Assembly: GCA_903859155.1 (NCBI GenBank)
Contig: CAIOLO010000043.1
Coordinates: 1-64,000, forward strand
DNA: 64,000 nucleotides
Reading direction: 5' to 3'
Origin: an uncultured beta proteobacterium
Lineage (GTDB): Bacteria; Pseudomonadota; Gammaproteobacteria; Burkholderiales; SG8-39
Part shown: one piece after another, positions 1 through 64,000 of the stretch
Numbering within the stretch: position 1 is the first letter of the stretch
Layout of the letters: each line of letters begins with the position of its first letter
The notes under the pieces: generated by a model
Database searches by the model: none
What the model was told of the DNA's origin: nothing
Seen by the model: the letters and a program-made list of their open reading frames with translations, nothing else
Made by a program: the position numbers and the translations under genes

Positions 1-11
1 AATATAGAGCA

Positions 12-36
12 GGCGGGCTTTGTTTTGGACCCGCCC
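12..36 (-). terminator. Possible terminator hairpin at window edge
   Basis: GGCGGG at 12-17 can pair with CCCGCC at 30-35 across a 12-base loop. It lies just beyond the stop of the minus-strand ARPP-1-like fragment, so it could end that transcript. The loop is long and no U-tract follows, so this is weak. Confidence 0.25.
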
Positions 37-89
37 TATTATTCCGATCGGATACGCAATACTCACCCAAATCGCGGGATTGACGCCGC

Positions 90-410
90 TCAGGAGCGCG
101 GCTCGTCTCCGCCCGGCCGCCCACTGCTGCGTCGCCCCGGCCTCCTGCGCAGGTAAGTCGGGTTGTGGTCTTCCATTTTGAAAGCCGCAAGGTGAACAAC
201 GCGATCTTCATGCACCAGTGCACCGCCAGCGATCGCACCACTCTCGATGCGCACGTTTTCGCCCTCGCCGACAGCCTTGAAACTTTCGGTGGCCGCGGCC
301 TTCATTTCCTCGATGAACAGCCGCACCGCCTCCTCCACCGGAAGCACGGTTTTCGGCCTGGCGGTTTCAGCGGCATCCATGGCATAGCTGCGGACAAGCT
401 TGGGCAGATA
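90..410 (-). pseudogene. 5'-truncated ARPP-1-like domain fragment
   Basis: Read on the minus strand, about 105 codons from roughly 410 down to the stop at 90-92 look like the C-terminal part of the ARPP-1 (DUF6569-type) domain. The recognisable blocks are LPKLVRSYAMDA, then a helical stretch, then AVGEGENVRIES, then GALVHEDRVVHLAAF. The last about 25 residues are a basic, low-complexity tail. The family's role is not well established; it has been discussed with stress and conflict genes. Upstream of about 410 the frame stays open but is only the antisense of a Clp ATPase, so the 5' part of the gene is missing. The family call is from memory of the pattern and is moderate. Confidence 0.5.
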
Positions 411-1028
411 AAGAAGCGGCCGTTTTCTGTGTTGCTGTTTGATGAGATCGAGAAGGCCCATGTACGCATTCTGGATAAGTTCTTGCAGATACTTGAAGAT
501 GGGCGTTTGACCGATGGAAAAGGTGAGACGGTCTATTTTTCGGAGACCGTAATAATCTTTACGTCGAACATTGGCGCATCTGAAGTGGAGTTGCAGGAGG
601 ACGCTGTTGCCGTCAAGAAGCAGTTTATGGAAAAGGTGCGCGAGCACTTTGTTGTCGTGGCAAAGCGTCCGGAGTTGCTGAACCGAATTGGAGACAATAT
701 TGTCCCGTTTAACTTCATCACGGGTGACGATTTCCTTGTCGCTATCGCTCGTGCAAAACTTCAGCCCTTACGTGAACGACTAAAGGAAAAATATCGCATA
801 ACTGACATCGTATTTGATGACGAGGAGAAGGCGTTGAAGGCGCTTGCCGCGACTGTTGATCGGTATATGGGAGGACGTGGCGTGCTCAATGAAATAGTTA
901 AGAGGATCATTGATCCGCTTGCTGAGTTTCTTTTTGAGGAAGAAGAAGATACTTCCCTTTATGCCGGCCGGGCTGTGTTGGTGCATCAAGCTGCAGATCA
1001 TCCAACCTTCGTGTTCGAGATGAAGTGA
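405..1028 (+). pseudogene. 5'-truncated Clp-type AAA+ ATPase (C-terminal half of second AAA domain)
   Basis: From about base 405 the plus strand encodes the C-terminal half of a ClpA/ClpB-type AAA+ module. Visible are Walker B (VLLFDEIEKAH), a sensor-1 region (FTSNIGAS), the RPELLNRI arginine-finger block, and a C-terminal small domain with GGRGVLNEIV at the sensor-2 position. Walker A and everything upstream are absent. The frame can be followed back to an ATG at 165, but residues 1-80 of that reading are antisense to the ARPP-1-like fragment. The stop overlaps the next gene by four bases (GTGA), so the two were an operon. Base composition is visibly less GC-rich than the chromosome to the right. 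It is either a broken gene or one side of an assembly join. Confidence 0.7.
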
Positions 1029-1627
1029 GCATGGGGCACTTGAATCTGGCGGATTGGGTAGATTGCACAGAAGTCGAGGGACCCGGTAAACGATTCGCGC
1101 TTTGGGTCCAGGGATGCACACTGCGTTGCCCCGGTTGTTGCAATCCTCACTTTTTTGAACTGACCGCAAAGCATATTGTTGCGACCGATGACATCCTTGC
1201 ATGGATACAACGCTCAGAGGCCCAGCACAAGATTGAAGGGGTAACAATACTTGGCGGAGAGCCGATGCTTCAAGCGCGCGGTTTGGCGGAAATCGCATCG
1301 GGATGTCAGAAACTCGGGCTTTCAGTAATGGTGTTTTCAGGATATATGATCGAATATCTCAACAAGGGCCCGATGTTTGGTATTCGGGAATTGCTGCAAG
1401 CTACCGACATACTCGTGGATGGACCATTTATAGCTGCACAATTGGAGTCGCGTCGAAATTGGGCAGGTTCAGCAAATCAACGATTTCATTTTCTGACGAA
1501 ACGCTACGCACCGGGAATAGAATGGGATTCGGCGTATGCTCCTGCGGTTGAGTTGCGAGTTTATGGTGATGGCACCGTACGGATGAATGGTTGGCCAGTA
1601 GGTCTTGGCGAGCAATTGAATAAATAG
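1025..1627 (+). CDS. Radical SAM / 4Fe-4S single-cluster activase-like protein
   Basis: About 200 residues resembling the small radical-SAM activases (NrdG/PflA-like, 4Fe-4S single-cluster domain). The CxxxCxxC motif is at residues 31-38 (C31, C35, C38), following a VQGC block. ILGGEPM around residue 82 matches the GGEP motif that contacts S-adenosylmethionine. Family members generate a 5'-deoxyadenosyl radical, often on a partner protein. Translation probably starts at GTG 1025, overlapping the Clp stop, or at ATG 1031. Coupling to a Clp-type ATPase suggests a dedicated multi-gene system whose other members lie outside the window or are lost. The substrate cannot be inferred. Composition is AT-richer than the core chromosome, consistent with an acquired island. 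Confidence 0.8.
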   Translation: MSMGHLNLADWVDCTEVEGPGKRFALWVQGCTLRCPGCCNPHFFELTAKHIVATDDILAWIQRSEAQHKIEGVTILGGEPMLQARGLAEIASGCQKLGLSVMVFSGYMIEYLNKGPMFGIRELLQATDILVDGPFIAAQLESRRNWAGSANQRFHFLTKRYAPGIEWDSAYAPAVELRVYGDGTVRMNGWPVGLGEQLNK

Positions 1628-1754
1628 CCGGCTACTTCGATTCGGAAGCTTTAGCCCCGCGAACGACCGACAGGCCTGCTTCTCCGCTGCCGCACATCGG
1701 GTTTCGCCATCTTTGTCATTGAACCTGTAACGCCCAACACCAAGCAGCACCATG

Positions 1755-1760
1755 TATAAT
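1755..1760 (+). promoter_or_regulatory. Consensus -10 box upstream of tRNA cluster
   Basis: A perfect TATAAT lies at 1755-1760, with expected transcription start near 1767. No good -35 is seen at 16-18 bases upstream. It could drive the tRNA-Gly remnant, tRNA-Cys and tRNA-Leu, which would matter if an island has cut them off from their native promoter. Confidence 0.4.
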
Positions 1761-1793
1761 TACGGTGTCGTTAGTGGTAGCGCAGCGGAGAAA

Positions 1794-1843
1794 TGGCCTT
1801 GCCAAGGTTGAGGTCGGGAGTTCGAGACTCCTTTCCCGCTCCA
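1794..1843 (+). pseudogene. tRNA-Gly(GCC) 3' remnant, candidate attachment site
   Basis: The anticodon arm with GCC at 1801-1803, the T arm (GGGAG, TTCGAGA, CTCCT) and the 3' acceptor strand TTCCCGC plus TCCA match tRNA-Gly(GCC). The 5' side does not. A D-loop-like TTAGTGGTAG occurs at 1771-1780, but it is about nine bases too far from the anticodon. No GCGGGAA stands at the position needed to pair with the acceptor strand. A displaced 3' tRNA half is the usual mark left at the far end of an element inserted into a tRNA gene. Its place before tRNA-Cys and tRNA-Leu matches the conserved Gly-Cys-Leu tRNA order. Confidence 0.6.
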
Positions 1844-1947
1844 GAATTTCCCGGGAAAGGCCGTGCAATTTGTTCCAATCCGCTCCTTGAAAGATCGAAA
1901 GGGTCTTTACGAAGCGGGCAGGGCGGCCTTTCTTGTCGAGTCCAAGC

Positions 1948-2021
1948 GGCGCGGTAGCAAAGCGGTTATGCAGAGGACTGCAAATCCTCGGAGGGCGGTT
2001 CGACTCCGCCCCGCGCCTCCA
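1948..2021 (+). tRNA. tRNA-Cys (GCA)
   Basis: A 74-base cloverleaf with acceptor GGCGCGG pairing CCGCGCC and encoded CCA. The anticodon GCA is at 1980-1982 in a GAGGA/TCCTC stem, and the T loop is TTCGACT. It is the second member of the Gly-Cys-Leu tRNA cluster. Confidence 0.96.
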
Positions 2022-2075
2022 TCTGTTTTTGTTACCTTGGTTCGCGCACAATGCGAAGGTGTTGGACGCGACACT

Positions 2076-2165
2076 GCCCGGGTGGTGAAACTGGTAGACA
2101 CAAGGGACTTAAAATCCCTCGGCCCTTATCCGGCCATGCCGGTTCGATTCCGGCCCCGGGCACCA
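2076..2165 (+). tRNA. tRNA-Leu (TAA)
   Basis: A 90-base class II tRNA with acceptor GCCCGGG pairing CCCGGGC and encoded ACCA. The anticodon loop CTTAAAA places TAA at 2110-2112. There is a long variable arm and a T loop of TTCGATT. It is the third member of the cluster, 54 bases after tRNA-Cys. Confidence 0.96.
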
Positions 2166-2219
2166 GTGCTTGTTCATGCCGGTCAAGCGGTACAATTCGC
2201 GAAACAACCTGGGTAAACC

Positions 2220-2666
2220 ATGATCGTTTTTGAGCTTATATGTTCAGGGCATCACCGGTTTGAAGGCTGGTTTTCATCCGCGGAAGATTTCATCACGCAA
2301 AAAGGGCGGGGTTTGCTTGAGTGTCCGACCTGTGCGGACAAATCCATAGAGAAGTTGCTGACCGCCAAGATCGGACACACGGCGCCGGTGGCGCCTGCAG
2401 GGGCGGTGGCAGACTCCGCGCAGTCGATGCCGCTGGCAAGCGGCAAGGCGCTCCAGGTAAAGTTTCAGGAATTTCTGGATCATGTGCTTGTTCACAGCGA
2501 GGATGTGGGGAGCGCCTTTGCCGAGGAGGCCCGGAGAATTCACTACGAGCAAGTGGCCCGGCGCGATATTCGCGGCACCGCCACCGCGGAGGAGACCGAG
2601 GAGCTGCTCGACGAGGGTATTCCGGTCCTGCCATTGCCCATCCCGCGCTCCGGCGACTGGCATTGA
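2220..2666 (+). CDS. DUF1178 family protein
   Basis: A 148-residue protein with the N-terminal hallmark of DUF1178: MIVFELIC followed by GHRFEGWF-like residues, then CPTC at about residues 36-39. That gives a C(x)nCxxC zinc-ribbon-like start, with a helical C-terminal half containing EEARRIHYEQ. Function is unknown in the family, which is common in proteobacteria. It starts at ATG 2220, about 55 bases after tRNA-Leu, and converges on the large oxidoreductase gene. The full length is as expected for the family. Confidence 0.85.
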   Translation: MIVFELICSGHHRFEGWFSSAEDFITQKGRGLLECPTCADKSIEKLLTAKIGHTAPVAPAGAVADSAQSMPLASGKALQVKFQEFLDHVLVHSEDVGSAFAEEARRIHYEQVARRDIRGTATAEETEELLDEGIPVLPLPIPRSGDWH

Positions 2667-2711
2667 GACGTTAAGGTTCCAGGGTCCGCTTGCGTAACTG
2701 AGTCCCGGATA

Positions 2712-2730
2712 GCCCCCCGTTTCGGGAGGC
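2712..2730. terminator. Possible bidirectional terminator between convergent genes
   Basis: GCCCCCCG (2712-2719), TTT, CGGGAGGC (2723-2730) form an eight-position stem with one C/A mismatch, in the 117-base gap between the convergent DUF1178 and oxidoreductase genes. No clear U-tract follows. Confidence 0.35.
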
Positions 2731-2783
2731 CCCCCTTGCGATCCTCCCGCGTGCATTCCCGTAAAGCGATTCCCTGATCGATA

Positions 2784-5700
2784 TCAGACCAGGGTGCGCT
2801 GTTTCTTCAATTCAGGCATGCAATGTTGCAGCCATTGAACGGTCAGTTTCTCCTGAAGCGAGTTCTGCCGGAGTCGTTCCGAGAGTGCCTGAAAATCAAC
2901 CAGGTCCAGTGATTGATCCTGGTTGAAACAGGAAAATACGTGGTGCGTCTCGCCGGTAAGCGGGTCGAGATGCACTTGCAGGCACTGGGCGCAGATCTCC
3001 TTCATCATGCATTGCATGGGCGAATTGATGGAGCCGATTCCCGTGTGGCCTTTCTTCAGGTAAGGGGCCAGCACATCGTGGCGCGCACGGGTGACGGCGG
3101 CCATCATTCGGTCCGATCCGATGGCGACTATGCGGGTGGCCTGGGACATGGGCAGCACGACCTCGCCCAGCCGGCCCGATGCATAGGCCTCCATGGCCTG
3201 AACGATATTGCCGACAAAGGTGCCATCCTGGGGGCGGTCAGGCTGGAATCCGGGCTCTTCGTCGCAGCACCAGACAATGACATCGGCGGCTGCTTCAATT
3301 TCCTCGACTTTGTAGCGGTCCTGCGTCTTTTTGTAGCCGGCAAAATAGAGGACCTTGGATCCTGCTGCCCGAAATGCCTGTCCGATGGAAAAGAGGACGG
3401 CGTTACCCAGCCCGCCGCCAACCAGAATGACCGTCTCACCGGAGAAAATTTCCGTAGGGGCGCCGGTGGGGCCCATCAGGATCACCGGTTCGCCGGGCCG
3501 CAGCATCGCGCAAAGATTCGACGACCCGCCCATTTCCAGTACTATCGTTGAAACCAGACCGCGTGCCTCGTCGACCCAGGCCCCGGTCAGGGCCAGACCT
3601 TCCATCTGCAGGCGCGTGCCGTTGACCACCGGGGAAAGGCTTTCAAAGTTCTGCAGACGGTAAAATTGTCCAGGCTTGAAATTGCGTGCCGCCTGCGGCG
3701 CATGGACAACCACCTCAATTATTGTCGGGGTCAGCCGCTTGATCTCGTGTATGTGCGCCCTGAGTCGCTGATTCATGGCCCCCAGAAATGCCTGGTTGCC
3801 GGTGCGCTCACCCGGGTGAAGTTTGGAGAGGACACGCGTCACCAGCGGGTGGCCCTGTTTCGTGGAGCCCAGGGCTTTGACGACATTGCCGAAATAGGAC
3901 GGGTGAAGGTCGCCGAAATAAGACACGAATCGGCCCTCGGGGCCGCGTGACAGCAGCACTTCGGGTTTCGCGGGCTTTGAAATCGAGAATTGCGGTTTGA
4001 CCGGTTTGCCGTCCTCGTCGCAGGCGCCGAAGTATTTGCCATCGACGCTGAAATGGCGCTCATCTTCCCGCGCAAGCACGGTGTTGGGTTGCGTGCCGGC
4101 CGCAACAAAAATGGTGTGAGCGGGCATCCGGTAGTCGCCGTCCGGTTGTGCCTTGCCGTCCTCGACGAATTTCTGGCGAGTGAAATGAATGGCCCTGGCG
4201 GCGCCGTACTCGTCGGTCTCGATCGACAAGGGGGAGAGGCATTCGATGAAAGTAATGCCTTCTTCGAGCGCCTTCTCCACCTCTTCGTGATTTAGCGTGT
4301 AGGCCGGACTGTCAATCAGCCGGCGTCGATAGGCAACGCTCACGCCTCCCCAGGCCTGCAGCAGTTCGATGACACGGGCCTCGCGTTTTTCCCGCTCCGC
4401 GCGCTGGCGTTCGTCGCGGATTGCCCTGGCATGGGAGAGGAACTCCTCGGCTATCTCGCGTTCCTCAGGATTCCAGCGGTCGCGGATGGCGTCTTCACCG
4501 ATGGCATGTGCCAGCGTTTCGAAGCGCTCGAGGAATTTCCCCACCTGCACTACGTAGTAGGCCAGGGACTCGGTGGCGGTGTCGATTGCAGTCAGTCCGC
4601 CGCCAATGACGACCGCGGGCAGTCGCATCTGCATGTTCGCGATGGAATCGAATTTGGCGGCGCCGGTCAGTTGCAGGGCCATCAGGAAGTCGGACGCGGT
4701 CCTGACCCCGCGCGCCAGGCCATTGGGAATTTCCAGGGTGGTCGGCCGCCCCGCGCCCATGGCCAGCGCCACGTGGTCGAAACCCATGGACCAGGCGTCC
4801 TCCAATGTGACCGTGCCGCCAAAGCGCACGCCTCCGATCATGGCGAATTGCGCGCGCCGTTCCAGCAGCAGCCGGATAATTTTCAGGAAATTCTTGTCCC
4901 AGCGCACCGTGATGCCGTATTCAGCCACCCCGCCAAATCCCGCCATCACCCGGCTGTTCAGGGATTCAGACAGGCTGGTGACATCTTGAATCGGCTCAAA
5001 TGGAATACGCGAGCCATCGGCGCGCACGCCGGATATTGCCTCCGGCAGCGGCTCTATCTTGAGGCCGTCGATGCCCACCACGGTGTGGCCGTCGTTCATC
5101 AGATAGTGCGCGAGGCTGTAACCCGCGGGTCCCATTCCAGCCACCAGGACGCGGTATCCCGAACTCGGTCGCGGCAGCGGTTGGCGGAGATTGAGCGGAT
5201 TCCAGCGGGTGAGGAGCGAATAGATTTCGAATCCCCAGGGAAGTTCGAGAACGTCTTTCAGGGTGCGGGTTTCGGCCTGGGGAATATCGACCGGTTCCTG
5301 CTTCTGGTAGATGCAGGCCTTCATGCAGTCGTTGCAGATCCGATGACCCGTCGCCGCCGCCATGGGATTGTCGATGGTGATGATGGCCAATGCGGATAGT
5401 GCGAGTCCTTGCGATTTTGCAAGGTGAAACTCGGAGATCTTTTCCTCCAGCGGACACCCGGCAAGCGCTACGCCGAAGGTGCCTTTCTTGAACGTGATTG
5501 CCTTTGGTGCATCGGCAGAAGGCTTTTCCCGCAAACCGCGTGAACAGGAGTCCTTGCCCTGGTTATGGCACCAGATGCAGTAATTGGCCTGATCGAGTGC
5601 GCCGGCAAGGTCGGTACCCTGGTCGGTCAGGTGAAAGGCATCACGGCGCCTGATGTGGTCGGGCGAGATGTTGAATGCCGTCACGCCATCGGCATCGGTC

Positions 5701-6305
5701 TGCCTGGCGTGCGACAGCATCCGGTACGGATCAATCTTGGCGACTTGCTTGAACAGCAGGCCAGCGCGATGCCGTTCCCGGCCAGCCGGGGTATGAAGCG
5801 CCCAGGCCGCGTAGCGAAGCGCCTTGTCCAGCGCCTCCGCGTGCGCGGTTTCGTCCGTACTCCAGTTCTCCACATGGTTCGCGAACGACAACTCGTCAAA
5901 GCGGCCATTGAACCGTGCGGCGAACTCGCGCTCCAACGCCGGACCGTCAATGCCGAGTGCCTCTTGCGGCTTGATTTTCGTCGCGGCGCGGCGTTGCACG
6001 AACTGGCGCTTGACCCGATACAAGGCGTCCAGCGCTTCATGCCGGCCGGCCAGTGCCAGGACCTCGTCGGCGATGCCGAAGAGCTGGGAAAGGAAGCGCT
6101 CCAGATGCGGGCAGATCTCGAGAATCAGAGCTGATTCCGTCTTGGCATCCAGGGTCTGGGTAGCGGTGCGCGCGGCTTCGAGGCGGCCGGCGAGGGCGGC
6201 ATCGGCCGTTCCCATGAAAGCAAGAAATGCCGCGTCGACTCGCAACAGGCCGTCGCGATCGTACAACTCAGGAAACGACAGCCCGAAGGAAAGCTTTAAC
6301 ATCAA
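2784..6305 (-). CDS. Large multidomain FAD/NAD(P)/Fe-S oxidoreductase
   Basis: A protein of 1173 residues built from three parts. The N-terminal 350 residues carry cysteine motifs (CIWCHNQ with DSC near residue 240; CNDCMKAC near 325) that could hold an Fe-S cluster. The middle (about 390-830) is a GltD-like flavoprotein with two Rossmann motifs (VAGMGPAGYS and VIGGGLTAIDTA). The C-terminal 330 residues look like a ferredoxin-NADP reductase / PyrK module: FKPGQFYRL for flavin, GGGLGNA for nucleotide, and a CAQC-containing cluster with a later C. Together these resemble an NfnAB- or PyrK-GltD-type electron-transfer unit in one chain. It is divergent from none and sits 41 bases downstream of fdxA on the same strand. 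I infer that it exchanges electrons between NAD(P)H and that ferredoxin; the acceptor is unknown. Confidence 0.75.
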   Translation of the reverse strand: MMLKLSFGLSFPELYDRDGLLRVDAAFLAFMGTADAALAGRLEAARTATQTLDAKTESALILEICPHLERFLSQLFGIADEVLALAGRHEALDALYRVKRQFVQRRAATKIKPQEALGIDGPALEREFAARFNGRFDELSFANHVENWSTDETAHAEALDKALRYAAWALHTPAGRERHRAGLLFKQVAKIDPYRMLSHARQTDADGVTAFNISPDHIRRRDAFHLTDQGTDLAGALDQANYCIWCHNQGKDSCSRGLREKPSADAPKAITFKKGTFGVALAGCPLEEKISEFHLAKSQGLALSALAIITIDNPMAAATGHRICNDCMKACIYQKQEPVDIPQAETRTLKDVLELPWGFEIYSLLTRWNPLNLRQPLPRPSSGYRVLVAGMGPAGYSLAHYLMNDGHTVVGIDGLKIEPLPEAISGVRADGSRIPFEPIQDVTSLSESLNSRVMAGFGGVAEYGITVRWDKNFLKIIRLLLERRAQFAMIGGVRFGGTVTLEDAWSMGFDHVALAMGAGRPTTLEIPNGLARGVRTASDFLMALQLTGAAKFDSIANMQMRLPAVVIGGGLTAIDTATESLAYYVVQVGKFLERFETLAHAIGEDAIRDRWNPEEREIAEEFLSHARAIRDERQRAEREKREARVIELLQAWGGVSVAYRRRLIDSPAYTLNHEEVEKALEEGITFIECLSPLSIETDEYGAARAIHFTRQKFVEDGKAQPDGDYRMPAHTIFVAAGTQPNTVLAREDERHFSVDGKYFGACDEDGKPVKPQFSISKPAKPEVLLSRGPEGRFVSYFGDLHPSYFGNVVKALGSTKQGHPLVTRVLSKLHPGERTGNQAFLGAMNQRLRAHIHEIKRLTPTIIEVVVHAPQAARNFKPGQFYRLQNFESLSPVVNGTRLQMEGLALTGAWVDEARGLVSTIVLEMGGSSNLCAMLRPGEPVILMGPTGAPTEIFSGETVILVGGGLGNAVLFSIGQAFRAAGSKVLYFAGYKKTQDRYKVEEIEAAADVIVWCCDEEPGFQPDRPQDGTFVGNIVQAMEAYASGRLGEVVLPMSQATRIVAIGSDRMMAAVTRARHDVLAPYLKKGHTGIGSINSPMQCMMKEICAQCLQVHLDPLTGETHHVFSCFNQDQSLDLVDFQALSERLRQNSLQEKLTVQWLQHCMPELKKQRTLV

Positions 6306-6346
6306 TAGTGTGCGGCCGCGTGTCTTCTTTCCGGTCTCATGGCGGG

Positions 6347-6670
6347 CTAACGCTCAAGGTACTTGAGTTTGCCTTTGACTTCTTTCCAGTCGTTGGCGTC
6401 GGCAGCCGGTTCCTTGGCATCGGTGATTGTCGGCCAGACCTTGGTCAAATCGGCATTGATCGCGATGAACTGCTTCTGATCCTCGGGGAGGTCTTCCTCG
6501 GCATATATCGCATCCACCGGACATTCCGGAATGCAGACTGCGCAATCAATGCATTCGTCCGGATCGATGACCAGCATGTTCGGCCCTTCCTTGAAGCAAT
6601 CAACGGGGCAAACATCGACGCAATCCATGAACTTGCATTTGATGCACGATTCTGTGACAACGTGTGTCAT
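6347..6670 (-). CDS. fdxA: Seven-iron ferredoxin FdxA
   Basis: A 107-residue ferredoxin starting [12 protein letters not shown]. The N-terminal half holds CxxC(x)4C(x)3CP and [12 protein letters not shown], the arrangement of [3Fe-4S][4Fe-4S] seven-iron ferredoxins. The C-terminal half is the usual helical extension of the FdxA family ([15 protein letters not shown]). Start ATG 6670 is chosen over a longer open frame because it gives the canonical N-terminus and has AGGATT upstream. It is a cytoplasmic electron carrier. The next gene on the same strand is a 1173-residue oxidoreductase that may be its redox partner. Confidence 0.93.
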
Positions 6671-6754
6671 GAATAATCCTAATAATAGTTGACGGTCAGA
6701 CGCGCCAATTCTGGGACGCGTGATTTTACTGGCTTCCGGGATATTTGACCAAGA

Positions 6755-6776
6755 GCGATAGAAATGCGATAGAAAT
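6755..6776 (+). repeat. Tandem 11-bp repeat
   Basis: GCGATAGAAAT occurs twice without spacing (6755-6765, 6766-6776), followed by a further GCGG. It lies in the 276-base divergent region between fdxA and the substrate-binding protein gene. It may be a binding-site duplication or slippage. Confidence 0.6.
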
Positions 6777-6946
6777 GCGGCGATACCAATGTCGATGCAA
6801 ACGCATCCGCGACCGGCATTCGCATTGCCAGATTCGACACCAGTCCCGTGATTGCAGGTTGAAGCGTGCAACCGCTTGGGCTACAGTGCGGTTCCCGTTG
6901 CAGGTGATGCTGCAAGCTTGTTGTGCCAGAACATGAGGAGCGTGTA

Positions 6947-8152
6947 ATGAAGGGTTTGAATGCCGTGGTCCGGTGGATGATCGCGTTTTTGCTGCTCGTC
7001 ATCGGGGGGGCTGCCCTGGCTCAAGGTTCGATCAAGCTTGGCGAGTTGAACAGCTACAAGATTTTTCCGGCATTTCTTGACCCGTACAAGAAGGGAATGG
7101 AACTGGCGCTGGAGCAGACCAATGCGGCAGGGGGGGTCTTTGGGCGCAACCTTGAAATCGTTTATCGCGACGACAACGGCAATCCCGGCGACGCCGTGCG
7201 GGCGGCGGAGGAACTGCTGACACGGGAGCAGGTGCATTTTCTGCTGGGGACTTTTGCATCCAATGTCGGTCTGGCGATAGCGGACCTGGCCAGGCAGCGC
7301 AAGGTCCTGTTCATCGCGGCCGAACCCTTGACCGACAAGATCACCTGGCAAAACGGCAACCGCTATACCTTCCGCTTGCGCCCATCGACCTGGATGCAGA
7401 CTTCGATGCTGGTGCCGGATGCCGCGAAGCTCAAGAAAAAGCGCTGGGCAATCGTGTATCCGAACTACGAGTACGGACAATCAGCGACCGCCGCGTTCAA
7501 GGACCTGCTGAAGAAATCGCAGCCTGACGTCGAGTTCGTCACTGAGCAGGCCACACCCCTGGGCAAGATCGACTCGGGTGCCGTGGTGCAGGCGCTTATC
7601 GATGCGAAACCCGATGCGATTTTCAGTTCGCTGTTCGGTCCGGATTTGTCGCGATTCGTGCGTGATGGCAATACCCGCGGACTTTTCAAGAACATCGCGG
7701 TTTTCAATCTTCTGGGCGGTGAACCCGAATATCTGGATGCCTTGAAGGACGAGGCGCCGACGGGGTGGTATGTGACCGGCTATCCCTGGTATGCAATCAA
7801 TACGCCGGAGCACAAGAAATTTCTTGCCGCCTATCAGAAGCGCTGGAAGGACTATCCGCGGGCCGGATCGGTAGTGGGGTATGCGACGGTGCTGTCGGCA
7901 GTGGCGGCAATGAAGAAGGCCGGAAGCCTCGACAGCGAAAAGCTGGTCGCCGCGATGGAAGGCCTGCAACTGGAATCTCCCTTCGGGAGGATCACCTATC
8001 GGACGCTCGATCACCAGGCGACCATGGGCGCTTATGTCGGGCGCACCGGAGTGCGCGAAGGCAAGGGAGTGATGACAACCTTTTCCTACGGTGATGGCGC
8101 CAAATTTCAGCCGAGCGACGCCGAGGTACGCAAGCTGCGGCCAGCCGACTAG
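6947..8152 (+). CDS. Branched-chain amino acid-type ABC transporter substrate-binding protein
   Basis: A 401-residue periplasmic protein of the LivJ / type 1 periplasmic-binding fold. A signal peptide (hydrophobic residues about 8-24, ending ALAQ) precedes a mature start at GSIKLGELNSYK. Typical family blocks follow: GMELALEQTNAAGGV, a DNGNPGDAV stretch, and FLLGTFASNVGLA. Start ATG 6947 is preceded by GAGGAG at 6936-6941; an upstream in-frame GTG would spoil the signal peptide. It is the first gene of a complete importer with the fused permease and two ATPases downstream. The true ligand may be an amino acid, amide or aromatic acid; the family is broad. Confidence 0.88.
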   Translation: MKGLNAVVRWMIAFLLLVIGGAALAQGSIKLGELNSYKIFPAFLDPYKKGMELALEQTNAAGGVFGRNLEIVYRDDNGNPGDAVRAAEELLTREQVHFLLGTFASNVGLAIADLARQRKVLFIAAEPLTDKITWQNGNRYTFRLRPSTWMQTSMLVPDAAKLKKKRWAIVYPNYEYGQSATAAFKDLLKKSQPDVEFVTEQATPLGKIDSGAVVQALIDAKPDAIFSSLFGPDLSRFVRDGNTRGLFKNIAVFNLLGGEPEYLDALKDEAPTGWYVTGYPWYAINTPEHKKFLAAYQKRWKDYPRAGSVVGYATVLSAVAAMKKAGSLDSEKLVAAMEGLQLESPFGRITYRTLDHQATMGAYVGRTGVREGKGVMTTFSYGDGAKFQPSDAEVRKLRPAD

Positions 8153-8236
8153 GCGGGTGCCGGCGCAATGCAGTTCGGGGTGCCGGTATCTGGCCGCGAC
8201 GCCCTCGGCGGATGTCTCACGGGCTCGCCATAATTC

Positions 8237-10117
8237 ATGTCGAGTTTTGTCCTCCAGTTTCTGAACGGGCTGACCAGCGCATCGACGCTGTTCATGGTCG
8301 CGGCCGGGTTGTCGTTGATATTCGGCATCACCCGCGTGCTCAACTTTGCCCACGGCTCCATGTACATGCTGGGGATCTACCTGGCCTATAGTGCGATTGG
8401 CGCGTTTTCAGTTGGCGGTGTTTTGACACCCGTCGCTTTCTGGGGCGGCATTCTTTGTGCCGCAGTGCTCGTGGGCATGGTTGGCGCACTGGTCGAATTG
8501 ACAGTGCTCCGGCGTGTCTATCGTTCCCCGGAGCTGTTCCAGTTGCTGGCGACCTTCGGCGTGGTGCTTCTGACCAAGGATCTGGTGCTCTGGTTCTGGG
8601 GGCCCGAGGACCTGCTGGGTCCGCGCGCCCCCGGTCTTGGCGGGGCAGTGGAAATTCTCGGCTCGCCTTTTCCCGAATATGACCTGTTCCTGATAGTTGT
8701 CGGCCCGCTAATCCTCGGACTGCTGTGGCTGCTCCTGCACTCCACGCGCTGGGGATTGCTGATTCGCGCCGCGACCCAGGACCGTGAAATGGCGGCGGCT
8801 TTGGGAATAAACCAGAAATTGCTGTTCACCAGCACCTTTGCCCTCGGAGCGTTCCTCGCCGGACTGGGTGGCGCGCTGCAGATTCCGCGCGAGCCGGCTC
8901 AGCATTTCCTGGACTTCACGGTCATCGTGGATGCTTTCGTCGTGGTTGTGGTCGGTGGCATGGGCAGCATACCCGGCGCGTTTCTGGCAGCGCTGCTGAT
9001 CGGGGAAGTCAAAGCCTTGTGCATCGGAATCGGCGAGATCGGCGCGTTTGGTTTTGGCATTTCCTTGCCAAAGCTGACGCTGGTGGTGGAGTCGCTGGTC
9101 ATGGCGGCGGTGCTTATTTTTCGCCCCTGGGGACTGATGGGACGTGCGCTTGCCGTCCTGCCCGATGCCGGCGAGGCGCGACCGCTCCTCGCAAGGAACA
9201 CGGCTGCCACGCGCATGGCGGGTGTCGCGATTGTGGCCGCTTTGGCGATCACACCGGCATTTGCGAACCAATACAGCCTGGTGCTGCTTGTCGACATTCT
9301 CATATTCGCGTTATTTGCCGCCAGCCTGCATTTCCTGATGGGTCCCTCCGGGATGGCAAGCTTCGGGCACGCCGCCTATTTCGGGCTGGGCGCCTACGCA
9401 GCGGCGCTGGCTTTCAAACAGGCAGGACTGCCGATGGAAATTTCGATCCTGGTCGGGCCGCTGGTCGCCGTGCTTGCCGCCCTGTCATTCGGCTGGTTTT
9501 GCGTGCGCCTGTCCGGGGTTTATCTCGCGATGCTGACGCTGGCTTTCGCGCAGATCACATGGTCGGTGATATATCAATGGGACGGTTTTACAGGGGGGTC
9601 CAACGGCCTTGTCGGAGTATGGCCCGCTCCCTGGTTGTCCGGCCGGATCAGCTATTTTTATCTGGTGTTGTTGTTATGCGGAGGGGCGGTTCTGATTCTT
9701 CGCCGAATCATTTTTTCCCCGTTCGGATATGCGCTTCGCGCGTGCCGCGATTCACCGATGCGTGCCGCGGCGATCGGCATCAACGTCAGCAGGTTCCAAT
9801 GGATGGCTTTTCTCGTGGCAGGCGGATTTGCCGGTCTTGCGGGAGCTCTATTTGCATTCTCCAAGGGGAGCATTTCCCCGGAGGTGCTCGCTATCGGCCA
9901 ATCGGTCGACGGTCTGGTCATGGTCCTGCTGGGCGGAGTCCAGACGATATCCGGACCGCTGGTGGGGGCGGCGGTGTTCACTTGGCTGCAGGAGTTGGTG
10001 GCACGCCACATCGACTATTGGCGGGCATTGCTTGGGATGATAATCATTGTCATCGTTGTTGCATTTCCACATGGAATTGTCGGTCAGCTGTTTAGCCGGA
10101 ACAGGGCCAAAGAATGA
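8237..10117 (+). CDS. Fused LivH-LivM permease of a branched-chain amino acid-type ABC importer
   Basis: 626 residues hold two permeases end to end. Residues 1-300 match LivH (SLIFGITRVLNFAHGSMYM; TRWGLLIRAATQDREMA; VVVGGMGSIPGAFLAA). Residues about 325-626 match LivM (FLMGPSGMASFGHAAYFGLGAYAAA; GYALRACRDSPMRAAAIGI; LLGGVQTISGPLVGAA). Each half has the EAA-like loop that docks an ATPase. The fusion is in frame without a linker problem, and no separate livM exists nearby. It overlaps the following ATPase gene by ATGA. It starts at ATG 8237, 84 bases after the binding protein. Confidence 0.93.
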   Translation: MSSFVLQFLNGLTSASTLFMVAAGLSLIFGITRVLNFAHGSMYMLGIYLAYSAIGAFSVGGVLTPVAFWGGILCAAVLVGMVGALVELTVLRRVYRSPELFQLLATFGVVLLTKDLVLWFWGPEDLLGPRAPGLGGAVEILGSPFPEYDLFLIVVGPLILGLLWLLLHSTRWGLLIRAATQDREMAAALGINQKLLFTSTFALGAFLAGLGGALQIPREPAQHFLDFTVIVDAFVVVVVGGMGSIPGAFLAALLIGEVKALCIGIGEIGAFGFGISLPKLTLVVESLVMAAVLIFRPWGLMGRALAVLPDAGEARPLLARNTAATRMAGVAIVAALAITPAFANQYSLVLLVDILIFALFAASLHFLMGPSGMASFGHAAYFGLGAYAAALAFKQAGLPMEISILVGPLVAVLAALSFGWFCVRLSGVYLAMLTLAFAQITWSVIYQWDGFTGGSNGLVGVWPAPWLSGRISYFYLVLLLCGGAVLILRRIIFSPFGYALRACRDSPMRAAAIGINVSRFQWMAFLVAGGFAGLAGALFAFSKGSISPEVLAIGQSVDGLVMVLLGGVQTISGPLVGAAVFTWLQELVARHIDYWRALLGMIIIVIVVAFPHGIVGQLFSRNRAKE

Positions 10118-10860
10118 CAATTCTCAGGGTGGAGGGCATCAGCAAGTCCTATTCGGGCGCGTTGGCGCTGGACAATCTGAGCTTTGAACTGCAGGCCGGG
10201 GAGATCATCGCAATGATCGGCCCGAACGGGGCGGGCAAGACCACCTGTTTCAATATTCTGCATGGTCAGTTGCGCGCCGACAGCGGGCAGGTGTTTGTCG
10301 GCGATGCCTGTACAAGCCGCATGGACACGCCCGCGATACTTCGCCTTGGTGTCGGCAGGACGTTTCAGATCGCGGCAACATTTCATTCCTTTACCGTCGC
10401 TGAAAATGTGCAGATGGCATTGCTCGCGCGGCGCGGCTTGCTTTGGAATCTGCATTCGCAGGCCGGCGACCTGTGCCGGAAAGAGGCAGACCAATTGCTA
10501 GAGCAACTGGGTATGCTTGCCCACGCGGCGCGCGCTTGCTCGGTGCTCTCCTACGGTGACCTGAAGCGGGTCGAGCTTGCGATGGCGCTTGCGGGAGATC
10601 CGATACTTTTGTTGATGGATGAACCCACCGCGGGGATGGCGCCGCGGGAACGCCTGCAACTCATGGCGCTGGTGGTGCGGCTTGCGCGCGAGCGCAAGCT
10701 CAGCGTGCTGTTTACCGAACACGACATGGATATAGTGTTCGCCCACGCCGACCGGATTCTGCTCCTGGAGCAGGGAAGGCTCATCTGCCAGGGAACGCCT
10801 GCCATGGTCCGCGCCGATCCGCGCGCGCAGCGGGCGTACCTTGGGGATAATCGCGATTAG
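10114..10860 (+). CDS. livG: LivG-like ABC transporter ATPase
   Basis: A 248-residue ABC ATPase with Walker A GPNGAGKTT near residue 35, signature SYGDLKRVELAMAL (an SYG.. variant of LSGGQ usual in LivG), Walker B ILLLMDEPTAGM and the switch histidine in LFTEHDMD. EPTAGMAPRER and the C-terminal AYLGDN are LivG hallmarks. It overlaps the fused permease stop by four bases, which implies translational coupling. It energises the importer together with the LivF-like protein. Confidence 0.9.
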   Translation: MTILRVEGISKSYSGALALDNLSFELQAGEIIAMIGPNGAGKTTCFNILHGQLRADSGQVFVGDACTSRMDTPAILRLGVGRTFQIAATFHSFTVAENVQMALLARRGLLWNLHSQAGDLCRKEADQLLEQLGMLAHAARACSVLSYGDLKRVELAMALAGDPILLLMDEPTAGMAPRERLQLMALVVRLARERKLSVLFTEHDMDIVFAHADRILLLEQGRLICQGTPAMVRADPRAQRAYLGDNRD

Positions 10861-10962
10861 CACAATGAAACCGTCCGTCCATTCCTCTCGGCGTCGCTAC
10901 ACCCCGCCCAATTCAGGCGCGTTTGGGGGGGCAGCTTTGGCGATCCGTATTCCTGGCGTGCC

Positions 10963-11667
10963 ATGATGCTTTCCATCCGCTCGATCAGTGCCGGGTATGG
11001 ACCGGCGCGCGTCCTCTTCGATCTCAACCTGGAGTTGCGTGCGGGCGAGATATCAGTGATTCTCGGTCGCAATGGGGCCGGAAAATCCACCACACTGAAA
11101 ACCGTGATGGCGATGGTCCCCTTGAGCGGCGGACAGATCTGGTTTTCCGGCAAACGCATCGACCAGCGCTCCACTTGGGAGATTGCTCGCGCAGGAATGG
11201 GATACGTGCCCGAAGAGCGTCGCATTTTCCCTGATCTGAGCGTATTGGAAAACCTGGAAGCCGGTCGACGCCTGCCGCACGGGCGTGCGCCGTCATGGTC
11301 GGTGGCGCGAATTTTTAAGCTGCTTCCCGCGCTGGCTCCGCTGGGTGAGAGGCGTGCCGGTACCCTGTCTGGCGGGGAGCAGCAGATGCTGGCGGTGGCG
11401 CGTACCTTGATGGGCAATCCGAGTTGTCTGTTGCTCGACGAACCTTCGGAGGGGCTGGCCCCTGCGGTGGTCGAGCTGCTTGCCACGCTGGTCAGAACGC
11501 TGCGCGGTGAAGGCATGGCGGTGCTGCTTGCGGAGCAGAATGTGCGCTTTGCGCTCGCAGTTTCGGATACCGCCCACATTATCGAGAAGGGCGGCTTGCG
11601 CTTTTCAGGAACGGCCAGGCAATTGCAGGAGCGTGCGGATCTCAGGGCAGAGTATCTGGCGCTTTGA
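10963..11667 (+). CDS. livF: LivF-like ABC transporter ATPase
   Basis: A 234-residue ABC ATPase. It has Walker A GRNGAGKST, the LivF-typical GYVPEERRIFPDLSVLENL block, signature LSGGEQQMLAVARTL, Walker B CLLLDEPSEGLAP and the switch histidine position replaced by AEQN, which is normal in LivF. The start is ATG 10963 or the adjacent ATG 10966. A 102-base gap separates it from livG. It ends the importer operon. Confidence 0.9.
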   Translation: MMLSIRSISAGYGPARVLFDLNLELRAGEISVILGRNGAGKSTTLKTVMAMVPLSGGQIWFSGKRIDQRSTWEIARAGMGYVPEERRIFPDLSVLENLEAGRRLPHGRAPSWSVARIFKLLPALAPLGERRAGTLSGGEQQMLAVARTLMGNPSCLLLDEPSEGLAPAVVELLATLVRTLRGEGMAVLLAEQNVRFALAVSDTAHIIEKGGLRFSGTARQLQERADLRAEYLAL

Positions 11668-11842
11668 ACGCTGGCGCCCGGTCGAGCAACGAGTCCGGCA
11701 AGTCTGGTGGTCGTTCCCATGCGGCCTGAAGCAGACTGCCGCGATCATCACCCCGAGTAGGGAATAATTCGGTATGCTTCGCGCCGGGCGGGAACTTATA
11801 TGCCCTTGCCGCGGTCTTTTATCCCATTTGCAGGCACAGCCG

Positions 11843-11856
11843 CTTGAAATTTCAAG
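11843..11856. promoter_or_regulatory. Perfect 14-bp palindrome, candidate operator
   Basis: CTTGAAATTTCAAG is a perfect palindrome in the 235-base gap upstream of the Gld-like ABC operon, 47 bases before its start codon. Within it TTGAAA could serve as a -35 element, so a protein bound here would compete with RNA polymerase. No other copy was noticed. Confidence 0.35.
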
Positions 11857-11902
11857 TCGGGTGCCCAATTATTGGCGTTCGGAATTCTATAAGGGGAGGT
11901 TC

Positions 11903-12877
11903 ATGATAAAGGTTGAAAACCTGTCCAAGACGTTTGGCAGCAAACGGGCAGTGGACGACGTGAGCTTCGAGGTGCGCAAGGGCGAGGTATTGGGATTTCT
12001 CGGACCCAACGGTGCCGGCAAATCAACCACGATGCGCATGATTACGGGCTTCTACCCCGCGACGGCCGGGAAGGTTTCCGTCTGCGGATTTGATGTTTCC
12101 GAAAATCCCATCGCGGCCAAGGTAAAGATGGGTTATCTGCCGGAGGCAGCACCTTCTTATCAGGAGATGACGGTGCTGTCCTTCCTGAATTTTGCAGCGG
12201 AGATGCGTGGATTGCGCGGCGAAGATCGGCGCAAAGCGGTGCGCCGCGTTGTCGAAACCTGCCACCTGGACATGGTTCTGGGCCAGACCATTGACACCCT
12301 TTCCAAAGGATTCAAGCACCGCACCTGCCTGGCGCAATCAATCATCCATGATCCGGAAGTCCTGGTGCTCGACGAACCCACCGATGGCCTGGATCCCAAC
12401 CAGAAGCACGAGGTCAGGACGCTCATAAAACGCATGGGGGAAACCAAGGCCATTATTTTTTCGACCCATATCCTGGAGGAGGTCGAGGCGGTTTGCTCCC
12501 GGGCCATCATCATCGACAGGGGCAGGGTGGTCGCCGATGGAACACCGGCCGAATTGAAAGCGCGTTCAGCCCGAGCCGGGGCGGTTCTGGTTACGCTGCA
12601 CGGGGCCAGTGTCGAGGCGGTCAAGGAAAAGCTTTCGGGGATTGCCGCTCTGCATCATGCCGACGTTTGCCCGGCACCGGAGGGACGGGTGACGGTCGAG
12701 GCGTTCCCGTCGCCTGATGCCGGTGCTGAGCGGGACGCACTTGCAGGACGGATTGCGGAAATGGCTATTCGGGAAAGCTGGAAGATAGAGCAGTTGAAAA
12801 CCGAGGAGGGCAGGTTGGAAGAGGTATTTCGATCCATCACGATGCCGGACACTCAACTTGTCAAAGGAGCTGCGTGA
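11903..12877 (+). CDS. GldA-like ABC transporter ATPase
   Basis: 324 residues. An ABC domain (Walker A GPNGAGKST at about 33-41, Walker B VLVLDEPTDGLDP, switch STHILEE) carries SKGFKHRTCLAQ in place of LSGGQ. An approximately 100-residue C-terminal extension follows, as in ATPases partnering ABC-2 permeases. Start ATG 11903 is set by AGGGGAGG at 11892-11899; 43 upstream codons remain open but look non-coding. It is the first gene of a four-gene operon with a permease, GldG-like and DUF4340 proteins. In Bacteroidetes GldA/F/G serve gliding. In proteobacteria related sets exist with no known substrate. Confidence 0.87.
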   Translation: MIKVENLSKTFGSKRAVDDVSFEVRKGEVLGFLGPNGAGKSTTMRMITGFYPATAGKVSVCGFDVSENPIAAKVKMGYLPEAAPSYQEMTVLSFLNFAAEMRGLRGEDRRKAVRRVVETCHLDMVLGQTIDTLSKGFKHRTCLAQSIIHDPEVLVLDEPTDGLDPNQKHEVRTLIKRMGETKAIIFSTHILEEVEAVCSRAIIIDRGRVVADGTPAELKARSARAGAVLVTLHGASVEAVKEKLSGIAALHHADVCPAPEGRVTVEAFPSPDAGAERDALAGRIAEMAIRESWKIEQLKTEEGRLEEVFRSITMPDTQLVKGAA

Positions 12878-13620
12878 TGCGCACCTGGCCGGTCATTGGC
12901 ACTATCGCAAAACGCGAATTGGCGGCGTATTTCGAATCGCCAGTCGCCTATGTTTTCCTCGTGGTATTCCTGTTGCTGTCGGGATTTTTCACCTTCAGCC
13001 TCGGGGGATTCTTTGAACTCGGGGAAGCCTCGCTGAATTCGTTTTTTACCTGGATGCCGTGGCTGTTTCTTTTTCTCGTGCCGGCAGTGGGCATGCGACT
13101 GTGGTCCGAGGAGCGCCGGCTGGGCACGATAGAACTGTTGTTGACCATGCCGGTCTTGCCCTGGCAGGCGATTGTTGCCAAATATCTCGCCTCCTGGGCT
13201 TTTCTCGCCATCGCGCTGGCCCTGACTTTTCCGGTGGTGATCACGGTCAACTGGCTGGGTGATCCCGATAACGGGGTGATCGTCGCCGGATATGTCGGCA
13301 GCCTGCTGCTGGCAGGCACCTTTCTCGCCATCGCCAGTCTCACCTCGGCGTTGACGCGCAATCAAGTCATCGCATTCATCCTGGCGCTGATGCTTTGTCT
13401 GCTGCTCATCCTGGTCGGATTCGCACCGGTGACCACCATGCTCTCGCGTTTTGCCGATATCTGGCTGGTGGACACCGTGGCGAGTTTTTCAGTGCTCACG
13501 CATTTCGAGGGATTCCAAAAGGGGGTGCTTGATACCCGTGATCTTTTGTTCTTTTTCTCGGTGATCGCATTTTCATTGTTTACGACCGGGGTGGTTCTGC
13601 GCAGCCACCGCGCCGGGTGA
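12877..13620 (+). CDS. ABC-2 type permease (GldF-like)
   Basis: A 247-residue membrane protein starting MRTWPVIGTIAKRELAAYFESP, the usual opening of ABC-2 permeases next to GldG-type proteins. About six hydrophobic segments follow, with the conserved WSEERRLGTIELLLTMP loop. The start at ATG 12877 overlaps the ATPase stop by one base; a GTG three bases earlier is an alternative. It is the membrane partner of the preceding ATPase. Confidence 0.87.
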   Translation: MRTWPVIGTIAKRELAAYFESPVAYVFLVVFLLLSGFFTFSLGGFFELGEASLNSFFTWMPWLFLFLVPAVGMRLWSEERRLGTIELLLTMPVLPWQAIVAKYLASWAFLAIALALTFPVVITVNWLGDPDNGVIVAGYVGSLLLAGTFLAIASLTSALTRNQVIAFILALMLCLLLILVGFAPVTTMLSRFADIWLVDTVASFSVLTHFEGFQKGVLDTRDLLFFFSVIAFSLFTTGVVLRSHRAG

Positions 13621-13633
13621 TACCGGGGAGATC

Positions 13634-15517
13634 ATGATGAAACGTTACGAAACACTGATTTACTCTACTGTCGGCGTCGTCGCCCTGCTGGTCATCCTGG
13701 TGCTCGCCAATTTTGTCCTTAGCGCGTTCAAGCAGCGCATCGATTTTACCGAGGGCGGCCTGTACACGGTTTCGCAGGGAACCCGGTCGATCATCGAAAA
13801 ACTCGATGCGCCAGTGAAGATCCGCTTCTATTACACCCAGAGCGAACAGAACGTTCCCCTGCCCATCAAGGGCTTTGCGCGCCGCGTTGAAGATCTGCTC
13901 GGTGCGTTCCGGCAGGCCTCCGGCGGCAAGGTGGTTATCGAAAAACTGGACCCTCAGCCGGACTCGGATGCCGAGGATTCCGCTACGCTGGAGGGTGTTG
14001 AGGCGCAGACCATGCAGAGCGGGGATCGTTTTTACCTCGGGCTGTCCATCAGTTATGCGGATCAGAAGCTGGCCTTGCCGGCGCTGTCGATGGACCGCGA
14101 GCAGTTGCTCGAATATGACCTGGCGCGCGCGATTGCCAGGGCAACACGCACCGACAAGCCCGTCATCGGCGTGCTGTCCCCGATGACCTTGTTCGGCAGC
14201 CGCGGCATACCGCAGATGGGAGTGCCGCCTTCGGACAAACAGGTGTTTGTGTCTGAACTGGAGCGCGATTTCACGCTGCGTCGCGTGGATCCGGGTGCCG
14301 TGTCAATTGATGACGAGATCAAGGTTCTGATTGTGGTGAACCCGCGCGGCATCAGCGACGAAACCGAGTACGCGCTCGATCAGTATGTCCTGCGCGGCGG
14401 CAAACTGATCGCAATGCTTGATCCCTATGCCTATTTCGACGTTCCCCCGGGGGCGCAGCAGGGGGGCACCTCCTCGACGCTCGAGCATATGCTCAAAGGC
14501 TGGGGATTCGCGATGGACACCACCAAGGTGGTGCAGGACATGAAGTTCCTCTCTGGTGCGGGAGAGAGGCAGATGTCGACGGTCCTGTCGCTCAACAATG
14601 AGGCTTTCAATCGCGACGATATCGCAACCGGCAAACTCGGATTCACGATGTTTCCCGTCGTCGGTGCATTTACCGGGAGCGCCGCAGCCGGCATAAAGCA
14701 AACGGTTTTGATCAAGACCTCGACTTTCTCCCAGCTCACCGATTCTTCGAACGCCGTGACCCAGGGTGAAGCTTCGGTTCGCGGCTTCAAGCCATCGGGC
14801 ATAGAGTATCCAATCGCTATGCGGCTGAGCGGCAAATTCAAGACTGCGTTTCCCGACGGGCGACCTGTAGCCAAGGACAAGCCGTCCGACAAGGGCGCTG
14901 GCAAGGCCGCTGCCAAGGCGGAGCCGGGCAAACCTGTTCCCGAGCATCTGGCGGAAGCCAAGAATGAAAACACGGTGGTCCTGATAGCCGACAGCGATTT
15001 TCTAAACGACGGCGCGGCAGTGAATATCCAGGAGATATTCGGCCAGCGCATTGTCGTGCCGGCAAACAGCAATCTTGCCTTTGCGCAGGCTTTGGTGGAA
15101 CAGTTTGCAGGTGATCCCGCGCTTATCGATCTGCGAACCCGCGCAATTGCCGCACGACCCTTCACGGTCATCCGCGAGATGGAGGCCCAGGCTGCGCAAG
15201 CGTATGTGGGCAAGCTCAAGGAACTTGAGGACAGCCTGAAGCAGACCCAGGATCGCCTGCAGTCATTGCAAAAGTCTTCCGGGCCTGGCCAGGGTTCCAT
15301 CATGACCGCGGCACAGCAGACCGAAGTCGAGGCCTTCCGCAAGAAAGCGGCTGAGACACGGCACGAACTGAAACTGGTCCGGCGCGACCTGCGCGCGGAC
15401 AGTGAAGCGCTCCAGTTCTGGACCAAGGTGGCCAACATTGCGCTGCTGCCCCTGCTGGTGACAGTCTTCGGCATCTGGCTTGGAATACATCGCAGAAAGA
15501 AGGTGGTGACGATATGA
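13634..15517 (+). CDS. GldG-like ABC auxiliary transport protein
   Basis: 627 residues with an N-terminal membrane segment (about 10-32), a large exported domain, a coiled-coil stretch near 515-590 and a C-terminal membrane segment followed by RRKK. The sequence FTEGGLYTVSQGTRSII, DAPVKIRFYYT and the later DQYVLRGGKLIAMLDPYA are characteristic of the Gldg family / DUF7088-DUF4350-like domain. The start is ATG 13634 or 13637 after GGGGAGATC. It overlaps the next gene by ATGA-type coupling (four bases). The protein probably sits in the cytoplasmic membrane and works with the ABC-2 complex; the substrate is unknown. Confidence 0.85.
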   Translation: MMKRYETLIYSTVGVVALLVILVLANFVLSAFKQRIDFTEGGLYTVSQGTRSIIEKLDAPVKIRFYYTQSEQNVPLPIKGFARRVEDLLGAFRQASGGKVVIEKLDPQPDSDAEDSATLEGVEAQTMQSGDRFYLGLSISYADQKLALPALSMDREQLLEYDLARAIARATRTDKPVIGVLSPMTLFGSRGIPQMGVPPSDKQVFVSELERDFTLRRVDPGAVSIDDEIKVLIVVNPRGISDETEYALDQYVLRGGKLIAMLDPYAYFDVPPGAQQGGTSSTLEHMLKGWGFAMDTTKVVQDMKFLSGAGERQMSTVLSLNNEAFNRDDIATGKLGFTMFPVVGAFTGSAAAGIKQTVLIKTSTFSQLTDSSNAVTQGEASVRGFKPSGIEYPIAMRLSGKFKTAFPDGRPVAKDKPSDKGAGKAAAKAEPGKPVPEHLAEAKNENTVVLIADSDFLNDGAAVNIQEIFGQRIVVPANSNLAFAQALVEQFAGDPALIDLRTRAIAARPFTVIREMEAQAAQAYVGKLKELEDSLKQTQDRLQSLQKSSGPGQGSIMTAAQQTEVEAFRKKAAETRHELKLVRRDLRADSEALQFWTKVANIALLPLLVTVFGIWLGIHRRKKVVTI

Positions 15518-16656
15518 ACCGGAAGCAGTTGCTGATTCTGGTAGGGGTGCTCGTCGCGCTGATAGTCGCAGGCGCGGGTGTCATGTGGTCGGAGCGTTCG
15601 GCCTGGCGTTCTAGCAGCGCGATCGTCGGCGAGCGGTTGTTGCCGGGACTGGTGGTCGCCGATGTCGAGAAGATAAAAGTCATCGAATCCGGCGAAACGG
15701 TGACCCTGAACCGCGTGGACGGCAAGTGGCAGGTGGCCGAGCGCAACGGCTACCCTGCGAATCTGGATCGCATCGCGGACTTCCTCGCCAAACTTGCGGA
15801 ACTCAAGATCACTCAATTGGAACCGCTGGCGGAGAGTCAGCGCGCACGCATGCAGCTACTGGAGCCCAAGGCCGCGCCGGGCAAAGATGCGGGCACGGCG
15901 GTCGAACTCGAGAGCAAGGACGGCAAATCGGTGGGGCGTGTGTTGCTTGGCAAGCGCGTGTTCATGCAGACACAGACAACCGCGCCGACAAAAGGGGCGC
16001 CGCAGGCGACCGGTCGGTACGTCCTCGGCAAGGATCCGTCCAGCATGGCTGTCATACTCGATACTTTGCAAAATGCGGAAGCCAAACCCGGCCCGTGGCT
16101 CTCCAGGGACCTGATTCGCGTCTCTAATGCGAAATCCATGCAGTGGAGTTCGGGCAGCGGCAAACCGGGTTGGTCGGTTGTTCGGGAGAGCGAAACCAAG
16201 GACTGGCGTTTCGCCGATTCTGCTGAGAAGCTGGACAACAACAAGGTGCAGGATCTTGTCAGCGTGGTGCTCTATATTGCGCTGGGCGATGTAGTTACCG
16301 ACTCAACCAAGGGCGGATTTGACAAGGGAGCCACCCTTAAGATTCAGTCCTTTGACGGTTTGGCTTATACGATACGGCTGGGCGATCTTGAGGGGGACAT
16401 GCGCTATCTGCGCGTTGCGCTGACGGGTGAACCGCCCAAGGTGCGCGTGCCCGGAAAAGGCGAATCCGCGGAGGAAAAGGATAAGCTGGACAAAACCTTT
16501 GAAGAAAACCGCAAGGCATGGATGCTGGGCCTGGAGCGTGAGCGCAAACTGGAATCTTGGACATTCCTGGTCCCGAATTCCAATATTGAATCCTTGTCGC
16601 GCGACCGTGCGCAACTCCTTCCTGGAACAAAAAAGGACGAGGCCAAAAAGTCCTGA
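15514..16656 (+). CDS. DUF4340 domain protein
   Basis: A 380-residue protein with an N-terminal membrane anchor (QLLILVGVLVALIVAGAGV). The rest is the DUF4340 pattern: VADVEKIKVIESGETVTLNRVDGKW, then repeated beta-rich units, then SRDLIRVSNAK. It is the last gene of the Gld-like ABC operon and overlaps gldG by four bases. DUF4340 proteins occur almost only in such operons, which supports a shared function at the envelope. The C-terminus is charged and lysine-rich. Confidence 0.85.
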   Translation: MNRKQLLILVGVLVALIVAGAGVMWSERSAWRSSSAIVGERLLPGLVVADVEKIKVIESGETVTLNRVDGKWQVAERNGYPANLDRIADFLAKLAELKITQLEPLAESQRARMQLLEPKAAPGKDAGTAVELESKDGKSVGRVLLGKRVFMQTQTTAPTKGAPQATGRYVLGKDPSSMAVILDTLQNAEAKPGPWLSRDLIRVSNAKSMQWSSGSGKPGWSVVRESETKDWRFADSAEKLDNNKVQDLVSVVLYIALGDVVTDSTKGGFDKGATLKIQSFDGLAYTIRLGDLEGDMRYLRVALTGEPPKVRVPGKGESAEEKDKLDKTFEENRKAWMLGLERERKLESWTFLVPNSNIESLSRDRAQLLPGTKKDEAKKS

Positions 16657-16873
16657 AAATGCCAATTCCCGACTGAATGTAAATTCATTCGACGCGGATT
16701 GCGTGCGCCACCGTTTTTTGCTTATTTTTCAACACCTTTCACGGATCTGTTGAATTGAGGCTTACCGCTTGTGGCGACAACAGCACAGGCCTACGCCTTG
16801 TTGTTCCCCTTACCTAGACAGGAATCGCTCAAACGGGGTAGGCTGTGCACTCCTGATTGAGAACCTGCAAGGC

Positions 16874-17983
16874 ATGTCGCAACCACAGATCCGCGCGGTC
16901 TCTGCAGTCAAGAACACCGTGCTTGTCATCGATGATCAGTCGACCAGTCGGGCAATTCTGGAGCAGGTCGTTCGCGGCATCGACGCCAACGTACTGGTCG
17001 AGGCGTTCGAGAATCCCCTTGAAGCCGTACGCTGGGCGACTAATCGCGTGGCCGACCTGATTCTGGTTGATTACCAGATGCCGGAAATGAACGGCATCGA
17101 AGTCGTACGGCGCATGCGTCAATTGTCCGAATACGCTCATGTTCCCATCGTCATGGTCACGGTGAATGACGAGCGCTGGATTCGCTATTCGGCGCTTGAC
17201 GTGGGCGTTACCGATTTCCTGCACAAACCGGTTGATGCGCGCGAATGCATGACGCGATGCCGCAACCTGCTCACGTTAAGGCGTCAACACCTGGTACTGG
17301 AGGACCGCAAACGGCTTCTGGAAAACATGGTCCAGGAGGCGACACTGGATGTGCGGGCGCGCGAAAAAGAAACTTTGTACCGTCTGGCCCGGGCCGGGGA
17401 ATTCAGGGACTCGGACACCGGCAACCATATCCTTCGCATGGCGCGCTATTCACGTTTGATCGCCGATGTCATGGGGTTGTCCAGGGAGGAGGCCGAAACC
17501 ATAGAACTGGCGGCGCCTTTGCATGACATCGGCAAGATCGGGATTCCGGATCACATCCTTTTGAAACCGGCGCGCCTCACCGACAGCGAAGCGCTGGAGA
17601 TGCGCGCCCATCCGCAGATAGGTTATGAAATTCTCAAGGAGAGTCCCTCCACCTACCTGCGCATGGGGGCGTTGATTGCATTGGGACACCACGAGAAATT
17701 CGATGGGTCAGGCTATCCGCATGGACTGGTAGGCGACCATATTCCGCTACCCGCCCGGATCGTAGCAGTAGCGGACGTGTTCGACGCATTGACTTCCATC
17801 CGGCCCTACAAGCCGGCATGGACATCCGTGGCTGCGTTCGATTATCTACAGTCCCAGAGTCGCTCGCACCTGGATCCGGCGCTTGTCAGTGCATTCCTGC
17901 GGGTCAAGGAGCAGACCCTGGAAATTCAGCGGCAGTTCCTGGATATTTCCCCGCAGCCGGTATCGACGCTGCTAAACCAATGA
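16874..17983 (+). CDS. rpfG: RpfG-like response regulator with HD-GYP c-di-GMP phosphodiesterase
   Basis: 369 residues. A receiver domain (D20-D21 acidic pocket, phospho-acceptor D66 in [12 protein letters not shown]118) is followed by a helix and an HD-GYP domain with H217-D218 in HDIGKIG and GYP at 280-282 in FDGSGYPHG. In the DSF pathway RpfG is phosphorylated by RpfC and degrades cyclic di-GMP. Start ATG 16874 has AAGG nearby; the 35 upstream codons lack family sequence. Its stop overlaps the histidine kinase start (ATGA), the expected rpfG/rpfC pairing. The 217-base region upstream carries a T-rich stretch near 16723 and no obvious operator. Confidence 0.92.
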
Positions 17984-20517
17984 CGCAGATCCTTCGATCG
18001 CTACGGGAACGATTTCGGAATCGACCGGATACCGAGCACGAACAGGCGCAGATCAGGCTTGCCGTCGGGGTGATCCTGTTTTTCTATCTGCTGCCGGCGT
18101 CGGTGACTCATACTGCCGAGGAATTGCAAGCAGACCACCTGTACTTCGGCGCCATGGTGGCGTTTCTCTCCCTGGCGCTGGCGATTTTCGTCAGCATTCT
18201 TTTCCGGCCAGGCGCGTCACCGGCGCGGCGCATTTTTGGCGCCATGCTCGATTCGGGGGCGGCCACATTTTTCATGGTGGCCGCGGATTTCCATGCGATG
18301 CCGCTTTTCCTGATTTATTTCTGGATCACGCTCGCCAACGGATTCCGCTATGGCGCGCCTTACCTGCTTGCATCCCTGGGGTTTTCGCTGACCGGATTTG
18401 CCACCGTTCTGATCCTGAGCCCGTTCTGGCACGCACAAATCAGCGTCGGTCTGGGATTGTTGTTTGGAATGGCGGTGTTATCGCTTTACGCGCTTACGCT
18501 GGTCAAGCGGATGTGGGCCGCGGTGGCCAAGGCGGAAGCGGCAAACCAGGCAAAAAGGCGGTTTATTTCGGTTGTCAGCCATGAGATGCGGACGCCTTTG
18601 AACGCCATCGTGAACATGGGGGGCTTGTTGCGCGACACCCCGCTGGATCGCGAGCAGATCGACATGCTGCAGACTCTGACGGGATCTTCCAGGGTGTTGC
18701 TTGAATTGATCGAGGACGTTCTGGATTTTTCCAAGATCGAGGCAGGAAAGCTCTCGATTGAGGACACCGATTTCGACCTGCACGCGCTGATAAACAGTAC
18801 GGCGAAGATTCTGCATCAGCAGGCCAAGGATAAAGGCCTGGACCTGATCATCTCCATCATGCCGCAGGTAACCCCCTCGCTGAAGGGCGATCCGCATCAT
18901 TTGCGCCAGGTGCTTATCAATTTGATCGGAAACGCAATCAAATTCACCGAAAAAGGCGAAGTCACGGTGCATGTCTCGCTGATCGATGAGGATGCGTCGA
19001 GGAGCAAATTGAAGTTTTCTGTGCGTGATACAGGCATAGGTATTTCCGCGGATGCGCAGCGGAGAATATTTGACAGTTTTGCCCAGGCCGATGAAACCAC
19101 AACACGCCGCTTCGGCGGAACCGGTCTCGGTACGACCATCGCCAAGCAACTGGTGGAACTCATGGGCGGGCGGATGGGCCTGGAGAGCGCGGTTGGACTG
19201 GGCACAACGTTCTGGTTTGAACTGGCGCTCGCCAAGCAACCCTGCGTATCCGGTCTGGGTACCGGTGATCTGGCCGGTGCCCGGGTATTTGTCGTCGGGT
19301 TTCCCGACGATGATGCGTCGGGGATCACGGATATGTTGGCGGGTTGGGGGGCCCGGCCGTACTGGACCAGGGATGTCGCCGACGCGGCCGGACACGCATT
19401 GCGTGAAATCGGCATCGCCCCGACTCCCCACAGTGCCATGATTTTTGCGCCCTCCGCACGTGAGGCCCAGTCGATGCTGGCGCAATTGCGAAAAGATGCC
19501 CACCTGCCAGCGCTGCCTGCGGTGATTGCGATACGCAATGGCGCCGGGGAGGGTGGAACGGAAAGCTTGGCCGGCGGACGCAACGTGGTGCTTGCCTATC
19601 CGGTAGACAAGCGGCTTCTGTTCAATGCCCTGCATGCGGTTTCCGCATCCGCGGAGGAGGTGGGGCCGCGTGAAGTCGTATTCCTCTCGGATTATCTGAA
19701 ACGTCGCGAGGGATCGCGCTCCTACAGGATTCTCATCGCGGACGACAACGCCGCGAACAGGACCGTGATTGAGAAAATACTGGAGCGTGGCGGCCACAAG
19801 GTTGTCATGGTCGAGAACGGGGAGCAGGCGCTCGACGCGCTGGAAGCTGAACGTTTTGATATGGCAGTGCTGGACCGAAACATGCCGAAAATGGGCGGAC
19901 TGGAAGCTCTCAGGGCAATGCGCTTTCTTTACACCGGCAGGGAGCGAATTCCGGTGGTGATTCTGTCGGCCGATGTCGCGCCGGAGATGAAGACGGAAGC
20001 GACGGATGCCGGCGCGGACGCGTTTTTACCGAAGCCCATCGAAGCCACGCGGCTCCTGGATACAGTCGCGGAGATATGCGGCGGAGTCGAAAATTCCAGT
20101 CTGGCGCCGATTGCGACGCCACGGCGTTCCGTGGTTTCTATCGCGGGTGCTCCGCAGATTCTGAATCTGGACACGATCCGGTTGCTGGAGGAACTGGGTT
20201 CCGGCAGTGATTTCATGCAAAAGCTGGTCGACGCTTTTGTCAAGGATTCACTGCATATTCTGGCCAGCATCGACAGGGAACATAACAAGCTGTCGACCGT
20301 CGAATTTCGGGCGATGCTGCACGCGCTCAAAGGATCTGTCGCCAGCGTTGGCGCTGATCGATTGACGCAGTACTGCAACCGAATCGGCGCGATGAGTGAC
20401 CAGGAAGTGCACGCTCAGGTGCGAAATATTGCGCGTGGATTGCGCGAAGAGTTCGACGCGGTCAGGCAGGCGCTTTCAAACTACTTGCTGCAATTGAACA
20501 GGACCACCGGCGGATAA
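17980..20517 (+). CDS. rpfC: RpfC-like hybrid sensor histidine kinase
   Basis: 845 residues. About five or six membrane segments (30-175) are followed by a HisKA with H201 in [14 protein letters not shown]. The ATPase has N-box [13 protein letters not shown]1 DTGIGI and G2 GGTGLGTT. A degenerate receiver-like region comes next, then a canonical receiver with D632 in [11 protein letters not shown], and an Hpt domain with H781 in [13 protein letters not shown]. This is the RpfC architecture that senses diffusible signal factor and relays phosphate to RpfG. Start ATG 17980 overlaps the rpfG stop. The rpfF synthase lies immediately downstream in the opposite direction. It is longer than Xanthomonas RpfC (about 726 residues), mainly through the extra receiver-like segment. 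Confidence 0.92.
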
Positions 20518-20614
20518 GGCGGAATGGCCGGCTTCCCGGGCGCATCGCATCAAGTAGAGGGAATCGTACTTGGCCGAGGTTGCGCTGCGCCGGGGAAGGC
20601 GGGACTTCCGAAAC

Positions 20615-20634
20615 CACCCTTAGCTCCAAGGGTG
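20615..20634. terminator. Hairpin between convergent rpfC and rpfF
   Basis: CACCCTT (20615-20621) and AAGGGTG (20628-20634) form a perfect seven-base stem with a six-base loop, in the 145-base gap between two convergent genes. It has no U-tract, so it may slow or protect transcripts of either strand. Confidence 0.45.
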
Positions 20635-20662
20635 CTTGCCGCCTGAAAATTTCCGGCGCTGC

Positions 20663-21598
20663 TCAGGCGCTGGCGGCAAATGCCGACGTCTGCATGGGTT
20701 CGGCGTTCCCGCCTTGCTCATTCTGGATCCGGCGCGATTGTGAGCGGACGATTCTGTGCATCATCTTGATGTCCTTTTCGTCAAGGCGCAGAGCCGCATC
20801 CACCCATAATTCGACAATCTGGTCGAGTTGCTCGCGCGTGATCGGCTGAACAGCCTTTCTGGCCTGCTGCACGGCCTGGAACCCATTGCGGCGCTTCTGG
20901 TTCTTGCGGATCCATTCGTGCGTTACGTTTTCTCCCTGCCCGTCGGGGGCGAGAACGTCGATTACCCCCATCTCGTGCAGTTTTTTCGCAGAAAACAATT
21001 CACCCGACAAAATGAGTTTTTCCGCAGCCTGCATGCCAATACGCCTGGCCAGGAGGTTATAGGCGCCCATGCCGGGGAAGAGGTTGAACAGTATTTCCGG
21101 AAGTCCCAGCGTGGCGCTTTCTTCCGAAATCAGGACATCGCTGGCAAGGGCCGTCTCAAAACCGCCGCCCAGGGCATCACCCTGCACCAGAGATATGGTG
21201 GTCAAGGTCGGGCAAAAATAGTTGTTGATCCGCGGGAAAATATTATCGATGCACAACCTGCCGTAGTTGAGCAGCGCCTGCCTGTCGCGCGTCTTGATGA
21301 GCAGCATGAACAGGCCAAGGTCCCCGCCCAGATTATAGATGCCGGGGATTTTCGACGCGGCGACGTAGTAGCTGGCAGGGACCATATCACCGGCAAATTG
21401 GACGGTTCCATGATTTTTCTCGAGCGCACTGTCGTGAGCCCGGATGTCGGCGAGCAAACCAAGGCTGAAGTTGGGTGTTCCTTTGGGATTGAAAAATCCC
21501 CAAATTGTTCCGGTTGTCGGATCAAATTCAACGTCGTAGTTCGTGTCCTTGCGAGTGCTTGGAAAACGAAGATTTGCGATCTCGGTCATCTGATTCAT
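20663..21598 (-). CDS. rpfF: RpfF-like diffusible signal factor synthase
   Basis: 311 residues of the crotonase fold closely matching DSF/BDSF synthases: PASYYVAASKIPGIYNLGGDLGLF, FCPTLTTISLVQG, GDALGGGFETALASD. Two glutamates, E148 and E168, are spaced exactly 20 residues apart like the catalytic pair of Xanthomonas RpfF (E141/E161). These enzymes dehydrate a 3-hydroxyacyl-ACP and release a cis-2-unsaturated fatty acid signal. Start ATG 21598 is chosen because GAGGG precedes it; an in-frame ATG at 21661 gives 332 residues and would lie at the predicted transcription start. It is convergent with rpfC, as in Xanthomonas. Confidence 0.92.
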   Translation of the reverse strand: MNQMTEIANLRFPSTRKDTNYDVEFDPTTGTIWGFFNPKGTPNFSLGLLADIRAHDSALEKNHGTVQFAGDMVPASYYVAASKIPGIYNLGGDLGLFMLLIKTRDRQALLNYGRLCIDNIFPRINNYFCPTLTTISLVQGDALGGGFETALASDVLISEESATLGLPEILFNLFPGMGAYNLLARRIGMQAAEKLILSGELFSAKKLHEMGVIDVLAPDGQGENVTHEWIRKNQKRRNGFQAVQQARKAVQPITREQLDQIVELWVDAALRLDEKDIKMMHRIVRSQSRRIQNEQGGNAEPMQTSAFAASA

Positions 21599-21668
21599 GA
21601 TTCCCTCACTGGTTGAATAGTCGGTTAAGGATGTCAGACGGTTGAGATATGCCATCTGCATAACGGCT

Positions 21669-21697
21669 ATTTAACCTGCGTTTGTGCGTTGTGGCAA
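21669..21697 (-). promoter_or_regulatory. Candidate sigma70 promoter of rpfF
   Basis: On the minus strand TTGCCA (21697-21692), a 17-base spacer and TTAAAT (21674-21669) form a reasonable sigma70 promoter. Transcription would begin near 21662, giving a 64-base leader before the preferred rpfF start. Confidence 0.45.
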
Positions 21698-21903
21698 TCA
21701 TTCGCTGAACCCGTGGTCATTGAAGCTCCGGTTGCCAATTGCTGAGAATGGCAAGCCGCGCCAGCATCGCGCGGACCAGATGAACACATTCAAGCGATTA
21801 AATTTGCAGGGTTTTGGTCAGGGAAGTGTAAAAAAAGATAGTATTGGGAGGATTTTCGACTGCGGGTAATTCATTTAACTGCGCGCTTGGCGGCCGGTAC
21901 CCG

Positions 21904-22290
21904 ATGTCCTACATTTTTCTCAAGTACATCCATATCTTCTTCGTCGCCACCAGCTTCGCGCTTTTTTTCATGCGGGGACTGTGGATGATGCGGGGCGATC
22001 CTGCGCCCCATGAGGCCTGGGTCAGGATGCTGCCCCAGGTCGCCGACGGCCTTTTGCTGATTGCGGCAATTGGCCTGATTTCCACCACTCCGCGTTGGGA
22101 ATGGTCTACCTGGATCGAAGTCAAGTTCGCGATGATCGCGATTTACGCCGTGCTCGCGCTGGCGGTCTTCCGGGAGGGACGGCCACGGTGGCAAAAAGGT
22201 CTGGCATGGGTATTGGCGCTACTGGTTTTCCTGCAGATCACATCGGTGGCTGTGCTGAAGCTGCCTGGCGGAATATTCGCGGTGTTGTAG
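21904..22290 (+). CDS. SirB2 family membrane protein
   Basis: A 128-residue protein with four hydrophobic segments. The opening MSYIFLKYIHIFFVATSFALFFMRG and the later ISTTPRWEWSTWIEVKF-like pattern are typical of the SirB2 / invasion gene expression up-regulator family. The molecular role is unknown. A start at ATG 21904 gives the family N-terminus; no strong ribosome binding site is visible, and a TTG at 21844 is an in-frame alternative. It lies divergent from rpfF. Confidence 0.8.
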   Translation: MSYIFLKYIHIFFVATSFALFFMRGLWMMRGDPAPHEAWVRMLPQVADGLLLIAAIGLISTTPRWEWSTWIEVKFAMIAIYAVLALAVFREGRPRWQKGLAWVLALLVFLQITSVAVLKLPGGIFAVL

Positions 22291-22394
22291 TGTGCGGGGC
22301 GGGCATTGCGCCGCTTGCCCGGGCTATTCCGTTGGCCAGAATTGGCGGAAACGCCAGCCAGGGTGTGACAGCCATTTTCATCGGGGGGGAATGA

Positions 22395-22544
22395 GTGAGC
22401 CACAGAAGACGCGCGATCGTGCTGCTCAGTGGCGGATTGGATTCGGCCCTGCGGGGCGGATGTGACGCGTGCCTGTTGCGGGCGCGCGGATTCGGGGAGG
22501 CGGGGGTCCTCGATCCGCTGCTGGTCAAATTCGGTCTGGCTTGA
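22395..22544 (+). pseudogene. queC: queC remnant with large in-frame internal deletion
   Basis: A 49-codon frame starting at GTG 22395. It joins the N-terminal PP-loop of QueC (RRAIVLLSGGLDSA) directly to its C-terminal zinc-site tail (CDACLLRARGFGEAGVLDPLL). QueC (7-cyano-7-deazaguanine synthase) is usually about 220-240 residues. Here roughly 170 central residues, including most of the substrate pocket, are gone with the frame kept. The flanks 22291-22394 and 22545-22670 hold no other recognisable gene. It cannot be an active QueC. It is either a decayed gene after a precise deletion or a joined-up remnant. Confidence 0.8.
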
Positions 22545-22670
22545 ACGATCGGAGACAGCATACCGGGGGGGCGGAATCAAGGCGCGGGTGGCGTGCAGCA
22601 ATGCGGCGCGCGCTCCGATATCCCTGACGCCAAGTCACGGTAAGCTTGGATACTTCAAGGAGGAACTGCC

Positions 22671-23633
22671 ATGCAAAGGATCTTTTTTCTCGCGCTGTTC
22701 TCGCTGTTCTGTGGGCAGGTCTTCGCCCAGTCGTGGCCGTCCAAACCCATTCGTGTGTATCTGCCGCAGCCGCCCGGTTCTGGCGTGGACATCATTCTTC
22801 GCAAGGCTTTTGAGGAAATCCAGCCGCGCCTGGGGCAGACCATGGTGATCGAGAACCGTCCGGGCGGGAATTCCGTGGTGGCGACCGAGGCCTGCGCCAA
22901 GGCAGCACCCGATGGTCACACCATCTGCGTGCTCAACACCGACCCGATCGTCTCCAATCCCTTGCTGTATGCAAAGTTGCCCTACGACGCCGATCGCGAA
23001 CTGCGGCCCATCACCAATCTTTATTACATCCTCACTGGCGTTTTCGTGAAAGCGGCGGTACCGGTGAATTCAATCAAGGAGTTGCAAGCCTATGCCGCGG
23101 CCAAGCCCGGCGTTCTCAATACCGGCACTTTCGGGCCGCGTTCGAGTCTGGATATGTCGCGCCTGTATCTTGGCGACCAGTGGAACACCACCATCACCGG
23201 GATACCCTATCCGGGAGGGCCGCAGGTCTTCAACGCGCTGGCCGCGGGCGACATCGACATGGCGGCGCTGGGCGCCTATGGCGGCCTGAGCCTGATCAAG
23301 TCGGGCAAGGTGAAGTTGCTCGCGGTGAGCGGCAGCAGGCGCCTGGCCATGTTCCCCAATGTGCCGACCCTGAATGAACTGGGCCTTGGTGATTTGCCCA
23401 GCGGACATTCATGGTGGGGCCTGCTCGGGCCGGCGGGCATGAGCGAGGCCGTCACACAGCGCCTCAACGCGGAGTTTTTGCATACCTTCCGTGAACCGAA
23501 GTTCGCTGCATTCCTCGCCGAATTGATCACCGAGCCCAATGTGGGCACCCCTGAACAGTTTGGCACGCTGATACGCGCCGACCGCGAGCGGGTTGCCAGG
23601 CTGATCAAGCAATACAAATGGACCATGGAATAG
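22671..23633 (+). CDS. Bug/TctC family periplasmic solute-binding protein
   Basis: 320 residues. The signal peptide (residues 1-19, ending VFAQ) and the mature start WPSKPIRVYLP are typical of Bug proteins. They bind carboxylic acids or related solutes and normally serve tripartite tricarboxylate transporters. Family blocks VIENRPGGNSVVA, APDGHTIC, LPYDADRELRPIT and SGHSWWGLLGPAGM are present. Start ATG 22671 has AAGGAGG seven bases upstream. No tctA or tctB gene is near, so it is an orphan receptor. It is closely similar to the Bug protein at 43254-44237, including the unusual PGSGVDIILRKA ligand-loop region. Confidence 0.9.
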   Translation: MQRIFFLALFSLFCGQVFAQSWPSKPIRVYLPQPPGSGVDIILRKAFEEIQPRLGQTMVIENRPGGNSVVATEACAKAAPDGHTICVLNTDPIVSNPLLYAKLPYDADRELRPITNLYYILTGVFVKAAVPVNSIKELQAYAAAKPGVLNTGTFGPRSSLDMSRLYLGDQWNTTITGIPYPGGPQVFNALAAGDIDMAALGAYGGLSLIKSGKVKLLAVSGSRRLAMFPNVPTLNELGLGDLPSGHSWWGLLGPAGMSEAVTQRLNAEFLHTFREPKFAAFLAELITEPNVGTPEQFGTLIRADRERVARLIKQYKWTME

Positions 23634-23727
23634 GGACCGGTAACTGCGCGGCAGCAAGGGGTTCATGGGGCAGCGCAGTCGGGGGCGCACCGGCACCGGA
23701 TCTGATTTTCGACCGATTCGCCAGACA

Positions 23728-24330
23728 ATGAGCAGTGGATCCGAATCCGTGCCGAAGCGCGCAGGGTTTCTGACGGCATTGATGGCGGCTGCGGCAATGA
23801 TGCTGGCCGGTCCCGTACATGCCCAGGAGTCGCCGGCATCGCCGGTCCGGCCGTTGCGGGCCCCGGACGTGCAATACGAGCCTTCCGACATGGTCGTGGT
23901 GCGCACGATGTTGCGCCTGGCCAGGGTGGGCCGGGACGACGTGGTGTACGACCTGGGTTGCGGCGACGGGCGCATCGCCATTACCGCGGTGCGCGAATAC
24001 GGTGCTCGCGCGGTGTGCGTGGACATCGACCCGAGGCGCACCGCCGAGGCGGCCGCAAACGCCCGCAAGGACGGGGTGGCCGGCCGGATCGAAATCCGCA
24101 ACGAGGATCTGTTCCTGACCGAGATCGTCGGCGCCAGCGTGGTAATGCTGTTTCTCTGGCCGGAGGTCAATATCAAGCTGCGGCCGCGGCTGCTGCGCGA
24201 ACTGGTGCCGGGCACGCGCGTGGTCTCGCATTTTCACGACATGGGGGATTGGACGCCGCTGGAGACGCTGCGCATCCGCGCCAATAACCGTGAGCGCAAT
24301 TTATATCTTTGGGTGATTCCGCCCCGTTAG
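23728..24330 (+). CDS. Secreted class I SAM-dependent methyltransferase-like protein
   Basis: About 200 residues. A hydrophobic signal-like segment (FLTALMAAAAMMLAGPVHAQ) precedes a Rossmann methyltransferase core. Motif I is VYDLGCGDGRIAI with a following acidic CVDIDPRR. RIEIRNEDLF is motif II-like, and VSHFHDMGDW lies near the C-terminus. Proteins of this kind with an export signal occur in betaproteobacteria, and their substrate is unknown. Start ATG 23728 is preferred; 21 codons upstream are open and could extend it. It follows the Bug gene by 94 bases. Confidence 0.75.
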   Translation: MSSGSESVPKRAGFLTALMAAAAMMLAGPVHAQESPASPVRPLRAPDVQYEPSDMVVVRTMLRLARVGRDDVVYDLGCGDGRIAITAVREYGARAVCVDIDPRRTAEAAANARKDGVAGRIEIRNEDLFLTEIVGASVVMLFLWPEVNIKLRPRLLRELVPGTRVVSHFHDMGDWTPLETLRIRANNRERNLYLWVIPPR

Positions 24331-24619
24331 CGGCTGGTCCGGTGTGGACTGGAATTGTCAGAAAAGATAACGCATATGCCTGAAAATATACGCCGAATAT
24401 GGAGTATTTCATGGAAAAGTTAATAAATGACAGTCATTAAAGGCAATCATACGACGAAATTTTCAACCCGCTGCTGGGCGCGTTTCGCGATGGCCGATGC
24501 AACGGCCCGGGCCCGTTGCACCCGTACGGCGACGCGGCGCGCGCTTTACCGCCTGGAGGTTTCGAACCTGACAAAATGCTGGCGCAACTGCGCTGGCGCT
24601 TTACACCGCGCGTCGCGCC
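24331..24619 (+). other. Intergenic region with no confident gene
   Basis: This 289-base gap begins and ends AT-richer than its GC-rich centre. One plus-strand frame from about 24441 to 24626 stays open for about 60 codons and has coding-like composition (FNPLLGAFRDG and DKMLAQLRWRF), but it has no start codon and no recognisable family. It may be a decayed gene fragment. Confidence 0.3.
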
Positions 24620-25543
24620 TTGACAGGCTATGGCATACACCATTTAATTGATGTACTTCCTCCAGTTTATCGGCAGCAGTTTCCCGGAGCAGGTTTCATC
24701 ATTAATCCAGAAGCAAAAGAGTATCGGTGCTCAGGCGCCCTTGCCCGGTTCGGCGACGCCTTGTTCTGCCTCCTGATATTGATGGTGCAACCGGGGCTGA
24801 TAGGCAATTCCGTTGCCGCCGACACCACCCCGATGATCGAGATTCCCGAGGGAGTTTTCCGGATGGGAAGCGATAACGGCAACGCCGACGAGCGTCCGGT
24901 TCATGAGCTCAACCTTCCCGCATTCTTGATCGATCGAACGCCGGTGACCAATGCGCAATTTGCCGAATTTCTCGAAGTGAGGGGGCCCCGGGGACCCCGC
25001 AATGTCAATTATTTCGATCTGGATGATCGCGATGCTCGTATCCATCGCCTCGAGGGGCACTGGAGGGCCGACCTGGGGTATGAACAGCACCCGGTGGTGG
25101 AGGTGACCTGGCGCGGCGCGCGCGAATATTGCGCCTGGCAGGGCAAGCGCCTGCCGACCGAAGCGGAGTGGGAAAAGGCGGCGCGCGGAGCAGAAGGGCG
25201 AAGATATCCTTGGGGAAGTGCGCCTCCCGACAATACCCGCGCGCGCTTTGGCGTCGGATATAACGCGACCCTGCCGGTGGGCAGTCTGCCAAGGGGGGCG
25301 AGCCCGTTTGGTGTGCTGGATATGTCGGGCAATGTCTGGCAATGGGTTTCCAGTGTCTATCGTGATTATCCGTATCGAATCGACGATGGCCGCGAGAGCC
25401 TGGACAGTACCGAAGCGCGCAGCACGCGCGGCGGCAGCCATGATTGGCCTGCCGAGGGCATAACCACCACCAACCGTGGCCATAATGTCTCCCGTGCCCC
25501 CCGTTCGGGACACCACAACGTCGGCTTCCGCTGCGCGCGCTAG
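24620..25543 (+). CDS. SUMF1/formylglycine-generating-enzyme-like protein lacking the catalytic cysteines
   Basis: A SUMF1 (FGE-sulfatase) domain covers the C-terminal 230 residues: EIPEGVFRMGSDNG, RTPVTNAQFAEFL, GKRLPTEAEWEKAARG, RRYPWGS, DMSGNVWQWVSS and NVGFRCAR. Active formylglycine enzymes carry cysteines in the RGGS..C....C region. Here RGGSHDWPAEGITTTNR has none, so a non-FGE role such as a binding or EgtB/PvdO-like function is more likely. A hydrophobic segment (about 53-63) could be a signal or anchor. The start is uncertain: only TTG 24620 or TTG 24761 are in frame, and neither has a ribosome binding site. Confidence 0.75.
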   Translation: MTGYGIHHLIDVLPPVYRQQFPGAGFIINPEAKEYRCSGALARFGDALFCLLILMVQPGLIGNSVAADTTPMIEIPEGVFRMGSDNGNADERPVHELNLPAFLIDRTPVTNAQFAEFLEVRGPRGPRNVNYFDLDDRDARIHRLEGHWRADLGYEQHPVVEVTWRGAREYCAWQGKRLPTEAEWEKAARGAEGRRYPWGSAPPDNTRARFGVGYNATLPVGSLPRGASPFGVLDMSGNVWQWVSSVYRDYPYRIDDGRESLDSTEARSTRGGSHDWPAEGITTTNRGHNVSRAPRSGHHNVGFRCAR

Positions 25544-25741
25544 CGTCTTTCCTGGAATCCTGGCGGCGGGCCGGATAGGGCCCAGAGGTACCTGGGGCCG
25601 CCGGCAGGCAGCCTTGCGCTCCCGAAATGCCTTGCCGCAGCGCTTTCATTTGCGCCAGATCAAATTTGCACCGCATCGTTGCTATGCAGGACGTGGCCGG
25701 GCGGATAATCGACGGCAGCAGTCCTTTTCGCCAAATGTTGC

Positions 25742-27247
25742 GTGGAAATCGAACTCAAACTGCTGCTGGACGATGCGGGAATGCGCCGTTTGCGCCGGGC
25801 AAGCGCGTTCGCCATGGCGCGCCGTGGCACCGCCCGCTCCTCGCGCCTGTCGAGCATCTACTACGACACCAGTTCTCACCTGCTGTTTCGCCATGGCATG
25901 GCACTGCGCGTGCGTCGCGACGGCAGAAACTGGATCCAGACTCTGAAAGGTGGCGGTTCGGGGATAGGCGGATTGCACCAGCGCGAGGAATACGAGTGGC
26001 CTCTCGGCGACGCCACGCTGAATCCGGATCTGCTTGCCCTGACCCCGTTTTCCGCCCTGTTTTCGCGCCCGCGAGTACGCCGGGAACTCGCGCCGCAGTT
26101 CAGCACCGTGTTTCACCGCAGCAGCGTCGAACTCGAATTGGCGCAGGGAACGCACGCACTGCTTTGTTTTGACCGGGGGACCATCCGCGCCGGCGTTTCA
26201 ATCGAAGCAATCTGCGAGGTGGAGATTGAGCTGATCAGCGGCGAACCGTCGGCGATCCTTGATTTTTCGCGCAGCCTGCTGGCCGAGGTGCCGTTTCGTG
26301 TCGGTATGAGTTCCAAGGCGGAGCGCGGCTACATACTGGCGGCGCGGACGGCACCCGCGCCGCAGCGGCACGCCGGTGCACGGCTGGCGAAGGAGCAAAG
26401 CGGCTGGTCGGGATTTGTTGCCTGTGTTGAATCGGCAACCCGTCAGGTACACGCCAACGAAGCCGGTTTTCTGCAGGGGAAGGACCCGGAATACCTGCAC
26501 CAGATGCGCGTGGGGTTGAGGCGTCTCCGGGTCGCGCTGGCGCTGCCGCGTGAGCAGGCCTGGTGTGCCGCCAGCGCGCCATTGCGGGCGCGATTGCGCG
26601 AGCTTTCGGCGCAACTGGGCGAAGTGCGCAACTGGGACATGTTCTTTGCCGAGGTGCTGCGTCCGATGGCAGTTCATTGCGGCGCCCCCGCGGTCGCCGG
26701 GTTGCGTGCCAGGGCTGCTCGCCACAGGGCGCGGGCGCGCGCGGGCGCCAGGGACTTGCTGCTGGCAGGCGATTACACGGCTGTGTGGATCGATCTGGCG
26801 CTATTGATGAACGCGTCGGGGGATACCCGCGCAGCGGTAGATGCCTCAAGCCTGCCGGTGCTTGCGGACGGTTCGCTTGCGCGCAGGCATGCTCAACTGC
26901 TGAAACTCGGTGCCGGCAAGCATGACGGGAAAGGCCTGCATGCGCTTCGCATCACCGCCAAGAAGCTTCGTTATACCTGTGATTTTTTCGCCGCCCTCTA
27001 TCCGCGGAAGAAACTCAAGCGTTTTGTCGCGGAACTGGTCGTTATGCAGGATGTGCTCGGACGGGTGCAAGACGCAGTTGTTTGCCAGTCGCTGATTGCA
27101 CAGGCTGCGGCGGGGCGGCGCGAACTCGACGCCCGCAACATGGGACTGGCGCAAGGCTGGGTGGCTGCCGGCGAGGCACAGGCCCTGGCAGGGGTGGAGC
27201 GTGTCGTGAAGGGATTTCACGATACCGGACTATTCTGGAAAACATGA
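25742..27247 (+). CDS. CYTH-CHAD domain protein
   Basis: 501 residues. The N-terminal CYTH domain opens with the EIELKL (ExExK) motif right after the GTG start and keeps the alternating charged strands lining the tunnel that binds triphosphates. The CHAD domain (about 225-500) is rich in His, Arg and Lys helices: VHANEAGFLQGKDPEYLHQMRVGLRRLR and HALRITAKKLRY. CHAD binds inorganic polyphosphate. A polyP:AMP phosphotransferase gene follows 18 bases later, so the two act on the same polymer. CYTH-CHAD proteins may hydrolyse triphosphate or polyP ends. The GTG start is fixed by the motif. Confidence 0.93.
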   Translation: MEIELKLLLDDAGMRRLRRASAFAMARRGTARSSRLSSIYYDTSSHLLFRHGMALRVRRDGRNWIQTLKGGGSGIGGLHQREEYEWPLGDATLNPDLLALTPFSALFSRPRVRRELAPQFSTVFHRSSVELELAQGTHALLCFDRGTIRAGVSIEAICEVEIELISGEPSAILDFSRSLLAEVPFRVGMSSKAERGYILAARTAPAPQRHAGARLAKEQSGWSGFVACVESATRQVHANEAGFLQGKDPEYLHQMRVGLRRLRVALALPREQAWCAASAPLRARLRELSAQLGEVRNWDMFFAEVLRPMAVHCGAPAVAGLRARAARHRARARAGARDLLLAGDYTAVWIDLALLMNASGDTRAAVDASSLPVLADGSLARRHAQLLKLGAGKHDGKGLHALRITAKKLRYTCDFFAALYPRKKLKRFVAELVVMQDVLGRVQDAVVCQSLIAQAAAGRRELDARNMGLAQGWVAAGEAQALAGVERVVKGFHDTGLFWKT

Positions 27248-27265
27248 CAGTTCAAGGAGATCGAC

Positions 27266-28744
27266 ATGTTTGAATCCGCGGAAGTCGGACACAAGGTTGA
27301 AAAGGCGGCATACGACAAGGAGGAGCCCGGTCTGCGTGAGGCATTGCTGAACGCCCAGTTCGACCTGTCGGCGCAGGGCAAATTCGCGGTCCTGATTCTG
27401 ATCGGCGGCGTTGACGGCGCCGGCAAGGGAGAGACCGTCAACCTGCTCAATGAATGGATGGATCCGCGCCATATTCGTACCGTGGCCTATGGCGATCCCT
27501 CGGATGAGGAGCGCGAGCGGCCGATGATGTGGCGCTTCTGGCGGTCGCTGCCGCCGCGCGGCCAGATCGGCGTCGTATTCGGATCCTGGTACACCGCCCC
27601 CATCGTGGATCGGGTCCTTGGCAAGAGCACCGATATCCAGTTGGGGCACGCCATCGACCGCATCCTGCACTTTGAGCGCATGCTGTCCGATGAGGGGGTG
27701 CTGATTCTGAAATTCTGGTTTCACCTGTCCAAGAAGGCGCAAAAGAAGCGCCTCGAGGAACTCGAATCCAATCCGCACACGCGCTGGCGTGTCACCACGC
27801 TTGATTGGGAGCGCTTCAAGATTTATGACAAATTCAGCAAGATCTCCGCGCATGCGTTGCGCGAGACCAGCACGGCCCACGCGCCCTGGACCGTGGTCGA
27901 GGGCAGCGATCCGCGCTATCGCAGCCTGACTGTAGGCAAGATTCTGCTTGAAGCCATGCGCAAGCGCCTCAAGCAGAAAGCGCCCCCCAAGGAGCCTACC
28001 GAGGCGCCTCCGTTCGTGCCGGTGGTGGACAACCTGCAGTTGCTGCGCAGCCTCGACCTGACGCAGAAGCTGGACAAGAAGACCTACGAAAAGCGCCTGG
28101 AGAAATACCAGGGTGAGCTCAATCTCGCCTCGCGAAACAGGAAATTCCGCAATCGATCATTGATACTTCTGTTCGAAGGGTCGGACGCGGCCGGCAAGGG
28201 CGGTGCGATACGACGCATCACCGGCGCACTTGACGCGCGCCAGTACGCGGTGATTCCGGTGGCAGCACCAACCTCGGAGGAGCGCGTGCAACCGTACCTG
28301 TGGCGATTCTGGCGGCATGTGCCGCGACTGGGCAGAGTGACCATATTCGACCGCACCTGGTATGGCAGGGTGCTGGTGGAGCGCGTGGAAAAATTCTGCG
28401 CCGAGCAGGACTGGATGCGCGCCTACTCGGAAATCAACGAATTCGAGGAGCAACTGGTCGAGAGCGGAGCCATCATCTGCAAGTTCTGGCTGCAGATCAG
28501 CGAGGATGAACAGTTAAAGCGTTTCAAGCTGCGCGAGAAAACCAGTTTCAAGCGCTTCAAAATCACCGAAGAGGACTGGCGCAACCGCAAGAAATGGAAC
28601 GACTACGAGGCCGCGGTGGCCGACATGGTGGACCGCACTTCGACCGAGATTGCGCCCTGGACGCTGATCGAGGCCGAAGACAAGCTTTTCGGCCGCTTGA
28701 AGGTCGTAAAAACCGTGGCTGAGCGCCTCGAAAAAGAACTGTAA
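27266..28744 (+). CDS. pap: Polyphosphate:AMP phosphotransferase (two-domain PPK2)
   Basis: 492 residues containing two PPK2 domains in tandem. The first has Walker A GVDGAGKGETVN (about 48-59) and the second EGSDAAGKGGAIRR (about 303-316). Each is followed by the family lid (RPMMWRFWRSLPPRG; QPYLWRFWRHVPRLG) and a W(Y/T)xR/VE-type motif. Two-domain PPK2 class II enzymes transfer phosphate from polyphosphate to AMP to make ADP. The start is ATG 27266 after AAGGAG. It forms an operon with the CYTH-CHAD gene, consistent with polyphosphate use. Confidence 0.93.
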   Translation: MFESAEVGHKVEKAAYDKEEPGLREALLNAQFDLSAQGKFAVLILIGGVDGAGKGETVNLLNEWMDPRHIRTVAYGDPSDEERERPMMWRFWRSLPPRGQIGVVFGSWYTAPIVDRVLGKSTDIQLGHAIDRILHFERMLSDEGVLILKFWFHLSKKAQKKRLEELESNPHTRWRVTTLDWERFKIYDKFSKISAHALRETSTAHAPWTVVEGSDPRYRSLTVGKILLEAMRKRLKQKAPPKEPTEAPPFVPVVDNLQLLRSLDLTQKLDKKTYEKRLEKYQGELNLASRNRKFRNRSLILLFEGSDAAGKGGAIRRITGALDARQYAVIPVAAPTSEERVQPYLWRFWRHVPRLGRVTIFDRTWYGRVLVERVEKFCAEQDWMRAYSEINEFEEQLVESGAIICKFWLQISEDEQLKRFKLREKTSFKRFKITEEDWRNRKKWNDYEAAVADMVDRTSTEIAPWTLIEAEDKLFGRLKVVKTVAERLEKEL

Positions 28745-28807
28745 GGCCGAGTCGACTGCTCCGTAGTGCCGGCTGCTGCGCTGCTGCGCAAATGCCGGCT
28801 GCGGCCC

Positions 28808-28813
28808 TATAAT
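28808..28813 (+). promoter_or_regulatory. Consensus -10 box of the BKACE gene
   Basis: TATAAT at 28808-28813 predicts a start near 28820, giving a 21-base leader that contains GGAGGAG. The -35 region is weak. Two imperfect copies of GCCGGCTGC lie just upstream (28769-28801). Confidence 0.45.
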
Positions 28814-28840
28814 CCGGGTCCCGATCGGAGGAGAACGCAG

Positions 28841-29845
28841 ATGGCCGACATCAAGGAACTTTACTCTGGAATTCTGACCAGCCTTCATCGCGAGGCCCCG
28901 CACAAGACGATGGCGAAAAAGCTCATTATCAACGTGGCGCCCACGGGCTCGTTTACCAGCCGCGAACAGAATCCCGGGCAACCCTACACCATGGAAGAAA
29001 ACGTCAAGTCCGTGGTGGAGGCGTACAAGGCCGGGGCGTCGGTGTGGCACGCGCATGCGCGCGAGAAAAACGGCCTGCCGAGCAAGGATCCGAAGGTGAT
29101 GAAGGAAACCATCGACAGGGTGCTCGACCAGTGTCCGGACATCGTGACCTCGGTGATCCCCTATGCCGATTACAACGCTCAGGGCGTGGACCTCATCAAA
29201 CCCTGCGTTGATCTTCTGACAGAAGCCGGTCCTGCCTACATGCAGTCGGCGGTCCTGCTGATCCAGACTACCGGTTTTTCGGAAAAATTCACATATTCAA
29301 TCACGCAAAAGACGCTGACCGACCAGGTCAAATATCTCGAAGAGCACGGTGTCAGGCCGGAGTACCAGTCCACCAGCTACCAGGGCACCAAGGATGTGAT
29401 CGACTGGCTGATCGACACCGGCATCGCCAAGGACCCGCCGCTCATGAACATCATGACGGGCTTCCACGGCTATTCGCACGGTTCCCCGATCGGCCCGGAT
29501 CCGTGGAACTACATCTACATGATGACCATGCAGCAGACTTTTCCCGCCAAGGCCGTGAAAGGCGTATGCGCCGGCGGCCGCAACTGGATGCCCTTCAGTA
29601 CCATGGCAATGATGCTGGGCTTCGATATGGTTCGCGTCGGCATGGAGGATACGGTTTATATTTATCCGCACCGCGAAGATAAGATTCAGAGTTCGGCGCA
29701 GGCGGTGAGAAAAATAGTTGCCATCGCCAACGAACTCGGCCGGGAGATCGCCACACCGGAGGAAGCCCGCGAAATCATGGGCGTCAATGCCTCGCACAAG
29801 CGGCTGGGCATCGGCAAGGCGAAGCAGGCTGGCGCACTGGTGTAA
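28841..29845 (+). CDS. BKACE family beta-keto acid cleavage enzyme (DUF849)
   Basis: 334 residues of the 3-keto-5-aminohexanoate cleavage / BKACE family. It has KLIINVAPTG(S/A) at the first strand, SVWHAHARE with zinc-binding histidines, NIMTGFHGYSHG, and the late RVGMEDTVYIYP block. Members condense a beta-keto acid with acetyl-CoA to give acetoacetate and a new acyl-CoA, with zinc. Start ATG 28841 is set by GGAGGAG at 28827-28833. It stands alone between a consensus -10 box and a strong terminator, so it is monocistronic. The actual keto acid is unknown; the N-terminal 30 residues before the barrel are longer than in Kce. Confidence 0.88.
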   Translation: MADIKELYSGILTSLHREAPHKTMAKKLIINVAPTGSFTSREQNPGQPYTMEENVKSVVEAYKAGASVWHAHAREKNGLPSKDPKVMKETIDRVLDQCPDIVTSVIPYADYNAQGVDLIKPCVDLLTEAGPAYMQSAVLLIQTTGFSEKFTYSITQKTLTDQVKYLEEHGVRPEYQSTSYQGTKDVIDWLIDTGIAKDPPLMNIMTGFHGYSHGSPIGPDPWNYIYMMTMQQTFPAKAVKGVCAGGRNWMPFSTMAMMLGFDMVRVGMEDTVYIYPHREDKIQSSAQAVRKIVAIANELGREIATPEEAREIMGVNASHKRLGIGKAKQAGALV

Positions 29846-29875
29846 GTTCGCGGCGACGGGCTGCAGGACCCGCAT

Positions 29876-29904
29876 AAAAAACCGCTGCAACGCAGCGGTT
29901 TTTT
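29876..29904. terminator. Strong bidirectional intrinsic terminator
   Basis: AAAAAACCGCTGC (29876-29888), loop AAC, and GCAGCGGTTTTTT (29892-29904) form a perfect 13-base inverted repeat with a GC core and U-tracts on both strands. It ends the BKACE transcript and also the minus-strand Bug gene that converges on it. Confidence 0.92.
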
Positions 29905-29959
29905 GTTTCTGGGGATCCGGGTCGGGCTCGAATGGCAGTCTTCGAGCCAGCCTGCGTCT

Positions 29960-30952
29960 TTATTGCGGGGCTTTTGAGGGTGTGATGCCTATGCTGCGGA
30001 ATACCTTGAGGGCATTTTCGCGATCGGCACGCGCGAACTGCGCGAACTGGTCTGCGCTGTTGTCGATATGCTCCAGCGTGTAGGTTTTGTAGAAGTCGAG
30101 CATCTTGGGCGTGCGGATGGCTTGAGCCAGTTCCGCGTTCAGTTTTTCCACGATCGGTTTTGGGGTTTTGCCAGGCGCGTACATCGCGAAGTAACCCTGC
30201 AGTCCCGGGTCGCCGCCTTCCTCGCCGAGGGTGCTGAGCGCGGGCATGAATATCGATCGGCGCGTGCCCACCGTCACGATCGGTTTCAGCTTGCCGGCCT
30301 TGATCAAGGGGGCGGACACGCCGAAGCCCATGTAGGTGATGTCGGCCTCGCCGGAAATGACCGCGGGGTTGGCCTGTCCGGCTCCCTTGTACGGAATTCC
30401 GATGATATCAACCCCCGCCGATCGCTTGATCCATTGAAGGTAGAGATCGGGCAGGCTCGCCGGCCCCCAGGTTGCCCAGTTCAACTTGCCGGGATTTGCC
30501 TTGGCGTGGGCGATCATTTCCCGGTAATTGCCAAAAGGCGCCTTGGCATGGGCGACCAGCACATTATTGGACAAGCCCATGTTGATCACCGGCGTGAAAT
30601 CGGTGTCGGGGTTGAACGGGAGATCGGAAAAGAGCGCCGGGTTGTAGCTCAGCGCGTCCGCGACGGCCAGGCACAGCGTATGTCCGTCGGGTGCCGACGT
30701 GGCGCATGCATGCATGCCGATGATGGCGCTTCCGCCTGGGCGGGTTTCCACCACGACCGGTTGTCCCATGGTCTCGGTGAGAAACGGACCGATGGATCTG
30801 GCCATCAGTTCAACCAGGCCTCCCGCCGCGTAGGGCACGATAATGCGGATCGGCTTGGTGGGGTAGGCCTGCGCCTGGGCAAGGTGGATGCTGCAGGCGA
30901 GGACGGTCGCTGCGAAGCCCAGCAGCGTGCGCAGGATGACTGGCGATTTCAA
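29960..30952 (-). CDS. Bug/TctC family periplasmic solute-binding protein
   Basis: 330 residues with a signal peptide ending HLAQAQ and a mature start AYPTKPIRIIVPYAAGG. Family blocks VVVETRPGGSAIIG, APDGHTLCLAV, LPFNPDTDFTPVINMG and IIGIPYKGAGQA are present. Start TTG 30952 is supported by AAGGAGGA just upstream on the minus strand; no ATG gives a signal peptide. The ligand-loop aspartate usual after the AAGG motif is replaced (GGLVELMAR), hinting at a different ligand. There are no transporter genes next to it. Confidence 0.88.
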   Translation of the reverse strand: MKSPVILRTLLGFAATVLACSIHLAQAQAYPTKPIRIIVPYAAGGLVELMARSIGPFLTETMGQPVVVETRPGGSAIIGMHACATSAPDGHTLCLAVADALSYNPALFSDLPFNPDTDFTPVINMGLSNNVLVAHAKAPFGNYREMIAHAKANPGKLNWATWGPASLPDLYLQWIKRSAGVDIIGIPYKGAGQANPAVISGEADITYMGFGVSAPLIKAGKLKPIVTVGTRRSIFMPALSTLGEEGGDPGLQGYFAMYAPGKTPKPIVEKLNAELAQAIRTPKMLDFYKTYTLEHIDNSADQFAQFARADRENALKVFRSIGITPSKAPQ

Positions 30953-31069
30953 GGTGGGATTCCTCCTTAGGCAAGTTTCGGAAGCGTGCCGCACGCCCGA
31001 ACGCTGCGCATTATAGGCCGGCCTGAACGCGCCGGTGTCGTGCGCATGCGCCGGTCTTGTCGTGCAGGC

Positions 31070-31075
31070 TATAAT
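31070..31075 (+). promoter_or_regulatory. -10 box of surE, near-leaderless transcript
   Basis: TATAAT at 31070-31075 predicts transcription from about 31082, only three bases before the surE ATG at 31085. No ribosome binding site fits in that space. A clear -35 is not seen. Confidence 0.45.
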
Positions 31076-31084
31076 CCGCCACCC

Positions 31085-31828
31085 ATGCGAATTCTGCTCA
31101 GCAACGACGACGGATACTTTTCCCCCGGCATCGCGATACTCGCAGAAACCCTGTCCGAATTCGGCACAGTCACCGTGGTCGCGCCGGAGCGCGACCGCAG
31201 CGGCGCATCGAATTCGCTCACGCTGGATCGCCCGTTGTCGGTTCGTCGCTCCGCGAACGGTTTTCTGTTCATCAACGGGACGCCAACCGACTGCGTCCAT
31301 GTTGCCGTGACGGGGTTGCTTGACCACCTGCCCGACATGGTGGTCTCGGGGATCAACCTGGGGGCCAACATGGGGGACGATACGATCTATTCAGGGACCG
31401 TCGCTGCGGCCACGGAAGGTTTTCTGCTGGGAATTCCTTCATTAGCCATATCGCTGGCGGGAAAGGAAGGCGTGAATTTTGCTACTGCGGCGCGCGTGGC
31501 CCGCGATCTTGTGGATCGTTGCCGCAACTCGCCCCCGGTGGCGCCCATGCTGCTCAATGTCAACGTTCCGGATGTGCCCCAGTCCGGGTTGATGGGTACG
31601 CAGGTGACGCGACTGGGCAAACGCCACAAGGCAGAGGCGGTGGTCAGGACCACCACGCCGCGTGGTGATACGGTGTACTGGATAGGTGCTGCGGGAGCCG
31701 CAGCCGAGGCCGGACCAGGTACGGATTTTCACGCCATCGCGGCGAATTGCGTTTCGATCACGCCGCTGCAGATTGACCTTACACACCTTAATCAGATGTC
31801 AAAAATAGAAAAATGGCTGGCCAACTAG
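31085..31828 (+). CDS. surE: 5'-nucleotidase SurE
   Basis: 247 residues with the SurE signature at the N-terminus: [15 protein letters not shown] with metal ligands D8 and D9, the S in RSGASNSL, and [20 protein letters not shown] with the metal-binding asparagine. SurE dephosphorylates nucleoside monophosphates and short polyphosphates under stress. It heads surE-pcm-nlpD, with a 16-base overlap into pcm. The start at ATG 31085 is certain from the family N-terminus. Confidence 0.96.
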
Positions 31829-32478
31829 CTTCTTCGCGCGGCATAGGCATGACATCGCAACGCACTCGCGATCGCATGATCGTCCGCCTTCGCGAAAAGG
31901 GCATCAACGACGAGGCGGTGCTGGCGGCAATGCGCGAAGTCCCGCGCCACCTGTTTGTCGAGGAAGCCATTGCCAGCCGTGCCTACGAGGATACCGCGCT
32001 GCCGATCGGTTTTGAGCAGACCATCTCGCAGCCTTATGTCGTGGCGAGAATGATCGCGGCGCTGCGTTGCGGTGAACCACTGGGCAAGGTGCTCGAGGTG
32101 GGTACCGGGTGCGGCTATCAGGCGGCGGTGCTGGCGGTGGTGGCGCGCGAGGTGTTTTCCATGGAGCGGATCGCCGCGCTGCTGGAAAAGGCACGCGCCA
32201 ATCTGCGCCCGCTGCGCCTGGCCAATCTTCGCCTCGCCCACGGCGATGGCGCCAAGGGACTGCCCGAAGCCGCGCCATTCGACGCCATCATTCTTGCGGC
32301 AGCAGCGCCGCGAATTCCGCGCGCATTGCTCGAGCAACTCGCACCCGGCGGGCGCCTGGTTGCCCCGGTAGGCAGCGATGACCAGGAACTGGTGCTGGTG
32401 GAGCACAAAAAGGAAGGTTTTGTCGAAACGCGCCTGGACGCGGTTCGTTTTGTGCCCCTGCGAGGCGGCAAGCAATGA
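31813..32478 (+). CDS. pcm: Protein-L-isoaspartate O-methyltransferase
   Basis: 221 residues with the PCMT core: [38 protein letters not shown], motif [16 protein letters not shown], and the later [12 protein letters not shown]. It methylates isoaspartyl residues of damaged proteins using S-adenosylmethionine. ATG 31813 overlaps surE by 16 bases; an internal ATG at 31849 ([10 protein letters not shown]) matches the family start better and may be the real one. The stop overlaps nlpD by ATGA. Confidence 0.95.
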
Positions 32479-33398
32479 GTCGCATCCTGCCAGGTCTGGT
32501 GATAGCAAGTCTGCTGCTGGCCGGTTGCGCGGGGTCGCCGCGTGCGCCGGTGGTCGATCGCACGCCGGGTACGCTGGGAGCGGCGCCGTCAGTTCCACCA
32601 TCCCAGCCGGTGGTTGCTGCGGAGGCACGTGCCGACGCCTACACGGTTCGGCGCGGCGATACGCTGTATGCGATTGCTTTGGATCACGGCCTCGATTACC
32701 GCGAACTGGCGGAGTGGAATGCGCTTGCCGATCCCAATCTAATACGCGAAGGCCAGGTATTGCGCCTGAATTCGCCCGGCGCGGTGCAGGTGCGTCCGAT
32801 TGCAGGAACCGCAAATGTCATCGCGCAGCCGCTCGGCGGCGCCGGAGACGGGATCAAGACCGAACCCAGGGTGCAACGTCTGCCCTATTCGGAAGAGAAC
32901 CTCGCGCTGTTGACGAAGTCGGGGTCTGGCGCAAAACCGGCCGCCACACCGCCGAAGCCGGAGCCCGCCAAGCCTGCTGCGCCGGCATCCAAGCCTGAGC
33001 CGCAGCCGATTGCCGAGGGCGACGACGAAAAAATCGAGTGGGGCTGGCCGGCCGCAGGGCGGGTGAGCGCCGGTTTTTCCGACCCGGCCAACAAAGGGGT
33101 CGACATATCGGGCAAGAAAGGCGAGCCCGTTTATGCCAGCGCCGGCGGCAAGGTGGTTTATATCGGTGAAGGACTGCGCGGTTACGGCAAGCTGGTGATC
33201 GTCAAACACAATAACACCTACCTGTCGGCCTACGCGCACAACGACTCGATCCTCGTCAAGGAGCAGCAGTCGGTGGTCAAAGGGCAGAAGATCGCCGAAA
33301 TCGGCAGCAGCGGCGCTGAAACCACCAAGCTGCATTTCGAAATTCGCCGCCAGGGCAAGCCGGTGGATCCGCTGAAATTTCTTCCCGCCAAGCCTTAG
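32475..33398 (+). CDS. nlpD: NlpD-like LysM/M23 lipoprotein
   Basis: 307 residues. A lipoprotein signal with lipobox LLAGC (C18) is followed by a LysM domain ([27 protein letters not shown]), a Pro/Ala/Lys-rich linker and a C-terminal M23 (LytM) domain. The usual HxGxD zinc motif is NKGVDI here, so the domain is degenerate, as in NlpD proteins that activate amidases rather than cut peptidoglycan. The protein acts at the outer membrane and division site. In most betaproteobacteria rpoS follows; here a convergent HD-domain gene does. Confidence 0.93.
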
Positions 33399-33432
33399 GC
33401 AGCGCCAAGGCCCGAAACATGTTGCGCCGGGG

Positions 33433-34380
33433 TTATTCCCCGATTTCGCCCGCAGCCTGGGCTGGCAGGGTTTCAGGCGGTGTTCGCTTGAGCAGGCTGA
33501 AGTCCTCCTCAACCCGTACCGTTTCGGCAAAGCGCATGTTCTTCTCTGCGCCTTCGAGATAGAGATTCTGACCGCCGAAATGAGCCCCGGCATATTCAAG
33601 CCCGTTGCCCAGATCCTCTTTAAGGCGCCGAGCCGCGCTGGAATAAAAACCCGGCGTCTTCCGCAGCAGGTCTTCGCCGGAGGAAAAGATTACTTCAACA
33701 TTGCCCTCGGTGTTTTTCTTGGATGCAATACCGCCTGTGACGAATTCAGGGTACAGGCGGTCGCGGCATTTTTCCAGGTAACAGCGGTCAGCCATCTGCG
33801 CAATGATGTCGGCGGATCCGAGAAAATTACCGAGCAACCGGTATCTCAGGCCGGGTACCCTGATTGAATTGACGGGGCGCTCATAGCCGGTGAAATGAAC
33901 CAGATCTGCGGCGATGTCGGCGACTTCCGCCATGCCCAGGCTCGGCAGGTAATCCTTCAGGAACTGGGCTCCGCGGGAAACATGAATCAGCGTGAACTCC
34001 GCGCCATTTTGGGATTCGGTTTCACTGACTCGCCGGATGTAACCGACGTCGTGAAACAGTGCCGTAATCACGCCCAGTTGGAACAGGTTCTGGCCCAGTG
34101 GATCCCCGCCCACACGGGTGCGTTCATAGCCATCGATCAGTCGCGCCATGGCCAGCGTCACATCCAGCACATGCTGAATGTCGTGGTAGGCGGTGTCGCA
34201 GGCGTGGAACCCAGGCATGGCGCCACGATAAATCCGATCAGCATCGCCAAAGGCCCTGTCCAGGGTCCTGGTGGTGGACTCAGGATACAGTTCCAGAAAA
34301 ATGCGGTCGATTTCCTGGTTAACGTTTTTTGGATCGGTCGTATTGACGCGATCGCTGACGTCAAAATCATTGCGAAACAT
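33433..34380 (-). CDS. HD-domain metal-dependent phosphohydrolase
   Basis: 315 residues with an HD-type motif set: H66 in YHDIQHV, H70, then H110-D111 in LFHDVGY, plus a later conserved HFTGYE and FLGSADIIAQMADR. The spacing YHxxxHV...FHDxGY resembles the cyclic-nucleotide phosphodiesterase-like HD family, with all metal ligands present. The substrate is unknown. It converges with nlpD (34 bases apart) and diverges from the DUF938 gene. The start is ATG 34380, with no strong ribosome binding site seen. Confidence 0.8.
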   Translation of the reverse strand: MFRNDFDVSDRVNTTDPKNVNQEIDRIFLELYPESTTRTLDRAFGDADRIYRGAMPGFHACDTAYHDIQHVLDVTLAMARLIDGYERTRVGGDPLGQNLFQLGVITALFHDVGYIRRVSETESQNGAEFTLIHVSRGAQFLKDYLPSLGMAEVADIAADLVHFTGYERPVNSIRVPGLRYRLLGNFLGSADIIAQMADRCYLEKCRDRLYPEFVTGGIASKKNTEGNVEVIFSSGEDLLRKTPGFYSSAARRLKEDLGNGLEYAGAHFGGQNLYLEGAEKNMRFAETVRVEEDFSLLKRTPPETLPAQAAGEIGE

Positions 34381-34433
34381 ATTGAGGGCCCCCCAGAACC
34401 CAGAAAACTACGCAAGCGTAACGTAATTCAACG

Positions 34434-34452
34434 TATTTTGCGCTGCAAAATA
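34434..34452. promoter_or_regulatory. Inverted repeat upstream of the HD-domain gene
   Basis: TATTTTGC and GCAAAATA (34434-34441, 34445-34452) form a perfect eight-base stem with loop GCT. ACGCAAGCGT, also palindromic, lies at 34410-34419. Both are in the 284-base divergent region before the HD gene and may be an operator or a leader hairpin. Confidence 0.4.
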
Positions 34453-34664
34453 TTAATGTAACGCAGGTGACGGTTCAGGCACCTCATGCATGGTTTCATT
34501 TGATGAAAAGCATACACGCTGGCATGACCGGATGTTTTCGTATTATTCTAAATGATTGGAGTCGACTATTTTTTAGCTTGTCGCTGTTGCCGTAAGAGAA
34601 TGCCTGAATTGCGGCGGAAATCGCGTGCACTAGTGGCCATCGAATTGATAAACAAGGTCAAATT

Positions 34665-35282
34665 TTGAGAGATGCCGCGGACTCCGGGCAGGTATCGCCA
34701 TCTGCCGAGCGCAATGCACAACCTATTCTGGAGGTGCTGCGGCGGGTGTTGCCCGGTCCCGGCAAGGTCCTTGAGATCGCCAGCGGAACCGGACAGCACG
34801 CGGTGCGTTTTGCGCGTGCATTGCCGATGCTGGAATGGCAGCCAAGCGACGCGGACCCGGTCAGCCGGCAGTCCATTCGCCGCTGGATCGCGCATGAGCA
34901 ACTGCCCAATGTACTCGACCCGGTTGACCTCGATGTCCGTGCGCTTCCCTGGCCGGTGCACTCGGCAACGGCGGTGGTCTGCATCAACATGATCCATATT
35001 TCTCCCTGGGATGCGACACAGCACCTGTTGCGCGGGGCCAGTACGATCCTGCAACGTGGCGGAATTCTTTATCTCTATGGACCCTACCGACGTGGTGCTC
35101 GCCACACCTCGCCCAGCAATGAAGCTTTCGACGCGGATTTGCGCGCGCGAAATTCCTCCTGGGGCGTGCGCGATCTTGAGGCAGTGCAGGAACTTGCGCA
35201 GGAGGCGGGATTGGTGTTGGAGGAAATCGTACCCATGCCGGCCAACAATCTGAGCGTGGTGCTGCGGCGCGGCCCCGCATGA
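34665..35282 (+). CDS. DUF938 methyltransferase-like protein
   Basis: 205 residues of the DUF938 family, a class I methyltransferase-like fold: SPSAERNAQPILEVL, motif I VLEIASGTGQHAVRFA, LEWQPSDADP, VVCINMIHISPW and LYLYGPYRRGARHTSPSNEAFDADL. Homologues exist from proteobacteria to animals, and no activity is established. The start TTG 34665 gives the full family N-terminus and has AAGGT upstream. It is separated by 13 bases from the convergent mltB gene. Confidence 0.88.
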   Translation: MRDAADSGQVSPSAERNAQPILEVLRRVLPGPGKVLEIASGTGQHAVRFARALPMLEWQPSDADPVSRQSIRRWIAHEQLPNVLDPVDLDVRALPWPVHSATAVVCINMIHISPWDATQHLLRGASTILQRGGILYLYGPYRRGARHTSPSNEAFDADLRARNSSWGVRDLEAVQELAQEAGLVLEEIVPMPANNLSVVLRRGPA

Positions 35283-35295
35283 TTCGGGCTTGCGC

Positions 35296-36312
35296 TCAAC
35301 GGGAACCGGCAGCCGCGCCGCGCTGCCTTGCGAGCGTGGTTTCGATTTCCCTTGCCAGTTCGATGACTGCGATCGCATAGAAAGTCGACCTGTTGTAGCG
35401 TGTCAGAACGTAAAAGTTGTCCAGTCCGACCCAGTATTCGGGTTCCTGGCCAGTGGTTTCCAGTTCAATTAGCGCCACGCCCATTTCCGGATCGACGAAT
35501 TCCCCCACGCTGACTTCAAACCCGGCCAGATCGGCGCCGCGGTAGACAGGCTTGATGCCGCTGGCGAGCAGCGTGCGGAAGCGCTCGCCCGTGACACGCG
35601 CCGTGACGGCAATCGGCTGCTTGCGTTGCCAGCCATGCTCCTTGAGAAAATTGGCGACGCTGCCCAGCGCATCCACCGCGCTGCCGCTAATGTCGCGCCG
35701 GCCATCCCCGTCGAAATCAACGGCGAAGCGCCGGTAGCTGCCGGGCATGAACTGGGCTATGCCGATGGCGCCGGCATAGGAACCTTTCAGGGAAAAAAGA
35801 TCGATGGACTCCTGGCGCGCATGCAGCAGGAACTGCTCCAGTTCGCCGCGGAAATAATCGGCGCGTGGAGGGAAATCGAATGCAAGCGTGGCCAGGGCGT
35901 CGACAACGCGGTATCCGCCGACGTTGCGGCCGTACACGGTTTCAACGCCGATGATGGCGACGATGACCGCCTCGGGAACGCCGTACAGTTTAGCCGCGCG
36001 CTCCAGCGCCGGCGCATGGCGCAGATAAAACGCCACACCGGCTTCGATGCGGCCGGGATTGAGGAAACGCGAGCGGTAGGCCTGCCACGAGCGTTGCACG
36101 GATTCCGCCGGCGTCGACATGGCGCGAAGGACTGAGGATTGCCGCCGCACCTTGGAGAACAAGGTCACGAGTTCCCTGTGGCGAAACCCGTGCTGCTCGA
36201 CCATGTCGGCGATGAAACGCTGTACGTCTTCGCGCGCTGCGTAGTTCTGCGCGAGGGTGCCCTGAGAGACGCAAGCCAGCACCAACGCAAACAATACCGT
36301 CAGGCGCGTCAT
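35296..36312 (-). CDS. mltB: Membrane-bound/periplasmic lytic murein transglycosylase B
   Basis: 338 residues with a signal peptide ending TLAQ. The MltB fold motifs are VAIIGVETVYGRNVG (catalytic glutamate), FDFPPRADYFRGELEQFL, GSYAGAIGIAQFMPGSYRRFAVDFDGDGRRDI and the NFYVLTRYNRSTFYA C-terminal motif. It cleaves peptidoglycan glycan strands with anhydro-muramic product formation. There is no lipobox, so it is soluble periplasmic. ATG 36312 overlaps the transglutaminase gene stop by four bases, making it the last gene of the MoxR-DUF58-transglutaminase operon. Confidence 0.94.
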   Translation of the reverse strand: MTRLTVLFALVLACVSQGTLAQNYAAREDVQRFIADMVEQHGFRHRELVTLFSKVRRQSSVLRAMSTPAESVQRSWQAYRSRFLNPGRIEAGVAFYLRHAPALERAAKLYGVPEAVIVAIIGVETVYGRNVGGYRVVDALATLAFDFPPRADYFRGELEQFLLHARQESIDLFSLKGSYAGAIGIAQFMPGSYRRFAVDFDGDGRRDISGSAVDALGSVANFLKEHGWQRKQPIAVTARVTGERFRTLLASGIKPVYRGADLAGFEVSVGEFVDPEMGVALIELETTGQEPEYWVGLDNFYVLTRYNRSTFYAIAVIELAREIETTLARQRGAAAGSR

Positions 36313-38267
36313 GGCCTGAATTGCCTCACCAGTTTGCGAAGCCGGCGTGCTTGCGGCTGTGCCGCGTCGCGCCCATAGCGCAATTGGACATAAAGGGCAA
36401 CGACTGCCGCGATAATGCCGGCGCGCTGTGGCAGCGCGGATTCGGCACGATTGCCGAAATCAACCGGCCCTTCACCGGGGCCGCGCTGGATTCCCGTGCG
36501 TGCCAGCTTGCGGCAGAAGTCCGTCCAGGCGCGCTGCACCGGATCGTCGCGACGCCAGCGGCCCAACAGCCATAAAGCGGTGAGACCGATCACGGCGGCG
36601 GTACTCCAGAACAGCAGGATTGCCAGTGAACGCCAGTCGGGTGATTCCATGCCGAACAGCGTGAGCATCTCGCGCTGACGATCGAAGTTGTAACCCAGCA
36701 CCCACTGATTCCATTTGTTGGCCAGTGCGTTCCAGTTAAAGCGCAGGGATCGCATCCACTCGGCATCGACTCGCATCAAAAGGGGCAGATTCGAGTTCTG
36801 CGGCACTGCCGCGGCGAGCCCTGAGTCAACGCGCAGCGGCACGGCCAGTGCGGTGGGGTCGACGCGCAGCCAACCGTCATTGCCGGACCAGACTTCGCTC
36901 CAGGCATGTGCGTCAGCCTGGCGGATTTCCATGTAGCCGTCGACGGGATTGAGTTCGCCCCCCTGGTAGCCGGTGACAATTCGCGCAGGCACATTGGCGG
37001 CACGCATCATGAATGCGAATGCGGAGGAGAAATGCTCGCAGAAACCGCGTTTGCTATCGAACACGAACTCATCGACGGTATTCTCGCCGAGCAGCGGCGG
37101 TGTCAGGGTATATTCGAAACGGCTGTTGCGGAAGAATTCGATGCCCTGGCGCACCACGGCGGCGTTGCTGTCGGGGCCGGTTCCGGCGTTGGCACGCCAC
37201 TGCTCGGCCAGGGCCCGCGCCCTGGGATTGCCGTTGCGCGGCAGACGCAAGGCGATGGCGAGATCGCGGGCCTCGGCGCCTGCACTGGCCCGGTACTGCG
37301 GATAGGAGCGCAGCAGGTAGCGGCTGCGCGTCCTCACCTGCGGCAGCGACAGCAGTTGGTAATCCTGGGTCATCCGCGCCTGCGGCGGAATGCGCGCCGG
37401 AAGATCCAGCGCAAACAGCCAGTTGCGATTGTGCGGCTCGAGTGTCATCTCGTAATCAAAGGGCTGGCCACTGGCATCAAGCTGATAGTCGTTGTTGAGG
37501 CGTGAAAATCCGGAGCGCCAGGTCTTGCCATCGAAATCCCAGAACACCGGGCCGCGCCAGTAAAGACCGCGTCGCGACGGCGGATTGCCGGTGAATTTGG
37601 CGCGAAACGCAATGGCGTCGGATTGGGACAGGTTGCTCAACGTGCCCGGGGTCATCGAGTCGGACAGCCCGGTGACACCGGCGAACGCATCCTGGGGCAG
37701 CCCCCAGAGCGGGCCGGGCATGCGGGGAAACAGGAAAAACAGCAGCAGCATGACCGGGCTTGCCTGCAGCAACAGGATTGCGGCGGTGCGCAGGCTGTCG
37801 GCGAGCCGGCGGCTGGTGTCGTTGAAACTCACCAGACTGGCACTTATCAGCAGGACCGTGACCAGCATCAGCGCCGCTGTCGGCATCGTCTGCGAATAGA
37901 AGAAATTGGTGAGCGCGAGAAAATAGGCCAGATAGACGACCACGAAAATATCGCGCATCACCTTCAGTTCGAGCAGTTTGAGCGACATCAGCAGCACCAG
38001 CAGGGTGACACCGGCATCGCGACCGAAAATGGTTCGATAAGTCAGAAATACGCCGATGGCCCCGCCGATGGCCAGCACAACCAGCCAGGCGCGATGCGGG
38101 AGCCTGCGGGGTCCTGTCGCAATCCAGATGCGCAGGGAGAAAAACAGCGCCAGCCAGCCATTTACCCACCAGGGCAGGCGCTCGGTATGCGGGGATGCGG
38201 CCAGCGCAAGCCCGGCAAACAGGGCGAGCAGATTGGCTAGCGGGAGATTAATGCTGGCCGGGTTCAT
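36309..38267 (-). CDS. TgpA-like transglutaminase (DUF3488) membrane protein
   Basis: 652 residues. An N-terminal block of about seven membrane segments (DUF3488) is followed by a periplasmic transglutaminase-like domain with the triad C about 408 (GFCEHFSSAF), H about 453 (ADAHAWSEVW) and D about 470 (RVDPTA). A final membrane segment and a cytoplasmic DUF4129-like tail complete it. The start at ATG 38267 overlaps DUF58 by 20 bases; an in-frame ATG at 38315 is less likely. With MoxR and DUF58 it forms a well-known envelope operon whose substrate is not defined. Confidence 0.92.
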   Translation of the reverse strand: MNPASINLPLANLLALFAGLALAASPHTERLPWWVNGWLALFFSLRIWIATGPRRLPHRAWLVVLAIGGAIGVFLTYRTIFGRDAGVTLLVLLMSLKLLELKVMRDIFVVVYLAYFLALTNFFYSQTMPTAALMLVTVLLISASLVSFNDTSRRLADSLRTAAILLLQASPVMLLLFFLFPRMPGPLWGLPQDAFAGVTGLSDSMTPGTLSNLSQSDAIAFRAKFTGNPPSRRGLYWRGPVFWDFDGKTWRSGFSRLNNDYQLDASGQPFDYEMTLEPHNRNWLFALDLPARIPPQARMTQDYQLLSLPQVRTRSRYLLRSYPQYRASAGAEARDLAIALRLPRNGNPRARALAEQWRANAGTGPDSNAAVVRQGIEFFRNSRFEYTLTPPLLGENTVDEFVFDSKRGFCEHFSSAFAFMMRAANVPARIVTGYQGGELNPVDGYMEIRQADAHAWSEVWSGNDGWLRVDPTALAVPLRVDSGLAAAVPQNSNLPLLMRVDAEWMRSLRFNWNALANKWNQWVLGYNFDRQREMLTLFGMESPDWRSLAILLFWSTAAVIGLTALWLLGRWRRDDPVQRAWTDFCRKLARTGIQRGPGEGPVDFGNRAESALPQRAGIIAAVVALYVQLRYGRDAAQPQARRLRKLVRQFRP

Positions 38268-39225
38268 ACAAGGCCAGCGCCTCAAGGCAGCGTTCGAAAT
38301 GCTTGTCTCCGCCATCCAGTTCCAGGTGCGCCCCGGGGATGTTCAATGCATATTTCAATCCGGCCTCCCTGGCCAGCAATACCCAGCGGGTCAGGCGCGA
38401 CAACCGCGCTTCAATATCGAGCGTGTCCGGCAGGTCGCCCCAGTCCAGGATCAATTCCTGGCTGGCGCGACCCAAGAAGGATTTGGTGACCATCGATTCA
38501 CTGCGCGCGACGGCCTTCCAGGCGATATGGCGGGGGGAGTCACTTGGCTGGTAGCTGCGAAGCCCGGAGAAATCATCGGCACCGATGCCCGTGCTCACCG
38601 CGTCGCCGTTGTCTGCGCGCGGTCGTGGCAGGGGCAGCGGGGAATGGTCCGGCTTGGGGTAGATCAGCGCGCGCAACTCCGGCCGGACATAGCTCCAGGC
38701 GCGAAACATTCCCAGCGGATAAAACGTCTCCAGTGTGACCCGTGGCAACTGCAGCCAGCCGCGGCGCGCGGTGCGCACCGGTATCCGCAGGATGCTGACG
38801 TGCCAACCGGGAAAATTCGCGCTTTGCCTCTGGTCTTCGCAGACGGCGTGGATTGCGTGGCGCATGTCGTCGCGTTGATTCTCGACGTGCAGGTCGAAAT
38901 ACGCCATGTCGCCGGCAAATACGGCATCGGTCTTGCCGCCGCTGACGATCAGATAGGCCATGTTCCTGAACGTATGGAGAATGGATACGATCGCCATTCC
39001 CGCCAGCAGGAAGGTGAGGATGTAACCCAGCGAAAGGTTGTAATTGATGGAGCCCACCAGCATCAGGAGCAGGGCCAGGGCGAACGAGATGCCGTGGCGT
39101 GTCGGCAGAACGTAGACGCGCCGCTGTACCAGAACGATGCGGCCTTTTTCCGGTTGGTGCCGGCGCGAAAACCATTTCCAGAAGGTGTAGGCGTGCGACG
39201 AATTCAGGGTGTCGTCCAGGTTCAT
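38248..39225 (-). CDS. DUF58 domain protein
   Basis: 325 residues. Two membrane segments (about 45-90, GISFALALLLMLVGSINYNLSLGYILTFLL) precede a beta-rich part and the DUF58 motif FSGLRSYQPSDSPRHIAWKAVARSE. Ending LILDWG, it corresponds to a von Willebrand A-like fold. It lies between moxR (27 bases upstream) and the transglutaminase, the standard order. It probably assembles with the MoxR ATPase at the inner membrane. Confidence 0.9.
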   Translation of the reverse strand: MNLDDTLNSSHAYTFWKWFSRRHQPEKGRIVLVQRRVYVLPTRHGISFALALLLMLVGSINYNLSLGYILTFLLAGMAIVSILHTFRNMAYLIVSGGKTDAVFAGDMAYFDLHVENQRDDMRHAIHAVCEDQRQSANFPGWHVSILRIPVRTARRGWLQLPRVTLETFYPLGMFRAWSYVRPELRALIYPKPDHSPLPLPRPRADNGDAVSTGIGADDFSGLRSYQPSDSPRHIAWKAVARSESMVTKSFLGRASQELILDWGDLPDTLDIEARLSRLTRWVLLAREAGLKYALNIPGAHLELDGGDKHFERCLEALALYEPGQH

Positions 39226-39252
39226 CGCCGGCCCGCCCGCCCTGCAGGCGCT

Positions 39253-40188
39253 TTACGGAATTGCCACGGCATTGATCAGCCCGCGGGCGGTGTCGACACT
39301 GGTATGACGCACGCCCTCGTGGATGGGGCGCAGGCGGTGGCCTGCGATGCCGGGCAATACCGCCTGGATGTCTTCGGGGATGACCTTGTCACGGCCCTCG
39401 AGCAATGCCCAGGCGCGCGACGCGTGCAGAAGGGACAGCGCCGCGCGCGGCGACAGCCCGCTCGCGTAATCGGGCGAGCGCCGCGAATATTCGACCAGTG
39501 CCTGCACGTAGTCGAGCAGAGCGGGGGCGGCATGCACGTCCCTTACACTGGCCTGCAGTTCTATCAACTGGCCAGGGTTAAGGCAGGCATTCATGGTGGC
39601 AATCATGTCGCGCCGGTCCGCCCCCATGAGCAGCGCACGCTCGGCAGCGTGATCCGGGTAGCCCAGATCGATACGCATCAGGAAGCGATCGAGCTGCGAC
39701 TCCGGAAGGGGGAAAGTGCCGACCTGATTGGAGGGGTTCTGTGTCGCGATGACGAAAAACGGTTCCGGCAGGCGCCGCGTTTCGCCCTCGGCCGTGACCT
39801 GATGCTCCTCCATGGCTTCGAGCAGTGCCGATTGCGTTTTCGGCGTGGCGCGATTGACTTCGTCGGCGAGAATCAGTTGCGCGAATATCGGGCCGGGGTG
39901 AAATTTGAAGCTGGCCGAATCCCTCTCATAGACCGAGACGCCGATGATGTCCGCAGGTAACATGTCGCTGGTGAACTGGATGCGATTGAAATTCAGGCCG
40001 AGCGATCGTGCCAGCACGTGCGCGAGCGTGGTTTTCCCGACGCCCGGAAGGTCCTCAATGAGCAAATGGCCCCTGGCCAGAATGCAGGCCATGGCCAGGC
40101 GTATCTGTCTTTCCTTGCCGAGGATGACCCTGCCGGCCTGCTGAATTACCCTCTCCAGTGAAGCCGCTGTCATGGACGCGTTCAACAT
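39253..40188 (-). CDS. MoxR family AAA+ ATPase
   Basis: 311 residues with Walker A EDLPGVGKTTLAH, Walker B ILADEVNRATPKTQSALLEAMEE, sensor 1 VIATQNPSNQVGTFPLPESQLDRF and the C-terminal lid GLSPRAALSLL. MoxR ATPases act as chaperones for partner complexes. It is the first gene of the operon running moxR-DUF58-transglutaminase-mltB. The start at ATG 40188 lies 71 bases from the divergent deacetylase-like gene; ATG 40173 is an alternative. Confidence 0.93.
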   Translation of the reverse strand: MLNASMTAASLERVIQQAGRVILGKERQIRLAMACILARGHLLIEDLPGVGKTTLAHVLARSLGLNFNRIQFTSDMLPADIIGVSVYERDSASFKFHPGPIFAQLILADEVNRATPKTQSALLEAMEEHQVTAEGETRRLPEPFFVIATQNPSNQVGTFPLPESQLDRFLMRIDLGYPDHAAERALLMGADRRDMIATMNACLNPGQLIELQASVRDVHAAPALLDYVQALVEYSRRSPDYASGLSPRAALSLLHASRAWALLEGRDKVIPEDIQAVLPGIAGHRLRPIHEGVRHTSVDTARGLINAVAIP

Positions 40189-40259
40189 TCGCTTTCAACC
40201 GATTGTGAACGCGCGAGTTTATACTGCTTTATCGACCGAATGGACGCGCTTTAGCCCTA

Positions 40260-41183
40260 ATGACAATCGCATATATCACGCACCCTGATTGCCTCAAGCA
40301 TCAGATGGGGTTGCATCATCCGGAATGTCCGGAGCGCCTTGGCGCCATCGAGGACCAGTTGCTGGCATCCAGCCTGTCGGGCCTGCTGCAGCACCACGAG
40401 GCGCCCCTGGCCACCGTGGAACAGATCACGCGGGTGCATCCAGTCGATCAGTACGAGGCGATCCGGGATGCCACCCCTGAGGCGGGTATCGTGCATCTTG
40501 ATCCGGACACTGCGATGTGCCCGGATTCGTTCGCCGCGGCCATGCGTGCCGCGGGTGCCGCGGTGCTGGCGACGGATCTGGTGGTTTCCGGACGCGCCCG
40601 GTCGGCTTTTTGCGCGGTCAGACCCCCGGGACATCACGCCATGCGCGGCCGGGCGATGGGCTTTTGCCTGTTCAACAATGTGGCGATCGCCGCAATGCAC
40701 GCCCTGGAACACCATGGACTCAAACGCGTCGCGCTGGTCGATTTCGACGTCCATCACGGTAATGGCACGGAAGACATTTTCAGCGGCGATGAACGCACCG
40801 TCATGGTGAGCATTTTCCAGCATCCCTACTACCCCTACAGCGGCACGGAGTCTGCCGCGTCCAATATGCACAATGCGCCGTTGCGCGCGGGGTCTGGCGG
40901 CGACCTGCTGCGCAAGACGGTCGAGACCAGCTGGCTGCCGGCACTGGAGGAGTTTCGCCCGCAGATGATCTTCGTTTCGGCGGGATTTGACGCACATGCC
41001 GAAGACGAGATGGGCGGCCTGCGCTTCGTCGAGGCGGACTACGCCTGGGTGACGCAGCGCGTCGTCGAGGTGGCCGCTCGCCACAGCAACGGTCGCATCG
41101 TGTCAGTGCTCGAAGGCGGCTATGCGCTGTCGGCGCTGGGCAGAAGCGTGGCGGCACACATCAAGGTGCTGGGTGGTTATTAG
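40260..41183 (+). CDS. Histone deacetylase / acetoin-utilisation family amidohydrolase
   Basis: 307 residues of the arginase-deacetylase fold: HPECPERL, RPPGHHAM with H125-H126, GFCLFNNVAIAA, zinc ligands D161-x-D163-x-H165 in VDFDVHHGNGT, and SAGFDAHAEDEMG plus LEGGYAL. Bacterial members deacetylate small molecules such as polyamines; the substrate here is unknown. Every catalytic position is present. Its 3' end overlaps the convergent small secreted protein gene by 23 bases. Confidence 0.92.
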   Translation: MTIAYITHPDCLKHQMGLHHPECPERLGAIEDQLLASSLSGLLQHHEAPLATVEQITRVHPVDQYEAIRDATPEAGIVHLDPDTAMCPDSFAAAMRAAGAAVLATDLVVSGRARSAFCAVRPPGHHAMRGRAMGFCLFNNVAIAAMHALEHHGLKRVALVDFDVHHGNGTEDIFSGDERTVMVSIFQHPYYPYSGTESAASNMHNAPLRAGSGGDLLRKTVETSWLPALEEFRPQMIFVSAGFDAHAEDEMGGLRFVEADYAWVTQRVVEVAARHSNGRIVSVLEGGYALSALGRSVAAHIKVLGGY

Positions 41184-41679
41184 CGTTGCGCATGCTTTCC
41201 ATGTGCCAGGCTTCGCAGGTGCCGGCGTAAGAAGTGCCCGGCAGGCGGCGAAAGGCGCCATCCGGATCGATATGCACACTGCGGTCGAAATGCCAGGCGA
41301 TCACCGCGGCATAGCGCAGGCAGCGTCCTTCGCGCGCACGCAGTTCGCATCCCAGCAGGGTGGTGACCATGACGCTGTCGTTGATGTCCTCTACCAGGTG
41401 CACGCCGGTCTCGCCCGAGTAGACCCGCACGCCGCGCCCGCCGACACTGCGGCTTGAGACCACGCGCGCCTGGCCGCTGCCGGCGTCGACCCCGTCGACA
41501 ATCAGCATGAGATCTGAGCGCGGCCAGCCGCTGCGCAGCGCGGCGCCGCTGATGCGCATATCGCAGATCAGGTCACCGGTTTGCGAGAAATCGGCCAGGG
41601 TGGCGGGCTCTTCGCCACCGGCAGCGACAGACCAGGGCAGGAGGCACAAACCAATCAGGGTTGCGGCCATGCGCTTCAT
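41161..41679 (-). CDS. Small secreted protein of unknown function
   Basis: 172 residues with a clear signal peptide (MKRMAATLIGLCLLPWSVAAG). The mature part is beta-rich with cysteines at ICDM, LLGCEL, RCLRY and TCEAW, which may form two disulfides in the periplasm. I do not recognise the family. Start ATG 41679 has GGAAGGAC upstream; ten further in-frame codons exist before it. The stop overlaps the deacetylase-like gene from the other strand. Confidence 0.7.
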   Translation of the reverse strand: MKRMAATLIGLCLLPWSVAAGGEEPATLADFSQTGDLICDMRISGAALRSGWPRSDLMLIVDGVDAGSGQARVVSSRSVGGRGVRVYSGETGVHLVEDINDSVMVTTLLGCELRAREGRCLRYAAVIAWHFDRSVHIDPDGAFRRLPGTSYAGTCEAWHMESMRNANNHPAP

Positions 41680-41770
41680 GTGCGTCCTTCCCCCGGCCTT
41701 GTTCTGCAAGTTACCGCCCTCGCAGGCCTGTCGGCGCGGGACGGGCCATCCGCCGGCCCGTCCCTGCCGC

Positions 41771-42742
41771 TTACTTCAGTTTGAGATCGAACAACTTGAT
41801 TGCGTTGGTGCGGGCAATCTTCAGCTTGTCCGACTCGGCCATCTGCAGGCTGTCAAACCAGCTCGCAGCATCATTGGTGTCCTCGAAAGGATAGTCGACC
41901 GAGAACAGAATGCGGTCGATGCCCACCACGGAGAGCGCGCATTGAAAGGTCGGTGTGCTGAAGTTGCCGCTGGTGGTGATATAGAAATTTTCCAGGAAAT
42001 ATTCGCCCAGATAGCGCTTGCCGGTGTATCCGCGCGGGCTGAAACGCATGCGTGCGTCGATGCGCCACAGGCTGTAGGGGATGCCCTCGCCCATGTGTCC
42101 GATGATTATCTTCAGGTTGGGATAGTCGTCGAACAGGCCCGAGCCGCACAGCCGCAGCGCGTGCAGGGCGGTGTCCGCGCCGAATCCCCAGGGAGAACTC
42201 GTCAGCCAGGGATGCCCTTCATAGGATGCCTCGCGATTGCCGCGCGGATGAAGGTAAAAGGGTACATCAAGCTTGGATACCTCCCCCCAGAAACCACGGT
42301 ATGCAGGGATGTCGTAATAGATGCTGGGATCGGGTTTGTCTTTCTGGGAAAACCCGTTGACCAGCGCTCCCTTGAATCCGAAGTCTTTGATGCAGCGTCC
42401 GAGTTCGGCCGCTGCGGCCTCCGGATCCTGCATCGGCAGCGCGGCGAATCCTGCAAAGCGATCCGGGCGCTTGGCCACCAGTTCGGCCAGTTTGTCGTTG
42501 GCGCGCCTGGCAAGGTCAATCGCTTTCTTGGTGTCCAGTACCGCCTGCACCGCCGGCGCGTTCAGCGACACGATGGTGAATTCGATGCCGTTCTTGTCCA
42601 TTTCAGCCAGGCGTATGTCGCCCAGGTCGAGGATCTGGCGCTGGAAGGTATCCCAATGCGATGAGCCACCGACGAATCCGTGCGCATCTTCGAGCGTTTC
42701 CATGATGCTCCAGTGTTCTTCAAACGCGATCTTGCCATTCAT
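41771..42742 (-). CDS. Amidohydrolase of the gamma-resorcylate / 2,3-dihydroxybenzoate decarboxylase family
   Basis: 323 residues of the amidohydrolase-2 TIM barrel. The opening MNGKIAFEEHWSI provides E8 and H10. H165 (FYLHPRG), H216 (IIGHMGEG) and D283 (SVDYPFE) complete the metal site seen in gamma-resorcylate decarboxylases. Other matching blocks are VSLNAPAVQA, KRPDRFAGFAALPMQDP and ITTSGNFSTPT. These enzymes non-oxidatively decarboxylate hydroxybenzoates and can run in reverse. No other ring-degradation gene is adjacent; two Bug binding proteins lie upstream on the same strand. Confidence 0.85.
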   Translation of the reverse strand: MNGKIAFEEHWSIMETLEDAHGFVGGSSHWDTFQRQILDLGDIRLAEMDKNGIEFTIVSLNAPAVQAVLDTKKAIDLARRANDKLAELVAKRPDRFAGFAALPMQDPEAAAAELGRCIKDFGFKGALVNGFSQKDKPDPSIYYDIPAYRGFWGEVSKLDVPFYLHPRGNREASYEGHPWLTSSPWGFGADTALHALRLCGSGLFDDYPNLKIIIGHMGEGIPYSLWRIDARMRFSPRGYTGKRYLGEYFLENFYITTSGNFSTPTFQCALSVVGIDRILFSVDYPFEDTNDAASWFDSLQMAESDKLKIARTNAIKLFDLKLK

Positions 42743-42905
42743 GTGTGCATACTCCGCTGGTTGCCGCTGTTACCTGGCGTGAAAGGTCATCAAGGTGAGT
42801 GCGCGTTTTGCGCGACGCATGACCGGGAGGTGCATGATATCGCGGCCGATGCCCGGCTGCACCCGCCTGCTGCGCCTGTGTTCTGCTGCGCCTGATCCGG
42901 GCGCT

Positions 42906-43235
42906 TCAGTCGGCGGGTTTGCCGCCATCCGGCCCGGCGGCGCCGGGACTGGATTCCAGCTGGGGATTCGTTTCCACGCGGTACTCGCCCTCGATGACGC
43001 CTGCCGGCGCGCCCGCTGCCGAAGCGCTATCGCTGCCGCGCAACCAGCGTCGCACGCCGGAATAAAGCGCCCACGTGCCGACCAGCAGCAGCGAGATCCA
43101 CCAGGCGAGCAACAAGGCAAGAACCGCCAAGGCCAGCGCGCCGATGATGAGTGCGGCCTTGACAAGACCGTGCAAGGCGCGAGAGGCAGAACGGCTCAAA
43201 CTGGCGCGCCCGGGAGGCGAAACATGGCGTGGCAT
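42906..43235 (-). CDS. Small two-helix membrane protein of unknown function
   Basis: 109 residues. A basic, serine-rich N-terminus is followed by two hydrophobic segments (about 28-48 and 50-62), then VIEGEYRVE and a Pro/Gly-rich acidic end. Short membrane proteins ending in such an EGEYR-type motif are common in Burkholderiales, with unknown role. It lies 18 bases downstream of a Bug gene on the same strand. Confidence 0.6.
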   Translation of the reverse strand: MPRHVSPPGRASLSRSASRALHGLVKAALIIGALALAVLALLLAWWISLLLVGTWALYSGVRRWLRGSDSASAAGAPAGVIEGEYRVETNPQLESSPGAAGPDGGKPAD

Positions 43236-43253
43236 GCCTGCATCGGGGTGTCG

Positions 43254-44237
43254 TTACTGCCGCGGAATGTTGTAGTCGCGCAGCAACTTGCCGAAAAACT
43301 CGCGGCGGTCGCGGATCAGATTGGCGAATTCCTCCGGCGTGTTGGTGCTCGGTTCGGTGATCAGTGATTCCAGAAACGCGGCGAATTTGGGTTCATGGAA
43401 CAATTGCACAAATTCCGCGTTGAGGCGGCGTACTGCGGGTTCCGGGGCGCCCGCGGTGGTGAGCAGACCCCACCAGGACTGCGCACTGGGCATGTTGTCG
43501 GCACCCAGTTCTTTCAGGGTGGGCGCATCGGGCCAGGCAGCCAGGCGTTTGGAGCCATTGACCGCCAGCAGCTTGACCTTGCCGGCCTTCAGCAGCGAGA
43601 GCGCGCCGTAGACTCCCATCCAGGTCACGTCGGACTCACCGGTGGCGAGCGCGGTAAAAACCTGGGGGCCACCCTTGTAGGGTATGCCGGGGATATTCGA
43701 TTTCCACAAATCGGCGAGCCAGCGGCGCGACAGGTCGGTGGAGGTGTTCGGTCCCAGCGTTGCCCAGTTGAGAACACCGGGTTTCGCCTGGGCGTAGGCC
43801 TGAAATTCCTGGACGTTATTGACCGGCAGGGCGGATTTGACCAGCAGGCCGCCAAGGATGTAATACAGATTGGTGACCGGTCGGAAATCCCTGGCCGCGT
43901 CGTAGGGCAGCTTCGCGAACAGGTGCGGATTGATGGCCACGGCATCGTTGTTCAATACGCACACGGTGTGGCCGTCGGGTACCGCGCGAGCGCACATGTC
44001 CGCGGCAACCACCGAATTGGCCGCAGGCTGGTTGTCGATCACCAGCGTTTGTCCCATGCGTGGTGTGAGGTCTTCGGCGGCTTTGCGCAGGATAAGGTCG
44101 ACGCCTGCCCCGGGGGTCTGCGGAATGATGACGCGTATCGGTTTGACAGGAAACGCCTGGGCGAGGGCGCCGGCAGACAATACGGTTGCAATGCCGGCGG
44201 CTGCAAGGCAAGCGGGGGCAATCAATGGAGCGTACAT
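43254..44237 (-). CDS. Bug/TctC family periplasmic solute-binding protein
   Basis: 327 residues with a signal peptide ending GALAQ, then AFPVKPIRVIIPQTPGAGVDLILRKA. It shares the same PxxPGxGVD(I/L)ILRKA ligand-loop and PDGHT(I/V)CVLN motif as the Bug protein at 22671-23633, so these two form a paralogous subgroup. The start ATG 44237 follows AAGGAGGATA. It is separated by 90 bases from a second Bug gene upstream on the same strand. No membrane TctA/B components are nearby. Confidence 0.9.
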   Translation of the reverse strand: MYAPLIAPACLAAAGIATVLSAGALAQAFPVKPIRVIIPQTPGAGVDLILRKAAEDLTPRMGQTLVIDNQPAANSVVAADMCARAVPDGHTVCVLNNDAVAINPHLFAKLPYDAARDFRPVTNLYYILGGLLVKSALPVNNVQEFQAYAQAKPGVLNWATLGPNTSTDLSRRWLADLWKSNIPGIPYKGGPQVFTALATGESDVTWMGVYGALSLLKAGKVKLLAVNGSKRLAAWPDAPTLKELGADNMPSAQSWWGLLTTAGAPEPAVRRLNAEFVQLFHEPKFAAFLESLITEPSTNTPEEFANLIRDRREFFGKLLRDYNIPRQ

Positions 44238-44327
44238 GGGTATCCTCCTTGATGGGACTTCGGATGGCAGGCGAGAAACCTCGAGCGGCGCAATGATCGC
44301 GCTTCGCGGGATTTTTGTCAGGAGGCC

Positions 44328-45317
44328 CTATTCCGTCGGCTGTATGCCTGCGCCTTTGACTATCCGCGCCACCAGATCGGTCTGGCGCCGTATCAGTAAC
44401 GCGAATTCCTCCGGCGTGCTGCCCACCACGTCCAGTCCTTGCGCATCGAGTTTCTGGCGGGTGTCCTGGCGGTTGAGCGCCCTGATGGTATCCGCGCTGA
44501 TGCGGCTGAGGATTGCCGCAGGCAGGTTGGCCGGACCGAGCAGGCCGGTCCAGCTTGGCGGAGGCTCGAAACCGGCAACAGCTTCAGGCAGGGCAGGGAC
44601 ATCGGGTATGCGCTCAGAGCGCGTTTCGCGCACCACCGCAATCAATTTCACCTTTCCGGTTTTCACCTGCGGCAGCGCCACCGAGAGGATGCTGAATGCC
44701 ATGGGCAGGCGGTCGCCGGCGACATCCAGCAGCGCCTGCAGGCTGCCCTTGTAGGGGATATGCACCATCTGCGCACCGGTGAGTTGTGCAATCTGCTCGC
44801 CCGAGAGGTGATGTTCGCTTCCCACCCCGGAGGTGCCATAGGCAATCTTTCCGGGATTGGCCCTGGCGTAGTCGATCAGTTCCTTGAGGTTTTTCACCGG
44901 CAGCGATGGCGCCACCACGATGGTGGTGACCGATTGAATCAGTTGTGAAATGGGGGTGAAGTCCTTTACCGGATCGAAGGGCATGGTCCTGGACATGAAG
45001 CGGCGGATCACCTGGGTGGCCGAAGTGCCGGCCATCAGCGTATAGCCGTCGGGCGCGGAACGCGCCACCTGCTGCGCGGCCACCACGCCGCCCGCGCCGG
45101 CCTGGTTTTCCACGATAACCGTCTGGCCCATCAGCTCCGACAGTGGTTGGGCGAAGATTCTCACCAGCGTATCGCCGCTTGATCCGGGAATGAACTGGGT
45201 GAGCATGCGCACCGGCTTTGCCGGATACGCCTGCGCTTGCGCCACGGGGGAGATAGTGAACCCGGCGAAAAGGCTTGCGCCGATGGCGAGGCGCAGTCTG
45301 CGCGACAAGCTGGGCAT
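44328..45317 (-). CDS. Bug/TctC family periplasmic solute-binding protein
   Basis: 329 residues. The signal peptide ends VAQAQ, then AYPAKPVRMLTQFIPGSSGDTLVRI, with the canonical PGSSGD loop and aspartate, VIVENQAGAGGVVAA, APDGYTLMAGT and HIPYKGSLQALLDV. Start ATG 45317 has GGGG upstream; a TTG at 45329 is also in frame. It differs from its neighbour at 43254-44237 in the ligand loop, so the two probably bind different acids. It is 17 bases downstream of mnmH on the same strand. Confidence 0.9.
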   Translation of the reverse strand: MPSLSRRLRLAIGASLFAGFTISPVAQAQAYPAKPVRMLTQFIPGSSGDTLVRIFAQPLSELMGQTVIVENQAGAGGVVAAQQVARSAPDGYTLMAGTSATQVIRRFMSRTMPFDPVKDFTPISQLIQSVTTIVVAPSLPVKNLKELIDYARANPGKIAYGTSGVGSEHHLSGEQIAQLTGAQMVHIPYKGSLQALLDVAGDRLPMAFSILSVALPQVKTGKVKLIAVVRETRSERIPDVPALPEAVAGFEPPPSWTGLLGPANLPAAILSRISADTIRALNRQDTRQKLDAQGLDVVGSTPEEFALLIRRQTDLVARIVKGAGIQPTE

Positions 45318-45346
45318 GGTTTTCCCCAAGTCTGAAAAACAGGATT

Positions 45347-46426
45347 CTACGCTGGGGCTTCCGCCAGCAGTTCCCGCGCATGTGCGCCGATAGTGACGGG
45401 GTCCAGGCGCTGCGGATGCAGCACCGGAGAGGTGCCGAGGGAAGGATAACTCTTTCCCATGGAGCGCTGGTAGAGCGGGTCATAGTGGTTCTCGAGGAGG
45501 TCGCGCACCAGCACGTCCCAGGCGCCTAGATCGATCAAAGCCATCCACCGCGCTATGATTTCGCGCGATTGCAGCGCGGACAACTGGTTCAGGCGGCCCT
45601 TGAGGGTGGCCGGTTCGGTGAGCACGTGCGCGTACTCGTCGATCAGGAAGCGGACCCGCTCGTCGATGGATGGCTCGATCCGTATGCAGTCTGCGGCGCG
45701 CATGCATTCGAGTAGCCGTGTGGGCACCTGAATGCTGCCGATCTTGCGGCTTTCCGATTCAATCCACACCGGTCGCGCCGGATCGAACTGTCGCAGGGTG
45801 TTCCAGACCTGGCTGTCGAACCATTTCTGGCTGGGTTGTGCTTCGCCCGGGAGCGACCCCAGCACCGAGCCGCGATGGCGCGCGAGATGTTCCAGATCCA
45901 GCACCTGCGCGCCCTGCGCGTCGAGAGCTTGCAGAAAGCGGCTCTTGCCGCTGCCGGTGGCACCACAAATGACGCGGAAAGTGAACCTGCCGGGCAGTAT
46001 TTCGAGTTGCGCCAGGACTTCGCGCCGGAAACCCTGGTAGCCGCCCTCCAGCGTCGAAACACGCCAGCCGATATCGCGAAGCACGTGGGCCATCGCGCCC
46101 GAACGCTGTCCGCCGCGCCAGCAGTAGACCAGCGGATGCCAGTCTCGCGGCCGGTCGGCAAAGCTGCTTTCAATGTGGCGCGCAATATTGTGCGCCACCA
46201 GCACGGCGCCCAGTTTTCGCGCATCGAACGGGGAGACCTGCTTGTAGAGCGTGCCGACGCGGGCGCGCTCCGCGTCATCGAGCACCGGGTGGTTGCTCGC
46301 GCCGGGCACGCGATCCAGCGAATATTCGCTGCTCGAGCGCACGTCTATGATTTCATCGAATTCTCCCATGCGTGCGATGGTCACCACATTTTCGTGCTTC
46401 AACTCGTGTGTATCTCCGGCATGCAT
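45347..46426 (-). CDS. mnmH: tRNA 2-selenouridine synthase
   Basis: 359 residues. An N-terminal rhodanese domain (IIDVRSSSEYSLDRVPGA; catalytic C102 in YCWRGGQRSG) is joined to a P-loop kinase-like domain with GATGSGKS at 155-162 and the FDSQVWNTLRQFD and WIESESRKIG blocks of the SelU/YbbB family. It replaces sulfur by selenium in mnm5s2U34 of certain tRNAs through a geranylated intermediate. It needs selenophosphate from SelD, which is not in the window. The length is typical. Confidence 0.93.
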   Translation of the reverse strand: MHAGDTHELKHENVVTIARMGEFDEIIDVRSSSEYSLDRVPGASNHPVLDDAERARVGTLYKQVSPFDARKLGAVLVAHNIARHIESSFADRPRDWHPLVYCWRGGQRSGAMAHVLRDIGWRVSTLEGGYQGFRREVLAQLEILPGRFTFRVICGATGSGKSRFLQALDAQGAQVLDLEHLARHRGSVLGSLPGEAQPSQKWFDSQVWNTLRQFDPARPVWIESESRKIGSIQVPTRLLECMRAADCIRIEPSIDERVRFLIDEYAHVLTEPATLKGRLNQLSALQSREIIARWMALIDLGAWDVLVRDLLENHYDPLYQRSMGKSYPSLGTSPVLHPQRLDPVTIGAHARELLAEAPA

Positions 46427-46593
46427 TGGCGGGATTGCGAATCAGGCGGCAGAGCAATGCCCGGTGGGCGTGCCACGCGCCATTCTAGAAGAACTTGGCG
46501 GGCTTCAGGACCTGCGTGTGTGCGCCACCTGCCATCCGGCGATTGTCAGCGCTTTGATTTGGTGTAAATTAAAAACCTCTGAGGGGAGATCCA

Positions 46594-47553
46594 ATGTCCA
46601 AATACCAGTCCAGGCAGGGCCGCTACGGCGTGCATTCAATCGATCATTTCGCGCTCGAGATCCCCGATCTCGCCCAAGGCAGGTTTTTTTTCGACAGTTT
46701 CGGCCTGGGGATCGAGGAGCGTCCCGAGGGGCTGGAGCTCTACGCCTCGGATTCGCCGCATCGCTGGGGGCGCTTGTTCAAGGGCGCGCACAAGCGCCTG
46801 GCTTATCTGGCGCTCAATTGTTATGCGAAGGACCTCGAGCCGCTTCGCGAGCAGGCCGTAGCCGCAGGCGCAAAAATCGCCCAACCGCATCCGCACGGTT
46901 CTGGCGAGGGCTTCTGGCTGCGCGATTGCGACGACAACCTCATCCAGGTGCGTTCGGGCGAGAAAACCATGCCCGACAGCAAGCGGCCGGCGACCTTCAG
47001 GAACGCGCTGGGCAATGAACGCGCGGTTCTTGGGCATTCCTCGTACCGCAAGATTCATCCGCGCCGTCTGTCGCATGTGCTGTTGTTTACGCCGGATGTG
47101 GCGCGCCAAGTCGAGTTTTTTGAGAGCGTCGTCGGCCTGCGCCTGTCGGACCGCGCCGAAGACCTGATCGCCTTTACCCATGCGCGCTTTGGCAGCGACC
47201 ACCACATGATCGCTTTTGCCAAGAGCGAAGCCCGCGGCTGGCATCACTGCTCCTGGGATGTGCCCGGTCTCGACGAGGTCGGCCAGGGTGCTGATCAGAT
47301 GGCCAAGGCCGGATTCAAGGCGGGGTGGGGCACCGGGCGCCACGTGCTCGGATCCAATTATTTTCACTACGTGCAGGACCCGTGGGGCTCGTTCGCCGAG
47401 TATTCAGCCGACATCGATTACGTTCCCAATGGAGAGATCTGGGACACCAATGACTGGCCGGCGGAGGATTCGCTGGCGCTATGGGGGCCGGAAGTGCCGG
47501 AGATATTTCTCACCAACAGTGAACTGCATCTGGCGGGGAAACAGGCCGCGTGA
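46594..47553 (+). CDS. Two-domain VOC/extradiol-dioxygenase-like protein
   Basis: 319 residues with two vicinal-oxygen-chelate modules, each starting with an HFALEI or HVLLFT motif. The second carries H....HH near FGSDHHMIAF, the HH of GWHHCSWDV, and E in the C-terminal GSFAEYSAD. This is the layout of type I extradiol ring-cleavage dioxygenases or catechol-2,3-dioxygenase-like proteins with Fe(II) ligands H, H, E. The start ATG 46594 has GAGGGGAGAT upstream. Its stop lies four bases from the convergent tesA stop. The substrate is unknown, probably a catechol. Confidence 0.82.
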   Translation: MSKYQSRQGRYGVHSIDHFALEIPDLAQGRFFFDSFGLGIEERPEGLELYASDSPHRWGRLFKGAHKRLAYLALNCYAKDLEPLREQAVAAGAKIAQPHPHGSGEGFWLRDCDDNLIQVRSGEKTMPDSKRPATFRNALGNERAVLGHSSYRKIHPRRLSHVLLFTPDVARQVEFFESVVGLRLSDRAEDLIAFTHARFGSDHHMIAFAKSEARGWHHCSWDVPGLDEVGQGADQMAKAGFKAGWGTGRHVLGSNYFHYVQDPWGSFAEYSADIDYVPNGEIWDTNDWPAEDSLALWGPEVPEIFLTNSELHLAGKQAA

Positions 47554-47557
47554 AGGG

Positions 47558-48211
47558 TCACAGCAGCGGGCGCAGCCGTTTCCAGACCGTTTCGAGGATC
47601 ATCGGCTGGGCCGCTGCAACCGGGTGAATGTTGTCGGGTTGGAACAATTCGCGCCGGGCATCCATGCCCTCCAGCAGGAACGGCACCACGGCCACGCGCT
47701 GCTGTTTGGCCAGTTCCGCAAACACGCTTTCGAACTCCCGCGTGTAGGCCGCCCCGTAATTGGGCGGCATTTTCATTCCCACCAGCAGCACTTTTGCGCC
47801 CGCGCCCCGGGCGCTGCGCACCATGAGTGCAAGGTTGTCGCGCATCTGCCCGACCGGCAGGCCGCGCAGACCGTCGTTGCCGCCCAGTGCGATGATGGTC
47901 ACCGCCGGTTTCGCCTGCGCCACCGTGGCCTTGATGCGGGTGGCCCCGCCACTGGTGGTTTCCCCGGGGATGCTCTGATTGACAACGGTATAATCGAGTC
48001 CGTTCCTGCGCAACCTCTCCTGAAGCAAGCTCACCCAGCCTTCCTTCTGGCTGATTCCGTAGGCGGAGGACAGGCTGTCACCGAATACCAGAACCACGCT
48101 CGCGGCAAAGGCCTGACCGGGGACTAAAGCAAGAAGAGCCAGGCTGAGTGCCGCCAGACCGGCGGCGGTTCTGCGCGATACAGATTCAAGCTTGATCACC
48201 AAGGATTTCAT
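47558..48211 (-). CDS. tesA: Arylesterase / lysophospholipase TesA-like SGNH hydrolase
   Basis: 217 residues with an N-terminal signal (LAALSLALLALVPGQAFA) and the SGNH set: block I FGDSLSSAYGI (S46), block II glycine in IPGETTSGG, block III GGNDGLRG, block V DNIHP. It is a periplasmic esterase/thioesterase. It starts at ATG 48211 (or 48223), sharing bases with the divergent ybbA start codon in the sequence CATG at 48209-48212. The tesA / ybbA-ybbP divergent arrangement is the same as in Escherichia coli. Confidence 0.92.
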   Translation of the reverse strand: MKSLVIKLESVSRRTAAGLAALSLALLALVPGQAFAASVVLVFGDSLSSAYGISQKEGWVSLLQERLRRNGLDYTVVNQSIPGETTSGGATRIKATVAQAKPAVTIIALGGNDGLRGLPVGQMRDNLALMVRSARGAGAKVLLVGMKMPPNYGAAYTREFESVFAELAKQQRVAVVPFLLEGMDARRELFQPDNIHPVAAAQPMILETVWKRLRPLL

Positions 48212-48899
48212 GTCGCCGATCATCCGTTCCCGGGGTTTGTCCAAAACAGTGCCGCTGGCTGCGCCGCCAGGCGGCGGGCAGGTCTCGCAGCTTGCGATTC
48301 TGCAGGATATTGACATCGAAATCATACCCGGCGAAGCCGTCGCCATCGTCGGTGCGTCCGGATCCGGCAAATCCACCCTGCTTGGACTGCTGGCGGGGCT
48401 GGATGTTCCCAGCGCCGGAAAAATCGAGATCGACGGCAACGATCTGTTCTCCCTGGATGAGGACGGTCGTGCCTTGCTGCGCGCAAGGTTGCTGGGTTTC
48501 GTGTTTCAGTCGTTTCAATTGCTGTCCGCACTCAACGCGCTGGAGAACGTCATGCTGCCCCTGGAACTTGCGGGCATCGCCGGGGCGGCGGAATCGGCCA
48601 AGGCAATGCTGCAGCGGGTAGGCCTGGGGGAGCGCCTGCATCATTATCCGAAATATCTGTCCGGCGGCGAGCAGCAGCGCGTCGCGCTGGCGCGCGCCTT
48701 TGTGGTCAAGCCCAAGCTGCTTCTGGCCGATGAGCCGACCGGCAATCTGGACGCGGCAACCGGTGCGGCGGTCATCGATCTGCTGTTTGGACTGAATGCC
48801 GAAGCCGGCACCACGCTGGTACTGGTCACGCACGATGAGGCGCTGGCGCGCCGCTGCGGCAGGATTGTCCGCCTGGCGGCGGGAAGAGTTACCAATTGA
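48210..48899 (+). CDS. ybbA: YbbA-like ABC transporter ATPase
   Basis: 229 residues. It has Walker A GASGSGKST, LGFVFQSFQLLSALNALENVMLPLEL, signature LSGGEQQRVALARAF, Walker B LLLADEPTGNLD and the switch histidine in VTHDEALARR. These are features of the LolD/MacB-type ATPase family. The ATG 48210 start has AAGGAT just upstream, inside the tesA coding region. Its partner permease YbbP is encoded at 49406. A lipocalin-like gene is inserted between the two. Confidence 0.92.
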   Translation: MSPIIRSRGLSKTVPLAAPPGGGQVSQLAILQDIDIEIIPGEAVAIVGASGSGKSTLLGLLAGLDVPSAGKIEIDGNDLFSLDEDGRALLRARLLGFVFQSFQLLSALNALENVMLPLELAGIAGAAESAKAMLQRVGLGERLHHYPKYLSGGEQQRVALARAFVVKPKLLLADEPTGNLDAATGAAVIDLLFGLNAEAGTTLVLVTHDEALARRCGRIVRLAAGRVTN

Positions 48900-48954
48900 G
48901 GTTCGGCAGGTCCAGGGCAATTGTCAACAGCAACAGGAAACGGGAGGCGGGAGC

Positions 48955-49386
48955 ATGAATGCCAGTGATTTCGTAGGAACCTACAAAGGCAAGGGGCACG
49001 AACAGGTGGACGGAAACGGCAAGGTTACGCTTCCGCGCGATCCGGACAGCGAGCGTCCGTCGCGCATCGTCTACACCGCCGAGGGACTGGTGATCGTGGT
49101 TTCCACGCCGCCGGATCGGCAGCGCCTGAACTGCAAGCATCTCACCGAGGCCTCTGCGGCGGACCTGGTCGCCGCCGCGCAGGGTGTGGTGGCCTACGCA
49201 GGGCGCTACGAGGTCAAGGGTAACAAGGTCTACCACCATATCGACGTGTCGTTCTTTCCGAACTGGGTGGGCGGGGCCAATGTGCGCGACTTCAAATTCG
49301 AGGGCAAGCTGCTGATCCTCACCACCCAGCCGGACGAGAATGGTGCGGTGGAGCGCATCTATTGGGAACGGGTCGAGCGCGCTTAG
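48955..49386 (+). CDS. Lipocalin-like domain protein
   Basis: 143 residues starting MNASDFVGTYKGKGHEQVDGNG. The beta-strand pattern, with VGTYxGxG at the start, IVYTAEGLVIVV, VAYAGRYEVKGNKVYHHIDVSFFPNWVGG and LTTQPDENGAVERIYWERV at the end, fits the lipocalin-like (Lipocalin_5) family. No signal peptide is present, so it is cytoplasmic. Start ATG 48955 has GGGAGGCGGG upstream. It lies between ybbA and ybbP in the same operon, 19 bases before ybbP; a functional link to that ABC complex is an inference. Confidence 0.75.
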   Translation: MNASDFVGTYKGKGHEQVDGNGKVTLPRDPDSERPSRIVYTAEGLVIVVSTPPDRQRLNCKHLTEASAADLVAAAQGVVAYAGRYEVKGNKVYHHIDVSFFPNWVGGANVRDFKFEGKLLILTTQPDENGAVERIYWERVERA

Positions 49387-49405
49387 CTCTGGCCAGGGCA
49401 AACCC

Positions 49406-51937
49406 ATGACCGCAATGGCAACCCCAGGCGCAGCGCACGCAATGCGCGATCTGTCGCTCCTCAGGCTGGCGCTGCGCATGCTGGTGCGCGACTGGCGCGC
49501 CGGCGAATTGCGGGTGCTGGCGCTGGCACTGGTGGTCGCGGTGAGCAGCGTCACCAGCGTCGGCTTTTTCGCCGACCGCATCCGCCAGGGGATCCTGCGC
49601 GATGCGCACCAGCTGCTGGGCGCCGATGCCCTGCTCGATGCGGACCACGCCTGGCCAGCGGAAATTTCCGCGGAGATCCGCAAATCCGGCCTGGCGTTCG
49701 CGGAGCTCATGAGTTTTGTCAGCATGGCGCGAAGCGACGCGGCAAGCCAGCTGAGCGGCGTAAAAGCAGTCTCCGAGGGCTACCCGCTGCGCGGCAAGCT
49801 GCGCATTGCCATGGCGCTCAATGCGGCCGATGAAGCGACCACGCAGGTCCCCGAGCGCGGTTCGGTATGGGTTGATGAGCGCCTGGCGCTGGCGCTGGAG
49901 CGCAAGGTAGGGGACACGCTGCAACTGGGCGAGGCGACGCTGCGCATCGGCGCGATTCTGACGCTGGAACCCGACCGCAACGCCTCGTTTTTCAATATTG
50001 CACCGCGACTGCTGATGCGCATCGAGGACCTTCCTGCCACCGGGCTGGTGCAGGAGGGCAGCCGCATTCGTTACAACCTCCTTGCCGCGGGCGAGCCTGA
50101 TGCGGTCAAGCGGTTCGAAGCCTGGGTCAAGCCGCGTCTCGGGCGCGGCGAGTCCCTGCAGGATCTGGAAAATGCCAGCCCCAGCGTGCGCAATTCGATC
50201 GAGCGCGGTGAACAGTTCGTCGGGCTGACGGCGCTGCTGGCGGTGATCCTCGCAGCGGTGGCGGTATCGCTGTCGACGCGGCGTTACACGGCGCGCCACC
50301 TGAATGGTTTCGCGGTGATGCGATGCTTTGGTGCGACGCAGGCGCGATTGCTGGCGCTTTCCGCCTGCGAATTTGTCCTGCTCGGCGCCGCCGCCAGCGT
50401 GGCCGGTTGCGTGCTCGGGTTTCTGGCCCAGTTTGTGATTGCCGCGTTTGTGACACAGTTCGTCGGCACCGCTCTGCCCGCGCCATCGCCGCTGCCGGCC
50501 CTGCAGGGGATTCTGGTCGGCATGGCCTTGCTTCTGGGCTTCGCGCTGCCCCCCCTGTTGCAGTTGAAAAATGTTCCCGCGCTGCGGGTTCTGCGGCGCG
50601 ACCTGGGCGCGCCCGCCGAGGGCGCCCTGGTCGCCTGGACTCTGGGACTTGCGGTCATCGGCGCGCTGCTGGTGTGGCAGGCGGGCAGCGTGCGGCTGGG
50701 ACTGGTGGTGCTGGCCGGATTCGCGGCGGCATTTGCGCTGTTTGGCGTGATCGCATACGCGGGCCTCAGGCTTGCCGGACGTGCCGGCAGCGGCGCGGGC
50801 GTCACCTGGCGCTACGGTATGGCAAACCTGAAACGCCATGCGCGGGCCAATACGGTGCAGATCCTCGCTCTGGCAGTGGGCCTGACCGCGTTGTTGATGC
50901 TGAGCTTCACGCTCGATGACCTCATTTCCACATGGAAACGCAAGATCCCGCCCGAGGCGCCCAATCGTTTCATCGTCAATATCCAGCCGGGACAGGCGGC
51001 GGACATCGGCGCGATGTTTAAAGACGCGGGGATCGCCGCACCTGCCATTTATCCCATGGTGCGCGGCCGCTATGTGGCGCACAACGGCAGGCAGCTGGAG
51101 GTCAGCGCCCTGAACGAGCACGACAGGCACACGGTTGAGCGCGAGTTCAACCTGTCGTTCATGGAATCCCAGCAACCCTACAACAGCGTCATTGCCGGAG
51201 CCTGGTTTTCCGCCGCGGACCTGCGCGCCGGGGCCGTGTCGGTCGAAGAGGGCATGGCGCGGCGTCTGGGATGGAATCTGGGCGACACTCTGACCTGGCA
51301 GGTGGCCGGACGCAACTTCACGGCCCCGATTACCAGCATACGCAAACTCGACTGGGACTCCATGCGGGTCAATTTCTTTGTCATTGCCACGCCGCCGCTG
51401 CTCGCGGACGCGCCGGCCAGCTACATATCGGCTTTCCATCTTCCTGAAGGGCGGCTGGCGTTTGCCAATTCCATTTCGCAGCGTTTCCCGAATCTCACGC
51501 TGGTGGACATGAGCGCCATTTTGCGCCAGGCACAACTGATCATCGACCAGGTGGTGCAGGCGGTGCGCTTCGTGTTCCTGTTTGCGCTTGCTGCCGGCCT
51601 GCTGGTGTTGTATTCCGCGCTGCTGGCCACACAGGACGAGCGCGCGCAGGAGTCCGCGCTGATGCGCGCGCTCGGTGCCTCGCGGCGCCAGATTCTCGCC
51701 GCGCAGCGTGCCGAGTTCCTGGTGCTGGGGTTGTCCTCCGGTTTGCTGGCAGCGGCAGGCGCGAGCGCCATCGGCTGGAGCATTGCCCGCTTTGTGTTCC
51801 AGTTTCCCTATCAGATGAATGCCTGGGTCTGGCTTGCCGGCCCGCTGGCGGGCCTCGCCTGCGTTGCCTGGAACGCCAGGGCCGGCGCGCGCGCGGCGCT
51901 GGATCATCCGCCGCTGCTGGTGCTGCGCGAGGCCTGA
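49406..51937 (+). CDS. ybbP: YbbP-like FtsX-family ABC permease
   Basis: 843 residues with about ten membrane segments in the FtsX/MacB arrangement: a first segment near 33-50, a periplasmic MacB-like domain (DAHQLLGADALLDADHAW), three to four segments at 258-430, a second periplasmic domain and a last group at 710-830. The motif LLAVILAAVAVSLSTRRYTARH and MRALGASRRQILA are typical. It pairs with YbbA. Complexes of this type are proposed to move lipids or toxins from the inner membrane. The ATG 49406 follows the lipocalin-like gene closely. Confidence 0.9.
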   Translation: MTAMATPGAAHAMRDLSLLRLALRMLVRDWRAGELRVLALALVVAVSSVTSVGFFADRIRQGILRDAHQLLGADALLDADHAWPAEISAEIRKSGLAFAELMSFVSMARSDAASQLSGVKAVSEGYPLRGKLRIAMALNAADEATTQVPERGSVWVDERLALALERKVGDTLQLGEATLRIGAILTLEPDRNASFFNIAPRLLMRIEDLPATGLVQEGSRIRYNLLAAGEPDAVKRFEAWVKPRLGRGESLQDLENASPSVRNSIERGEQFVGLTALLAVILAAVAVSLSTRRYTARHLNGFAVMRCFGATQARLLALSACEFVLLGAAASVAGCVLGFLAQFVIAAFVTQFVGTALPAPSPLPALQGILVGMALLLGFALPPLLQLKNVPALRVLRRDLGAPAEGALVAWTLGLAVIGALLVWQAGSVRLGLVVLAGFAAAFALFGVIAYAGLRLAGRAGSGAGVTWRYGMANLKRHARANTVQILALAVGLTALLMLSFTLDDLISTWKRKIPPEAPNRFIVNIQPGQAADIGAMFKDAGIAAPAIYPMVRGRYVAHNGRQLEVSALNEHDRHTVEREFNLSFMESQQPYNSVIAGAWFSAADLRAGAVSVEEGMARRLGWNLGDTLTWQVAGRNFTAPITSIRKLDWDSMRVNFFVIATPPLLADAPASYISAFHLPEGRLAFANSISQRFPNLTLVDMSAILRQAQLIIDQVVQAVRFVFLFALAAGLLVLYSALLATQDERAQESALMRALGASRRQILAAQRAEFLVLGLSSGLLAAAGASAIGWSIARFVFQFPYQMNAWVWLAGPLAGLACVAWNARAGARAALDHPPLLVLREA

Positions 51938-51947
51938 GGATGCGATC

Positions 51948-53837
51948 CTGAGCACGAGTTCGGATTCCACAGCCACGACGGGGAAGGGCGCCGACACGCT
52001 GGTGCCTTCCCTCAACGGCGATTACCGCCGCGGAGCAAACGCGCTGTGGCGGGTGCTGCGCATGGCGCTTCGATACCGCGTGCGTTTTCCCGCCGCGGTG
52101 CTCGCGGTGATCGGCGCGGCCACGTTCCAGTTGCTGATCCCGCGCTTTCTCGGCGGCGCCATCGATCATGCGGCATCGATGCTGGCCGCGGCGGGCGGGG
52201 AGGATGCGACGCTCATCGCAGCCGCGAAATCCGCGCTGCTCGGCTCGGCTCTGATGGTGCTGGGCACTGCCATCATGCGCGGCGTGTTCACGCTGGCGCA
52301 CAATTATCTGGCCGAGTCCATCGGCCAGAGCTTCGGCTATGAGCTGCGCCTGTCTTTCTTCGAGAAGTTGCAGCGCCTGTCCTTCAGCTACCACGACCGC
52401 ATTCATTCCGGCGATCTGATCACGCGCGGCATGCTCGACATCGAAGGCGTGCGGCGTTTCATCGAAAGCGGAGTCATGCGCTTGTTCCAGCTGGCGGTAC
52501 TCATAGGTCTGGGGGCGTATCTGTACATGGGCCAGGACCTGATCCTGGGCGCCCTGTGCGTTAGCTTCGTACCCTTTGCGCTGTGGCGCGGCGTGGTGTT
52601 CCGGCTCAGGGTGCGCGCGCTGTGGCGCGAATTCCAGGAGAGGATGAGCGTGCTCACGCGCATCATGGAGGAGAACCTGGCCGGCATCCGCGTGGTGCGC
52701 GCGTTCGCGGCACAAAAGCATGAAATGCAGAAATTCGACGACTGGCAGCAGCGCACGCTCGCGCCGGCCATCGACATGGTGCGCGTGCGCTATTTCAACA
52801 CTTCGATGATGACCTTTTCCTATTTCGTCGCAATGGGCCTGGTGCTGTGGTTCGGCGGGCTGCGGGTGATCGACGGACAGATCACCGTTGGCGAGCTGAC
52901 GCAGTTCCTGGTGTTCATGACGGTGCTGCAGATGCCGGTGCGCCAGGTGGGCATGGTGATCAACGGATACGCGCGCGCCTCGGTTTCGGGGGCGCGCATG
53001 TTCGAGATCCTCGATCTGGAGCCGGCCATCCGCGACCGGCAAGGCGCGCCGGCGCTGAAGATCGGCGCTGCTGCGCTTGCCTTCGAGAATGTGTCATTTT
53101 CCTATCAGGGCTTTGCCAGCGAGCACACCGTGGAGGGCATCACCTTTGCCATCGAAGCTGGGCAGACGCTGGGCATCGTCGGCCCGCCGGGCAGCGGCAA
53201 ATCCACCATCGCCCACCTCATCCCGCGCTTCTACGATGTCACCGGCGGGCGCATCACCATCGACGGACAGGACATCCGCGAGGTGACGCTCGATTCGCTG
53301 CGCGCCCAGGTGGGCGTGGTGCAGCAGGACACCTTTCTGTTCAAGACCGAAGTGCGCGAAAACGTTTGCTATGGCGAGCCCGGCGCCGAGGACGACCGCG
53401 TGGTCGAGGCCGCGGACACCGCGCAGCTGCACGACTATGTCGCCGGCCTGCCCGAAGGCTACGACACACTGGTCGGGGAGCGCGGTCTGTCGCTCTCGGG
53501 AGGTCAGCGCCAGCGCCTGTCGATCGCACGCAGCGTGCTGCTCACCCCGCGCATCATCGTGTTCGACGATTCCACCGCCGCGATCGATGCCGGCACGGAG
53601 CTGCGCATACGCGAGTCCCTCAAGGAACTCAATCGCAGCCGCGCCACCATCATCATTTCGCACCGCTTGTCCTCGCTGATGCACGCCGACGAGATCCTGT
53701 TCCTGGAGGAGGGGCGCATCGTGGAGCGCGGTTCGCACGCTGAGTTGCTGGCGCAGCAAGGTCCGCATCTTGGTCGCTACCGGCGCCTGTTCGATCTGCA
53801 GATGGGCCTCGCCCGGGACAACGCGCATGCCCGATAA
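51948..53837 (+). CDS. Type IV (exporter) ABC transporter subunit 1, degenerate catalytic residue
   Basis: About 629 residues. A six-helix transmembrane domain is followed by an ABC domain with Walker A GPPGSGKST near 411 and intact signature LSGGQRQR near 516. Walker B is IIVFDDSTAAID: the catalytic glutamate is aspartate. The partner downstream has the reverse pattern, so they form a heterodimer with one degenerate site (BmrCD/TM287-288-like). The start is uncertain: CTG 51948 has GAGGA at a good distance, and GTG 52002 is in frame; an out-of-frame ATG at 51940 is not used. It overlaps the second subunit by 11 bases. Confidence 0.88.
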   Translation: MSTSSDSTATTGKGADTLVPSLNGDYRRGANALWRVLRMALRYRVRFPAAVLAVIGAATFQLLIPRFLGGAIDHAASMLAAAGGEDATLIAAAKSALLGSALMVLGTAIMRGVFTLAHNYLAESIGQSFGYELRLSFFEKLQRLSFSYHDRIHSGDLITRGMLDIEGVRRFIESGVMRLFQLAVLIGLGAYLYMGQDLILGALCVSFVPFALWRGVVFRLRVRALWREFQERMSVLTRIMEENLAGIRVVRAFAAQKHEMQKFDDWQQRTLAPAIDMVRVRYFNTSMMTFSYFVAMGLVLWFGGLRVIDGQITVGELTQFLVFMTVLQMPVRQVGMVINGYARASVSGARMFEILDLEPAIRDRQGAPALKIGAAALAFENVSFSYQGFASEHTVEGITFAIEAGQTLGIVGPPGSGKSTIAHLIPRFYDVTGGRITIDGQDIREVTLDSLRAQVGVVQQDTFLFKTEVRENVCYGEPGAEDDRVVEAADTAQLHDYVAGLPEGYDTLVGERGLSLSGGQRQRLSIARSVLLTPRIIVFDDSTAAIDAGTELRIRESLKELNRSRATIIISHRLSSLMHADEILFLEEGRIVERGSHAELLAQQGPHLGRYRRLFDLQMGLARDNAHAR

Positions 53838-55716
53838 CGCCCTGCCGGATCCGGTTGCGGCCAAGCCCGCCGCCACACCGCGCAAGCACGCCGCGCGCGC
53901 CGGCGAGGAAATATTCGCCAAGGCGATCGATCCGCGGGTCGTGGCGCGGTTCTTCGGGTTCCTGCGCCCCTACCGCTTCATGATCGTGATCTCGATCGTC
54001 GCCGTGCTGGTGTTCACGCTGACGCAGATCGCGGTGCCCCTGGTGATCCGCTATGTCATCGACAAGGCGCTGCCGGCGGCGGCTGGCGGCCTGGCGGCGA
54101 GGGGCAATGCGGTGCACCTGCTGGGCCTTGCGGTTGGCGGTTTTTTCGCGGTGGCGCTGGTGAACTATGCCTCCAATTACTGCCAGCAGACCTGGGTGGC
54201 GGTAACCGCGGAGCGCGTTTTGATCGACATGCGGCGCGCCATGTACTCGCACCTGCAGCAGGTGTCGCTGTCCTTCATGGATCGAACCCAGGTGGGACAG
54301 TTGATGTCCAGACTGCAGGGTGATGTGGGGGCGCTGCAGGAGTTTCTCGAGTCGTCGATTTTCGCCATCGGCGACCTGGCGCTGTTGATCGGCATCATTA
54401 TCGTGCTGCTCGCCATGGATGCGGAACTGGGCCTGTTGACGCTGTCGGTGGTGCCGATACTGGTGCTGGTGCGCGCCATCTGGCTGCCTGCGGCCAAGCG
54501 CGCGTTCTTGCGCGCCAGGGAAACCTCCTCTATTGTCAACAGCGCGCTGGCCGAAAACATCAACGGCGTGCGCACGGTGCAGGAGATGTCCCGCGAGGGC
54601 TTCAACTTCGCCGCTTTCCGCGAAAAGGCGGCCGAGAACTACCGCACCCATCTGCGCGCCACGCGCCTGGCGCAGGTGATGGTTCCCACCGTGGATACGC
54701 TCACCGGCGCCGCCATGGCGATTGTCATCCTGGTGGGCGGCAACCGCGTGCTCGAGGGCACGCTGGAGGTCGGCGTGGTGGTGGCCTTCCTGTTTTATGT
54801 GCAGCGTTTCTTCGACCCGATCCGCTCGCTCACCATGCAGTACAGCGTAATGCAGCAGGCGACGGCCTCGGGTCAGCGCATCTTCGAGGTCCTCGACGTG
54901 CCGGTCGATCTCAAGGACCGGCCCGGCGCCATCGACCTGATGAAATCCCGGAACCCAGGCGAGGGCACGGTGGAGTTTCGCAATGTCACCTTCGGTTATG
55001 TGGCGGGACTGCCCATCCTGAAAAATGTGAGTTTCAGCGTGGCACCCGGTGAAACGGTGGCGCTGGTGGGACCGACCGGTTCTGGCAAGACCTCCACCAT
55101 GGCGCTGCTGCATCGCTTCTACGATGTCTGGGAGGGGCAGGTCCTGATCGGCGGCAGGGACGTGCGCGATCTGCAGCAGGAGTCGCTCGGGCGCCACATT
55201 GCCATGGTGCTGCAGGAACCCTTCCTGTTCACCGGCAGTGTCATCGACAACATCCGCTATCGCGAAGCGCTTGCCAGCCGCGAGGTGGTGGAGCGCGCCG
55301 CACGCGCAGTGGGGGCGCACGATTTCATCGCGCGCCTGCCGCAGGGTTATGACACGGTGCTGGGGCAGCGCGGGGTGAATCTGTCGATCGGCCAGCGCCA
55401 GTTGCTGTCGTTTGCCCGCGCCATCGTGGCCGATGCCGGGATACTGATCCTGGACGAGGCCACCGCCAGTGTCGACAGCTTTACCGAGCGCGCGATCCAG
55501 ACAGCGCTGGAGAAAACCCTGGTGGGGCGCACCGGACTGATCATCGCGCATCGACTGGCCACGATACGCGGTGCCGACCGTATCATCGTGTTGCAGGAAG
55601 GGCGGATCGTGGAGCAAGGTACGCATGCGCAGCTGCTCGCCATGGGCGGGCTTTATCACCGGCTGCATGCCATGAATGTGGCATCGTTCGATGACCTGCC
55701 GGCGAACCGACATTGA
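53827..55716 (+). CDS. Type IV (exporter) ABC transporter subunit 2
   Basis: 629 residues with a six-helix transmembrane domain and an ABC domain. Walker A is GPTGSGKTS near 415, Walker B ILILDEATASVD with the catalytic glutamate near 538, and switch histidine IIAHRLAT. The signature is LSIGQRQ rather than LSGGQ. Combined with the intact signature of subunit 1, this supplies the single consensus ATP site of a heterodimer. It overlaps subunit 1 by 11 bases. The cargo is unknown (drug, lipid or peptide). Confidence 0.9.
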   Translation: MPDNALPDPVAAKPAATPRKHAARAGEEIFAKAIDPRVVARFFGFLRPYRFMIVISIVAVLVFTLTQIAVPLVIRYVIDKALPAAAGGLAARGNAVHLLGLAVGGFFAVALVNYASNYCQQTWVAVTAERVLIDMRRAMYSHLQQVSLSFMDRTQVGQLMSRLQGDVGALQEFLESSIFAIGDLALLIGIIIVLLAMDAELGLLTLSVVPILVLVRAIWLPAAKRAFLRARETSSIVNSALAENINGVRTVQEMSREGFNFAAFREKAAENYRTHLRATRLAQVMVPTVDTLTGAAMAIVILVGGNRVLEGTLEVGVVVAFLFYVQRFFDPIRSLTMQYSVMQQATASGQRIFEVLDVPVDLKDRPGAIDLMKSRNPGEGTVEFRNVTFGYVAGLPILKNVSFSVAPGETVALVGPTGSGKTSTMALLHRFYDVWEGQVLIGGRDVRDLQQESLGRHIAMVLQEPFLFTGSVIDNIRYREALASREVVERAARAVGAHDFIARLPQGYDTVLGQRGVNLSIGQRQLLSFARAIVADAGILILDEATASVDSFTERAIQTALEKTLVGRTGLIIAHRLATIRGADRIIVLQEGRIVEQGTHAQLLAMGGLYHRLHAMNVASFDDLPANRH

Positions 55717-55745
55717 AAATATTCTCACTAACGCGGGAGATGCTC

Positions 55746-56732
55746 ATGACGCAGAAAACGAAATGGATCGTACGGGTCGCGCTGGGCGCCGCCGCAGTCA
55801 TTGGTGCCGCAAGCGCGCTGGCGCAGACAGGCTATCCGTCCAAGAGCATCCGGATTCTCACCTCGACCGCCGGCGGCCCCTACGACATTGCCATGCGCGG
55901 GCTTTCGGTGCCGCTGGCGCAGGCATTGGGGCAAAGCATTGTCATCGAGAACCGAACCGGGGGCAGTTTCATTCCGCTGGCCGAAGGCTGCGCGCATGCG
56001 TCACCCGACGGACACACGCTGTGTTCCAGCGATTCCTTTGCGCAGTCGCTCAATCCGCTGCTGTTCGCGAAGCTCCCCTATGACACCAAGGAGTTCGCCC
56101 CGATTATTTTCATCGGATCGCTGAATTCGGTGATTCTGGTGAAGGCGGCGTCGCCCGCGCGCAATATCCGTGAGCTCTTCGATCTGGCAAAGGCAAAGCC
56201 TGACTCGCTGTCGTTCGCCACCGCAGGCCCGGGCAGTGGCGCCAACATCTACGCCGAGTATCTGCGCAAGGAAAAAGGCATCGCCTTTCTCAACGTGCCC
56301 TACAAGAGCTTTCCGCAGGGGCTTGCAGCGGCGGCGGCCGGCGAGGTCGATGTGGCGACTTTTGCCATCGGTGCGGGCCTGGCGCAGGCAAAATCCGGCA
56401 AGGTGCGGGCACTGGCCACGACGGCGCCGCAACGCTCCATCTTCGCGCCTGAATTGCCCTCTCTGAGCGAAGTCGGCGTCGATATCGCCGTCAATACCTG
56501 GATCGGCATGATGGGCCCGGCCGGGCTGCCGCGCGAGATCGTGATGCGCCTGAACGTGGAATACAAGAAACTTCTGGCCGACAAGGCGCTGGTGGAGAAG
56601 TTCGTGATGGGGCAGGGCTTCGAGCCCGTGCCGCCCTCGGGCGGATCACCGGAGGAGTTTGCAAAATTCATCCGCGCGGACCAGGAAGCCTACGCGCGCG
56701 CCGTCAAGATCGTCGGCATCAAGCCGGAATAA
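55746..56732 (+). CDS. Bug/TctC family periplasmic solute-binding protein
   Basis: 328 residues with a signal peptide ending ASALAQ and mature YPSKSIRILTSTAGGPYDIAMRG. The ligand-loop glycine and aspartate are present (GGPYDI). It also shows VIENRTGGSFIPLAEGCAHASPDGHTLC and FLNVPYKSFPQGLAAAAAGEVD. Start ATG 55746 is six bases after GGGAG; ATG 55740 and TTG 55713 are alternatives. It follows the ABC exporter genes by 29 bases and precedes the haemoglobin gene by five. It is divergent in sequence from the other Bug proteins here. Confidence 0.87.
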   Translation: MTQKTKWIVRVALGAAAVIGAASALAQTGYPSKSIRILTSTAGGPYDIAMRGLSVPLAQALGQSIVIENRTGGSFIPLAEGCAHASPDGHTLCSSDSFAQSLNPLLFAKLPYDTKEFAPIIFIGSLNSVILVKAASPARNIRELFDLAKAKPDSLSFATAGPGSGANIYAEYLRKEKGIAFLNVPYKSFPQGLAAAAAGEVDVATFAIGAGLAQAKSGKVRALATTAPQRSIFAPELPSLSEVGVDIAVNTWIGMMGPAGLPREIVMRLNVEYKKLLADKALVEKFVMGQGFEPVPPSGGSPEEFAKFIRADQEAYARAVKIVGIKPE

Positions 56733-56737
56733 GCCTG

Positions 56738-57160
56738 ATGAGCGACGCCGGCGAGCAGGCGGAGGCTCGCGCCAAGGCCACACCCTACGAACTGATCGGC
56801 GGGGAACAGAAACTGCGCGAAATGGTGGTGCGCTTTTACGCCCTGATGGATGCCGAACCGGCGCTCGCGGGCATTCGCAAACTGCATCAGCCCTCGCTCG
56901 CCGATGCGACCGAAAAGCTGTTCATGTTCCTGTCAGGCTGGCTGGGCGGGCCGCAACTCTACGCGGAGAAATACGGCCATCCCATGCTGCGCGCGCGCCA
57001 CCTGCCGTTTGCAATCGGCAAAGCGGAGCGCGATCAGTGGATGGCGGGCATGAGCCTTGCGATGGAGCAGGTGGGGATTGCCCCCGAAGTGCGCGAGTCG
57101 CTGGAGGCGGCGTTTTTCCGAACGGCGGATTGGATGCGCAACCGGCAGGAAGCGGATTAA
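56738..57160 (+). CDS. glbO: Group II truncated haemoglobin
   Basis: 140 residues fitting TrHbII (GlbO): ATPYELIGGEQKLREMVVRFYALMD, FMFLSGWLGGPQLYAEKYGHPMLRARHLPF with the proximal histidine, and ERDQWMAGMSLAM with the G8 tryptophan. It binds haem and oxygen or nitric oxide, often with a detoxifying role. ATG 56738 begins five bases after the Bug stop, suggesting co-transcription. The C-terminus is short and charged. Confidence 0.93.
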   Translation: MSDAGEQAEARAKATPYELIGGEQKLREMVVRFYALMDAEPALAGIRKLHQPSLADATEKLFMFLSGWLGGPQLYAEKYGHPMLRARHLPFAIGKAERDQWMAGMSLAMEQVGIAPEVRESLEAAFFRTADWMRNRQEAD

Positions 57161-57305
57161 ACGGAAGGATCACATTACACTTCAAGGATTGAAAAAGTCC
57201 AGTAAGGTACGTTGATTAAAGGAAGTGATATCTAAATGGCCATTCTGTCTAGGCACGAAGGAATACGCAGTGCTATATTGACTGCCATATTTGGAGGCAT
57301 CTGCG

Positions 57306-57533
57306 ATGGACTGGAAACCTTACATCACGACCGACCCCCAGGTCATGCACGGTGCCGTGTGCTTACGGGGTACACGAATACCGGTATCTGTCGTTCTGGA
57401 CAATCTCGCCGATGGTGAGACGCCGGAACGTATTCTCGATCAATATCCCTCGCTTCTGCCTGAACATATTTCTGCGTCGATCGGCTATGCCGCCGACTTG
57501 GCGCGAGAGCGCATCGTTCCTATCCCTGCCTAA
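57306..57533 (+). CDS. DUF433 antitoxin-like protein
   Basis: 75 residues of the DUF433 family: ITTDPQVMHGAVCLRGTRIPVSVVLDNLADGETPERILDQYPSL, the short winged/helix-turn-helix-like fold found as antitoxin next to PIN-like toxins. Start ATG 57306 has GGAGG ten bases upstream. It is followed after nine bases by the DUF5615 toxin gene. The 145-base region before it is AT-richer than the neighbours and probably contains the module's promoter, with no clear operator. Confidence 0.87.
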   Translation: MDWKPYITTDPQVMHGAVCLRGTRIPVSVVLDNLADGETPERILDQYPSLLPEHISASIGYAADLARERIVPIPA

Positions 57534-57542
57534 TCGTGCAGG

Positions 57543-57902
57543 ATGCCTGCTCGATTCAAACTTGACGAGAATCTACCTCGTGACGCTGAAGCCTTGCTTC
57601 GGGCGCTTGGTCACGACGTGCACACAGTACTAGACGAGCAGTTGGGAGTGACACCCGATCCACGGGTCTTTGAGGCTTCTAAGGCGGAGGATCGGATACT
57701 TGTCACCTTCGATCCCGATTTCTCTGATGTCCGTGTATATCCTCCGGCGAGTCAGGCGGGCATCTGGGTATTGCGCCCACACACGCAGAGCGTCGAAAAC
57801 ACGCTGGCTTTGCTGAGGTCTGCATTGCTTGTATATGCGACCGATCCCACGCCAGGTCGGCTTTGGATCATCGAACCCGAAAGGGTCCGTATTCGTGAGT
57901 AG
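57543..57902 (+). CDS. DUF5615 PIN-like toxin
   Basis: 119 residues of the DUF5615 PIN-like family. The opening FKLDENLPRDAEALLRALGHDV has the catalytic aspartate and glutamate (DEN). FDPDFSD with D follows, then WVLRPHTQSVENTL. It is predicted to be a ribonuclease toxin neutralised by the upstream DUF433 protein. ATG 57543 is preceded by a weak AGG. The pair forms a compact type II toxin-antitoxin module. Confidence 0.87.
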   Translation: MPARFKLDENLPRDAEALLRALGHDVHTVLDEQLGVTPDPRVFEASKAEDRILVTFDPDFSDVRVYPPASQAGIWVLRPHTQSVENTLALLRSALLVYATDPTPGRLWIIEPERVRIRE

Positions 57903-57906
57903 TTGT

Positions 57907-58027
57907 TACGGTATCCTCAAAACATTCTGTCGTCAGAAAATCTTCAGACTGGAGCAAACCACCTGCTGTTTGCGATTGGTGAAAATTCGATTTATATGCA
58001 GAAACGCAAAACATATTGAGGATCGTA
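57907..58027. repeat. Inverted repeat pair flanking an AT-rich gap
   Basis: TACG-GT-ATCCTCAA (57907-57920) and TTGAGGATCGTA (58016-58027) are inverted copies of the same 12 bases, with a two-base insertion in the first, bounding about 120 bases. The stretch 57903-58165 is AT-rich and holds no gene. It could be a small non-autonomous element or scar beside the toxin-antitoxin module. Confidence 0.35.
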
Positions 58028-58165
58028 ATAGGCTGAAAATGCCCACTGATAAAAGAGAGTTATTGTTAAAAGTTTAAAATTTAGGCTTGTGGCCCCGCTT
58101 GTTTTCGGCGCCTGATCGCGGCCTCTGGCAGCATCCGCCTCGCGCAGATTGACATTGAGAAGAGA

Positions 58166-59326
58166 TTGCCTCCAATCTACCTGGTTTTCGCGCTCGCGAT
58201 CCTGAACTTCGCCACGACGCAGGCGAGTCGCGTGCTGCTCGCCCTTTACGCGCTTGATTTCGGCGCGGCGCCCTTTGCGGTCGGCGCCATCTCCGCGACT
58301 TACTCGGCATTCCCGATGCTGCTCGCCTGGGTGGCGGGCAGGATCGCCGACCGCCACGGTTCGCGCTGGCCGCTCGCGGTGGGTGCATTGGTCTGCGGCT
58401 GCGGCATGTCGGTTCCCTACCTCGCGCCGGGATTGCCTGCCCTTTTCGTCGCGGCGGCGCTGAACGGCCTGTCCTTTACCTTCTATACCGTGGCATTGCA
58501 GAACCTGGTCGGGATCATGGGCGATGCGGACGGACGGGCGAGGCGCTACAGCAATTACGCGATGGTGGTGTCGTTTGCCAGCTTTCTCGGTCCGTTGATT
58601 TCCGGCTTTTCCATAGACCACCTGGGGTTCGCCACGACTTGCCTTCTGGTGGCAGTGCTGGGACTGGTGCCGCTGGCCCTGCTGGTGAGTTGCGGCGGCA
58701 TGCTCCCGGGCGGCAGAGCTGCTGCGGGGCCCGCAGAAAGCGTCCGCGGCATTCTTACCGACCGCGCCGTGCGGCGCATTCTTCTCACCAGCAGCCTGGT
58801 GGTGACTGGCACCGATATTTTTCAGTTCTACCTGCCGATCTACGGCCATGCGATCGGGCTGTCGGCTTCGTCCATCGGCATTGTGCTTGCCATGTTCGCC
58901 GCCGCCTCGGTGGTGGTGCGATTCCTTTTGCCGTGGTTTCTGGAACGGCTTTCCCCGGAACAAATGCTTTCCTACTCGTTTTGCCTGGGAGCCGCCAGTT
59001 TTTTCCTGCTGCCGTTCTTCGACAACGCGGTGACGCTGTCGTTGATTTCCTTCCTCATGGGGCTCGGGCTGGGTTGCGGCACGCCCATCACCCTGATGCT
59101 GACCTACAGCCAGTCACCGCCGGGGCGCTCCGGGGAGGCGCTGGGCCTGCGCATGACGGCCAATCATCTGGCCCGCGTCATCGGGCCCCTGGTGTTCGGC
59201 AGCATTGGCTCGGCGTTCGGTCTGTTCCCGGTGTTCTGGATCAACGGCGCGATGCTGGCCTCGGGCGGCATGCTCTCGGGCCGCGGCGCTGGCCTGCCGC
59301 GAGGCGAATCGTCCCCTCGCGGGTGA
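58166..59326 (+). CDS. MFS transporter
   Basis: 386 residues with about 12 hydrophobic segments and the major-facilitator pattern: PMLLAWVAGRIADRHGSRWPL between helices 2 and 3 (GRxADRxGxR type), and SNYAMVVSFASFLGPLISGFSIDHLG. The start is TTG 58166 with GAGAAGAG upstream; no ATG is near. It is a tandem paralogue of the MFS gene at 59518-60726. The cargo cannot be inferred. Confidence 0.88.
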   Translation: MPPIYLVFALAILNFATTQASRVLLALYALDFGAAPFAVGAISATYSAFPMLLAWVAGRIADRHGSRWPLAVGALVCGCGMSVPYLAPGLPALFVAAALNGLSFTFYTVALQNLVGIMGDADGRARRYSNYAMVVSFASFLGPLISGFSIDHLGFATTCLLVAVLGLVPLALLVSCGGMLPGGRAAAGPAESVRGILTDRAVRRILLTSSLVVTGTDIFQFYLPIYGHAIGLSASSIGIVLAMFAAASVVVRFLLPWFLERLSPEQMLSYSFCLGAASFFLLPFFDNAVTLSLISFLMGLGLGCGTPITLMLTYSQSPPGRSGEALGLRMTANHLARVIGPLVFGSIGSAFGLFPVFWINGAMLASGGMLSGRGAGLPRGESSPRG

Positions 59327-59517
59327 CTGGGGGCGCCGCAGTGATTTTTTCAGCGACGTCGGTTTCGGCCAATGCGGCTGCCGGTCATGGGAATCTGCAA
59401 GCCGGTGATGCGCGCGATTCAATCCCCGCATAGAATCCCCCCCCCAGAGGCGGCGAATCCACAGCGGATGCCGCGCATTTTTCATTCCCGCGCACGAACT
59501 TTCTTTTACGGATCAGC

Positions 59518-60726
59518 GTGAACAGAACGCTTGCCTATTTCATTGCCATTTCCTCGGCCAACCATCTTTGTTTCATGGGTACGCGGCTGGTGCTGGTGCT
59601 GTATGCGATTCATCTTCAGGCATCCCCCGCCATCGTCGGGCTGATTGCGGGGCTGTTCGGTGTGGTGAGCGCCTTTGTTTCCGTCCCGGCAGGCCGCGTC
59701 ATGGACCGCATAGGCACGGGGAAGCCCATGTTGTGGTGCTCCGCGCTCATGGTGGCCGGTTCCATGGTCGGCGTTCTCTGGCACGATATTGCGGCGCTGT
59801 TTATTGTCAGCATCGTCGTCGGGACGTTCTACAGCCTGTTTTTCGTCGGACACGCCCAGTGGGTTGGCAAGATCGGCAAGCCGGAGAACCGGGTCAACAA
59901 CATCGGCCTCGCGTCACTGGGGTTTTCGGTGGCGACATTCACCGGGCCCATGGCCGCGGGGTACGTCATCGATCATTTTGGCCATGCCCTGGCCTTGTTC
60001 ATGCTGGGCATGGTGCCGATGTTCTCGGTTGCGGTCCTGGCGCTCAAGGTGATCGAGGCGCCGCCCGGATCGGGACAGAGCGCCGCCTCGCGGGCCGCGG
60101 CCGGCAAGCGCAGCATCAAGGACCTGCTGCGGGACCGGGAACTGCGCCGTGTATACATGGTTTGCGTGATTGCCAGCAGCACCTGGAGCATCGTCAGCCT
60201 GCTGATTCCGCTCTATGGATCGGAGATCGGCCTGTCGGCCTCCACCATCGGCCTGATTCTGGGCGCCTATTCTTCGGCATCGATAGTCATCCGCGTGTTC
60301 ATGACGCATCTGGCACGGCGTTTTACCGGTTGGCAGCAGATGCTGTTGTCGCTCGGGTCGGCCGGGGCGTGCTTCATCATCCTGCCGCTGGTGACCCAGG
60401 TCGCGGGGTTGATGGTGGTGGCATTCATGATCGGTCTTGGCATGGGGCTCGCCGGCCCGCTGTCGCAGAACCTCCTCTACGATGCCTCACCGCCCGATCG
60501 CATCGGCGAAGTCATGGGACTCAGGGTGACGGTGATGAACTCGACCTCGACCGCCATTCCGCTGGTGTCGGGTTCGCTGAGCGCCGCCGTGGGCGTGGCG
60601 CCCATTTTCTGGATGCTTGCGCTGGTGTTGCTGGGCGGCGCCTGGTCGCGGCGCGGACAGTGGAAACTGGCGCGAACCGTTCATGAAACGGTCTCCGCCG
60701 GTTCGGGCAAGGAGAGCGGCAAATAA
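59518..60726 (+). CDS. MFS transporter
   Basis: 402 residues with 12 hydrophobic segments and the motif SVPAGRVMDRIGTGKPML between helices 2 and 3. Helix 5 and the middle loop resemble the upstream MFS protein (GLSASTIGLILGAYSSASIVIRVF against GLSASSIGIVLAMFAAASVVVRFL), indicating tandem duplication. The start is GTG 59518. The 191 bases between the two genes hold no other feature. Substrate unknown. Confidence 0.88.
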   Translation: MNRTLAYFIAISSANHLCFMGTRLVLVLYAIHLQASPAIVGLIAGLFGVVSAFVSVPAGRVMDRIGTGKPMLWCSALMVAGSMVGVLWHDIAALFIVSIVVGTFYSLFFVGHAQWVGKIGKPENRVNNIGLASLGFSVATFTGPMAAGYVIDHFGHALALFMLGMVPMFSVAVLALKVIEAPPGSGQSAASRAAAGKRSIKDLLRDRELRRVYMVCVIASSTWSIVSLLIPLYGSEIGLSASTIGLILGAYSSASIVIRVFMTHLARRFTGWQQMLLSLGSAGACFIILPLVTQVAGLMVVAFMIGLGMGLAGPLSQNLLYDASPPDRIGEVMGLRVTVMNSTSTAIPLVSGSLSAAVGVAPIFWMLALVLLGGAWSRRGQWKLARTVHETVSAGSGKESGK

Positions 60727-60807
60727 CAACCCCAATGGGTGTTGCCGGCGCATTGCGCAATGCGCTTGTCCCGCGGCATGGGCGCGTATCAAAGCGCGCG
60801 GCGCAAC

Positions 60808-60813
60808 TATAAT
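60808..60813 (+). promoter_or_regulatory. -10 box of rmuC, leaderless transcript expected
   Basis: TATAAT at 60808-60813 lies only five bases before the rmuC ATG (60819), so transcription would begin at the start codon itself. A -35 element is not clear. Confidence 0.45.
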
Positions 60814-60818
60814 GCCGC

Positions 60819-62153
60819 ATGTCTGATTCCCCGCTTCTCATCGCCGTGGTCGTCCTGGCGATTGCCGTCCTGGCGAACCTTGCGCTGCTGGTGTTGCTGC
60901 TGCTGCGCCGCGAGCGCGCAGCGGCGGGCATCGATGCAAGGCTCTCGGCGCTGGAAGTTGAATCCGCGCGAACCGCCGAGGCGGTGCGCGGTGATCTTGC
61001 GCGCGCCCGCGAGGAAAGCGCCGTCGCCGCCCGCGACGCCCGCGCCGAGCTTGCCGGCTCGCTCGCGCAACTCACCGGCCGCAACGAGGAGCGCCTGGAG
61101 ACCCTGCGCCGCGCGCTGGAAGAAAACCTGGGCCGCCTGCAGGAACAGCAGCGCCTGTCGTCGAAGGAAACCCGCGATACGCTGGAACAGCGCTTCGATC
61201 GCATCCAGAAAGACAACGCCGAGAAGCTCGAGCAGATGCGCCAGACGGTGGATGAAAAGCTGCACGCCACGCTGGAGCAGAGGCTTTCGGAGTCATTCAA
61301 GCAGGTCTCGGACCGCCTGGAACTGGTGCACAAGGGGCTGGGGGAGATGCACGCGCTCGCCGCGGATGTCGGCGACCTCAAGAAAGTGCTGACCAATGTC
61401 AAGACGCGCGGCGTGCTCGGCGAGGTGCAGCTGGCCGCGCTGCTGGATCAGGTGCTGACCCCGGAGCAATACGCCACCAATGTGGCCACGCGGCCGGGCA
61501 GCAAGGATCGGGTGGAGTTTGCCATCCGCCTGCCGGGGCAGGATGCCGGACATCCGGTGTGGCTGCCGCTGGATGCCAAGTTTCCCACCGAGGACTACCA
61601 GCGGCTGCAGGACGCGCAGGAGGCGGCCGACCCGATCCGGGTGGAAGCGGCGGCGCGCGCCATGGAGGCGCGCGTGCGGCTGGAGGCGAAGACCATTGCC
61701 GAGAAATACATCGAATCGCCTTTCACCACGGACTTCGGCCTGCTGTACCTGCCCATGGAGGGCCTGTACGCCGAGGTGTTGCGCCGGCCGGGACTGTTCG
61801 AGGCGCTGCAGCGCGACCACCATGTCATCGTATGCGGTCCGACCACGCTTGCCGCGCTGCTCTCCAGCCTGCAGATGGGTTTTCGCACGCTGGCGATCGA
61901 GAAGCGCTCGAGCGAAGTGTGGAGCATCCTGGGCGCGGTCAAATCGGAGTTCGGGCGCTTCGGCGACGTGCTGGCCAATACCAAGAAACAATTGCAGACG
62001 GTGGCCAATTCCATCGATGCGGCGGAAACGCGCACGCGGCAGATCGAGCGCAAGCTCAAGGATGTGGAGTCGCTGCCGGTGCCGAGTGTCGATGCGAACG
62101 TCTTAACCGGCGTGCATCCACTGCTCGCAGAAGAGTCTGAAAAAGGGAAATAG
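60819..62153 (+). CDS. rmuC: DNA recombination protein RmuC homologue
   Basis: 444 residues. An N-terminal membrane segment (LLIAVVVLAIAVLANLALLVLLLL) is followed by a long coiled coil (about 30-185) and then the RmuC nuclease-like domain: GEVQLAALLDQVLTPEQY, FAIRLPG, VWLPLDAKFPTEDYQRLQDAQE, FTTDFGLLYLPMEGLYAEVLRR and FRTLAIEKRSSEVW. It affects inverted-repeat recombination in Escherichia coli and has been linked to phage defence. The start ATG 60819 sits directly behind a TATAAT box. Confidence 0.94.
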   Translation: MSDSPLLIAVVVLAIAVLANLALLVLLLLRRERAAAGIDARLSALEVESARTAEAVRGDLARAREESAVAARDARAELAGSLAQLTGRNEERLETLRRALEENLGRLQEQQRLSSKETRDTLEQRFDRIQKDNAEKLEQMRQTVDEKLHATLEQRLSESFKQVSDRLELVHKGLGEMHALAADVGDLKKVLTNVKTRGVLGEVQLAALLDQVLTPEQYATNVATRPGSKDRVEFAIRLPGQDAGHPVWLPLDAKFPTEDYQRLQDAQEAADPIRVEAAARAMEARVRLEAKTIAEKYIESPFTTDFGLLYLPMEGLYAEVLRRPGLFEALQRDHHVIVCGPTTLAALLSSLQMGFRTLAIEKRSSEVWSILGAVKSEFGRFGDVLANTKKQLQTVANSIDAAETRTRQIERKLKDVESLPVPSVDANVLTGVHPLLAEESEKGK

Positions 62154-62158
62154 CAATC

Positions 62159-62190
62159 TTGACATCGACGCTGGTTCGGACCGGTAGTAT
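62159..62190 (+). promoter_or_regulatory. Candidate promoter of the second toxin-antitoxin module
   Basis: A perfect TTGACA at 62159-62164 is followed by TAGTAT at 62185-62190. The 20-base spacer is longer than ideal. It lies 37 bases before the antitoxin start. Confidence 0.35.
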
Positions 62191-62226
62191 CATTTGCGCG
62201 TCGATTCGATCTGTTGTGGAGTCCCT

Positions 62227-62502
62227 ATGAACGCGTCCAGCCGTGCTGAAAATTTGGCGCTCGCCAGGGGCGATCAGAGGTGGCTGGAACGTCTCGCCGC
62301 GCTGGCGGGGCGTTCTCCCAAGGCGATGCTCAAATATGTGTTGCGCGACGGTTTCGACGCGGTGGAAGAGGATCTACGCGAAACACTTGCCGCCGAACGT
62401 GACATTGAACTTAACGGTAGCGTCCGGCATGCCGAAGTAATGCGCAGCACAAAAAGAATCATTGAGGCGGCGCGTGGCGGAAAGCTCAAAAAAGCCGCTT
62501 GA
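62227..62502 (+). CDS. Antitoxin-like protein of a type II module
   Basis: 91 residues, highly charged and helical, starting MNASSRAENLALARGDQRWLERLAAL. The N-terminal SPKAMLKYVLRDGFDAVEED segment looks like a DNA-binding helix pair, and the C-terminal AARGGKLKKAA is disordered, as usual for antitoxins. It overlaps the RelE/ParE-type gene by 29 bases. I identify it by position and composition, not by a firm family match. Confidence 0.65.
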   Translation: MNASSRAENLALARGDQRWLERLAALAGRSPKAMLKYVLRDGFDAVEEDLRETLAAERDIELNGSVRHAEVMRSTKRIIEAARGGKLKKAA

Positions 62503-62770
62503 GTGGGCGCGCCCGGCCCGTGCCGCTTACGAAGCGACGATCGCGCGTATCTCCATTGAAGATGTGCGCGCGGCCAGCCTTGTTGAATTGCGCGTGGCAC
62601 GCAGCCTCGCGTTGCTGCAATCCCAACCTGGAATCGGTACGCCAGGCGTGCTGGTTGGCCGGCGCGTATATCCGATACCCAATACGGGCCATAGTGTGAA
62701 CTATCGGGTTACCGGCGAGGCGATTCTGATTTTGCGCTGGTATCGACAGCGGCAGAATTTGCCTCGATGA
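62474..62770 (+). CDS. RelE/ParE family toxin
   Basis: 98 residues of the RelE/ParE fold. A helical start RPARAAYEATIARISIEDVRAA precedes a strand-rich end with GIGTPGVLVGRRVYPIPNTGHSVNYRVTGEAILILRWYRQRQNLP, which gives the family R..Y RVxxxxIxIL(R)xxH/R pattern. The start is GTG 62474 within the antitoxin gene. The stop lies 65 bases before the downstream Bug start. It is expected to act on the ribosome or gyrase. Confidence 0.8.
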   Translation: MAESSKKPLEWARPARAAYEATIARISIEDVRAASLVELRVARSLALLQSQPGIGTPGVLVGRRVYPIPNTGHSVNYRVTGEAILILRWYRQRQNLPR

Positions 62771-62835
62771 TGAATTCTATTGCCGCGCGCACAGTGCTTA
62801 ATCGGGCGCAAGCGCTATTCTTAAGGGGCCAAGAG

Positions 62836-63816
62836 ATGCGGAATTCAGGTTTTCCCGGGTTATTTCTGAGAATTTTCGTGGCAATCTTCGTCACGTTATC
62901 GGGCAATGCATTTGCGCAGGCGTTTCCGTCCAAACCAATCCGATTGATTGTTCCCTTTCCGCCTGGCGGCGTCGATACCACCGGGCGACTCCTGGCGCAG
63001 AAGATGACCGAGAACATCGGCCAGCCGGTGGTGCTGGAGAATCGCGGCGGCGCCAACGGCATGATCGGTTCCGGCGAAGTGGCGCGTGCCGCGCCGGACG
63101 GTTACACCATGCTCATGACCACGCCCAGCACCCACATCACCGCGGTGTTCCTGTCGAAGAACGTGCCGTTTGATCCGGTGAAGGACTTCACGCCGATTTG
63201 CATGGCGGTCGAACCGGTGACGGTGCTGGTGGTGGGCGCGGCGGTCAAAGTCAATTCGGTGCGCGAACTGGTGGACATGGCAAGGCGCAATCCGGGCAAG
63301 CTGTCCTACAGCAGTTCCGGGATAGGATCGGCGTTTCATCTGATCGGCGAGTTGTTCAAGACGGTGGCCAATGTTGACATCCTGCACGTGCCCTACAAGG
63401 GCACCGGGCCGATGCTGGCCGATGTAGTGGCCGGTCGCATCGATATGACCTTCACCGCGCTGAACAGCGCCATTGTCCAGGAGAAGAACGGCAAGTTGAA
63501 GATCCTCGCGGTGGCCGAGGGCGCCCGCTATGCACGCATGCCTGACCTTCCCAGCGCCGGGGAGGCGGTGCCGGGTTTCGAGAAGCCGGCGAGCTGGTTC
63601 GGTTTTTTCGGGCCGGCCGGCATGGCCAGGCCGGTGGTTGAGCGGCTGAACAGCGAAATCATCAAGGCGGTCAATGCGCCCGAGGTGCGCGCCAAACTCG
63701 ACGAGGGCGGTTTTGCGATCATCAACAGCACGCCGGAACAATTCGCGCAGGCGATGAAGCGCGGCTTCGAGCAGTACGGCAAGGCGGTGCAGGCGGCGGG
63801 TGTGAAGCCCGAGTGA
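62836..63816 (+). CDS. Bug/TctC family periplasmic solute-binding protein
   Basis: 326 residues. The signal peptide ends NAFAQ, then AFPSKPIRLIVPFPPGGVDTTGRLLA with the canonical PPGGxxD loop, VVLENRGGANGMIGSGEVA, APDGYTMLMTT, VPFDPVKDFTPI and LHVPYKGTGPMLADVVAGRID. Start ATG 62836 is chosen because it gives a standard signal peptide; upstream in-frame codons from 62767 overlap the toxin stop. It is the most canonical of the six Bug proteins here. No tctA or tctB is adjacent. Confidence 0.92.
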   Translation: MRNSGFPGLFLRIFVAIFVTLSGNAFAQAFPSKPIRLIVPFPPGGVDTTGRLLAQKMTENIGQPVVLENRGGANGMIGSGEVARAAPDGYTMLMTTPSTHITAVFLSKNVPFDPVKDFTPICMAVEPVTVLVVGAAVKVNSVRELVDMARRNPGKLSYSSSGIGSAFHLIGELFKTVANVDILHVPYKGTGPMLADVVAGRIDMTFTALNSAIVQEKNGKLKILAVAEGARYARMPDLPSAGEAVPGFEKPASWFGFFGPAGMARPVVERLNSEIIKAVNAPEVRAKLDEGGFAIINSTPEQFAQAMKRGFEQYGKAVQAAGVKPE

Positions 63817-63839
63817 TAGGGTGAATGCCCGCGGCGAGG

Positions 63840-63960
63840 CTGGGGCCGCACTACGAATCTCTTGCAGAATATTACAAAATAAAATAAAAAATATCGATTA
63901 ATGCAATAAGGATATTGCGATAGCTTAATAAATTAAGCCAATTTATTTAATTAAAGCTGT
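63840..63960. promoter_or_regulatory. AT-rich tail with imperfect inverted repeat
   Basis: Bases from about 63860 to 63960 are strongly AT-rich in a GC-rich setting. AATAAATT (63927-63934) and AATTTATT (63940-63947) form a perfect stem with loop AAGCC. AGCTT and AAGCT extend it at 63922-63926 and 63954-63958. No gene is seen in 63817-64000. It may be the control region of a gene beyond the window or the edge of an acquired segment. Confidence 0.4.
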
Positions 63961-64000
63961 CTCAATCCGTTCCGGCGGCAATGCAATGCCGTAGCGTGTG

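Follow-up and report, generated by a model that had tools for sequence, protein, structure and literature searches.

What leaves only the 3′ part of a tRNA-Gly(GCC) gene standing beside an intact tRNA-Cys and tRNA-Leu? The question arises at the left end of the window, the whole 64,000-nucleotide stretch analysed, which begins where contig C43 begins and covers its first 64 kb. ARAGORN called tRNA-Cys and tRNA-Leu(TAA) as the only tRNA genes in the window, and no tRNA-Gly. An earlier note had read this place as the end of a genomic island inserted in the tRNA-Gly of a Gly-Cys-Leu cluster, and had put the tRNA-Gly fragment at 1794–1843. The fragment is present, but its bounds are 1797–1843: these are the last 47 nt of tRNA-Gly(GCC), and identity to an intact copy elsewhere in the assembly continues for five more bases (GAATT), making a perfect repeat to 1848. 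The note's remark that the 5′ half cannot be folded was borne out, as the 76 nt ending at 1843 (1768–1843) form no cloverleaf (z −0.67), whereas the intact tRNA-Gly does fold (z −2.27); there is no functional tRNA-Gly at this site. The features of this end of the window are as follows.

158–410, minus strand: gene fragment encoding only the C-terminal part of an ARPP-1 domain (PF20208 positions 218–297 of 297, E 2.9e-14)
411–1028, plus strand: AAA+ ATPase gene of ClpB type, truncated (PF07724 match starting at profile position 65 of 166; PF10431)
1025–1627, plus strand: gene for an NrdG-like radical-SAM/4Fe-4S activase-type protein of 200 aa (PF13353, E 2e-31; PF04055)
1628–1796, plus strand: non-coding island arm beside the attachment core, unlike the region upstream of tRNA-Gly in relatives
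1755–1760, plus strand: exact TATAAT hexamer with no −35 partner
1797–1843, plus strand: the displaced 47-nt 3′ piece of tRNA-Gly(GCC), which runs from the anticodon stem through CCA
1797–1848, plus strand: attachment core (attR), 52 bp, an exact repeat of C83:65385-65436
1849–1947, plus strand: host Gly-Cys spacer, homologous to that of the relatives G001 and G002 in the alignment of the reconstructed empty site
1948–2021, plus strand: intact tRNA-Cys(GCA) (ARAGORN), the sole copy found in the assembly
2076–2165, plus strand: intact tRNA-Leu(UAA) (ARAGORN), the sole UAA copy found in the assembly

Beyond the tRNAs, a minus-strand gene at 2784–6305 (1173 aa) resembles the bifunctional glutamate synthase beta subunit/FAD-NAD-binding oxidoreductase family (NF005128, below cut-off).

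If the fragment marks one end of an element, an intact tRNA-Gly with the same last bases and an integrase gene would be expected at the other, as the note had proposed; both were found on contig C83 of the same genome. The second copy of the repeat (C83:65385-65436) is the 3′ part of an intact tRNA-Gly at 65356–65431, which shares the last 47 bases and stands downstream of uvrC-pgsA (names assigned by position and E. coli counterpart). A tyrosine-integrase gene (C83:65536-66414, 292 aa) follows 104 bp after the intact tRNA-Gly in the same direction. Its product matches PF00589 (E 8.2e-22) and the phrog_1 integrase family and has the R, HxxR, H and Y motifs, which we take to be the catalytic motifs expected of tyrosine integrases. 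The repeat is 100 % identical over its 52 bp and stops abruptly at either side, and the likelihood of a random 52-bp identity within 5.3 Mb is negligible. It begins within the anticodon stem of tRNA-Gly, which would fit an anticodon-centred crossover site.

The intact gene and the fragment lie on separate contigs, with nothing joining C83 to C43 through the island. C83 ends at 67093, leaving 1657 bp (1.66 kb) of the element visible there; its tail matches no other contig of the assembly, and the start of C43 overlaps none. With 1.8 kb on C43, 1.66 kb on C83 and the middle unassembled, the element must therefore exceed 3.45 kb. Neither transfer genes nor phage genes occur within the visible 1.8 and 1.66 kb, and the two 200-bp arms have no 8-mers in common that could represent arm-type integrase sites.

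The unoccupied state of the locus is preserved in relatives. The tRNA-Gly-Cys-Leu cluster is undivided and without the element in G001 and G002, both of the same genus, and undivided in several other members of the family. When the empty site was rebuilt by placing the repeat between the left flank from C83 and the right flank from C43, it aligned with both of these genomes across the junction (G002, 85 % over 460 bp; G001, 75 % over 616 bp), whereas either occupied end aligns with relatives only as far as the repeat; in the window, the match begins at 1797. The GAATT that follows CCA is shared with G001 and absent from G002. As the core includes this stretch common to G001, the attP of the element probably derives from a close relative of the present host.

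A pattern search of 98 family genomes found a true second, displaced copy in one, the source assembly (G000) itself, so that none of the relatives searched carries the same fragment without an island. A second candidate, G338, was set aside since its two hits come from contig ends that overlap and represent one gene. G020 and G038 were likewise rejected as instances of the same event, Gly and Cys remaining together there; their tRNA-Leu(UAA) lies on the same strand 24 kb (G020:C28) and 47 kb (G038:C1) downstream of tRNA-Gly-Cys, possibly a second way of splitting the cluster. G002 has two tRNA-Leu(UAA) genes in its cluster, approximately 550 bp apart.

The repeat, the intact tRNA-Gly with its integrase on C83 and the empty site in relatives together argue that the window holds the far end of a tRNA-targeted element, in agreement with the earlier note. 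We regard it as close to certain that an integrase-bearing element integrated in the 3′ part of tRNA-Gly(GCC) in a uvrC-pgsA-tRNA-Gly-Cys-Leu locus and that the fragment marks its far end. In the mechanism we propose, the tyrosine integrase of the element would recombine attP with the 3′ part of the tRNA-Gly(GCC) that heads the Gly-Cys-Leu cluster. The attP would hold the last 47 nt of tRNA-Gly plus GAATT, so that integration would rebuild a complete tRNA-Gly at the integrase end (C83) and leave the displaced 3′ piece at the opposite end (window 1797–1843), with tRNA-Cys and tRNA-Leu(UAA) thereby cut off from the promoter of the operon. We infer that the C83 integrase performed this integration and that the two contig ends are parts of a single element.

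An assembler working with short k-mers can be confused by a 52-bp repeat. We considered whether the contigs were mis-joined at the shared sequence, the cluster being in truth undivided and the element circular or located elsewhere. Both C83 and C43 do break off within the presumed element, at distances from the repeat of 1.66 and 1.8 kb respectively, without a link between them, and the contigs of another genome (G338) likewise break at this tRNA. A random mis-join, however, would not bring an integrase gene to lie immediately behind the intact copy and in the canonical orientation, and an attP matching this tRNA would still be required, so that the integration site would be the same and only the integrated or excised state would differ. 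We consider such an artefact very unlikely. The fragment might instead be an old partial duplication or a decayed second tRNA-Gly, with no element involved; in favour of this, the intact copy lies on a different contig and the element's middle is missing from the assembly. We find this reading scarcely credible, since relatives hold one intact gene at the same place, the repeat is perfect over 52 bp with sharp ends and an integrase gene beside the intact copy, and the empty-site alignment contradicts it.

The integrase is uncommon. Its nearest relatives in the 98 family genomes show 31–40 % identity, with none closer than 40 %, and no close relative was found in 350 genomes of the class (at E 1e-40) or in viral contigs. 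Plasmids and phages yielded no matches above 60 % identity; those in phage records were all below this value, and those listed were at 24–31 %. With no close integrase relative in the family, class, viral, plasmid or phage searches, the idea of a relative bearing the same element whole was rejected. Three of the four nearest relatives stand directly downstream of tRNA genes (tRNA-Val, tRNA-Asn and tRNA-Leu(UAA)), the fourth being at a contig start, and this group of integrases therefore seems to favour tRNA genes as targets, which adds to the case for a tRNA-targeted element here. The tRNA-Leu(UAA) case (G023:C195, approximately 1503–2722, 31 % identity) indicates that this tRNA is probably also a target, in G023. 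No att repeats were detected in the stretches searched at the related integrases beside tRNA-Val and tRNA-Leu, including 8 kb at the G023:C195 locus.

The genes at the island end are in part broken. The ARPP-1 fragment shows 75–77 % DNA identity to stretches of two other contigs (C90 and C75), the match ending at 410, and it is inverted relative to the ClpB-type fragment, to which it is joined at about 410/411; this junction reflects either a deletion or rearrangement in the island or an assembly chimera. The ClpB-type fragment corresponds to ClpB model positions 662–835 of 853, and keeps the Walker B part and the C-terminal D2-small domain without the Walker A part. Next to it, the radical-SAM gene is the last gene before the island end and is co-directional with the tRNAs; its product scores below the model cut-off against NrdG (TIGR02491, E 2.1e-25). 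The earlier note had described the DNA left of the fragment as AT-richer. This holds for 421–1627, at 48.9 % GC compared with 61.1±3.0 % for 1.2-kb stretches elsewhere in the window (lowest 52.6 %), but not for 1–410, at 60.7 % GC.

Within the class, homologues of the radical-SAM protein from other families have a recurring neighbourhood: they adjoin AAA+ genes of ClpB, FtsH or another type, accompanied by DO-GTPase2, fvmX6 or Hsp70-like genes. In G061, the relative lies beside ClpB-type AAA+ and DO-GTPase2 genes, and in G310 beside FtsH-type AAA/M41 and fvmX6 genes. The fvmX6 domain belongs to the FtsH ternary systems, which are counted among the NTP-dependent conflict systems and for which a radical-SAM enzyme is likewise listed as an effector (PMC7159879). 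These neighbourhoods suggest that the NrdG-like radical-SAM protein is a recurrent component of conflict systems, and by the same evidence the island end may be the remnant of an NTP-dependent conflict system. What is present here is the truncated ClpB-type fragment and the radical-SAM gene only, rather than a complete AAA+/NTPase module with partner domains.

How, then, are the tRNAs to the right of the element transcribed? Upstream of the tRNA-Gly on C83, there is a promoter (TTGACC-17-TAAGAT), conserved in both G001 and G002, that scores above shuffled sequence, only 3 % of shuffles doing as well. Being on C83, it is separated from tRNA-Cys and tRNA-Leu(UAA) after the insertion. Since these are the only copies found, they must be transcribed; the count rests on 40 tRNA genes examined in an assembly that is 98.7 % complete, so that a missed copy of either is possible. 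The tRNA-Cys (1948–2021) has many differences from the copies in G001 and G002, of the same genus, although the flanking spacer is alike, and its type resembles that of other genera of the family.

The earlier note had pointed to the TATAAT at 1755 as a promoter that could keep the two tRNAs expressed, which would give the island end an outward promoter of its own with this hexamer as its −10 element. The hexamer is there, exact, 37 bp before the repeat and one of five occurrences on this strand in 64 kb, and both tRNAs need transcription from some source. Its role as a promoter is unsupported, however: it has no −35 partner, no promoter-like site was recognised in 1600–2000, and the best score in 1628–1947 (6.3) is no better than that of shuffled DNA (mean 6.7), being equalled by 54 % of shuffles as opposed to 3 % for the native promoter. 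Organisms with other promoter types fall outside the coverage of the promoter and terminator scans used. No terminator-like site was found between the radical-SAM gene, which ends at 1627, and the tRNAs, and this leaves read-through open as the simplest guess. We therefore consider the outward promoter rather unlikely. Judged from the sequence, read-through from the co-directional radical-SAM gene is the likelier of the two and most likely the source of tRNA-Cys and tRNA-Leu transcription; otherwise, the island arm or the spacer might contain a promoter that escaped recognition.

Here an island occupies the gene that heads a conserved tRNA operon, and the repair that saves tRNA-Gly does not save the link of tRNA-Cys and tRNA-Leu(UAA) to their promoter. 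The split operon thus raises a testable question, namely how hosts tolerate such insertions. A literature search for islands splitting tRNA operons, with attention to promoters, returned nothing. We suggest, tentatively and with some doubt, that the island end supplies the transcription, by its own promoter or by read-through, that keeps two essential single-copy tRNAs alive, making the host dependent on it. If this is true, loss or silencing of the island end would be costly, and the host would depend on the element.

The order of the locus, uvrC, pgsA, tRNA-Gly(GCC), tRNA-Cys(GCA) and tRNA-Leu(UAA), is the same as that of E. coli uvrC-pgsA-glyW-cysT-leuZ. In 5362 of 5375 matching complete E. 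coli genomes, however, one pgsA-to-cysT place covers at least 80 % of the query, so that, unlike the present locus, pgsA-glyW-cysT is split at most very rarely; this rarity would fit a cost of splitting, without proving it. In Pseudomonas aeruginosa, pgsA is PA2584. The P. aeruginosa islands RGP27, KK_10 and ST395_6 are inserted at the equivalent tRNA-Gly (PA2583.1), between PA2583 and PA2584; they measure 80–106 kb, whereas the present element is known from its two ends only (PMC4243448).

In the ICEclc/ICEPni1 family, too, the integrase gene adjoins a GCC tRNA-Gly and points the same way, and the 3′ end of that tRNA gene recurs at the far end, but the core there is 18 bp (PMC7466150), compared with 52 bp here, and the visible ends of the present element hold no conjugation genes. 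More generally, in tRNA-targeted integration the island sequence restores the target gene, and an island is delimited by this restored gene on one side and by the displaced fragment on the other; attachment sites centred on the anticodon are common in the Islander set of 2083 islands (PMC4383910). The present element resembles these islands in its regenerated tRNA gene, displaced 3′ fragment and tyrosine integrase near one end, and differs from them in that its ends are on separate contigs and its target gene heads a tRNA operon. The event is of a well-known kind, and the split tRNA operon is its only less ordinary aspect.
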